Source of the DNA: Clostridia bacterium
GTDB taxonomy: Bacteria > Bacillota > Clostridia > Christensenellales > CAG-314
Direction: 5' to 3'
NCBI GenBank assembly: GCA_017629595.1
Contig: JAGBWW010000071.1
Coordinates: 1-38,642, forward strand
Length of the DNA stretch: 38,642 nt
Part shown: positions 1 through 38,642 of the stretch, piece by piece
How the letters are laid out: each line of letters begins with the position of its first letter
Position numbering within the stretch: position 1 is the first letter of the stretch
Made by a program: the position numbers and the translations under genes
The notes under the pieces: model-generated
The model's database searches: none
What the model was told of the DNA's origin: nothing
What the model saw: only the letters and a program-made list of their open reading frames with translations

Positions 1-41
1 ACCTGTACAAGTGTACACTTGTGCAGGTGTTTATTTTTTTG
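1..41 (+). terminator. Intrinsic terminator in left arm of the palindrome
   Basis: A 28-nt near-palindrome (1-28; ACCTGTACAAGTG paired with its complement) is followed by GTTTATTTTTTT. Read rightward this is a rho-independent terminator that would stop transcription entering from left of the window. Confidence 0.65.
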
Positions 42-258
42 GAGCAATTTAATTGACTGCCGAAAGGAAGTTTATATTCCCCACCACCGTGGGGGTAGGG
101 TGTTGGTAATATATATTATATAAGTAGTTTTCTTCCTTATATAATATATATTACCAATATCCTACCCCCACGGTGGTGGGGAATATAAACTTCCTTTCGG
201 CAGTCAATCAAATTGCTCCAAAAAATAAACACCTGCACAAGTGTACACTTGTACAGGT
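1..258. repeat. Near-perfect 258-bp inverted repeat (MITE-like palindrome)
   Basis: Bases 1-124 pair with 136-258 around an 11-base loop (125-135). I count one extra T in the left T-run, one A/C mismatch and two G/T pairs; everything else is Watson-Crick. Each arm has internal symmetry: a 28-bp near-palindrome at the outer tip (1-28 and 231-258), a CCCCAC-CACC-GTGGGG hairpin (79-94 and its mirror), and an AT-rich inner part. The outer tips are followed inward by T-runs, so each end is an intrinsic terminator. No ORF is present. Bases 259-260 could pair with bases before position 1, so the repeat may extend out of the window. It could be a non-autonomous mobile element, or a terminator pair duplicated in inverted orientation. 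No target-site duplication can be judged because the left flank is missing. Confidence 0.9.
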
Positions 259-260
259 GT
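219..260 (-). terminator. Intrinsic terminator of the M1 peptidase gene
   Basis: On the minus strand, about 10 nt after the TAA stop at 270-272, a 32-nt palindrome (ACACCTGTACAAG and its complement, 229-260) is followed by TTTATTTTTT. This serves the minus-strand peptidase gene and is also the right tip of the giant inverted repeat. Confidence 0.75.
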
Positions 261-269
261 TGCTTTTTG

Positions 270-1754
270 TTAGTCTTTCAATGGTACCAACTGATTTTGC
301 CCGTTGATATAACTATCAAAAAATCCCGCAATATCTGCTCCATAACTTGAAGAAAAACTTGCGCGCATCTCGTCGGGAGTGGCAATAGAAAGTTTGCAAT
401 CGTCAAAATATCTTTTTAAACAAGCGAAAAACTTTTCTTTGCCACAAGCGTCGTAAATAGAATTGAACATCAACGCACCTTTGACGTAGGTCATATAGAC
501 GTATCCTTGCTCGGTGTCAAACTTGTAAGAAGCACGCATTGTCGTGTCAAGTTTGCCAAGGTAGTCGGTCAATACGTTGACGTAGGTGGTGTAGTTTTTC
601 AAATATTTGCGCATGGACTCTTTCAAAGGAGTTTCTCCGCATTGGTCAAGATAAAGTTGAGTCAAAAATTCCACCAATCCTTCGTCTTGCCAAGGATTTT
701 CAATTTGGTCGCTTCCCACCAAGTTATAAAACCATTGGTGAATTGTTTCGTGTACCACCGTTTCAACGGGTGCCGAAGTTTCGCTGGATATGACCGAAAG
801 CATAGGGTATTCCATACCGCCAAAGCAAAAGTCGGCTTGTACCACGCTATAAGTGTCGTAAGGATAAGGCGCAATATTGTCGGAAAAATATTTCAAAGAA
901 GTTGTTGCAAAGGCAAGTGCTTTGCTTGGTTCTGCATCGTCAAAATAATAGTATTTTACGGCAATTCCATTTTCCGTTTGCGACAAAACCTTGAAGTCGG
1001 GCGATGTTACGATTGCAAAATCTCTAACAACGTCTGCTTCAATGGTGTAGGTTGTTATTTCATCGGTGGTGGAAGCAGACAAAACCGTGCCGGTGGAGGC
1101 AACAACAAAGTTGCTTGGCACAGCAAGTGTCACGTCAAAATTTGCCATCTCGCTGACAAACGGATCGCCGTATATATAATAAGGTGTATCAATCCAAGCC
1201 CCCGTCTGGTCCATGGCGCACAAAATAGGAAAGAAGTTGCCCAAGTTTACGGTATTTTCGCCCCAGCCCAATCTGTGTTTGACGTTTGCCAAAGACACTT
1301 GATAAACCATTTCCACCGTTACGCTTTCGTCAGGGTATAAGGTGGAAGAAAGTGGCACAATCAAAATGTCACAATCGGTCCCACCGATTTGGTAGGCAAT
1401 TGCCACGTCGTTCACCTTTACGCTGTCAAAGGCAATTTCGCCATAGCTTTGACCGTAGGCGTAGCACGATTGAACGTAGTTTTGCGAAACAATCAAATGT
1501 GATGCGTCTTGTCTATATGCGTTTGCGTAGATATGAAAATGCAAACTGTCCAAAGTGTTGGTGGTGTCGTTTCTAAATTCCACCGTTTGCACAGCGGAAA
1601 CAACGTGATTGACGTGGTCGTAAGACAAGCCCAAAGAATAATTTGCAAGTTTGTCTTTTTCTTGTTGAATATAATTTGTGTTGCAGGCGCACGTTGACAA
1701 AGTCAAAATTATGCAAAGCAAAACAAAAGCAATGGTTTTTCTCAATTTATTCAA
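270..1754 (-). CDS. M1-family zinc metallopeptidase lipoprotein
   Basis: A 494-aa gluzincin aminopeptidase-like protein, probably anchored to the outer face of the membrane. Residues 1-24 form a lipoprotein signal (basic N-terminus, hydrophobic stretch, Cys22 or Cys24 as lipidation site). Zinc site: HETIH at 335-339 and second glutamate E358 in NPWQDEG, which is exactly the HExxH-x18-E spacing of M1 enzymes. GGMEYP at 312-317 corresponds to the GAMEN-type substrate-binding motif. It is shorter than full aminopeptidase N (~850 aa) and lacks the large C-terminal helical domain, like other bacterial short M1 proteins. The start is TTG (1752-1754), chosen because AAGGGAGT lies about 8 nt upstream at 1763-1770; no good ATG exists nearby. 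It is divergent from the oligopeptide importer, suggesting supply of peptides for uptake (inference). True peptide specificity is unknown. Confidence 0.9.
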   Translation of the reverse strand: MNKLRKTIAFVLLCIILTLSTCACNTNYIQQEKDKLANYSLGLSYDHVNHVVSAVQTVEFRNDTTNTLDSLHFHIYANAYRQDASHLIVSQNYVQSCYAYGQSYGEIAFDSVKVNDVAIAYQIGGTDCDILIVPLSSTLYPDESVTVEMVYQVSLANVKHRLGWGENTVNLGNFFPILCAMDQTGAWIDTPYYIYGDPFVSEMANFDVTLAVPSNFVVASTGTVLSASTTDEITTYTIEADVVRDFAIVTSPDFKVLSQTENGIAVKYYYFDDAEPSKALAFATTSLKYFSDNIAPYPYDTYSVVQADFCFGGMEYPMLSVISSETSAPVETVVHETIHQWFYNLVGSDQIENPWQDEGLVEFLTQLYLDQCGETPLKESMRKYLKNYTTYVNVLTDYLGKLDTTMRASYKFDTEQGYVYMTYVKGALMFNSIYDACGKEKFFACLKRYFDDCKLSIATPDEMRASFSSSYGADIAGFFDSYINGQNQLVPLKD

Positions 1755-2067
1755 AATAAAACACTCCCTTTTACTTTATAGCATATTGAAAAGGGGCAGA
1801 AAAAATGAGCCGTTTGAAAGCATTGTACAAAAAATGCAAAATGATGGCGTAGAAAAATACAAATAAAAAGGAATAAAAGAAACTTTTTGGGCAATAATAT
1901 ACGGTTACAACAAAACTTTTTGGTAATTTTTCTTGCGAAAAGAGCATAAAAAGGAAAAACGTCTTCCCCAAGGCTTATTTTTATGTCTGATTTGTTCCTG
2001 ATTTGCACCAAATGAACGAAAAATGAAAATTGGAAGACATTTTTTTGCAAAAACATTATGTATTTAG

Positions 2068-2096
2068 TTGTCAAAAGTTTTGAGTTGTGATAGAAT
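2068..2096 (+). promoter_or_regulatory. Sigma-A-type promoter for the opp operon
   Basis: -35 TTGTCA (2068-2073), 17-bp spacer, -10 TAGAAT (2091-2096) with an extended TGA just before it. The predicted start is near 2103, giving a leader of about 280 nt before oppA. Confidence 0.7.
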
Positions 2097-2304
2097 TCTC
2101 CTATCAATCTTCAAAAAATGTACCTTAAAAATAGGTATTCGTAAGAATTGAATTTGTGTTGGTTATTAAATTGAATACAGTTTTTTTGCAAACTCAGAAT
2201 CAGCTCTGTTAAGACGAATATTACCTTTTTGTGGGGTACTATTATGTTTGGTTGAGCGCTTTTCTGGGTTTTTTTCGTTTAATAAAAACTCAGTTGATTT
2301 GGTT

Positions 2305-2347
2305 TTTGCAAGCCTGACCGAATCCAACACACTCTCAGGTTTGCAAA
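2305..2347 (+). promoter_or_regulatory. Stem-loop in oppA leader
   Basis: TTTGCAAGCCTGA (2305-2317) pairs with TCAGGTTTGCAAA (2335-2347), 13 bp with one G/U, around a 17-nt loop. It lies about 27 nt before the oppA ribosome site. No strong T-run follows, so it is more likely a regulator-binding or mRNA-stability element than a simple terminator. Confidence 0.5.
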
Positions 2348-2385
2348 TTCCGATTTGTTTTATTTAAAAAAATGGAGGTAACATT

Positions 2386-5238
2386 ATGAAAACAAAGAGA
2401 ATCTTAGCTACAATGCTTGCTTTGATTTTTGCATTTTCTCTCACATTGACTCTCGCAGCATGTGTAGGCGACGTTACAGTTACATATTACGCAGTTACAG
2501 TCACACCCGCAGTGACAGACGATGAAGGCAATGTAACAACACCCGCTGAATATGACTCCGTAGTCATCGGTACAGAAGTTGTAAAATCCGGCAGCACACC
2601 TACAGGTTATGCAGTAGCAGAAGACGGCACGATTTACGTTGCATCTAGCTACTATGCAAGTGAAGAAGTTGACACAGCAGAAGAAGTTGACCTTTCCACA
2701 TTCACAGTAAAAGAAGACGTCAGCTTGTATGCCGACGAAGCCGAATACGGCGTATCCCTTGGTTTGGCAAGTGGTACAGGTTACACACTCAACTATGCAA
2801 CCACCACGTTCCCCACAACATGGAACAGCCATATTTACCAAACTGATACAGATAGCACAATCCTTGGCTACTCTTCCACAGGTTTCTATGAATTCGACTA
2901 CAACGAATCCAAAGACGGTTACATTTGGGCAGATGCAATTGCAGTAGGCGATCCCGTTGACGTAACAGCAGACTACGTAGGCGAAGATTGGGGCATTGCA
3001 GAAGGCGACACAGCATTGGCATGGAAAGTCGAAATTAGAGACGACCTTTGCTGGGACGACGGCACACCCATCGATGCAGATGACTTCATCACATCCACAC
3101 AATTGTTGCTCAACCCCTACGCACAAAACGATCGTGCAGACGACTACACATATGCAGGCAACTTCCAAATCCAAAATGCAAGAGCATTCTTGCGTCAAGG
3201 TAACGAATTTGACGAACCCGTTGCAGATCACTTTGCAGGTCTCCAAGAAGCAATTGATGCAGGTTACACAATCAGCATCACACAAGAAGGCGTTATCGCA
3301 GCATTCGCAGCATGGGGCGTAAACATTACGTACGCACAAGCTGTCAACACATATTCCCCTGTATACTTTGTCATTTATGACGATGAAGGCGAACCCACAG
3401 GCGAAAACTTCTTCTCCAAATGGATTGTCGCAAACGCAGACGAAGCACGTGAACTTTCCGCAGACGAACTTGCAGAAATGATCGACGACTATCAACACTG
3501 CTATGACTGGGCACCCTCTTGGAACGACGAAATGGCAATGTTCTGCACAATCCCTTACGAATATCCCGAATTTGATTGGGACAACGTTGGTATCAAAAAG
3601 ATTGACGACACACACATCGTCTTCATTTTGGATCAACCCCTCGAAGGTTTCTACCTTAAATACGGCATGGGTACATGGCTTGTTAAAGAAGACCTTTACC
3701 TTTCCTGCTCCAACCTTGAAAAAGACGACACATCTTCCGCAATCTACGTATTGAAAGCAGGCGAAGACGTCTACGCAACAACGTACAACACAACGGTTGC
3801 AACAAGCGCATCCTATGGTCCTTACAAACTTTCCGAATACCAAGTTGACAAATACTTCAAACTTGTCAAAAACGAAAATTGGTGGGGCTATGATGATGAA
3901 GCAAACCAAGGTTTGTATCAAACAACAGCAATCAACTACATCATGGTTGAATCTGCATCCACAAGACTTCAAATGTTCTTGGCAGGCCAACTTGACAGCT
4001 ATGGCTTGACAGCAGACGACATGGACGAATACCAAACAAGTGACTACACCTACTACACAGACGGTGACTCCACATGGTTCATTGCACTCAACCCCAACCT
4101 TGGCGCACTTGGCGAAAAAGAATTTGACGAAGAAGGCAACCACTTGAACATCGATAAAGAAATCATCACAGTCAAAGAATTTAGACAAGCAATGTGCTAT
4201 GCATTGGATCGTGCAGCATACGAATTGGCATGCGACCCCACAGGTAACCCTGCAAAAGCATTGTTCTCCCCTATGATTATTTGCAACCCTGAAGAAGGTA
4301 TTGCATACCGTACAACAGACGAAGCAAAACAAACAATCGTAGAATTCTGGGGCATTGCAGATCAAATCGGACCTGGCAAACTCTATGCAGACATTGATGA
4401 AGCAATCGATTCCATCACAGGTTACAACCCTGAATTGGCAAAAACAAAATTCCAAGAAGCATACGACATTGCAGTAGAACTTGAATACATTGATGCAGAC
4501 GACGTCGTCACAATCACAATTGGTACACCCAACTTGACAAGCTCATACTACAACAGAGGTTATGACTTCCTTGTCAACTGCTACACACAAGCAGTCGTTG
4601 GCACAGATTTGGAAGGCAGACTTGTATTCAACCGCAACGGTACACTTGGCAACGGCTTTGCAGATGCATTGAGAGCAAACCAAGTTGATATGTTGTTTGG
4701 TGTTGGTTGGACAGGTTCCGCACTCGACCCTTACGGTTTGATTGACGCATACACACTCAACAGCAACCAATACGACCCCGGTTGGAATACACAAAACGAA
4801 TACGTAACAATCGTATTGCCCGCAAGTGTTGAAGTAGGTTCCGACGGTACAGACGAAGGCACATACGAATACACAACAAGCGTTTACTACTGGACATATG
4901 CATTGAACGGTTACGCTGTTCCTGCAACAAAGACCGTTGGCGAAGAAGAAGTCTCCGTTCAAGTTACAGCAGGTACAAACCAACCTTACTCTTTGAGACT
5001 TCCCATCTTGGCAGCAATGGAAAAAGCAGTCTTGTTGCAATATGACATGATTCCTATCGCATACGACTCTTCCGCATCCTTGAAGTCCATGAAGATTGAA
5101 TTCTACACAGAAGAATACATCTACGGTGTAGGTCGTGGTGGCATCAAATACACAACGTTCAACTTCAACGACGACGAATGGGCAGCACACGTTGCACAAA
5201 ACGGCGGTTCTCTTGACTATACGTCTACAGCAGACTAA
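2386..5238 (+). CDS. oppA: Oligopeptide ABC transporter substrate-binding lipoprotein (large)
   Basis: A 950-aa extracellular solute-binding protein of the SBP_bac_5 (OppA/DppA) family that captures peptides for the OppBCDF pore. Signal peptide 1-25 ends in LTLAAC, so Cys26 is the predicted lipid anchor. Residues ~30-125 form an extra Val/Thr/Glu-rich region; its end (DLSTFTVKEDVSLYADE) resembles the close of a Listeria-Bacteroides (Flg_new/InlB B-type) repeat. The binding domain runs from ~130, with DDLCWDDGTPIDADDF as the family's characteristic early motif and EFRQAMCYALDRAAYE in lobe II. The protein is far longer than the usual 520-650 aa. ATG start with AATGGAGGTAAC upstream. First gene of the opp operon; the longest intergenic gap follows it, with three hairpins, consistent with higher expression of the binding protein than of the permeases. 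Its ligand cannot be read from sequence. Confidence 0.93.
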   Translation: MKTKRILATMLALIFAFSLTLTLAACVGDVTVTYYAVTVTPAVTDDEGNVTTPAEYDSVVIGTEVVKSGSTPTGYAVAEDGTIYVASSYYASEEVDTAEEVDLSTFTVKEDVSLYADEAEYGVSLGLASGTGYTLNYATTTFPTTWNSHIYQTDTDSTILGYSSTGFYEFDYNESKDGYIWADAIAVGDPVDVTADYVGEDWGIAEGDTALAWKVEIRDDLCWDDGTPIDADDFITSTQLLLNPYAQNDRADDYTYAGNFQIQNARAFLRQGNEFDEPVADHFAGLQEAIDAGYTISITQEGVIAAFAAWGVNITYAQAVNTYSPVYFVIYDDEGEPTGENFFSKWIVANADEARELSADELAEMIDDYQHCYDWAPSWNDEMAMFCTIPYEYPEFDWDNVGIKKIDDTHIVFILDQPLEGFYLKYGMGTWLVKEDLYLSCSNLEKDDTSSAIYVLKAGEDVYATTYNTTVATSASYGPYKLSEYQVDKYFKLVKNENWWGYDDEANQGLYQTTAINYIMVESASTRLQMFLAGQLDSYGLTADDMDEYQTSDYTYYTDGDSTWFIALNPNLGALGEKEFDEEGNHLNIDKEIITVKEFRQAMCYALDRAAYELACDPTGNPAKALFSPMIICNPEEGIAYRTTDEAKQTIVEFWGIADQIGPGKLYADIDEAIDSITGYNPELAKTKFQEAYDIAVELEYIDADDVVTITIGTPNLTSSYYNRGYDFLVNCYTQAVVGTDLEGRLVFNRNGTLGNGFADALRANQVDMLFGVGWTGSALDPYGLIDAYTLNSNQYDPGWNTQNEYVTIVLPASVEVGSDGTDEGTYEYTTSVYYWTYALNGYAVPATKTVGEEEVSVQVTAGTNQPYSLRLPILAAMEKAVLLQYDMIPIAYDSSASLKSMKIEFYTEEYIYGVGRGGIKYTTFNFNDDEWAAHVAQNGGSLDYTSTAD

Positions 5239-5247
5239 TCAAGCGAA

Positions 5248-5263
5248 TTAGATCTCAATCTAA
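5248..5263 (+). promoter_or_regulatory. Small hairpin after oppA
   Basis: TTAGAT-CTCA-ATCTAA: perfect 6-bp stem and 4-nt loop starting 10 nt after the oppA stop. First of three hairpins between oppA and oppB. Confidence 0.45.
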
Positions 5264-5283
5264 ACAACTAACACACAACAATT

Positions 5284-5308
5284 TGTGGGGGCAAAATTTG
5301 CCCCCACA
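5284..5308 (+). promoter_or_regulatory. GC-rich intercistronic hairpin (oppA 3' stabiliser or partial terminator)
   Basis: TGTGGGGGCAAA pairs perfectly with TTTGCCCCCACA around a single central A (real loop ~5 nt). It is very GC-rich for this genome. No T-run follows, so it probably protects the oppA mRNA 3' end or partially blocks read-through into oppB. Confidence 0.65.
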
Positions 5309-5362
5309 TATTGAGTGTTAAGACCTACTCAAAAATCTTGTTATTTCGATTCAAAAAATGGC

Positions 5363-5401
5363 AACAAATTGCCCAATTTAGGGAAAATTGTGCAATTTGT
5401 T
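5363..5401 (+). promoter_or_regulatory. Long AT-rich intercistronic hairpin before oppB
   Basis: AACAAATTGC/GCAATTTGTT (10 bp), one C/T mismatch, then CAATTT/AAATTG (6 bp) with loop AGGGA. It is followed by TTCATTC, a weak U-rich tail. Possible partial terminator or RNase-processing site between oppA and oppB. Confidence 0.55.
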
Positions 5402-5497
5402 TTCATTCGCATTGAATTCACGACAAAAATTTAATTCTCTCGCACTTTTTTTTGTCACAAGGTGTTTGACAACAAATACACACAAAAGGAGCAACAA

Positions 5498-6460
5498 ATG
5501 GTAAAGTATATTTTAAAGAGAATTGCATTTGCATTGTTGACGTTTATGATTATCGTCTCCATTTGCTTTGTCCTCATTAAATTGTTACCCATTACAGATG
5601 CTGCCCAATTTGGTCAAGATGCCAGCGTCATTGAGACCAGAAGAAAATTGTTGGGCTATTATGATCCTATTCCCAAACAATACGTAACCTTCCTTACAAA
5701 GACATTGTTTGGTGGCGACTGGGGCGTAGGTGAGCAAATTTACCGTACGAAAGACGTATGGGAGATTTTCGTAGAGAAACTTCCTCCCACAATGCTTCTC
5801 AACGTTTACTCGATGGTTTTTGCAGTTCCTTTGGGTTTGGCCTTTGGTATTTACGCAGCGCTTAAAAAGAACAAGTGGCAAGACCACTTCATCTCTACTA
5901 GCGTTATGATTATCGTTTCCGTGCCCAGTTACGTTTACGCATTTTTGGTACAATACTTCTTGTGCTACAAATTGGGTTGGTTCCCCTTCTTGATGAAAGA
6001 AGGTACCGACTACTTGTCTTGGGACATGTTCGTATCCGTCGTCCCTGCAGTTTTGTCCTTGTCTTTTGGTACGATTGCAGGCCTTACAAGATACACACGT
6101 GCCGAATTGACCGAAGTTTTGACAAGCGACTTTATGTTGCTTGCTCGCACCAAAGGTTTGACCAAGGCACAAGCAACCACACGTCACGCATTGAAAAACG
6201 CAATGGTTCCCATCTTCCCTATGATTGTTGGCGAATTTATCGGCATCATCTCGGGTTCAATGATTATTGAAAGCATTTTCGGCGTACCCGGCGTAGGTGG
6301 TTTGTACATCAAATCCATCACAGGCAACCAAGGTAACCCTGACTACAACTTCTTTATGTTGTTGTCGTCCTTCTATACGTTGATCGGTTTGTTGTCCGGC
6401 ATTGTCATTGACTTGTCTTACGGCTTCATCGATCCCAGAATCAGAATGGGGGAAAGATAA
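5498..6460 (+). CDS. oppB: Oligopeptide ABC transporter permease
   Basis: A 320-aa inner-membrane subunit of the BPD_transp_1 family that forms half of the peptide channel. It opens with a short cytoplasmic stretch and TM1 (about residues 9-30) and has five or six hydrophobic segments. The cytoplasmic EAA coupling loop is visible as ARTKGLTKAQATTRHALKNAM, followed by the hallmark GVPGVGGLY near the C-terminus. Length is normal for OppB/DppB. The ATG at 5498 is preferred over an upstream in-frame GTG (5462) because AAGGAG lies at 5486-5491, 6 nt before it, and the resulting MVKYILKRI start matches the family. It is separated from oppC by a single base, so the two are translationally coupled. 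Confidence 0.93.
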   Translation: MVKYILKRIAFALLTFMIIVSICFVLIKLLPITDAAQFGQDASVIETRRKLLGYYDPIPKQYVTFLTKTLFGGDWGVGEQIYRTKDVWEIFVEKLPPTMLLNVYSMVFAVPLGLAFGIYAALKKNKWQDHFISTSVMIIVSVPSYVYAFLVQYFLCYKLGWFPFLMKEGTDYLSWDMFVSVVPAVLSLSFGTIAGLTRYTRAELTEVLTSDFMLLARTKGLTKAQATTRHALKNAMVPIFPMIVGEFIGIISGSMIIESIFGVPGVGGLYIKSITGNQGNPDYNFFMLLSSFYTLIGLLSGIVIDLSYGFIDPRIRMGER

Positions 6461-6461
6461 T

Positions 6462-6857
6462 ATGGCAAATAACACGTTTAATAAAAAGATTGCCGATATG
6501 GACAATCTCCCTATCATTGATAAAGAAAAATTTGAATTTGCACAACGTGATGGTGCAATTCGTGATACCAAATTGGAAACGAAACCCATTGGCTATTTAA
6601 AAGACGCAATGTCTCGTTTCAAAAAGAACAAAAGTTCCGTTGTTGCAGCGTTTATCATTTTGTTCTTGGTGATTTATGCAATTATTGTTCCCATTGCATT
6701 TGCAAACAACTACAACACAAGTTTGGGTGACAACCTTTTCTTGGAATACGGCAAATTGTTGCCCAAACAGATGCCTTTTTGTGGGCAGGCTGGGACGGAT
6801 GCAAAAACGTTGATTTGGGCGCAAACGACTACAACATCCGCCGTGCAATCGGTGTAG
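6462..6857 (+). CDS. oppC: Oligopeptide permease OppC, N-terminal fragment (frameshifted gene)
   Basis: 131 residues that begin at the ATG immediately after the oppB stop. They contain an OppC_N-type leader (FAQRDGAIRDTKLETKPIGY), a basic stretch and TM1 (SSVVAAFIILFLVIYAIIVP, about 66-85). The sequence stays natural to about KLLPK (nt ~6767), then becomes unrelated residues and stops at 6857. The rest of the permease continues without a break in the -1 frame (next entry). Restoring one base gives a single 543-aa protein over 6462-8092. The neighbouring opp genes are all intact, so this is either a recent lesion, a sequencing or assembly error, or a recoded gene. The part beyond nt ~6770 in this frame is unlikely to be meaningful. 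Confidence 0.85.
   Translation: MANNTFNKKIADMDNLPIIDKEKFEFAQRDGAIRDTKLETKPIGYLKDAMSRFKKNKSSVVAAFIILFLVIYAIIVPIAFANNYNTSLGDNLFLEYGKLLPKQMPFCGQAGTDAKTLIWAQTTTTSAVQSV
6731..6855 (+). other. Frameshift interval in oppC
   Basis: Both frames are open only in this interval. Adding an A to the AAA run at 6765-6767 would read LLPKTDAFLWAGWDG; adding a T to the TTTTT run at 6776-6780 would read KQMPFLWAGWDG. Either repairs the gene. I see no canonical X-XXY-YYZ slippery heptamer in the correct phase. Confidence 0.75.
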
Positions 6858-8092
6858 AAACAGGCCTCAGCCCCATTGTTGAAGCAGAAAAGTTTACTAC
6901 CGTTGACGAAACAAACGGCAAGACGTATACCAAATATCGTGTAAAGTTGGACACCTATTATGACCTTGGTATGTATATCATCGTCGTTGGCAAAGATGAT
7001 TACAAAGCAATCATGGCTTGGCAAGAAGAAAACGAAATCCAAGTAATCTTCCCTGCAGTTGACTACAAAGCACAAGAATCCACCAACGCACAAAGATTGA
7101 CGGAAAGAACGGCAAACATTTGGTACAAATGCAACGACAAAGGCGTCCCCACGTTGGATGCTGACGGCAATTTCCAACAAATCTACAAAATCAGCAATGG
7201 TTCTGACAACTACAGCAGTTTGCGCCTGCAAAGTGACCCCGGCAACTGGGCATATGCAGCAATCACAGGTGCAGCAAACATGGACGAAAACGGCAACATC
7301 ATTTACGATGCTGACGGTTTTCCCGAAGGTGGTGTAGCATACAAACTTCGCGTATGCAAATATACTTACTTCCAATATATCTATGGAATTGAACCTTCAT
7401 TTGTCTTTGGTACAAACAGTGTCGGTCAAGACATTTTCTACCGTTTGGCACAAGGCGCACAATTCTCCTTTATGTTGGCAGTCAGTGTTTCCGCAATCAA
7501 CTTGACAATCGGTGCAATCTACGGTGCAATCGAAGGTTACTTCGGTGGTGCAGCAGACATGCTCATGGAACGTATCAGAGACGTTTTGGGTGGAATTCCC
7601 TTCACGGTTTTGACGACGTTGTTCCAATTGCACTTTGCAGACAAAGTCGGTGTTGTCGGCGCACTGTTGTTCGCCTTCGTTGCAACCGGTTGGTTGGGCA
7701 TGGCAGGAACAGTCCGTATGCAGTTCTACAGATTCAAACACCAAGAATACGTTTTGTCTTCTCGCACGTTGGGTGCAAAGGATGCACGTATTATGTTCAA
7801 GCACATCTTCCCCAACGCATTGGGCACAATCGTAACAAGTTGCGTATTGGTTATTCCCGGCGTTATCTTCTCGGAAAGTTCCTTGACATACTTGGGTATC
7901 ATCAACTTGGAATCCAGCCGTTGGACAAGTGTAGGTACAATGTTGGCATTGGGTAGAGACTATTTGTCCAACTATCCTCACATTATTTTGTTCCCCGCAT
8001 TGTTCATCTCCATGCTTGAAATTTCATTCAACTTGTTCGGCAATGGTTTGCGTGACGCATTCAACCCGTCACTTCGTGGTTCGGAGGGTTAA
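6779..8092 (+). CDS. oppC: Oligopeptide permease OppC, main part (frameshifted gene)
   Basis: About 437 residues in the frame that continues the OppC fragment above. The TTG at 6779 is only the first possible initiator in this frame and has no ribosome site; the natural start is the ATG at 6462. The first ~190 residues are a hydrophilic segment that would lie outside the membrane between TM1 and TM2. After it come FGTNSVGQDIFYRLAQG, the conserved OppC entry motif, and then membrane segments of BPD_transp_1. The EAA loop is SRTLGAKDARIMFKHIFPNAL. The C-terminus (LEISFNLFGNGLRDAFNPSLRG) is the typical OppC/DppC ending. Restored length of ~543 aa exceeds the usual ~300-350 aa, mostly because of the extracytoplasmic insert. 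oppD starts 3 nt after the stop. Confidence 0.88.
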   Translation: MWAGWDGCKNVDLGANDYNIRRAIGVETGLSPIVEAEKFTTVDETNGKTYTKYRVKLDTYYDLGMYIIVVGKDDYKAIMAWQEENEIQVIFPAVDYKAQESTNAQRLTERTANIWYKCNDKGVPTLDADGNFQQIYKISNGSDNYSSLRLQSDPGNWAYAAITGAANMDENGNIIYDADGFPEGGVAYKLRVCKYTYFQYIYGIEPSFVFGTNSVGQDIFYRLAQGAQFSFMLAVSVSAINLTIGAIYGAIEGYFGGAADMLMERIRDVLGGIPFTVLTTLFQLHFADKVGVVGALLFAFVATGWLGMAGTVRMQFYRFKHQEYVLSSRTLGAKDARIMFKHIFPNALGTIVTSCVLVIPGVIFSESSLTYLGIINLESSRWTSVGTMLALGRDYLSNYPHIILFPALFISMLEISFNLFGNGLRDAFNPSLRGSEG

Positions 8093-8095
8093 AAT

Positions 8096-10351
8096 ATGGC
8101 AAAAGAAAAGAAACTTGAAGTTAAAGACCTTGTGGTGTCCTTCTCTACGGTGGACGGCAAGGTACAAGCAGTCCGTGACATTTCCTTTGACTTGCACAAA
8201 GGTGAAACTTTGGCAATCGTTGGCGAATCCGGCTCTGGTAAATCGGTAACAAGCAAAGCCATCATTGGTATTTCTTCCCCCAACGCATTGATTGAAAGTG
8301 GCGAAATTATTTACGACGGTCAAGACCTTTTGCGTATCACCGAAGAAGACTTCCACAAGATTCGTGGTGACAAAATCGCAATGATCTTCCAAGATCCCTT
8401 GTCCAGCCTCAACCCCATTGTAAAAATCGGTACGCAATTGACCGAAGCAATGATTTTGAAAAACAAGGCATCTAGAAAGAATTGCCGTAAAGAATTCAAC
8501 CAAATGCTTTCCGACTTGTTTGCAAACATAAACAAGGCAGAAAACAACGCCAACGTTGAAGAAAACAAAACGTTGGCAAAGAAATTTGACGAATTCAACA
8601 TCGTTGCAATTGACTTGGAAAACAAATACAACGCATCAGTTGTCGCAGGCGAAGAATATTTGCCCAACGCAGACGATTTGTTGCTTAAAGCAGAAAAAGG
8701 CGTAAAAGCCGATTTCGTCAAAATGTCCAAGTCGTTTGTAAAAGACTTTGCAAAATGCCAGCACGAATATTTCATCACAAAAGAAACAATTGCTCCCATC
8801 ATTGAAAAGGCAAAAGCAAACCACAACGATAAAAACGGTTTCTCTTTAGACGTTTTGGTAGAATGTGTAAAGGCGGGTAAAGAGGCGGTTTTGAATGCAC
8901 AAAAGTTGACAAAACCCAACTACTTTACAATCGGTTACTACGTTTACGCACACCCCGAAGACGACCTTTCCAAATACACGGTTGAAGAGTTGAACAAACT
9001 TTCCCGCAAAGTTTTGGACGATGAATTTATGCTTTCTTTCATTGACAAAGCAGTCATTGCAATGAAGCAATCGGACAAAGATTCTTGCCAAGGCAAACGC
9101 GATTTGATTGACCTTATTGCAAATCATCGCCACATCTTTGAAAAGGAAACTTTGGACAAAAAAGAATGTAGCGAAGCATACAAAACTCTTTGTGCTGGTG
9201 TAGAAGCATCCATTGACAAACTTGTCGTCGTAAAAGACAGTTTGGCATACACCTTCAAATACAGTTTCAAAGGTGCAATTGATAAGTATTTTGACGCAGT
9301 CAAAAATAATCCCAAAGAACAAGCCAAGTACGAAAAGAGCAAGGCACAATGGGAAAAATTGGCGTCAAAAGGTAAAACTCCCGATTGGAAAGTTACACCT
9401 CCTGCAATCATTGACTTGGAACTTACTCGCAAAACAATTTTGATGATTTTTGACCGTTTGGTTGCAAAATACGAAACGGCATTGCAAGACGAAGCCTATG
9501 ATTATCAACAAGGCGCATTAAATCTTGTAGAATTCTTCAAAGAAAAAGCTCGTGGTGTTGTTGACGTTGTCACACCTGCACGCGCAAGAGCAAAAGCATT
9601 AAAATTGATGGAAGAAGTCGGTATCCCCGAACCTGCAGCACGTTTCAAACAATACCCCTTTGAATTTTCCGGTGGTATGCGTCAAAGAATCGTTATTGCA
9701 ATCGCATTGGCAGCCAACCCCGACATCCTTATCTGTGACGAACCCACAACTGCATTGGACGTAACAATCCAAGCCCAAATCTTGGAATTGATCAACCGTA
9801 TCAAAGCAGAAAGAAACTTGTCTATCATCTTCATCACACACGACTTGGGTGTTGTTGCAAACATGGCAGACAGAATTGCCGTTATGTACGCAGGTAAAAT
9901 CGTTGAATACGGCACGGATAAAGACATTTTCTACAATCCCAAACATCCTTACACGTGGGCACTTTTGGCATCAATGCCCGACTTGGAAACAAAGGAAAAA
10001 TTGGAAGCAATCCCCGGCACGCCTCCCAATATGATTTTCCCTCCTATTGGCGATGCATTTGCAGCAAGAAACAAACATGCTTTGAAGATTGACTTCGAAC
10101 AACAACCTCCTTTGTTCAAAATTAACGATGACCACTATGCAGCAACGTGGTTGTTGCACCCTGACGCACCCAAGGTTGACCCTCCTCGTATCGTTACACA
10201 ACGTATCGCACGTATGAAGGCAAAAAATCAAGAGTTGCAAAGGGTTGCAAACATAGAAGAAGTTGCAACAGCAGTGGAAGAAAAACCTGCAAAAAAAGCT
10301 CCTGCAAAAAAGGCAAGCAAAAAAACTGAAGAAAAGGGAGGTAATCAATAA
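8096..10351 (+). CDS. oppD: Oligopeptide ABC transporter ATPase OppD with ~350-aa insertion
   Basis: A 751-aa cytoplasmic ATPase that powers peptide import with OppF. Walker A GESGSGKS 43-50, Q-loop MIFQDPLSSLNP with Q99, signature SGGMRQ 525-530, Walker B ILICDEP 544-550, switch His582. Normal OppD is ~330-350 aa. Here ~350 Lys/Glu-rich, mostly helical-looking residues (about 135-490) interrupt the helical subdomain between Q-loop and signature, while all catalytic motifs remain. The C-terminal oligo_HPY domain is present (NPKHPYTWALLASMPDLE), but the Cys cluster (CPFAPRC-type) seen in many relatives is replaced (GDAFAARNKHA), so no Fe-S site is expected. The tail 724-751 is Lys/Ala-rich (KPAKKAPAKKASKK). 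The ATG follows the oppC stop by 3 nt; the stop overlaps the oppF ATG by 1 nt. Confidence 0.93.
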   Translation: MAKEKKLEVKDLVVSFSTVDGKVQAVRDISFDLHKGETLAIVGESGSGKSVTSKAIIGISSPNALIESGEIIYDGQDLLRITEEDFHKIRGDKIAMIFQDPLSSLNPIVKIGTQLTEAMILKNKASRKNCRKEFNQMLSDLFANINKAENNANVEENKTLAKKFDEFNIVAIDLENKYNASVVAGEEYLPNADDLLLKAEKGVKADFVKMSKSFVKDFAKCQHEYFITKETIAPIIEKAKANHNDKNGFSLDVLVECVKAGKEAVLNAQKLTKPNYFTIGYYVYAHPEDDLSKYTVEELNKLSRKVLDDEFMLSFIDKAVIAMKQSDKDSCQGKRDLIDLIANHRHIFEKETLDKKECSEAYKTLCAGVEASIDKLVVVKDSLAYTFKYSFKGAIDKYFDAVKNNPKEQAKYEKSKAQWEKLASKGKTPDWKVTPPAIIDLELTRKTILMIFDRLVAKYETALQDEAYDYQQGALNLVEFFKEKARGVVDVVTPARARAKALKLMEEVGIPEPAARFKQYPFEFSGGMRQRIVIAIALAANPDILICDEPTTALDVTIQAQILELINRIKAERNLSIIFITHDLGVVANMADRIAVMYAGKIVEYGTDKDIFYNPKHPYTWALLASMPDLETKEKLEAIPGTPPNMIFPPIGDAFAARNKHALKIDFEQQPPLFKINDDHYAATWLLHPDAPKVDPPRIVTQRIARMKAKNQELQRVANIEEVATAVEEKPAKKAPAKKASKKTEEKGGNQ

Positions 10352-11583
10352 TGGAAGAAAACAAACAAGTAATCTTAAAAGTTGAAAACCTTTCCCAATA
10401 CTTCAAAATGGGCAAACGTTATCTCAAAGCAGTTGACCACGTAAGTTTTGAAATCAACAAAGGCGAAGTTTTCGGTTTGGTTGGCGAATCCGGTTGTGGC
10501 AAAACGACCACAGGCCGTACAATTATCAAATTGTACAACGCAACAGGTGGCAACGTTTATTTTGAAGGACAACGTATCGTTGCAGGTATTCACGACTACA
10601 AGGAAGCAATCAAAGTTGCAAAAGAAGCTTACAAAGCAAAAGTTCAACAAGGCATTGCAACCGAACAAGACAAAATTGAATTGGCTGAAGAAGTCAGTAA
10701 ACAACGTGAAAACATCAAAAAGGCAAAGTACGATCACAAATATTGCAACCGTGACCATGCTCGCAAGTGTGTTCAAGAATTGGACGAAAAATGGCTACCC
10801 ATTTTGCAAAAAGCCCAATTGAAACATGGTGTAGGCAGTGACGAATACAAAAAGTTGCATGCCCAATACAAACACGACAGACGCGTTGCAAAAAACGAAC
10901 GTATCGTCAACAAAATTCAAATGATTTTCCAAGACCCCATTGGTTCACTTGACCCTCGTATGACAGTTCGCGAAATCATTTCCGAAGGTTTGGTCATCAA
11001 AGGTGTCAAAGACAAGGAACTCATCGACCAACAAGTTTACGACGTTTTGGAAAAGGTCGGTTTGGTTGCACAACACGCCAACCGTTACCCTCACGAATTT
11101 TCTGGTGGTCAACGTCAACGTATTGGTGTTGCAAGAAGCATCATTATGAAGCCCGACATCATCATTGCAGACGAACCTGTCTCTGCATTGGACGTTTCAA
11201 TTCAAGCACAAGTCATCAACCTTTTGAACGAATTGCGTCACGAAATGGGCTTGACGATTTTGTTCGTTGCTCACGACTTGTCCGTTGTCAAATACTTCTC
11301 CGACAAAATCGGCGTTATGTATTACGGCAAAATGGTAGAACTTGCAACAAGTGAAGAATTGTTTGCACACCCTTGCCACCCTTACACAAAGGCATTGCTC
11401 TCTGCAATTCCCTTGCCCGACCCCGATTACGAAAAGACACGTACACGTATTGTTTACAATCCTTTGCGTGACCACGATTATCGTACGGAAGGTCCCACAA
11501 TGCAAGAAGTTGCACCCGGTCACTTTGTACTTTGCAACAGCGAAGAAAAAGCAAGATTTATCAAAGAAATTGAAGGCAAATGA
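10351..11583 (+). CDS. oppF: Oligopeptide ABC transporter ATPase OppF with ~110-aa insertion
   Basis: A 410-aa second ATPase of the peptide importer. Walker A GESGCGKT 45-52, Q-loop [12 protein letters not shown] with Q194, signature SGGQRQR 251-257, Walker B IIIADEP 270-276, switch His308. About 110 charged, coiled-coil-like residues (76-185) sit between the first beta-sheet element and the Q-loop, where OppF usually has only ~20. The position differs from the OppD insertion, which lies after the Q-loop. The C-terminal [12 protein letters not shown] segment is the oligo_HPY motif. The ATG overlaps the oppD stop by one base (TAATG), preceded by GGGAGGT. The TGA stop overlaps the next ATG (ATGA), so the DUF3899 gene is coupled to it. 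Confidence 0.93.
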
Positions 11584-12017
11584 GAAGAATATCAGTTTTA
11601 GAATGGATAATCACCGTCCTTCTTGCAACGGCACTCACCTTTTTTGCCTGTTGGATGGCAGGCGCATTTGAGGCCGAGCACGATTACGAGTTATACGAAG
11701 CACTTTGCAACGGCACGTTTGGCATAGGATTTTTGCTTCTTTGCTTTGCCGGCCTTATGTGGTGTTCTCACAACGGTGTCTTCAACGGTCTGACTTACGG
11801 CGTAAAACAACTTTTCGTTGTGTTGCGTTCGGACAGCGCAATAAAAGAAAGGGAAACCTATTCCGAATATTGCCAAAAGAAAAGTCAAAGAACGCCTCCC
11901 GTATTGGCGCACTTACTCATCATCGGTGGTGTACTGATTGTTGCATCAATGGTCTTTCTTTGGTTGTACGAATCAACGTACGTTCCACCCGAAACACCTT
12001 TGGCGTTTCTTAATTAA
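11580..12017 (+). CDS. DUF3899-type small membrane protein
   Basis: A 145-aa protein with three hydrophobic segments: about 8-28, 45-62 and 112-132. The middle part, SHNGVFNGLTYGVKQLF, resembles the conserved 'G.FD.LSYG.K' patch of DUF3899 proteins found in Bacillota. Function is unknown. It is the last gene of the opp operon, overlapping oppF by 4 nt (ATGA), and is followed by a strong terminator. Linkage suggests an accessory role in transport or simply co-transcription; sequence does not decide. The DUF assignment is from pattern memory and is moderate. Confidence 0.75.
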   Translation: MRRISVLEWIITVLLATALTFFACWMAGAFEAEHDYELYEALCNGTFGIGFLLLCFAGLMWCSHNGVFNGLTYGVKQLFVVLRSDSAIKERETYSEYCQKKSQRTPPVLAHLLIIGGVLIVASMVFLWLYESTYVPPETPLAFLN

Positions 12018-12022
12018 CAAAC

Positions 12023-12054
12023 AAAAAAGCCTCTCAAAATTGAGAGGCTTTTTT
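12023..12054. terminator. Bidirectional-looking terminator ending the opp operon
   Basis: AAAAAAGCCTCTCAA pairs with TTGAGAGGCTTTTTT around AA: 15-bp stem ending in a T-run, 5 nt after the DUF3899 stop. Confidence 0.9.
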
Positions 12055-12255
12055 AGTGCAGTTTTATTCGGCTATTTTGAAAAAAGTGGTGCAAATTTTG
12101 TTGCGCAAAGTTTCTTTTTCGTGTTATAGTTTATCAGTTGCCGTTCTTTTTTATCGGCAAAAATAGTTCAATATTCACTTGGCAAAAGTGTGTCAAAAAA
12201 ATTCAAAAAACATAAAAAATATGGCATTTTTTTGTGTTTTAGATATGAAATACGT

Positions 12256-12285
12256 TTGACATACCATTGCAGTATGTGATATTAT
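12256..12285 (+). promoter_or_regulatory. Promoter of the S10-spc-alpha superoperon
   Basis: -35 TTGACA (12256-12261), 18-bp spacer, -10 TATTAT (12280-12285) with extended TGA. A 6-bp inverted repeat, ACATAC-CATTGCA-GTATGT (12259-12277), overlaps the -35 end and spacer and could be an operator. Predicted start near 12292. Confidence 0.75.
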
Positions 12286-12436
12286 TGTTAGGCTGTGGAC
12301 TTTGGCAGAAAGGTTACTGAGATTTACAGATAACTTTTTGTCAAATAAAAGAGTTTAAACTCTTGCCCAAAACCACGGATTTGGTACTAAGTGCAAAAAA
12401 AGTTTGCAAACTGGAATCGGTTCAACGACTTACACG

Positions 12437-12460
12437 AAGCAACAAAAAGTTGCTTTTATT
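12437..12460 (+). terminator. Attenuator-like hairpin in the S10 leader
   Basis: AAGCAAC-AAAAA-GTTGCTT followed by TTATT, about 85 nt before the rpsJ start. The stem is only 7 bp, so it could be a conditional terminator rather than a constitutive one. Confidence 0.5.
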
Positions 12461-12545
12461 AAAGGTCACAGCAGGCCACACACGGTTGTGTTGTAAGCGT
12501 AGTTGGTTTTGAAAATAAAAAAATCAAAATAAGGAGCAAAAACAA

Positions 12546-12857
12546 ATGGCAAAACAACAAAAAATCAGAATCAAATTGAAATCTTACGACCACAATCTCG
12601 TAGATTTGGCTTGCAACAAGATCGTTGACACAGCCAAGAAGATGGGTAGCAAAGTTTCCGGTCCTATCCCCCTTCCTACAGAAAAAGAAATCGTTACAAT
12701 TTTGCGTTCTCCCCATAAATATAAGGATACGCGCGAACAATTTGAATTGAGAACGTACAAAAGACTCATCGACATTTACAGCCCCAACGCAAAAACAGTT
12801 GACTCTTTGACAAAACTCGATTTGCCCGCAGGCATTGATGTCAAAATTAAAATCTAA
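12546..12857 (+). CDS. rpsJ: 30S ribosomal protein S10
   Basis: A 103-aa protein of the 30S head that also partners NusB in transcription antitermination. Normal length (~102-105). Recognised from the start [14 protein letters not shown], the loop [12 protein letters not shown] and the end [21 protein letters not shown] preceded by AAGGAGC. First gene of the superoperon, after a long leader that probably sets expression of all downstream genes. Confidence 0.97.
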
Positions 12858-12890
12858 TTAGGGAAATAAACACGGAGGTGAACTTTATCA

Positions 12891-13529
12891 ATGAATAAAG
12901 CAATCATAGGTAAAAAATTAGGCATGTCTCAAGTTTTCCTTGCAGACGGCACAATGGTTCCTGTAACAGTTATCAGCGCAGGTCCCTGCACAGTAGTGCA
13001 AAAGAAAACAATTGAACGCGACGGTTATGAAGCAATTCAATTGGGTTATCAAGAAGTAAAAGAAAGCAAACTCAACAAACCTCAACTTGGTCACTTGAAA
13101 AAAGCCAACGCAACGGCACTCAAAGTTTTGAAAGAATTCAAACTTGACGATTGCCAAAAATACAACGTCGGCGACAAAATTGAATGCGACGTGTTTGAAC
13201 AAGGCGATTACGTTGACGTAACGGGCATCACAAAAGGTCACGGTTACACAGGCGTTATCAAACGTTGGAACCAAGGCAGATTGAAAGAAACTCACGGTGT
13301 AGGCCCCGTCCACAGAGAAGTCGGTTCAATGGGCGCAAACAGCTCCCCTTCCAAAGTCTTCCCCAACAAACACATGGCAGGTCAATACGGTGTAGAACAA
13401 GTAACGGTATTAAATCTTTCCGTAGTAAAAGTCGACAAGGAATTGGGCGTAATCCTTATTAAAGGCGCAGTTCCCGGTGCAAAAAACAGCGTGGTTTACA
13501 TCAGAAACGCTGTCAAACGTAGCAAGTAA
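12891..13529 (+). CDS. rplC: 50S ribosomal protein L3
   Basis: A 212-aa early-assembly protein that binds the 3' part of 23S rRNA, with a loop reaching the peptidyl-transferase centre. MNKAIIGKKLGMSQVF is the typical N-terminus. The extended central loop is seen as GHGYTGVIKRWNQGR and HREVGSMGANSSPSKVFPNK. Full length. ATG chosen from GGAGGTGAAC upstream; it lies 33 nt after rpsJ. Confidence 0.97.
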   Translation: MNKAIIGKKLGMSQVFLADGTMVPVTVISAGPCTVVQKKTIERDGYEAIQLGYQEVKESKLNKPQLGHLKKANATALKVLKEFKLDDCQKYNVGDKIECDVFEQGDYVDVTGITKGHGYTGVIKRWNQGRLKETHGVGPVHREVGSMGANSSPSKVFPNKHMAGQYGVEQVTVLNLSVVKVDKELGVILIKGAVPGAKNSVVYIRNAVKRSK

Positions 13530-13550
13530 TGATGAAAGGAGACAAAAACA

Positions 13551-14171
13551 ATGCAAGTTAAACTTTACAACACAAAAGCCGCAGAAGTCGGTACAGTTGA
13601 ATTGGATGACGGCGTATTCGGCGTTGAATACAGTGAAGCTCTCATTCATCAAGTAGTCGTTGCTTACCAAGCAAACCAAAGACAAGGCACAAAATCCGCA
13701 CTCACACGCACAGAAGTACGTGGTGGCGGTATCAAACCTTGGAGACAAAAAGGCACAGGCCGTGCACGTCAAGGTAGCATCCGCGCTCCCCAATGGATCA
13801 AAGGTGGCGTTGTATTTGCACCCAAGCCCCGTGACTTCTCCAAAAAGATTAACAAACAAATGAAAACCAAAGCATTTTTGAGCGCACTTGGTTACAAAGT
13901 TGCAAACGAAGAATTGAAAGTTATCGATCAAATCTCTTTGGAAGCACCCAAAACAAAAGAAATCGCAAGCATCTTGAACGCATTTGGTTGCGAAAAGAAA
14001 ACGTTGTTGATTGTTGCAGGCGAAGCACACGTAGCATTGTCCGCAAGAAACATCCCCAACTTGGTTGTTGCAGATGCACAATTGGTCAACGTTTACGAAT
14101 TGGTATCCTCTGTCAATGTATTGGCAACAAAGGAAGCCGTTAAATATATCGAGGAGGCTTACAAATTATGA
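13551..14171 (+). CDS. rplD: 50S ribosomal protein L4
   Basis: A 206-aa protein of the 50S core. Its basic loop (GGGIKPWRQKGTGRARQGS, about 63-81) lines the peptide exit tunnel and is the usual site of macrolide-resistance changes; the conserved KPWRQKGTGRAR is intact. In E. coli, L4 is the repressor of its own operon through the S10 leader, which makes the structured leader here a candidate target (inference). It overlaps rplW by 4 nt (ATGA). Confidence 0.97.
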   Translation: MQVKLYNTKAAEVGTVELDDGVFGVEYSEALIHQVVVAYQANQRQGTKSALTRTEVRGGGIKPWRQKGTGRARQGSIRAPQWIKGGVVFAPKPRDFSKKINKQMKTKAFLSALGYKVANEELKVIDQISLEAPKTKEIASILNAFGCEKKTLLIVAGEAHVALSARNIPNLVVADAQLVNVYELVSSVNVLATKEAVKYIEEAYKL

Positions 14172-14458
14172 ATTCCTACGACGTAATCCAAAAACCTATT
14201 CTCACAGAAAAATCTTATGCAGGCATTTCTTCCAAGATTTACACTTTCAAAGTTGCAAAATCTGCAAACAAAGTAGAAATCAAAAAAGCAGTTGAAGAAA
14301 TTTTCGGCGTAAAAGTAGAAAAAGTAACCACCAGCAACTATGACGGCAAGATTAAAAGACAAGGCAGATTCGAAGGTGCACAACCCTCTTGGAAAAAAGC
14401 CACAGTCACCTTGACCAAAGACAGCAAAGCAATCGAATTCTTCGAAAGCTTGTCCTAA
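14168..14458 (+). CDS. rplW: 50S ribosomal protein L23
   Basis: A 96-aa protein at the exit-tunnel rim, docking site for trigger factor and SRP. YDVIQKPILTEKSY at the start and KKAVEEIFGVKVEKVTTSN are diagnostic. Normal length. ATG overlaps the rplD stop; GAGGAGGC (14151-14158) supplies the ribosome site. Confidence 0.97.
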   Translation: MNSYDVIQKPILTEKSYAGISSKIYTFKVAKSANKVEIKKAVEEIFGVKVEKVTTSNYDGKIKRQGRFEGAQPSWKKATVTLTKDSKAIEFFESLS

Positions 14459-14475
14459 TGCGGAGGTAAATTAAA

Positions 14476-15303
14476 ATGGCTATTAGAAGATATAAACCTA
14501 CAACACCCGGTTGCCGTTTTATGACAGTTTCGGCATTTGACGAAATCACAAAAACGACACCCGAAAAAAGCCTTCTCGTCACCAACAAAAAGACAGGTGG
14601 CAGAAACGCACAAGGTAGATTGACCGTCCGTCACATTGGCGGTGGCAACAAAACCAAATACAGAATCATTGATTTCAAGAGAAACAAGTTTGACGTTCCC
14701 GCAAAAGTTTTCTCCATTGAATACGACCCCAACAGAAGTGCAAACATTGCATTGTTGCACTATGCAGATGGTGAAAAGAGATATATTCTTGCTCCCGTTG
14801 GTCTCAACGTTGGCGACACAATCATCTCTTCTTCCACGGCAGACATCAAGGTCGGCAACAGCCTTCCCTTGTCCGCAATCCCCGTAGGTACAGTTGTTCA
14901 CAACATTGAACTTCAACCCGGCAAAGGCGGTCAAATTGCAAGAGCAGCAGGTATCTCTGCACAACTCATGGCAAAAGAAGGCAAATATGCAACACTCAGA
15001 ATGCCCAGTGGTGAAATGAGACTCGTCTTGCCTCAATGCCGTGCAACAATCGGTCAAGTTGGCAACATTGAACACGAAATCATCAACATTGGTAAAGCAG
15101 GTAAAGTCCGTCATATGGGCACAAGACCTACCGTCCGTGGTAGCGTTATGAACCCTTGCGATCACCCCCACGGTGGTGGCGAAGGCAGAAGCCCTGTCGG
15201 CAGACCTGGTCCTGTAACTCCTTGGGGTAAACCTGCATTGGGTTACAAGACAAGAAAGAAGAAAAAAGCAAGCAACAAACTTATTGTTACTCGCATCAAT
15301 TAG
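14476..15303 (+). CDS. rplB: 50S ribosomal protein L2
   Basis: A 275-aa 23S rRNA-binding protein needed for subunit association and peptidyl transfer. [17 protein letters not shown] start, SH3-like/OB domains in the centre, and the C-terminal [19 protein letters not shown] with the conserved histidine near the catalytic centre. The basic end [13 protein letters not shown] is typical. AATGCGGAGGTAAA precedes the ATG. Confidence 0.98.
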
Positions 15304-15317
15304 TCGGAGGATAAAAA

Positions 15318-15599
15318 ATGAGCAGAAGTATCAAAAAGAGACCTTTACCTTTTGTAGAACAATCTTTGATTACAAAAGTCAAGGCTATGAACCAATCTGG
15401 TGAAAAGAAGGTTGTAAAAACTTGGTCTAGAAGTTCCACGATTTATCCTGACTTCATTGGACACACAATCGCAGTACACGACGGTAAAAAACACGTTCCC
15501 GTCTACGTAACAGAAGATATGGTAGGTCACAAACTCGGTGAGTTTGCCCCTACAAGAAACTTTAAAGGCCACGCCGGCAGCAAATCTGCAGGTAAGTAA
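15318..15599 (+). CDS. rpsS: 30S ribosomal protein S19
   Basis: A 93-aa 30S head protein that works with S13 near the A-site. [34 protein letters not shown] and [16 protein letters not shown] are conserved family blocks. Normal length. CGGAGGAT precedes the ATG, 14 nt after rplB. Confidence 0.97.
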
Positions 15600-15616
15600 G
15601 GTGACGGAGGTTATTT

Positions 15617-16006
15617 ATGGCAACAAGAACTAAACAAAAGGCAGAAGCCTACAAAGCAAATAAAGAACATCGTCCCCACGCAATTGCAAAGTACATTCGC
15701 ATTGCACCCGGTAAAGTTCAAGTCGTACTTGACCTTATCAGAGGCAAAGGTCTTCGCGAAGCAGTGGCAATTTTGAAAGCAACACCTAAAGCAGCATGCG
15801 AACCCGTTTTGAAAGTTGTCAATTCGGCAGCAGCAAACGCCGAGGTCAACCTTGGTTTGGATAAAGAAACGTTGTACGTGGCAGCTTGCTTCGCAGATGC
15901 AGGTCCCGTCCTCAAAAGAATGCAACCCGTCTCTCGTGGCAGAGGTTACAGAATTTTGAAGAGAACAAGCCACATCACAGTAATTCTTGATTCTAAATCG
16001 GAGTAA
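15617..16006 (+). CDS. rplV: 50S ribosomal protein L22
   Basis: A 129-aa protein whose long beta-hairpin lines the exit tunnel. [21 protein letters not shown] and [18 protein letters not shown] are diagnostic. It is slightly longer than the common ~110 aa because of a short basic N-terminal stretch. ACGGAGGTT precedes the ATG. Confidence 0.97.
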
Positions 16007-16020
16007 TAAGGAGATAAACT

Positions 16021-16701
16021 ATGGGACAAAAAGTTAATCCTCATGGAATGAGAGTAGGCGTAAACGCTGGTTGGGATTCCAAATGGTATGCTGACAAAAA
16101 AATGTTTGGCTACTATCTCAAACAAGACGACGAAATCAGAAAACACATCAAAACAAAATACTACGTTGCAGGCATTTCCAAAGTGGAAATTGAAAGAAGC
16201 AACACGTCTGTAAAAGTTGACATTTACACAGGCAAACCCGGTATCCTCATCGGCAAAGCAGGTGCAGGTAGCGAAGTTATCAAAAACGAAATTGCAAAAA
16301 TTGCAAAAGGTTTGGACGTAACAATCAACATTATTGAAGTTAAAAAAGTTGACTTGGATGCACAACTCATCGCAGAAGGCATCGCATCACAACTTGAAAA
16401 AAGAATTGCTTTCCGTCGTGCAATGCGTCAAGCATTGCAAAGAGCAATGAAAGCCGGCGCAAAGGGTGTCAAAACCCAAGTCGGTGGCCGTTTGGACGGT
16501 GCAGAAATCGCACGTTCCGAACAATATCACGAAGGTAGCATCCCCTTGCACACATTGCGTGCAGATATTGACTATGGTTTTGCACAAGCAAAAACAACCT
16601 TTGGTATCATTGGCGTAAAAGTCTGGATTTACAAAGGCGAAGTATTGCGTGGCAAGAAAAGAAGACCTTCCAAGGAGGTAACTGAAAATGTTAATGCCTA
16701 A
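16021..16701 (+). CDS. rpsC: 30S ribosomal protein S3
   Basis: A 226-aa protein at the mRNA entry channel with helicase function in translation. [14 protein letters not shown] start; the KH domain core is [17 protein letters not shown] (about 78-94); the C-terminal domain includes [22 protein letters not shown]. Its last 14 nt overlap rplP, and the rplP ribosome site (AAGGAGGTAA) lies inside it. Confidence 0.97.
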
Positions 16702-17122
16702 AAGAGTTAAAAGACGCCGTCAATTCCGCGGTAGAATGAAAGGCGCAGCCCACAAGGGCAACAGAGTGGCATACGGCGAATGGGGCTTGATGAGCGAAGA
16801 ATGCTCATGGATTACAAGCAACCAAATCGAAGCAGCCCGTGTCGCAATGACAAGATTCGTAAAACGTGGCGGTAAAGTTTGGGTAAACATTTTCCCTCAC
16901 AAACCCGTAACAAAGAAACCTGCAGAAACACGCATGGGTTCCGGTAAAGGTAGCCCCGAATATTGGGTAGCCGTTGTCAAACCCGGCAGAGTCATGTTTG
17001 AAATGGCTGGTATTTCTGAAGAACAAGCAAGAGAAGCATTGAGATTGGCAAGTCACAAACTTCCCGTCAAATGCAAGATAGTTAAGAAGGAAGAGGCGGT
17101 GAACGCAAATGAAAGCAAATAA
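16688..17122 (+). CDS. rplP: 50S ribosomal protein L16
   Basis: A 144-aa protein that organises the A-site tRNA binding region. [19 protein letters not shown] is the standard start, which fixes the first of two closely spaced ATGs. [19 protein letters not shown] is the conserved central block. Overlaps rpsC by 14 nt and rpmC by 14 nt. Confidence 0.97.
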
Positions 17123-17318
17123 GGTAAGAGAACTTAATAATGAAGAATTGGTAGCAAAGCTTGCCGATTTGAAAAAAGAGCTGTTCAACTTGCGTCTTTC
17201 CCACGCAACTGGTCAGTTGTCCAATCCTTTGGCCTTGCACAATGTTAAAAAAGACATTGCAAGAGTAAAGACGATTATCAAAGAAAGAGAAGCATCCTTG
17301 CTCGGAGGTAAACAATAA
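17109..17318 (+). CDS. rpmC: 50S ribosomal protein L29
   Basis: A 69-aa two-helix protein at the tunnel exit next to L23. [20 protein letters not shown] and [17 protein letters not shown] are typical. Starts inside the rplP end (AAGAGGCGGTG upstream) and its TAA overlaps the rpsQ ATG by one base. Confidence 0.96.
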
Positions 17319-17584
17319 TGGCAGAAGTATTGGAAAGAAACAGCAGAAAAGAAAGAGTCGGCACAGTCGTATCCAATAAAATGGAAAAAACGATTGTCGT
17401 CGCAGTAGTTAACAAATACAAACATCCCCTTTACAAGAAAACAGTTTCCACAACCAAAAAGTACAAAGTTCGTGACGAACACAATGATTGCGGTGTCGGT
17501 GACACAGTACGCATTGCAGAAACAAGAAAGTTGTCCAAAGAAGTTCACTGGAGATTGCTTGAAATCGTTGAAAGGGCTAAGTAA
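17318..17584 (+). CDS. rpsQ: 30S ribosomal protein S17
   Basis: An 88-aa OB-fold primary 16S rRNA-binding protein. [20 protein letters not shown] and [13 protein letters not shown] are conserved. Normal length. CGGAGGTAAACA, at the end of rpmC, is its ribosome site; overlap with rpmC is one base. Confidence 0.97.
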
Positions 17585-17602
17585 TATTGGGAGGAAAGCA
17601 TT

Positions 17603-17971
17603 ATGATTCAACCTCAATCTAGATTGAAAGTAGCCGACAATTCCGGCGCAAAGGAAATTATGTGTATTAAAGTGCTTGGTGGCTCCCTTCGTAAAGCAGG
17701 CAACATTGGTGATATCATCGTCGCAAGCGTAAAAACCGCAAACCCCGGTGGTGTTGTCAAAAAAGGTGACGTTATCAAGGCAGTTATTGTCAGAACAAGC
17801 TTTGGTGTAAACCGCAAAGACGGTACACACATTCGTTTTGACGACAACGCAGCAGTTATTATTGACGAGCAAAAGCAACCTCGTGGCACACGTATCTTTG
17901 GGCCCGTTGCAAGAGAGTTGAGAGAAAAAGATTATATGAAAATCATTTCCCTCGCTCCCGAAGTGCTTTAA
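17603..17971 (+). CDS. rplN: 50S ribosomal protein L14
   Basis: A 122-aa beta-barrel protein at the subunit interface; exactly the usual length. [32 protein letters not shown] and [17 protein letters not shown] are hallmark blocks. GGGAGGAAAG precedes the ATG. First gene of the classical spc segment; no promoter or terminator separates it from rpsQ. Confidence 0.98.
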
Positions 17972-17986
17972 TTAGGAGGAACAACA

Positions 17987-18412
17987 ATGTCAAGTATAAA
18001 TATTAAATCCGGCGACCTTGTCGAAATCTTGGTAGGCCAAGATCCTAAAAAACACGACGGTCAAGGTGACAAAGGTAAACGTGGCAGAGTTATCTCCGTT
18101 GACAAAGAAAACCATAAAGTTATGGTAGAAGGTCTCAACCTTGTCAAAAAACACCGCAAACCCCGTTCTGCACAAGACCAAGGTGGCATCATTGAAAAAC
18201 CTCGTTTCATCGACGTTTCCAACGTAGCCCTCGTATGTCCCAAGTGCAAAAAAGCAGTCAAAGTCGCTCACGTATTGGGCGAAGATGGCAAAAAATACGT
18301 CCGTGCATGCAAAAAATGTGGCGCAATCATTGACGTAAAAGAAGAAAAGAAAACAGCAAAAAAAGTTGCAAAAAAAGCAACGAAAAAAGCTGACAAAAAG
18401 TCTGAAAACTAA
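17987..18412 (+). CDS. rplX: 50S ribosomal protein L24 with zinc ribbon and Lys-rich tail
   Basis: A 141-aa assembly-initiator protein. The KOW segment GDKGKRGRVISVDKENHKV lies at ~27-44. Cysteines 84, 87, 108 and 111 (CPKC and CKKC) form a zinc-ribbon pattern found in many Gram-positive L24 proteins. Residues ~119-141 are an added Lys/Ala tail (KKTAKKVAKKATKKADKK); typical L24 is ~103 aa. AGGAGGAAC precedes the ATG. Confidence 0.96.
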   Translation: MSSINIKSGDLVEILVGQDPKKHDGQGDKGKRGRVISVDKENHKVMVEGLNLVKKHRKPRSAQDQGGIIEKPRFIDVSNVALVCPKCKKAVKVAHVLGEDGKKYVRACKKCGAIIDVKEEKKTAKKVAKKATKKADKKSEN

Positions 18413-18430
18413 TAAAAGGAGGAACGAATC

Positions 18431-19000
18431 GTGGCAAACGAAAAAACAGTAAAAACACCTGCAAGATTAAAAGACCACTATGTCAAAAACGTTGCTCCTC
18501 AATTGTTCAAAGAATTTGGCTACAAAAACGTAAACCAAGTTCCCAAGTTGGTAAAAATCGTTATCAACGCTGGTTTGGGCGATGTAAAAGACAATTCCAA
18601 GAGTTTTCAACTTGCAGTTGAAGAACTTAAACAAATTTCAGGACAAAAACCCATTGTAACAAGTGCAAAACTTTCCGTTGCAAACTTCAAAATCCGTAAA
18701 GGTATGCAAGTTGGCGCAAAAGTTACACTTCGTGGTCAAAGAATGTACGAATTTATGGATAAACTCGTATCCATCGCATTGCCCCGCGTAAGAGACTTCC
18801 GTGGTATCAACGCAAAGAGCTTTGACGGTCGTGGCAACTACACATTGGGTGTAAAAGAACAACTCATTTTCCCCGAAATCGTTTACGATCAAGTGGAAAA
18901 AACACGTGGCTTTGACGTAACTTTCGTTACGACAGCACAAACAGATGCCGAAGCTAAGGCTTTGTTGCAATATATGGGTATGCCCTTTACAAAGGCATAA
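18431..19000 (+). CDS. rplE: 50S ribosomal protein L5
   Basis: A 189-aa protein of the central protuberance that binds 5S rRNA and contacts the P-site t[39 protein letters not shown] and [20 protein letters not shown] are diagnostic. Start is GTG at 18431, supported by AAAAGGAGGAACG upstream. About 8 residues (ANEKTVKT) precede the usual start. Confidence 0.97.
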
Positions 19001-19015
19001 GCGAGGTAAGACATT

Positions 19016-19201
19016 ATGGCAAGAAAATCATTGATTAATAAACAACAAAAACCCGCCAAATATTCAACCCGTGCATACACACGTTGCTCCATCTGTGGCA
19101 GACCTCACTCCGTTTTGAGAAAATTCGGTATCTGCAGAATCTGCTTCAGAGAAAAAGCCTACAAGGGTGAAATCCCTGGCGTTAAGAAATCAAGTTGGTA
19201 A
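19016..19201 (+). CDS. rpsN: 30S ribosomal protein S14, zinc-binding type Z
   Basis: A 61-aa short S14. Cysteines 24, 27, 40 and 43 (CSIC, CRIC) form the zinc site of the C+ type, and the protein ends with the family-typical [22 protein letters not shown] precedes the ATG. The short zinc form is usual in Gram-positive bacteria. Confidence 0.97.
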
Positions 19202-19214
19202 GGAGGAAAAACAA

Positions 19215-19613
19215 ATGGTAGTTACAGACCCTATTGCAGATATGCTCACCCGTATCAGAAACGCAGTAGCAGCAAAACACAGTGATGTTGAAATTCCCTC
19301 ATCCAAGGCAAAGAAAGCAATCGCACAAATCCTCGTTGAAGAAGGTTACGTAGCATCTTTCACCGAAGTGGAAAAAGACATTCAAAACTCCCTTGTTTTG
19401 ACTTTGAAATACGGAAAGAACGGCGAAAAAGTTATTTCCGGTTTGAAGAGAATCTCCAAGCCTGGTTTGAGAGTATATGCAAAATCTCAAGAACTTCCCA
19501 AAGTCCTCAACGGTTTGGGAATTGCAATTGTGTCCACGTCCAAGGGCATTATGACCGACAAACACGCAAGAGAAAACAATCTTGGTGGCGAAGTGTTGGC
19601 ATACGTATGGTAA
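19215..19613 (+). CDS. rpsH: 30S ribosomal protein S8
   Basis: A 132-aa primary 16S rRNA-binding protein. The ATG at 19215 is chosen over an in-frame upstream ATG at 19167 because AAGGAGG lies at 19200-19206 and [17 protein letters not shown] is the family start. The end [28 protein letters not shown] is conserved. S8 represses the spc operon in E. coli; no such site was identified here. Confidence 0.97.
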
Positions 19614-19631
19614 TGGGAGGTAAAATCAGTC

Positions 19632-20171
19632 ATGTCAAGAATTGGTAGAGCACCCATTGCTATCCCCGCAGGCGTAAACCTTACGGTTGATGGCACAACA
19701 ATCAAAGTAACAGGTCCCAAAGGCACACTCAGTTGCACAGTGGACAAAGTAATCGATTTCAAAGTTGAAAACAACGAAATCGTCTTTACAAGAAACAGCG
19801 AAAACAAAGAAGTCCGTGCAAAACACGGCTTGTACCGTGCATTGGTCGCCAACATGGTCAAAGGTGTAACAACAGGTTTCGTAAAATCCGTTATCATCAA
19901 TGGCGTTGGTTACAAAGCACAAGTCAACGGCAACAAGTTGATCCTTAACATCGGTTATTCTCACCCTTGTGAAGTTATTGCACCCGAAGGCATCACTTTC
20001 GAATGCCCCACGGCTACAGAAATCTTGGTAAAAGGTTTTGACAAAGAACTTGTTGGTCAAACAGCAGCAAACTTGAAAGCCTTGCGTCCTGTCGAACCCT
20101 ATCATGCATACGGCGTAAGATACAAAACAGACGTCGTTGTTTTGAAAGAAGGCAAAAAAGCAGGTAAGTAA
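19632..20171 (+). CDS. rplF: 50S ribosomal protein L6
   Basis: A 179-aa protein near the GTPase-associated region. MSRIGRAPIAIPAGV start, two similar alpha/beta domains, and the C-terminal signature PEPYHAYGVRY-like block (VEPYHAYGVRYKTD). Normal length. GGGAGGTAAAA upstream of the ATG. Confidence 0.98.
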   Translation: MSRIGRAPIAIPAGVNLTVDGTTIKVTGPKGTLSCTVDKVIDFKVENNEIVFTRNSENKEVRAKHGLYRALVANMVKGVTTGFVKSVIINGVGYKAQVNGNKLILNIGYSHPCEVIAPEGITFECPTATEILVKGFDKELVGQTAANLKALRPVEPYHAYGVRYKTDVVVLKEGKKAGK

Positions 20172-20186
20172 TAAGGAGAAGCGAAA

Positions 20187-20549
20187 ATGATTAAAAAGAT
20201 TGATAAAAACGCAGACAGAAAAGTAAGACACGAAAGAGTCAGAAAAACTGTCTATGGCACAGGCGTAAAACCTCGTTTGTGCGTTTACAGAAGTACCAAT
20301 TACATTTACGCCCAACTTATTGACGACGTAAACGGCATCACACTCGCTTCCAGCTCTTCTTTGGCATTGTCTAAAGATTTGCAAGGCAAAACAAAGACAG
20401 AAGCAAGTGAAGCAGTTGGTCTTGATATTGGTAAAAAAGCACTCGATCTCGGTATCGAAAACGTAGTGTTTGACAGAGGCGGTTACATCTACACAGGTAG
20501 AGTAGCAGCATTGGCAAAAGGCGCACGCGACGCCGGCCTTAAATTCTAA
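20187..20549 (+). CDS. rplR: 50S ribosomal protein L18
   Basis: A 120-aa 5S rRNA-binding protein of the central protuberance. [20 protein letters not shown] and [24 protein letters not shown] are diagnostic. Basic N-terminus, normal length. AAGGAGAAG precedes the ATG. Confidence 0.97.
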
Positions 20550-20566
20550 CAGGGAGGTAAATTGAA

Positions 20567-21199
20567 ATGAGTGAAGTTGTAAAAAATGAAAATCAAGTCA
20601 ACGCACCTGTAGAACAAACAGCACAACACCCCGCAGCACCCCAACAAGGTGAAAGAAGAGGTCGTGGCAAGTTTGAAGGCAAAAAAGGTGGCAGACGCTT
20701 TGACAAAAACCGCGAAAGAGAAGACGACGGTCTCATCAAAAAGACCGTTACAATCAATCGCGTAACAAAGGTTGTTAAAGGTGGTAGAACAATGCGTTTC
20801 GCAGCACTTGTTGTTGTCGGTGACGGCAAAGGCAAAGTTGGCGTAGGCATGGGCAAAGCAGCCGAAGTTCCCCAAGCAATCGAAAAAGCAACACAAAGAG
20901 CCAAAAAGGAAATGATTGCAATCGCATTGAAAGGCAATACAATTCCTCACGAACAAATCGGTCGTTTTGGTCGCGGTCACGTTTTGTTGTTGCCTGCACA
21001 AGAAGGTACAGGTGTTATCGCAGGTGGTCCCGTACGTAACGTATTGGAAGCAGTCGGTATCAAAAACATCAGAACAAAGTCCTACGGTTCCAACAACCCC
21101 GTAAACTGCGTAAAAGCAACGTTCGAAGGCTTGAAACAACTTAGATCAGCAGAACAAATTGCCGCATTGCGTGGTAAGACTGTTGAAGAAATTTTGTAA
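20567..21199 (+). CDS. rpsE: 30S ribosomal protein S5 with N-terminal extension
   Basis: A 210-aa protein important for decoding accuracy and mRNA entry. Residues ~53-60 begin the double-stranded RNA-binding domain ([21 protein letters not shown]), followed by [18 protein letters not shown]. The C-terminal domain has [19 protein letters not shown] and [15 protein letters not shown]. About 50 low-complexity Gln/Pro/Arg/Lys residues precede the core, longer than the ~15-20 of classical S5. AGGGAGGTAAA precedes the ATG. Confidence 0.97.
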
Positions 21200-21211
21200 G
21201 GAGATTAAACC

Positions 21212-21721
21212 ATGGCAGAAGTAAAAGAAGAAGTAAAGGTCGTAGCACCCGAAACCGAAACAGCCGAAGTCAAAAAGGCTCCTCGCAAAAAAGCAGCACC
21301 TAAAGCAGAAGGCGAAGCAACAGCAAAGAAAACAACGAAAAAAGCAGTAGCAGAAGCACCCGTTGTTGAAGCAGTTGAAGAAGTTGCACCCCAAGCAGAA
21401 GTTGAAGCAACAGTTGAAGCACCCGTTGTTGAAGCAAAGAAAGAATATCCTCAACCTTTGATCATCAATGGCAAATACGTAGCAGAAAAAGAATTCGCAA
21501 AACAATACGAAAAAGGTGACAAACCTTACGAATTGTCCGAAAAACTTATCAAAGTTACGTTGGTAAAAAGCACAGCAGGCAGTTTGGTAGAACATCAAAG
21601 AACAGTCAAGGCATTGGGTCTTAAGAAAATCCGTTCGTTCAAAATTCACAACGACAATGCAGCAATCCGTGGCATGATTTTCAAAGTAAAACACCTTGTT
21701 ACTGTTGAAGAAGTAAAATAA
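21212..21721 (+). CDS. rpmD: 50S ribosomal protein L30 with ~110-aa Ala/Glu/Lys-rich N-terminal extension
   Basis: A 169-aa protein. The C-terminal 59 residues (111-169) are a complete L30: [30 protein letters not shown] and [18 protein letters not shown]. The preceding 110 residues are unusual: a Lys/Ala block ([11 protein letters not shown]), a Val/Glu/Ala repeat-like stretch with PVVEA twice, and a short predicted-folded part ([19 protein letters not shown], ~82-100). The ATG at 21212 has AAGGAGATT upstream and no ribosome site sits next to the L30 core, so the extension is probably translated. Normal bacterial L30 is ~60 aa. Confidence 0.94.
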
Positions 21722-21734
21722 GGAGACTATACCG

Positions 21735-22181
21735 ATGAGAATACACACAATTTCCCCCGCAGAAGGCGCAGTTAGAGAATCCAAGAGATTGGGTAGAGGC
21801 GCAGGTAGTGGTTTGGGCAAAACAAGCGGTAAAGGCCACAAGGGTCAATGGGCCAGAAGTGGTGGCGGTGTTCGCCCCGGCTTTGAAGGTGGTCAAACTC
21901 CTTTGGCAAGACGCGTACCTAAAAGAGGTTTTAAAAATCACTTCCGTGTTGATTATGATGTTATCAACGTCGCAGAACTCAACGCATTTGAAGATGGCGC
22001 AGTAGTTAATCCCGAAATTTTGGCAAATTCCGGTTTGCTCAGAGGCAAACACAACGGTGGTGTCAAAGTATTGGGCAACGGCGAACTTAACAAAAAATTG
22101 ACCGTCCAAGCACAAAAGTTCTCCAAATCTGCAAAAGAACTTATTGAAAAAGCAGGCGGTACTGTTGAGGTAATTGACTAA
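21735..22181 (+). CDS. rplO: 50S ribosomal protein L15
   Basis: A 148-aa late-assembly protein. The Gly/Arg-rich N-terminal arm ([20 protein letters not shown]) and [19 protein letters not shown] are diagnostic. Normal length. AAGGAGACT precedes the ATG; the TAA overlaps the secY ATG by one base, the usual rplO-secY coupling. Confidence 0.97.
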
Positions 22182-23473
22182 TGATTGAAACTTTCAAAAA
22201 CGCCTTAAAAATTAAGGAAATCAGAAATAAAATTTTGTGGACAATCCTTTTCGTAGTTATCTACAGAATTGGTTGCTACATCCCCGTTCCCGGGTTTGAT
22301 GCCAGTGGTGTTGGCGAATTAGAAAGTTACAACTTGCTCAACATTCTCAACGCCATCAGCGGTAGCGCATTGGCTGACGGCACAATTTTTGCACTCGGCA
22401 TCTCCCCCTATATCAACGCATCAATTATCATCCAATTGTTGACAGTTGCAATTCCCGCATTGGAAAGACTTTCCAAACAAGGCGACGAAGGCAGGGAAAA
22501 AATCACAAAGATTACACGTTACGTAACGATCGGCTTGGCAGTTGTTTCTGCTTTGGGCGTTGTCTTTACACTTGACGTAAACGTAAACTTCCTTTCCGGT
22601 CAAATTGCATTGCCTAGATGGTTGGTAATCACATACGTTACAATCATTTTGGTAGCAGGTTCCACACTTTGCATGTGGCTTGGCGAAAGAATCACCGAAC
22701 ACGGCGTTTCCAACGGTATCTCCATGATCATCTTTGTAGGTTTGCTTACAACAGCAGGTCAAGGTATCCTCAACGCAATCGTTGGTGGTCGCTGGGCAGA
22801 ACTTGTAGCCTTCTTCGTAGTTTTGATTGCAATTTTTGCATTTATCGTCTGGGTTGACGGTGCAGAAAGAAAAATCAAAATTCAATATGCAAAACAAGTT
22901 AAGGGTAACAAAATGTATGGCGGTCAAGCCACGTTCCTTCCCATCAAAGTTAACGCATCCGGCGTTATGCCTTTGATTTTTGCATATGCAATCATGTCCT
23001 TCCCCACAATGCTTATTTCCACTTTCTGGGCAACAGCAGCAGAAACACAAGGAACGTTTGCATACTGGTGGATTCAAAATTTGGGCGCACAAAGTTGGGC
23101 ATACCAAATCATACTTGCAGTTATGATTTTCTTGTTTGCTTACTTCTATTCCCAAATTCAATTCAACCCCGTTGAAATTTCCAAAAATATTCAACAAAAC
23201 GGTGGTTTCATCCCCGGCATTCGTCCCGGCAGAGAAACAGCCGAACATTTGACCAAAGTAGTCACCAGAATTACTTTCTGGGGTGCAACCTTCTTGGCAA
23301 TCATCGCCATGGTACCCTCTTTGGTCTTCTCCCTCGCATCAAGCAACGACCAAGGCTTGGTAAACGCATTCTCTTCCACAGGTATGTTGATCAGCGTATC
23401 CGTAGCATTGGAAATCTTCCGTTCTTTGGAAAACCAAATTTTGATGCGCAACTATAAAGGATTCTTGAAATAA
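22181..23473 (+). CDS. secY: Protein translocase subunit SecY
   Basis: A 430-aa channel subunit of the Sec translocon with ten hydrophobic segments. RIGCYIPVPGFDASG marks TM1 and the plug region; ALGISPYINASIIIQLL is the TM2 pore segment; GHVSNGIS-type and NPVEISKNIQQNGGFIPGIRPGRET are the conserved cytoplasmic loops. Normal length. Overlaps rplO by one base and is followed 1 nt later by adk. It inserts the many membrane and lipoproteins in this window. Confidence 0.98.
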   Translation: MIETFKNALKIKEIRNKILWTILFVVIYRIGCYIPVPGFDASGVGELESYNLLNILNAISGSALADGTIFALGISPYINASIIIQLLTVAIPALERLSKQGDEGREKITKITRYVTIGLAVVSALGVVFTLDVNVNFLSGQIALPRWLVITYVTIILVAGSTLCMWLGERITEHGVSNGISMIIFVGLLTTAGQGILNAIVGGRWAELVAFFVVLIAIFAFIVWVDGAERKIKIQYAKQVKGNKMYGGQATFLPIKVNASGVMPLIFAYAIMSFPTMLISTFWATAAETQGTFAYWWIQNLGAQSWAYQIILAVMIFLFAYFYSQIQFNPVEISKNIQQNGGFIPGIRPGRETAEHLTKVVTRITFWGATFLAIIAMVPSLVFSLASSNDQGLVNAFSSTGMLISVSVALEIFRSLENQILMRNYKGFLK

Positions 23474-23474
23474 T

Positions 23475-24092
23475 ATGAAAATCGTTCTTTTAGGTGCCCC
23501 CGGTTGTGGAAAAGGCACACACGCACAAAGACTCACAACTGAACTTGGAATTCCTCACGTTTCCACAGGCGACATTTTCCGCCAAAATTTGAAGGAACAA
23601 ACCGAGTTAGGCAAGCAAATTGCCGGCATTTTGGCAAAGGGCGATTTGGTATCCGACGAAATTACCGTAGCAATCGTACGTGACCGCTTGTCACGTGACG
23701 ATTGCAAAAACGGTTACATTTTGGACGGTTTCCCCCGTTCTCTTGTTCAAGCCGAAGCATTGGAAAGTTTTGACAAACTTGACGTCGTCGTCAACATTGA
23801 CGTAGATTACGACACAATCATCAAGCGCATTTCCGGCAGAAGATTTTGCCCCAAATGCAGTGGCACTTTCCACGTTTCTCATTTAACAAGTGACACGTGT
23901 CCCGTTTGCGGAGATACACTCATCATCCGTAGCGACGACAGAGAAGAAGCAGTACGCAATCGTTTGGAAGTTTACGAAAGCACAACCAAACCTTTGATTG
24001 ATTTTTATCGTCAAAGAGGTTTGCTCAAAACGGCAAAAGGCGACGGTACTGTTGAAGAAAACTATGCAAACATCTTAAAGGTGTTAAAGTGA
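23475..24092 (+). CDS. adk: Adenylate kinase
   Basis: A 205-aa enzyme converting AMP + ATP to 2 ADP. P-loop GAPGCGKG 7-14; AMP-binding STGDIFR (30-36) and DGFPRS (84-89). The LID carries a four-Cys zinc site (C125, C128, C142, C145: CPKC and CPVC), common in Gram-positive Adk. Slightly shorter than the usual 214-217 aa. No strong ribosome site of its own (coupled to secY); overlaps map by 4 nt (GTGA). Confidence 0.98.
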   Translation: MKIVLLGAPGCGKGTHAQRLTTELGIPHVSTGDIFRQNLKEQTELGKQIAGILAKGDLVSDEITVAIVRDRLSRDDCKNGYILDGFPRSLVQAEALESFDKLDVVVNIDVDYDTIIKRISGRRFCPKCSGTFHVSHLTSDTCPVCGDTLIIRSDDREEAVRNRLEVYESTTKPLIDFYRQRGLLKTAKGDGTVEENYANILKVLK

Positions 24093-24838
24093 TTTTGCTA
24101 AAAAACCAACAACAAATACAACTTATGCGTGAAGCAAACCAAGTTGTCAAACAAACGTTGCAGTTGCTTTGTGAAAACTGCAAACCGGGTGTATCCACCT
24201 ACGAGTTAAACAAATTGGCACACGACTTCATAATTAAGTGTGGTGCAAAACCTTCCTTTTTGAACTATTGTGGTTATCCTGCCAGCGTATGTATTTCCAT
24301 TGACGACGAAGTGGTACATGGAATTCCTTCAAAAAAGAGATTTATAGAAGAAGGACAAATCGTATCATTTGACGTCGGTGCAATACTCAAAGGATGGCAC
24401 GGCGACGCCGCCCGAACGGTTGCAGTCGGCTACGTGGACGACCAAAAACAAAAGTTGATGGAGGTTACCAAACAAGCCTTTTTTGAAGGTGTAAATTCCA
24501 TCGTCATCGGCAAAACGACCATTGGCGACTTGGGACACACAATTCAAACTTACGCCGAAAGTTTTGGCTACGGCGTCGTAAAAGAACTTGTTGGACACGG
24601 CATCGGCAGACAAATGCACGAAGATCCTTCCGTTCCAAACTACGGAACAAAAGGACACGGCATGAAGTTGGTAGAAGGAATGACCATTGCAGTAGAACCC
24701 ATGATAAATGCGGGTACTGATAAAGTCATTTTTATGCCTGATGGTTGGACGGTAAAAACGTTGGACGGAAAACCGTCGGCACACTACGAAAACACCATTG
24801 CACTAACAAAAAACGGTGTAGAAATATTAAGTTTGTAA
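24089..24838 (+). CDS. map: Methionine aminopeptidase type I
   Basis: A 249-aa metalloenzyme that removes the N-terminal Met from nascent proteins. Metal ligands D95, D106, H170, E203 and E234 are all in place (VSFDVGA, HGDAARTV, GHGIGRQMHE, VEPM, HYENT), with substrate-site H78. Start is GTG, overlapping the adk stop (GTGA); no alternative start gives full length. Confidence 0.98.
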   Translation: MILLKNQQQIQLMREANQVVKQTLQLLCENCKPGVSTYELNKLAHDFIIKCGAKPSFLNYCGYPASVCISIDDEVVHGIPSKKRFIEEGQIVSFDVGAILKGWHGDAARTVAVGYVDDQKQKLMEVTKQAFFEGVNSIVIGKTTIGDLGHTIQTYAESFGYGVVKELVGHGIGRQMHEDPSVPNYGTKGHGMKLVEGMTIAVEPMINAGTDKVIFMPDGWTVKTLDGKPSAHYENTIALTKNGVEILSL

Positions 24839-24848
24839 ACTGTTTAAT

Positions 24849-25118
24849 ATGGTAAAGAATTTTGAGTTGGGCGACGTTGTAGTTTCACAAAAAGGCAGAG
24901 ACGCACAGTTGACTTTTGCAGTTGTGCAGATAGAAAGTCAAACGGTTGTACGCATTGCCGACGGTGAAATTCACCAATTAAAAAGTCCCAAAAAGAAAAA
25001 CGTAAAGCATCTCAAATGCATTGGCAAATTGGAAACGATTGGCGCAAAACTTACGTCAGGCGCAAAAGTGTTTGATAGCGAGTTGAAAAGTGCATTGAGA
25101 ACCTCTAAAATTGATTAA
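24849..25118 (+). CDS. KOW-domain RNA-binding protein (L14e-like)
   Basis: An 89-aa basic protein with an N-terminal KOW/L14e-type beta-barrel: FELGDVVVSQKGRDAQLTFAVV (5-26). Then comes DGEIHQLKSPKKKNVKHLK, a pattern conserved in the small unnamed protein encoded between map and infA in many clostridia. RNA or ribosome binding is inferred from domain and location. TTTAATATG start 10 nt after map. Confidence 0.88.
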   Translation: MVKNFELGDVVVSQKGRDAQLTFAVVQIESQTVVRIADGEIHQLKSPKKKNVKHLKCIGKLETIGAKLTSGAKVFDSELKSALRTSKID

Positions 25119-25127
25119 GGAGATTTT

Positions 25128-25352
25128 ATGTCTAGAGAAGATGTAATTGAGGTTGAAGGTATTGTTGTGGAAGCATTGCGAAATGCTCAATTCGTTGTTC
25201 GTTTGCAAAACGGACACGACGTTTTGGCTTACGTCTCAGGAAAATTGAGAATTCACTCAATAAAAATTGTTCCCGGCGATGCAGTCAAACTGGAAATGAG
25301 TCCTTATGATTTGACCAAAGGAAGAATCATTTGGCGAACAAAAGGAAACTAA
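25128..25352 (+). CDS. infA: Translation initiation factor IF-1
   Basis: A 74-aa S1/OB-fold factor that binds the A-site during initiation. [34 protein letters not shown] and [14 protein letters not shown] mark the family. Normal length (72-74). AAGGAGATTTT precedes the ATG. Confidence 0.97.
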
Positions 25353-25389
25353 AATCCCCAATCTAGAAGAAAATTAAGGAGTACAAAAA

Positions 25390-25506
25390 ATGAAAGTTAA
25401 ACCTTCCGTAAAACCCATGTGCGACAAATGCAAAGTTATTAAAAGAAACGGCAAAATCATGGTTATTTGTTCCAAATATCCCAAACACAAACAAAGACAA
25501 GGTTAA
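25390..25506 (+). CDS. rpmJ: 50S ribosomal protein L36
   Basis: A 38-aa zinc-ribbon protein of the 50S subunit. [19 protein letters not shown] start; zinc ligands C11, C14, C27 and H33; ends KHKQRQG. Standard length and standard position between infA and rpsM. TTAAGGAGTAC precedes the ATG. The C+ zinc form is retained. Confidence 0.97.
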
Positions 25507-25606
25507 TGGTAAACCCTCGTTTGCAAGGCAGTTTGTTCATTCCATTTAAACAAACACCTTGTATGCGTTAACATATTTATCAAAAAAATATTAAGGAGAA
25601 AAACTA
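25507..25606 (+). promoter_or_regulatory. rpmJ-rpsM intergenic region with conserved-looking stem-loop
   Basis: 100 nt, the longest gap inside the superoperon. CAAGG(CA)GTTTGTT (from 25524) pairs with AACAAAC(A)CCTTG (to 25561): 12 bp around a 10-nt loop. There is no T-run, so it is not a terminator. Its place before rpsM-rpsK-rpsD matches the E. coli alpha-operon leader bound by S4, but similarity of function is only inferred. Confidence 0.5.
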
Positions 25607-25984
25607 ATGGCTCGTATTTCAGGTGTAGATTTACCCAGAGACAAACGCATTGAATACGGTTTGACCTATATCTATGGCATTGGTCATACCACAGCAGTCA
25701 AAATCTTGGAAGAAACAAAAGTCAATCCCGACACACGCGTAAAAGACTTGTCCGAGGACGACATTTCCAAAATCCGTGACTATATTGAAAAAGAACTTCA
25801 AGTAGAAGGTGACCTTCGTCGTGAAGTAAACCAAAATATCAAAAGACAAATTGAAATTGGCTCTTACAGAGGCGTACGCCACAGAAAGGGCTTGCCCGTA
25901 CGTGGCCAAACCACGAAACGCAACGCACGCACAAGAAAAGGTCCCAAAAAGACAGTTTCTCGCGCAAAGAAAGCTGCAAAGTAA
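25607..25984 (+). CDS. rpsM: 30S ribosomal protein S13
   Basis: A 125-aa 30S head protein that contacts the P-site tRNA and 50S L5. [37 protein letters not shown] and RTRKGPKKT are diagnostic. Normal length. AAGGAGAAAAA precedes the ATG. Confidence 0.98.
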
Positions 25985-25998
25985 TAGGAGGTTGAATC

Positions 25999-26394
25999 AT
26001 GGCTGCTATTAGAAGAATTGTCAAGAAAAAGAAAGATACAAGAAAAGTTGACAAAGGACAAGCACACATTCACGCATCCTTCAACAACACAATCGTAACA
26101 ATCACCGACATGAACGGCAACGCATTGTCTTGGTGCAGTGCAGGTTCCTTGGGCTACAAAGGTAGCAGAAAGGCAACGGCATTTGCAGCACAACAAGCAA
26201 GTGAACAAGCTGCACAAAAAGCAGTTAAAGACTACGGCTTGAGAACAGTTGAAGTTTATGTAAAAGGTCCCGGTCAAGGCAGAGAATCTGCAATTCGCGC
26301 ATTGCAAACTGCCGAATTGGAAGTGACACTCATTCGTGACGTATCCCCCATCCCTCACAATGGTTGCCGCCCTCCCAAGAGAAGAAGAATTTAA
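25999..26394 (+). CDS. rpsK: 30S ribosomal protein S11
   Basis: A 131-aa platform protein near the E-site. [34 protein letters not shown] and the C-terminal [15 protein letters not shown] are hallmark blocks. Normal length; TAGGAGGTTG upstream. Confidence 0.98.
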
Positions 26395-26409
26395 TGAAGG
26401 AGAATTAAT

Positions 26410-27036
26410 ATGGCAAGATATACAGGAGCCGATTGCCGTCAATGCAGACGCGAAAAATGCAAACTGTTTTTGAAAGGCGAAAAGTGCTACACACAAAAAT
26501 GCCCCTTAATTTTGAGAAATAAAGTTCCCGGACAACACGCCGAAGGCAGAAGAAAGATCAGCGAATACGGCTTGCAACTCCGCGAAAAACAAAAAGTCAA
26601 AAGAATTTATGGCTTGCAAGAAAAGCAATTCCATCATTACTATGAACTTGCAGAAAGAAGCAAGGGCATCACAGGTACAAACATGCTCATCAGCTTGGAA
26701 AACAGACTTGACAACGTTGCATACCGCATGGGTATCGGCGCAAGCAGAAGCCAAGCAAGACAATTTGTCACACACGGTCACGTAACCGTCAACGGCAAAA
26801 GATTGAACATCCCTTCTTACCAAGTTAAAGTTGGCGACGTCATTTCCATCAAGGAAAACAAACTTGACCTCGCACCCTTCGTTGCACTTAAAGAATCCAA
26901 ACCCGCAGCAAACATGCCCAAGTGGTTGACATTTGACAACGCAACGTTGACAGGTAAAGTTTTGGCAAAACCCCAAAGAGAAGACATCGATTCTAGCATC
27001 CAAGAACATATGATCGTCGAGTTGTACTCCAAATAA
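26410..27036 (+). CDS. rpsD: 30S ribosomal protein S4 (zinc-knuckle form)
   Basis: A 208-aa primary 16S rRNA-binding protein. N-terminal zinc knuckle with C9, C12, C26 and C31 (plus C17). The S4 RNA-binding domain is RLDNVAYRMGIGASRSQARQ followed by FVTHGHVTVNGKRLNIPSY. Position upstream of rpoA matches other bacteria. S4 often regulates its own operon. AAGGAGAATTA precedes the ATG. Confidence 0.98.
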   Translation: MARYTGADCRQCRREKCKLFLKGEKCYTQKCPLILRNKVPGQHAEGRRKISEYGLQLREKQKVKRIYGLQEKQFHHYYELAERSKGITGTNMLISLENRLDNVAYRMGIGASRSQARQFVTHGHVTVNGKRLNIPSYQVKVGDVISIKENKLDLAPFVALKESKPAANMPKWLTFDNATLTGKVLAKPQREDIDSSIQEHMIVELYSK

Positions 27037-27102
27037 TAATTGTCTTGGAAACTGAAGCTCAACAAGAGCAACTAAAAAATAAAATAAGGAGATTGTTGTC
27101 TA

Positions 27103-28086
27103 ATGATGGAAATTGAAAAACCCAAAATGACGGTTGAAGAAAGTGGTCCCAAAGGCAGTTTGATCAAAATTGTTGCCGAACCCCTTGAAAGAGGCTATGG
27201 TATTACGTTAGGTAACGCTTTGAGAAGAGTCTTGTTGTCCGCTTTGCCCGGAATTGCGGTTGTTGGTATAAAAATCGACGGAGTCAAACACGAGTTTTCT
27301 TCCATTCCCGGAGTGCGTGAAGATGTGTCGGACATCATTTTGAATATCAAATGTCTTGCATTAAAAACAATCAATGAAGACAAAGATTTCAGAACCTCGA
27401 TTACAATTGACAAAGTCGGCGAAGGTGACGAACCCGTTGCAGTTACTGCTGCAGACATCATCACAGATGCCGAAGTAGAAATTTTGAACCCCGACCTTTA
27501 CATCTGCACAATTGAAAAAGGCACACACTTTGTTTGTGAACTTTACGTTGGAAGCGGTTGTGGTTACGTGTCGGTACAAAAGAACAAAGACAAAAACAAG
27601 GAATTGAAAATGAACTATCCCGTGGAATTTATTCCCATTGATTCCATTTTCGGTCCCGTCAAAACAGCAAGTTACACAGTAGAAAATGCTCGCGTAGGTC
27701 AAGACCTTTCCAAAGAAAAACTCACGTTGGAAGTGGAAACAAACGGTGCATACTCTGGCAGAGAAATCGTTTCTTTGGCAGCAAAAATCATCGAAGACCA
27801 CGTCAAAATGTTCGTAGATTTGTCCAGTACGTTCAACGGCGACATTTTGAAACCTCGCGAATCGGACACACACAAACAAATCCTTGAAAAGAACATTGAC
27901 GATATGGATTTGTCCGTCCGTTCTTACAACTGCTTGAAACGTGCAGGCATCCAAACTGTGGAAGATTTGACAATGAAGAGCGAAGAAGATATGCTTAAGG
28001 TAAGAAACCTTGGCAGAAAATCCCTCGACGAAGTCATTGCAAAATTGGAAAGTTATGGCTTGTCTTTGAGAAATAAGGATGAATAG
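27103..28086 (+). CDS. rpoA: DNA-directed RNA polymerase subunit alpha
   Basis: A 327-aa subunit that nucleates polymerase assembly. The N-terminal dimer domain has GYGITLGNALRRVLLSALPG and GVREDVSDIILNIK. The C-terminal domain (about 260-320) has the helix-hairpin-helix block YNCLKRAGIQTVEDL and VRNLGRKSLDEVIAKL that contacts UP elements and activators. Two consecutive ATGs (27103, 27106); the first is preferred for its spacing of 10 nt from AAGGAGA (27086-27092). Confidence 0.98.
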   Translation: MMEIEKPKMTVEESGPKGSLIKIVAEPLERGYGITLGNALRRVLLSALPGIAVVGIKIDGVKHEFSSIPGVREDVSDIILNIKCLALKTINEDKDFRTSITIDKVGEGDEPVAVTAADIITDAEVEILNPDLYICTIEKGTHFVCELYVGSGCGYVSVQKNKDKNKELKMNYPVEFIPIDSIFGPVKTASYTVENARVGQDLSKEKLTLEVETNGAYSGREIVSLAAKIIEDHVKMFVDLSSTFNGDILKPRESDTHKQILEKNIDDMDLSVRSYNCLKRAGIQTVEDLTMKSEEDMLKVRNLGRKSLDEVIAKLESYGLSLRNKDE

Positions 28087-28098
28087 GAGATTACTCAC

Positions 28099-28608
28099 AT
28101 GGCAAATAGAAAATTAGGAAGAGCAACAGACCAAAGATTGGCATTGCTTAAAAACCAAGTATCACAACTTTTGTGGTTGGGCAAACTTGAAACAACCTAT
28201 GCTCGTGCAAAAGAAATTCAAAAAATTGCCGAAAAATACATCACGTTGGCTATCAACACATACCAAGATACAGTCGAAGTTCAAAAGACAAAGGTTATCA
28301 AAGGCGTTGAAACCAAAATTACCGTCGTCAACGATGGTGGCAAAAAACTTGCAGCACGTCGCAAACTCATGGCAGGCCTTGCCGATTTGCAAGAAGCAAA
28401 ATTGCCCAAAGAAACAAAGTTGCAATACAAAGTTCGCACTAAAGACGTAAAACACCCCTTGATTGAAAAAATGTTCAACGATTATGCACCTCGTTTTGAC
28501 AAACGTGCACAAGAATTGGGCCAAAGAGGCGGTTACACAACAATCCACAAGATTGGTTTGCGTCGCGGTGATGCAGCAGAAGCAGCAATCATTGAAATCA
28601 TTGGTTAA
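28099..28608 (+). CDS. rplQ: 50S ribosomal protein L17 (long form)
   Basis: A 169-aa protein near the tunnel exit. MANRKLGRATDQRLALLKNQ start and GGYTTIHKIGLRRGDAAEAAIIEI end are diagnostic. Classical L17 is ~115-130 aa; here about 50 extra residues lie in the middle (roughly 58-118), giving a longer variant I believe also occurs in other clostridia. Last gene of the superoperon, followed by a terminator. Confidence 0.96.
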   Translation: MANRKLGRATDQRLALLKNQVSQLLWLGKLETTYARAKEIQKIAEKYITLAINTYQDTVEVQKTKVIKGVETKITVVNDGGKKLAARRKLMAGLADLQEAKLPKETKLQYKVRTKDVKHPLIEKMFNDYAPRFDKRAQELGQRGGYTTIHKIGLRRGDAAEAAIIEIIG

Positions 28609-28630
28609 TTTTTAACGAAAAATCACAAAA

Positions 28631-28662
28631 GACTTACTCAAAAATCCGAGTAAGTCTTTTTG
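28631..28662 (+). terminator. Terminator of the ribosomal superoperon
   Basis: GACTTACTC pairs with GAGTAAGTC around AAAAATCC, followed by TTTTTG; 22 nt after the rplQ stop. Confidence 0.85.
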
Positions 28663-28676
28663 TTTGCAATTTTGTG

Positions 28677-28706
28677 TTGCAAAGTTGCCCTGCTTTGTGC
28701 TACAAT
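28677..28706 (+). promoter_or_regulatory. Promoter of pth-mfd
   Basis: -35 TTGCAA (28677-28682), 18-bp spacer, extended -10 TGC-TACAAT (28698-28706). It lies between the rplQ terminator and the pth ATG; predicted leader ~12-15 nt. Confidence 0.6.
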
Positions 28707-28724
28707 ACAAAACAAGGTGAAATT

Positions 28725-29285
28725 ATGTATTTAATCGTAGGTCTAGGCAATCCGGACGCAAAATATCAAAATACCTTTCACAACGTCGGCTTTCGTTGCG
28801 CCGACGCGCTTTGTCAACTTTGCGATGCAAAATTTGACAAGGGCGAATGTCGTGCAATCACTGCGCACACTCGCATCAACAACGAAAAAGTAATTATTGC
28901 AAAGCCCATCACATATATGAATTTGTCGGGGGAAAGCATTTGGGAACTTGTATGCAAATACAAAATCCCCGTTGGCAACCTTATTGTTTGCTATGACGAT
29001 GCCGATTTGCCTTTGGGCAATTTGCGTATTCGCACAAAAGGTAGCGGTGGCACTCACAACGGCATGAAAAACGTGGTGCACTGCCTCAAAACGGAAGAAA
29101 TCATACGCATGCGTGTCGGCATCGGCCACGGCGACCGTGATATCAAAGAATACGTTTTGGCACAAATTTCCAAACAAGACAACGTTGTTTTGCAAGAAGG
29201 CATCGACCTTTGTGCAAAGGCAATTTATAAGTTTTGTTCCGGCACACCAATTGAAAGGGTAATGGGCGAATTTAACAAACGCTAG
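28725..29285 (+). CDS. pth: Peptidyl-tRNA hydrolase
   Basis: A 186-aa enzyme that releases tRNA from dropped-off peptidyl-tRNA. MYLIVGLGNPDAKYQNTFHNVGF gives substrate N9 and catalytic H19; CYDDADLPLG holds the conserved Asp (~92) and GGTHNGMKNV the conserved Asn. The ATG at 28725 is chosen over an earlier in-frame start at 28674, because the latter lies upstream of or in the promoter and AAGGTGA precedes 28725. The mfd ATG follows the TAG directly, with no spacer. Confidence 0.96.
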   Translation: MYLIVGLGNPDAKYQNTFHNVGFRCADALCQLCDAKFDKGECRAITAHTRINNEKVIIAKPITYMNLSGESIWELVCKYKIPVGNLIVCYDDADLPLGNLRIRTKGSGGTHNGMKNVVHCLKTEEIIRMRVGIGHGDRDIKEYVLAQISKQDNVVLQEGIDLCAKAIYKFCSGTPIERVMGEFNKR

Positions 29286-32200
29286 ATGAGCAATTTTTTG
29301 CACCAATTCACACACAATATTGCGTACCAAAACTTGTACGACACCCTCCACGATAAAAAAATCGTGGCTTTTGGCGTGCAACAAAACGAAAAAGCCGTCC
29401 TTCTTTCCGGTATGGACAGGTTCTTTTTGTACGTAACGAGCGACTTTGTCCAAGCGCAACAATTGTTGCGTTCACTCAACCAACTCAACGGTGAACAGTT
29501 TGTATTTTTGCCCGCCAACCAAGACGTTTTGTTGTACGGACAAAATTTGGCAAAAAGCAAAATTGCCCAACGAAACAACGCTTTGTACCAAATGACGACG
29601 ACGGCGCGTGGTGCAGTCGTTTGCATTGAAAGTTTGTTGCAACCCATTTTGTCAAGAAGTCAGTTTGACAGCAATTTGATTTCTCTTGAAATGGACGGGC
29701 AAATTGACCTTCGTGACCTTTCTCAAAAACTTTGCACGGCAGGTTACGTCCGAGTGGACAAAATTGAACAAACGGGCGACTTTTCAATTCGTGGCGACAT
29801 TGTGGACGTTCACTCTCCATTGGGGAAATATCGCATCAACTTCTTTGGAGATACGATAGAAAGCATTTACGAAATTGAAGACAATGCCAACGGCAAGTCA
29901 ATGCAACAAATAATTTTGTTGCCCTTGTTGTACGGTGGCAACGCCAACAAACGAATTTTGCAAAAGGTTTGTGACGAAATAGGAAAGCAAAAGGCAACAA
30001 GCGATGCCCAAGCACGATTGGATTCCATTTATTCGGAATTGGAAGTTGCGCAAGGTGGAGGCAACGTGGATAACCCTTGGCTTATGCCATTTATCAAGAC
30101 GAGTCACCTTTCTGACTATTTGCCCGACAATGCTGTCATCGTTTTGGACGAGCCCAGACGATTGCAAGAGCGTGTTGACTTTTTGTACAAAGAACACGAA
30201 GTTCGTTTTGCTTCCCTTTTGCAAGGTGGCGAAGTTTTGCCTTCCCACTTTGACGCTTTATTTAATCAATCCGAGATTTGGAAATTGTTGGGAAGTTGCG
30301 ACCAACTTGCCTTGCAAACGATGAATGCAACAAGTTTTTACCTTCCCGACAAAATCGTCAGTTTTTCCTCATCGCCTATACCGTCGTATAGGTCAAATAT
30401 AGAAAAACTTTCCAAAGACGTAGCCGATTGGAAGCGTTTTGGCTATCAAGTGGTTGTTTGCATTGGGCAGTTTGACAAAGACCTTTTGACAAAAGAATTG
30501 CACCAAAACAACGTGTATCCCATTATGGGCGAAGTGCTGACGGAAAACAAAGCCGACGCGTTGTTGTGTCAAAACGATTTTGAACACGGATTTGTTTCTC
30601 ACTCCAACCACCTTGCCGTGGTAGGAAGCCGAGATATTGCAGGGGAAAGCAGTTTGTCCAAGACTTCCAAAAATACCAAACAGGTATTTTTGTCGGTAGA
30701 AAAGGGCGATTACGTCGTGCACGAAATTCACGGTATCGGCTTGTGCGAAGGTATTCAAAAGGTAACTTCGGCAAGTGGCGAACAAAAAGACTATTTTGCC
30801 GTCCTTTATAAAGGTGGCGACAGACTTTACGTTCCCATTGAAAACAGCAACCTTCTCTCCCGTTACAGTGGTGGCGAACAACCCACCTTATCAAAAATTG
30901 GTGGCGAAGATTTTGCCAAGGTAAAAAACAAAGTCAAGTCGGGCATCAAAGCAATGTCCTTTGACTTGGCAAAGTTATACGCCGAAAGAGAAAAGCCTCG
31001 TGGTTTTTCTTACAACGTGGACAAATATTTGGACGAAGAGTTTTCTGCAACTTTTGAATGGACGGAAACGGAAGACCAACTCAAATGCATAAAAGAAATT
31101 GACCGAGATTTGCGCAAAGACAAAATTATGGACAGACTTCTCGTTGGCGACGTCGGTTACGGAAAGACGGAAGTTGCCTTGCGCACAGCCTTCAAGGTTG
31201 TTGCCAACAAAAAGCAAGTTGCCCTTATGTGTCCTACCACGATTTTGGCTGAACAACACTTCAACACCTTTGCCCAACGTATGAAATACTTTGGCATAAC
31301 TGTAGAGTGCCTCAGTCGTTTTAGAAGCGCAACCGAGCAAAAGAACATAAAACAACGTCTTCAAAACGGTCAATTAGATATAGTTATTGGAACACACCGT
31401 TTGTTGTCCAAAGACATAAAATTCAGCGACTTGGGGTTGCTTATTTTGGACGAAGAACAACGTTTTGGCGTAGAGCACAAGGACAAAATTAAACTGCTCA
31501 AAAAAGAAGTGGACGTTTTAACAATGTCTGCAACGCCAATTCCACGCACTTTGCACATGGCGCTAAGTGGAATAAGAGATATTTCCACAATCACCACGCC
31601 ACCAAAAGACCGTGTTGCCGTTGCGACTTTCGTTATGGAAGACAGTTCGGCAGTATTAAAAGACGCCGTAATGCGTGAGGTCAATCGTGGTGGACAAGTT
31701 TACTTTGTTTACAACGAAGTGGAGCGTATGGACTTGTTTAAAAAGCGTTTATCCGACCTTGTGCCCGACGTAAAAATTATCACGGCACACGGACAAATGC
31801 CGGAAAACGTGTTGGAACAGGCAATATCTGCCTTTATGCAACAAAAAGCCGACGTCTTGTTGTGTTCAACCATAATAGAAAACGGAATAGACTTGCCCAA
31901 CGCAAACACGATGATTGTCTATGATGCCGACCGACTTGGCTTGTCGCAACTTTATCAATTGCGAGGTCGTGTTGGCAGAAGCGACAAGTTGGCATACGCT
32001 TATTTTGTTTACCGGCAAGACAAGGTGTTATCAACAACGGCATACAAGCGACTTAATTCCATCGTGGAATACTCCCAGCTTGGCAGTGGTTTCAAAATTG
32101 CCTTAAAAGACTTGGAAATTCGTGGTGCAGGCAACGTTTTGGGTAGAGAGCAACACGGACACATGATGAAAGTAGGCTACGATATGTACGTCAAATTGCT

Positions 32201-32699
32201 CAACGAAAGTGTAAGCGAAATAAAAGGCGAACAAATAGAAACGCCCACAACTTGCACCGTGGAAATAGACATTGGCGCAAATGCCCCCGAAAGTTACATT
32301 GTTTCGCTGGAAGAACTTATGGAATTTTATCAGCAGTTGGCTTCTTGTTCGTCCATTGAACAAATGGATAAACTCAAAGAAACGATAACGCAAACCTTCG
32401 GCGAAATGCCAACGGAAACGGCAAACCTATTTGCCATTGCCAAACTCAAATTGTATGCTGAAAAAGCGGGCGTTTGCCGAGTGGAATTCAAGACGGACAA
32501 GGTTGTCTTCAGGTTTGAAGACAAACAAAAATTCCTTTCCAAAAACGTCTTTGATGCAATCAACGTATGCGACAATCTCGTACCAAGTTCCACCGAAACG
32601 GCGTTGATATTGGACACGACGGGATTTATGCAAAAGCAACGATTGTTGGGATTGGCAATACGAATTGTAAGGGTTTTATGTGGTGAAAATTCATTATAA
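29286..32699 (+). CDS. mfd: Transcription-repair coupling factor Mfd
   Basis: A 1137-aa DNA translocase that removes stalled RNA polymerase and recruits UvrA to lesions. UvrB-like N-terminal domains occupy about 1-400. The CarD-like polymerase-interaction domain starts near 474 (GDYVVHEIHGIGLCEG). RecG-like translocase: Walker A VGDVGYGKTE (~620), DEEQ box LILDEEQRFG (~720), and motif VI with QLRGRVGRSDK. The TRCF C-terminal domain ends the protein. Full length. Begins directly after the pth stop with no clear ribosome site, so it is probably translationally coupled. Confidence 0.98.
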   Translation: MSNFLHQFTHNIAYQNLYDTLHDKKIVAFGVQQNEKAVLLSGMDRFFLYVTSDFVQAQQLLRSLNQLNGEQFVFLPANQDVLLYGQNLAKSKIAQRNNALYQMTTTARGAVVCIESLLQPILSRSQFDSNLISLEMDGQIDLRDLSQKLCTAGYVRVDKIEQTGDFSIRGDIVDVHSPLGKYRINFFGDTIESIYEIEDNANGKSMQQIILLPLLYGGNANKRILQKVCDEIGKQKATSDAQARLDSIYSELEVAQGGGNVDNPWLMPFIKTSHLSDYLPDNAVIVLDEPRRLQERVDFLYKEHEVRFASLLQGGEVLPSHFDALFNQSEIWKLLGSCDQLALQTMNATSFYLPDKIVSFSSSPIPSYRSNIEKLSKDVADWKRFGYQVVVCIGQFDKDLLTKELHQNNVYPIMGEVLTENKADALLCQNDFEHGFVSHSNHLAVVGSRDIAGESSLSKTSKNTKQVFLSVEKGDYVVHEIHGIGLCEGIQKVTSASGEQKDYFAVLYKGGDRLYVPIENSNLLSRYSGGEQPTLSKIGGEDFAKVKNKVKSGIKAMSFDLAKLYAEREKPRGFSYNVDKYLDEEFSATFEWTETEDQLKCIKEIDRDLRKDKIMDRLLVGDVGYGKTEVALRTAFKVVANKKQVALMCPTTILAEQHFNTFAQRMKYFGITVECLSRFRSATEQKNIKQRLQNGQLDIVIGTHRLLSKDIKFSDLGLLILDEEQRFGVEHKDKIKLLKKEVDVLTMSATPIPRTLHMALSGIRDISTITTPPKDRVAVATFVMEDSSAVLKDAVMREVNRGGQVYFVYNEVERMDLFKKRLSDLVPDVKIITAHGQMPENVLEQAISAFMQQKADVLLCSTIIENGIDLPNANTMIVYDADRLGLSQLYQLRGRVGRSDKLAYAYFVYRQDKVLSTTAYKRLNSIVEYSQLGSGFKIALKDLEIRGAGNVLGREQHGHMMKVGYDMYVKLLNESVSEIKGEQIETPTTCTVEIDIGANAPESYIVSLEELMEFYQQLASCSSIEQMDKLKETITQTFGEMPTETANLFAIAKLKLYAEKAGVCRVEFKTDKVVFRFEDKQKFLSKNVFDAINVCDNLVPSSTETALILDTTGFMQKQRLLGLAIRIVRVLCGENSL

Positions 32700-32700
32700 A

Positions 32701-32780
32701 CACCACAAAAACGGTTGCATTTTGTTTGCTTATAAAGTATAATTGAACGGTATATAGGGTACTGCCCTCCTTTTGTGGTG
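32701..32780. repeat. 10-bp perfect inverted repeat flanking a promoter
   Basis: CACCACAAAA (32701-32710) and TTTTGTGGTG (32771-32780) are perfect complements 60 bp apart. They bracket the promoter and the start of the 5' leader of the foldase-like gene. Possible paired operator half-sites or a long-loop RNA stem. A smaller AGGG-TACTG-CCCT hairpin lies between them. Confidence 0.5.
32715..32743 (+). promoter_or_regulatory. Promoter of the foldase-like lipoprotein gene
   Basis: -35 TTGCAT (32715-32720), 17-bp spacer, consensus -10 TATAAT (32738-32743). Predicted start near 32750, giving a ~57-nt leader. Confidence 0.75.
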
Positions 32781-32806
32781 CAGTGTACTCAATTTGGAGA
32801 ATAAAA

Positions 32807-34678
32807 ATGAAAAAGACAACAAAAGTTATAGCATTGGTTATCGTCATGGTTATGGCAGTCAGCCTTCTTTGCAGCTGTGACATGATCACTACAAACACAT
32901 TAAAATATCGCAGTCAAACAGCAATCACAGTTGGTAGCGAAAGCATTTCCGTAGGCGACTTTTTGGACACCTACACGTCTTACTACTATGATTACTATTC
33001 CTACATCCAACAAGGTTATTTCACAGACGAACAATTGTTTGAATTGGTCGTCAGTTCTTTGGTGCAAATTCACCTTCGTATTGACGAATACAAAAACCTT
33101 GCCGATGCAAGTGGCGACACGTATTCTCACCAATACGTTGACGTATACAAAAATTCCGAATATTTGACGGAAGCCGAAACGGAATTTGCAATTAAATACG
33201 CACTCAATTCCATGTACAAAAGTTTCAACAGTTACTTGGAACAAGAAATTGCAAAATTCTATGATTTGGCAGAAGCAGAAGCAGATGATGACGAAAGAGA
33301 ATTTACCGAATACGACGTTGTAGATACATCCGTCGCATCTCCTTATGCAGAATACAAATATCAAGAAACAATGGACGAAGACGAAATTGACGAAAGAGTT
33401 GACGTTTCCAATTTGCCCACAGATTTCTCTGGTCTTGGTTTCGGTGCACAAGACACTTACGAAAACAACGAACTTTTGGCAGAAAAGGTTGACGAAATCA
33501 ACGAACGCATCGTTGACTACATCAAAGCCCAATCTGACTACAAAGAAGGTGACGAAGACAACGCACCCGTTGTAACGGCAGACGAATACAAAGAATTCGA
33601 AAAACGTGCAGCAAAAGCATACAAACGTGCAGCAGACGACAGTTATGGTTACACGTTTGCACTTGCAATCAGCACACAAGTAGAAAGCACAATCAAATCT
33701 ATGATTGCAGTCAAATACAACTATCGTTTCTACAGACAAGTTGAAAGTGAACAAAACTTGCTTACAATTTTGGCAGACAACTGGGCAAACGACAAATCCG
33801 CATTGGAAGCAGCATACCAACTTGCTCCCAGCAAATTTGTCCAAGCAATTGAAGGTTTGCAATCCACAGACTTCATTTACACAATCCCTTCTCAATTTGC
33901 CGATAGTTACGTTTACACGAAAAACTTGCTTATCCAATTCTCCGCTGAACAATCCACAGCACTCAGCACGGTAAAATCTCGCGTTGGTGCAGACAGCGAA
34001 ACGTACAAAGAATATCGTGCATGGCTTGCAGGTCAAATCGTTGCAGAAAACTTCACAGACGCATATGACGGTGTAGATTTTGACGATTACACAGATCAAC
34101 AAATTGCAGAAAACACCTTCTTCCAATACGTTTCCGGCACAAGCGTAGAACTTGTTTCCGGTTCCACATTGGAAACGGCACTCAACGGTGGTTTGACAGA
34201 AGACGTTTTCGTACAATTGATGAAAGACTACAACACAGACGTTGCACAACACAAAGCAAATTACGATTACGTTGTCCGTGTTGACGGCACACCTCTCAAC
34301 TATCAAGCAACTTGGGTAGTAGAATACGTAGAAGCAGCAAAACAAGCATACGAAAGTTACAATGCAGGTGGCGCAGGCTACGGCATTGCAATCTCCGACT
34401 ATGGCGTACACGTCGTTTACTACACAGGCAACCTTGTTGCACAAGACGGCACCTTCACAACTGACTCCATCTACGACTTGTCCACGCATCAAAGCAGATA
34501 CTTCCAAGCATACTATGATGCAAAATCTCAAGCAATCTTGGCAGAAGCATTTGACCAATTGGTTGACAAATACCTTGAAGAAGACTTGGTACAATGGACA
34601 AAGATTTTTGAAAAAATCATGAAAAATGCCGAAGTAGAAGTCAAAGTAAGCCAAGTTTTGGAAGACTTGAAAGACTAA
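32807..34678 (+). CDS. SurA/PrsA-like extracytoplasmic foldase lipoprotein
   Basis: A 623-aa acidic, Tyr-rich lipoprotein. Signal peptide ~1-25 with a basic start (MKKTTK) and lipobox LCSC. The segment SQTAITVGSESISVGDFLDTY is the typical start of the SurA-N/PrsA chaperone domain. Near the C-terminus, ISDYGVHVVYYTG resembles the 'FGYHII.V.G' strand of parvulin-type prolyl isomerases, but I cannot trace the rest of a parvulin domain, so catalytic activity is doubtful. Location after mfd matches foldase genes I recall from other Firmicutes. ATG at 32807 is chosen from TTGGAGAAT upstream rather than an earlier in-frame start at 32783. Own promoter; terminator after. Confidence 0.8.
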   Translation: MKKTTKVIALVIVMVMAVSLLCSCDMITTNTLKYRSQTAITVGSESISVGDFLDTYTSYYYDYYSYIQQGYFTDEQLFELVVSSLVQIHLRIDEYKNLADASGDTYSHQYVDVYKNSEYLTEAETEFAIKYALNSMYKSFNSYLEQEIAKFYDLAEAEADDDEREFTEYDVVDTSVASPYAEYKYQETMDEDEIDERVDVSNLPTDFSGLGFGAQDTYENNELLAEKVDEINERIVDYIKAQSDYKEGDEDNAPVVTADEYKEFEKRAAKAYKRAADDSYGYTFALAISTQVESTIKSMIAVKYNYRFYRQVESEQNLLTILADNWANDKSALEAAYQLAPSKFVQAIEGLQSTDFIYTIPSQFADSYVYTKNLLIQFSAEQSTALSTVKSRVGADSETYKEYRAWLAGQIVAENFTDAYDGVDFDDYTDQQIAENTFFQYVSGTSVELVSGSTLETALNGGLTEDVFVQLMKDYNTDVAQHKANYDYVVRVDGTPLNYQATWVVEYVEAAKQAYESYNAGGAGYGIAISDYGVHVVYYTGNLVAQDGTFTTDSIYDLSTHQSRYFQAYYDAKSQAILAEAFDQLVDKYLEEDLVQWTKIFEKIMKNAEVEVKVSQVLEDLKD

Positions 34679-34691
34679 TAAAAATTAAAGT

Positions 34692-34725
34692 AAAAAGCCT
34701 CAACAAAAAGTTGAGGCTTTTTTTT
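34692..34725. terminator. Bidirectional terminator between foldase gene and uppP
   Basis: AAAAAGCCTCAAC pairs with GTTGAGGCTTTTT around AAAAA. The A-run on one side and T-run on the other let it serve both the plus-strand foldase gene and the convergent minus-strand uppP. Confidence 0.88.
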
Positions 34726-34734
34726 ATTTAAAAT

Positions 34735-35502
34735 TTACAAAATCAAAATGGAAATTAGAATTGGTATGGTCATATAAAGAGCAAACCATTGTTGCCTTTT
34801 TTGACCAAACAATTTTTGCACGAGGGAAATACCCAAAAGTCCCGACAAAAAAGCCACGGCAATGCCCACTGCAAAACAATACCAAGGCAACGAAATAACT
34901 TGTGCAGTTTTTGTCGTTACAAATTCGCCAACGGCACTTGCCAAAATAATGGGCAAGGACAACAAAAAGGAAAATTCAACGGCATCTTGCCTTTTAACTT
35001 TGCAAAATGTCAAAGAGCAAATGGTGGTGCAACTTCTGCTAAGTCCGGGGATTGTGGCAAGACCTTGCATTGCGCCACACAACAACGTCACCCAAAGTGG
35101 ACGCGCCCACAACGGTTTTGGCTTTGCAACCGTCAAAAGAGAAGACAGCCACAGCAAAATTGCTGTCATAACAAACCCAGCCAACAACAAATATTTTTCC
35201 CACTCTCCTTCCAACACAAACAAACGCATTGGAAGAGCAACCACCAACGTGCAAATGGTGGCAAAAATTATTTTATGCAACTTTTCGTTTTTAAGTGGGT
35301 GTTTAAACAAATGAAATATTTGTTGCCAAAATACTGCCACCACCGACAAAGCCGTCCCCAAGTGAAGACAAACGTCAAAAAGCAAAGGGCAGTCAATACC
35401 CAACAGCGTTTGCACAAGTTTAAGGTGTCCCGAAGAAGAAATGGGCAAAAATTCACTTGCCCCTTGTACAAGTCCCAACAAAATACTTTCAACAACTGTC
35501 AA
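34735..35502 (-). CDS. uppP: Undecaprenyl-diphosphatase
   Basis: A 255-aa membrane phosphatase (BacA family) that recycles the undecaprenyl lipid carrier for peptidoglycan and wall polymer synthesis. The conserved QGASEFLPISSSGHL (~14-28) and the second motif PGLSRSCTT (~160) contain the family's catalytic Glu/Ser/Arg residues. Hydrophobic throughout (about eight segments). Start is TTG at 35500-35502, with AAAAAGGAG 5-6 nt upstream (minus strand). Single gene, convergent with the foldase gene and divergent from ychF. Confidence 0.95.
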   Translation of the reverse strand: MTVVESILLGLVQGASEFLPISSSGHLKLVQTLLGIDCPLLFDVCLHLGTALSVVAVFWQQIFHLFKHPLKNEKLHKIIFATICTLVVALPMRLFVLEGEWEKYLLLAGFVMTAILLWLSSLLTVAKPKPLWARPLWVTLLCGAMQGLATIPGLSRSCTTICSLTFCKVKRQDAVEFSFLLSLPIILASAVGEFVTTKTAQVISLPWYCFAVGIAVAFLSGLLGISLVQKLFGQKRQQWFALYMTIPILISILIL

Positions 35503-35520
35503 AACAACTCCTTTTTGTGG

Positions 35521-35549
35521 TTTACAATTACCACCAAATGTTGTAATAT
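35521..35549 (+). promoter_or_regulatory. Promoter of ychF
   Basis: -35 TTTACA (35521-35526), 17-bp spacer, -10 TAATAT (35544-35549). The GTTGTAATAT box is nearly identical to that of the symporter promoter at 36847-36875. Confidence 0.65.
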
Positions 35550-35560
35550 ATAAGCCGATG

Positions 35561-35597
35561 ACAAACGGCGATATAAACTATTATATGTTTGTTTTTC
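35561..35597 (+). promoter_or_regulatory. Hairpin with T-run in the ychF leader
   Basis: ACAAAC/GTTTGT (35561-35566 with 35587-35592) encloses ATATAA-ACTA-TTATAT (35571-35586), with a GGCG bulge on the 5' side. TTTT follows. It sits between promoter and ribosome site (AAAGGAG), so it may act as an attenuator. Confidence 0.4.
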
Positions 35598-35617
35598 ACA
35601 ATAAAGGAGCATAAACA

Positions 35618-36712
35618 ATGAAATTAGGTGTTGTAGGTTTACCCAACGTAGGCAAAAGCACGTTGTTCAACGCAATAACAAAAGCAGGCGCAGAAGTCGC
35701 CAACTATCCTTTCTGCACGATAGAACCCAACGTAGGCGTGGTTGCAGTTCCCGACGAACGTTTGGACAAGCTCGCATCATTATACAACAGCAAAAAGGTT
35801 ACCCCCACCTTTTTGAGTTTCGTTGACATTGCAGGTTTGGTAAAAGGCGCCAGCCGTGGCGAAGGTTTGGGCAACAAATTTTTGTCGCACATAAGAGAAG
35901 TTGATGCAATCGTTCACGTTGTTCGTTGTTTTGACAATGGCGACATCACGCACGTATCGGACAAAATTGACCCCGTTGACGACATTGATACAATCAATTT
36001 GGAATTGATATTGGCAGACGTCAACAGCGTGGAAAATCGCCTTGCCCGTGCAAAAAACGCCGCAAAAGGTGGCGACAGAAAACTTCGTGAAGAAGTGGAA
36101 TTTTGGGAAAAACTTCTTCAACACTTGCAAAACGGCAAATCGGTACGCACCTTTGATTTTGAAAGCGACGAACAAAGACAACTTGTTGCCGAAAGTTTTT
36201 TGCTCACAGACAAACCCGTCATATATGCAGCCAACATTTCCGAAGATGACGTTGGCGCAGGCGAAAACGATTACGTTTTGGCAGTAAGGGAAAAAGCATT
36301 GGAAGAAAACGCCCAAACTTTGGTTATTTGTGCAAGATTGGAAGCGGAAATTGCAAGTTTGTCGGACGATGAAAAACAAATGTTTTTGGCTGACTATGGC
36401 ATTGAACACAGTGGTTTGGACAGACTTGTGCAAACTTGTTACAAGTTGCTCAACCTTGTAAGTTATCTTACGGCAGGCGAAAAAGAAACTCGTGCATGGA
36501 CGATAACCGAAGGCACCAAAGCACCCCAAGCAGCAGGCAAAATTCACAGCGACTTTGAAAAAGGCTTTATTCGTGCCGAAGTATGCCCTTGGCAAACGTT
36601 GTTGGAATTGGGTGGTTACACCAAAGCCAAAGAACAAGGCAAAGTGCGAAGCGAAGGCAAAGAATACGTCATGCAAGACGGCGACGTAGTCTTATTTAGA
36701 TTTAACGTTTGA
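35618..36712 (+). CDS. ychF: Ribosome-binding ATPase YchF (Obg-like)
   Basis: A 364-aa P-loop NTPase that binds ribosomes and prefers ATP. G1 GLPNVGKST (7-15), G3 DIAGLVKGAS, and the YchF-specific NISE in place of NKxD (~205), which explains ATP preference in this family. The C-terminal TGS domain includes GFIRAEVCPW and ends DGDVVLFRFNV. Full length, complete motifs. ATAAAGGAGCA precedes the ATG. Confidence 0.97.
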   Translation: MKLGVVGLPNVGKSTLFNAITKAGAEVANYPFCTIEPNVGVVAVPDERLDKLASLYNSKKVTPTFLSFVDIAGLVKGASRGEGLGNKFLSHIREVDAIVHVVRCFDNGDITHVSDKIDPVDDIDTINLELILADVNSVENRLARAKNAAKGGDRKLREEVEFWEKLLQHLQNGKSVRTFDFESDEQRQLVAESFLLTDKPVIYAANISEDDVGAGENDYVLAVREKALEENAQTLVICARLEAEIASLSDDEKQMFLADYGIEHSGLDRLVQTCYKLLNLVSYLTAGEKETRAWTITEGTKAPQAAGKIHSDFEKGFIRAEVCPWQTLLELGGYTKAKEQGKVRSEGKEYVMQDGDVVLFRFNV

Positions 36713-36777
36713 TATTTTTTCGTGTAAAGGTTTGCACGAAAAATGGTCATATTGCAAAAACCAAATCAACAAAAAGG

Positions 36778-36815
36778 AAGGCTCAACTTTGAAAAAAAGT
36801 TGGGCTTTTCTTTTC
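36778..36815 (+). terminator. Terminator of ychF
   Basis: GCTCAACTTT pairs with AAAGTTGGGC (one G/U) around GAAAA, followed by TTTTCTTTTCC. An additional TTTTTCGTG/CACGAAAAA stem lies just after the stop (~36717-36743). Confidence 0.8.
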
Positions 36816-36846
36816 CTTTCTTGACCTTATAATAAAGAGTTGAGTA

Positions 36847-36875
36847 TTGACTTTACTTTAAAATTGTTGTAATAT
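36847..36875 (+). promoter_or_regulatory. Promoter of the sugar symporter gene
   Basis: -35 TTGACT (36847-36852), 17-bp spacer, -10 TAATAT (36870-36875). The -10 overlaps an in-frame ATG at 36874, which rules that ATG out as the start. Confidence 0.7.
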
Positions 36876-36903
36876 GTTTTCATATAACAAGGAGTTCAAC
36901 GAA

Positions 36904-38508
36904 ATGAAGACTCAAAAAGTATCTCTCAAAAACAAACTTGCCTTTGGTGCAGGGGACATATTTGGTGGTGGTTCTTTCAACGTCATCAACTTTTTGTTTA
37001 CCACCTTTTTGTCGTTGGTGGTAGGTTTGCCCATGATTTGGGTAAGTGCCATCTTGCTTTTGACAAAGGTGTTTGACGGCATAATTGACCCTTTCATCGG
37101 TGCAATCACCGACGGAACACAACCCAAAAGGTTTGGCAAAAGACGCAAATACATACTTATTTTTGCCCCTATTATGTACGTTTGTTTTGTGTTGTTGTTT
37201 TTCCCTTGGAACTTGGTTACAACAAGCGTTCCATTGAAAGTGGCACTTGTCATTTTCGTTTACGTTTTGTACGCCACAAGTCAATCTTTCATTTTGATTC
37301 CCTACTATTCGTTGGCAAGCGAAATGACGGACGACTTTGACGAGCGCAACAAAGTAAGTGCCGTTCGTGTTGCTTTTTCAATTATATCTTCCCTTGTTTG
37401 TGTTGCCGTACCCGGCTCCATTGCAAACCCTTCACAAGCAGCAAACGACGGTGGTTTGTGCTATATTGTGATGTCGGTCATTTTTGGTGGGATTTTTTGT
37501 TTGTCTTTGATTATTTGTGGACTTTTCTCCAAAGAACAAATTGTCACCCCTGCAATAAAACGGAAAATAACACTCAAAGAATTTTTCAAACCCTTAAAAC
37601 TTAGAACCTATCGCAACTATTTGGGAATGCAACTTTGCGCATCAATGTCAATGGCAATTATTTCTTCTTTCTTCTTCATTTATTGCGATTTTTACCTTAG
37701 ACGAGATACCTACTTGCTCACCACAATGCACGGTGCAGGTCGTTTCCCCATTGGAACGGTTGCAGCAGCCGGTATGTTCGTTGCCCAAGCCATTGCACTT
37801 GTTTTTTACGTTTGGCTCATCAAAAAGACCAACAAAAAGACGGCATACGTTTTATCGGCAACCTTTTGGTCGGCAATGTTGCTTCTTTTGTTTTTGCTAC
37901 CTGCCGAAACGTCTGGAACGGCACAGCTTGTCAACGGCTTTGTAACAACGACGAGTGGCGTACCCAATTGGTTGATTATTATTTTGGGCTTGGTAATGGG
38001 CATTGCGTTGTGTGGTTGTGTGTACGTCCCCCACAGTTCGGTTGGTGACGTTGCCAACGTTGGACAGTTGTACTTTGGCGAGCGCACCGAAGGAGCATTT
38101 TCGGGGTTGACCAACTTCCTCAACACCACGGCACAAGCCGTTGGTTTGGCAATTCCACCTTTTATTATGAGCTTTGCCGGATATAAAGAAACCACTTACG
38201 TTTCCGTTGAAGAATACCTTGCCCAGCAAAGTTATTATGACTCCATTTACAAGGCAACGGTTGGACAAAACGTTCAACTTGTACCCTTGGCGCAAGGCGA
38301 CATGGCGCAATTTGCAATAAGGCTTGCCATAACTTTGCTTCCCATCGTAATTTTGTTGGTTGGCGTATTTATTGCCACACGTTATCGTCTTACAAAACAA
38401 GCGCAAGAGCAAATTGTTTCCTTGTGCAACGACCAAACACAACAAGAGTTTGGCCAACAAAAGAAAGCCCTTTTGCAATATCTTGGCGAAGACGTTTCAA
38501 AATTCTAA
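36904..38508 (+). CDS. GPH-family sugar:cation symporter (MelB-like)
   Basis: A 534-aa membrane transporter of the glycoside-pentoside-hexuronide:cation family with about 12 hydrophobic segments. NKLAFGAGDIFGGGSFN is the typical start. The loop KVFDGIIDPFIGAITDGTQPKRFGKRRKY matches the conserved 'D...DP..G...D.T..R.GKRRP' motif, and a later FGERTEGAFSGLTNF loop is the second family block. Length is a little above the usual 450-500 aa because of inserts such as one near 455-480. ATG 36904 is chosen for AAGGAG (36890-36895) and the promoter position. The sugar is not predictable. Own transcription unit. Confidence 0.9.
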   Translation: MKTQKVSLKNKLAFGAGDIFGGGSFNVINFLFTTFLSLVVGLPMIWVSAILLLTKVFDGIIDPFIGAITDGTQPKRFGKRRKYILIFAPIMYVCFVLLFFPWNLVTTSVPLKVALVIFVYVLYATSQSFILIPYYSLASEMTDDFDERNKVSAVRVAFSIISSLVCVAVPGSIANPSQAANDGGLCYIVMSVIFGGIFCLSLIICGLFSKEQIVTPAIKRKITLKEFFKPLKLRTYRNYLGMQLCASMSMAIISSFFFIYCDFYLRRDTYLLTTMHGAGRFPIGTVAAAGMFVAQAIALVFYVWLIKKTNKKTAYVLSATFWSAMLLLLFLLPAETSGTAQLVNGFVTTTSGVPNWLIIILGLVMGIALCGCVYVPHSSVGDVANVGQLYFGERTEGAFSGLTNFLNTTAQAVGLAIPPFIMSFAGYKETTYVSVEEYLAQQSYYDSIYKATVGQNVQLVPLAQGDMAQFAIRLAITLLPIVILLVGVFIATRYRLTKQAQEQIVSLCNDQTQQEFGQQKKALLQYLGEDVSKF

Positions 38509-38513
38509 ACTAC

Positions 38514-38545
38514 AAAAAGAACAGTCAATTGACTGTTCTTTTTAT
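38514..38545. terminator. Terminator after the symporter gene
   Basis: AAAAAGAACAGTCAA pairs with TTGACTGTTCTTTTT: perfect palindrome with T-run, 5 nt after the stop. Confidence 0.88.
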
Positions 38546-38558
38546 TTTTATTTAACAC

Positions 38559-38587
38559 TTGTTAAGTATTTTGAAATATGGTATAAT
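38559..38587 (+). promoter_or_regulatory. Promoter of the gene entering the right edge
   Basis: -35 TTGTTA (38559-38564), 17-bp spacer, consensus -10 TATAAT (38582-38587). Predicted start near 38594, followed by a short leader with CGGAGG. Confidence 0.75.
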
Positions 38588-38608
38588 AAGTCAAACGGAG
38601 GTTTTCCT

Positions 38609-38642
38609 ATGGCAAAAAAGAGAATTGGCGCATTTGAAGTGC
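38609..38642 (+). CDS. Partial unknown gene cut by window end
   Basis: ATG at 38609 with CGGAGG 8-9 nt upstream and a consensus promoter before it. Only MAKKRIGAFEV is visible, too little to assign a family. Confidence 0.6.
   Translation, partial: MAKKRIGAFEV

Follow-up and report, generated by a model that had tools for sequence, protein, structure and literature searches.

The locus and its flanking genes

The DNA analysed here (the window, 38,642 bases) makes up the entire contig C57 in a 90-contig, 1.08-Mb draft metagenome genome of a Clostridia bacterium. A near-perfect palindrome of 258 bases, lying in intergenic DNA, opens this contig. The palindrome starts at base 1 of C57, leaving its left biological boundary out of view, and is followed on the right by a gene for an M1-family peptidase lipoprotein. 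The coordinates of these features are collected in Table 1.

Table 1. Features of the palindrome and its right flank, in window coordinates.
Feature	Position	Strand	Remarks
Left arm	1..124	+	Apparently an added, inverted duplicate of the right arm; truncated on its outer side where the contig ends
39-nt word, exact reverse complement of 220-258	1..39	.	Matches a MEGAHIT k in length; interpreted as a de Bruijn junction word
Left-tip hairpin, then GTTTATTTTTTT	1..28	+	Terminator-like; fold -17.6 kcal/mol
11-nt loop TAGTTTTCTTC	125..135	.	With 133-151 colinear to the congener's spacer just past the ligT terminator
Right arm	136..258	+	Copy apparently in its ancestral place, directly adjoining the M1-peptidase gene
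Right-tip hairpin AACACCTGTACAAGTGTACACTTGTGCAGGTGTT (228-261) plus TATTTTTT	220..261	-	Likely M1-peptidase intrinsic terminator; fold -26.8 kcal/mol, z -6.7
M1-family peptidase lipoprotein gene	270..1754	-	Pfam PF01433; 3' end faces the palindrome

The region to the left of the palindrome was located by synteny. The sole congener compared was G001 (contig JAFQWS010000012.1, 9,609 bases), from the goat-colon MAG Clostridia bacterium RGIG2220, with 77% protein identity. In G001 the M1-peptidase and ligT genes are convergent, and the 291-nt spacer between them has ordinary terminators and no giant palindrome. The ligT orthologue of the genome under study, encoding a LigT-type RNA 2',3'-cyclic phosphodiesterase, is found at positions 51-590 of contig C21, which starts 50 nt past the ligT stop codon, immediately beyond a terminator hairpin and a T7 run. 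Taken together, the gene order of the congener and the position of ligT at the start of C21 indicate that C21 and C57 flank a single convergent ligT-M1 spacer. The two contigs share no overlap, and the left arm is without a physical join to ligT. Directly upstream of ligT, the congener encodes a coiled-coil, SMC/Rad50-like protein of 1077 aa (L035:2769-6002), with no Pfam match and only weak SMC matches.

Arm differences and folding of the palindrome

When positions 136-258 were reverse-complemented and aligned to 1-124, the two arms differed by one indel and three substitutions, with an arm-to-arm identity of 97.6%. This confirmed the anatomy given in the original prediction, namely two arms with one indel and three mismatched positions around an 11-nt loop. 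The indel is a difference of T7 versus T6 at positions 34-40, and the substitutions, which fall at A51, G99 and G101 (left-arm letters), are all A/G transitions. The minimum free energy of the plus-strand RNA was -218.9 kcal/mol, as compared to -69.1 ± 5.1 kcal/mol for 200 dinucleotide shuffles. The resulting z of -29 places the fold far past chance.

Such an extreme folding energy would be consistent with a conserved RNA or DNA hairpin maintained by structural selection, whether as a regulatory RNA, an RNase III target or a replication/cruciform signal. We consider this highly improbable, as the hairpin is not conserved in the congener and a search of Rfam returned only eukaryotic microRNA models. 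These models scored below their gathering thresholds and were set aside as a by-product of the long hairpin. Two of the mismatched positions had also been proposed to hint at selection on RNA, being paired as G/U in the plus-strand RNA. This argument fails, and the apparent bias is an effect of the strand chosen: each A/G difference between the arms reads as G.U in the RNA of one strand and as A.C in that of the other, giving two G.U pairs on the plus strand and one on the minus strand. G.U pairing at two of the three differences on the plus strand is the chance expectation, and these pairs therefore carry no weight.

Terminator-like elements at both tips

The tips of the palindrome had been described as inward-facing terminators, each made up of a 28-nt palindrome and a T-run. 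The form of these elements is borne out, with both 28-nt palindromes present and their T-runs facing inward, but the palindromes are imperfect. At the right tip, the minus strand carries a G+C-containing stem with the T-run TATTTTTT at once after it, downstream of the stop codon of the M1 gene. These are the attributes of an intrinsic terminator and, judged from its sequence, the right tip is likely to be that of the peptidase gene. Its stem spans 228-261, which is 3 nt past what the left side can show. At the left tip, a stem and a T-run are both present on the plus strand, with the join to ligT unassembled. Transcription may terminate at these tips.

The arrangement resembles a bidirectional intrinsic terminator of convergent genes in that a perfect or near-perfect stem with A/T-run flanks lies between two 3' ends. 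However, a terminator with ~95 nt of spacer is present here twice, head to head.

Colinearity of the right half with the congener

We compared the palindrome with the ligT-M1 spacer of G001. The 19 nt at window positions 133-151 match this spacer exactly, and the sequence from position 124 on reads GTAGTTTTCTTCC. When the end of C21 was joined to C57:124-175, the alignment to the G001 spacer scored 78, as against 40 for the right half alone, a score that was itself reached by 1 of 500 shuffles. Inserting a gap between the two contigs gave scores of 81 at 1 nt and 68 at 10 nt, with the score dropping once the gap exceeded one base. This colinearity suggests that the loop and the right arm are in the ancestral position, and that the left arm is an extra copy added in inverted orientation. 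With one congener as the basis, the arms thus appear as they should after an inverted duplication, one being ancestral and the other absent from the relative.

Copy number and mobility

The palindrome is single-copy in its own genome. No copy was found in 100 relatives, the congener included, or in the plasmids and phages searched, and no exact match to its core was present in the viral and GTDB contig collections. The sole match in the 100 relatives, 26 nt long (E = 8e-4), lies in another family and covers the AT-rich loop region. A scan of 993 kb in 113 sampled stretches, taken from this genome and its relatives (~680 kb of the source genome was sampled), detected no other inverted repeat whose arms are 30 nt or longer and 85% or more paired. 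Within the draft genome, four short contigs (C12, C13, C33 and C39) read as all N.

These results bear on the proposal that the palindrome is a mobile element of the MITE type, inserting downstream of genes and providing them with terminators. Its terminal inverted repeats and the terminators at both tips would suit such an element, but the multiple dispersed copies that define MITEs, like the many copies per genome of REP/BIME-type repeats, were absent from the collections listed above. The left flank, at which one side of a target-site duplication would be expected, lies beyond the contig end. Moreover, no foreign insert need be invoked, given that the right half aligns colinearly with the spacer of the congener and that its tip appears to serve the adjacent gene. 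We regard a MITE-like origin as exceedingly improbable. For the case of a single copy, the original prediction had named a local duplication of a terminator, and a local inverted duplication fits best.

A probable assembly junction at base 1

MEGAHIT assembles with a list of k values, and k-length words are common to the ends of its contigs (PMC10914622). Among 61 sampled contigs, the exact words shared between contig ends and other places included lengths of 39, 79, 99, 119 (three times) and 141 nt, all of them MEGAHIT k values. With the junction at the palindrome left out, 11 junctions had words of at least 30 nt, and 6 of them matched the list (binomial p = 5.5e-6). A ruminant MAG study whose isolate naming matches that of the congener used MEGAHIT for assembly and binned contigs above 1.5 kb (PMC8199421), and the present genome presumably comes from a study of the same kind. 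The 39-nt word common to both tips, together with these overlaps of the MEGAHIT type, indicates that base 1 is probably an assembly junction and no biological edge. We read the T7/T6 difference between the arms as the cause of the graph junction. Loss of coverage alone was rejected as the cause of the contig end, for it leaves the exact 39-nt word unexplained.

De Bruijn assembly was simulated on a small scale. Given full coverage and an unrelated left flank, the palindrome was assembled without a break at k = 59 or more, and at k = 59 a full fold-back extended outward by another 20 nt. C57 shows neither outcome, and the depth at the left tip must therefore have been low. Such depth is consistent with either a hairpin that sequences poorly or chimeric molecules of low abundance.

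The left arm could be false, an outcome that the original prediction had listed as its own refutation. It would then have arisen at the ligT-terminator hairpin as an assembly or library artefact, either from fold-back chimeric reads or through the pairing of strands from nearly identical molecules that belong to co-occurring strains. The true spacer would then run colinearly from the T-run of C21 (TTTTTTT) directly into GTAGTTTTCTTCCTTATATAA, the loop and the right arm, without the left arm. We take this possibility seriously while thinking it somewhat improbable. An artefact of this kind is expected where a contig ends in a graph junction, and the palindrome lies in such a place: it begins exactly at base 1, exactly one MEGAHIT k (39) is common to both tips, and other junctions of the assembly follow the same k list. 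In addition, C21 ends precisely where colinearity with the loop would resume, and strain-variant duplicates with 92-99% identity, a range that spans the 97.6% of the arms, end many contigs of the same assembly. Library-made chimeric short reads that carry inverted repeats and palindromes with mismatched bases have been documented in human DNA (PMC10908179), and, like the palindrome, place an inverted copy where a fragment or contig ends, in the vicinity of natural hairpins.

A simple fold-back, however, would yield identical arms, whereas the arms here differ at four sites. Ordinary colinear molecules should also have broken C57 at the loop and left C21 sharing at least 21 nt with it, and neither was seen. 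In the sampled contigs there was no path linking the T-run of C21 to the loop, as the unduplicated version would give, and no similar fold-back occurred in the 113 stretches (~1 Mb). A mixture of strains alone, without chimeric molecules, was rejected because the colinear sequence of neither strain holds the arm-loop-arm join. A read-through of a covalently closed hairpin telomere was likewise set aside, as the arms differ, the window carries core ribosomal-protein genes and the gene order at its flank carries on in a second contig.

Strain variants that were assembled alongside each other are seen at the other end of the window, where 38221-38642 overlaps positions 15156-15577 of C1 with 98.3% identity over 422 nt. 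Similar overlaps, with 93-99% identity, were found at the ends of C10/C34, C16/C47, C29/C32, C40/C59 and C6/C58.

A proposed local inverted duplication beside the ligT terminator

With modest confidence, we favour the interpretation that the palindrome is a single, local and fairly recent inverted duplication of the terminator-bearing spacer between the convergent ligT and M1-peptidase genes. The three substitutions and one indel between the arms exceed the differences expected from the copying of one molecule, which argues for a real duplication. On the other side, the left arm is backed by one contig end, cut at the k = 39 junction, and no other large palindrome was present in the ~1 Mb sampled.

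The original spacer would have consisted of the ligT terminator, a short AT-rich stretch (TAGTTTTCTTCCTTATATAATATATAT), the right arm and the peptidase terminator, in that order. A polymerase may have stalled at the hairpin of the ligT terminator, allowing the nascent strand to snap back and switch templates beside it. Approximately 124 nt, including the peptidase terminator, would then have been copied in inverted orientation before synthesis returned to the original template, and the arms would later have drifted by three transitions and a one-base change in the T-run. The right tip would end peptidase transcripts. The left arm is presumed to lie in the chromosome, and its tip, should it really adjoin C21, could act as a second, back-up stop for read-through from ligT. 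Any read-through RNA would be predicted to fold as one very long hairpin.

Quasi-palindromes formed by template switching (snap-back replication) share with this locus an inverted duplication, a short loop and an adjoining hairpin-forming stall site. The arms here, at ~124 nt, are unusually long for a bacterial spacer, and template switching is proposed as their origin. The palindrome is confirmed as a sequence feature that is ordinary in kind and located at an assembly break, and it represents no new class of element. If real, it shows in nature an inverted duplication that arose next to a terminator hairpin. If it is an artefact, it cautions that conspicuous palindromes where metagenome contigs end can be products of de Bruijn junctions.

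SbcC and the tolerance of long palindromes

In Escherichia coli, SbcCD cleaves a 246-bp interrupted palindrome during every replication cycle (PMC3315005). That palindrome is similar to the present one in its size and short interruption, and forms a lagging-strand hairpin that is the substrate for cleavage, but it was engineered in lacZ, whereas the one described here would be natural if real and lies in a genome without a recognisable SbcC. The SbcC model TIGR00618 had no match in the source genome or in family members G001-G005 and G010, while all 14 controls were matched. The lack of a recognisable SbcC makes it possible, and not implausible, that a long palindrome is tolerated, but proves nothing. 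A stronger proposal would be that a genuine chromosomal palindrome of the 250-nt class is stably kept as a double, mirror-image terminator module, tolerated since this small-genome lineage lost canonical SbcC. We consider this proposal quite improbable. A real palindrome in a lineage without detectable SbcC would nevertheless invite a survey of long palindromes among SbcC-less genomes. A 341-aa SbcD-type phosphoesterase is encoded in C84 (L149:1501-2526), with a score below the cut-off.

Elsewhere in the window, the gene at 8096-10351 encodes an oligopeptide-type ABC transporter ATPase of 751 aa, in which, by eye, the Walker A region and the signature motif appear to be separated by an insertion of several hundred residues. 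The transporter genes beside it, at 6402-8092 and 10351-11583, also look enlarged by eye.
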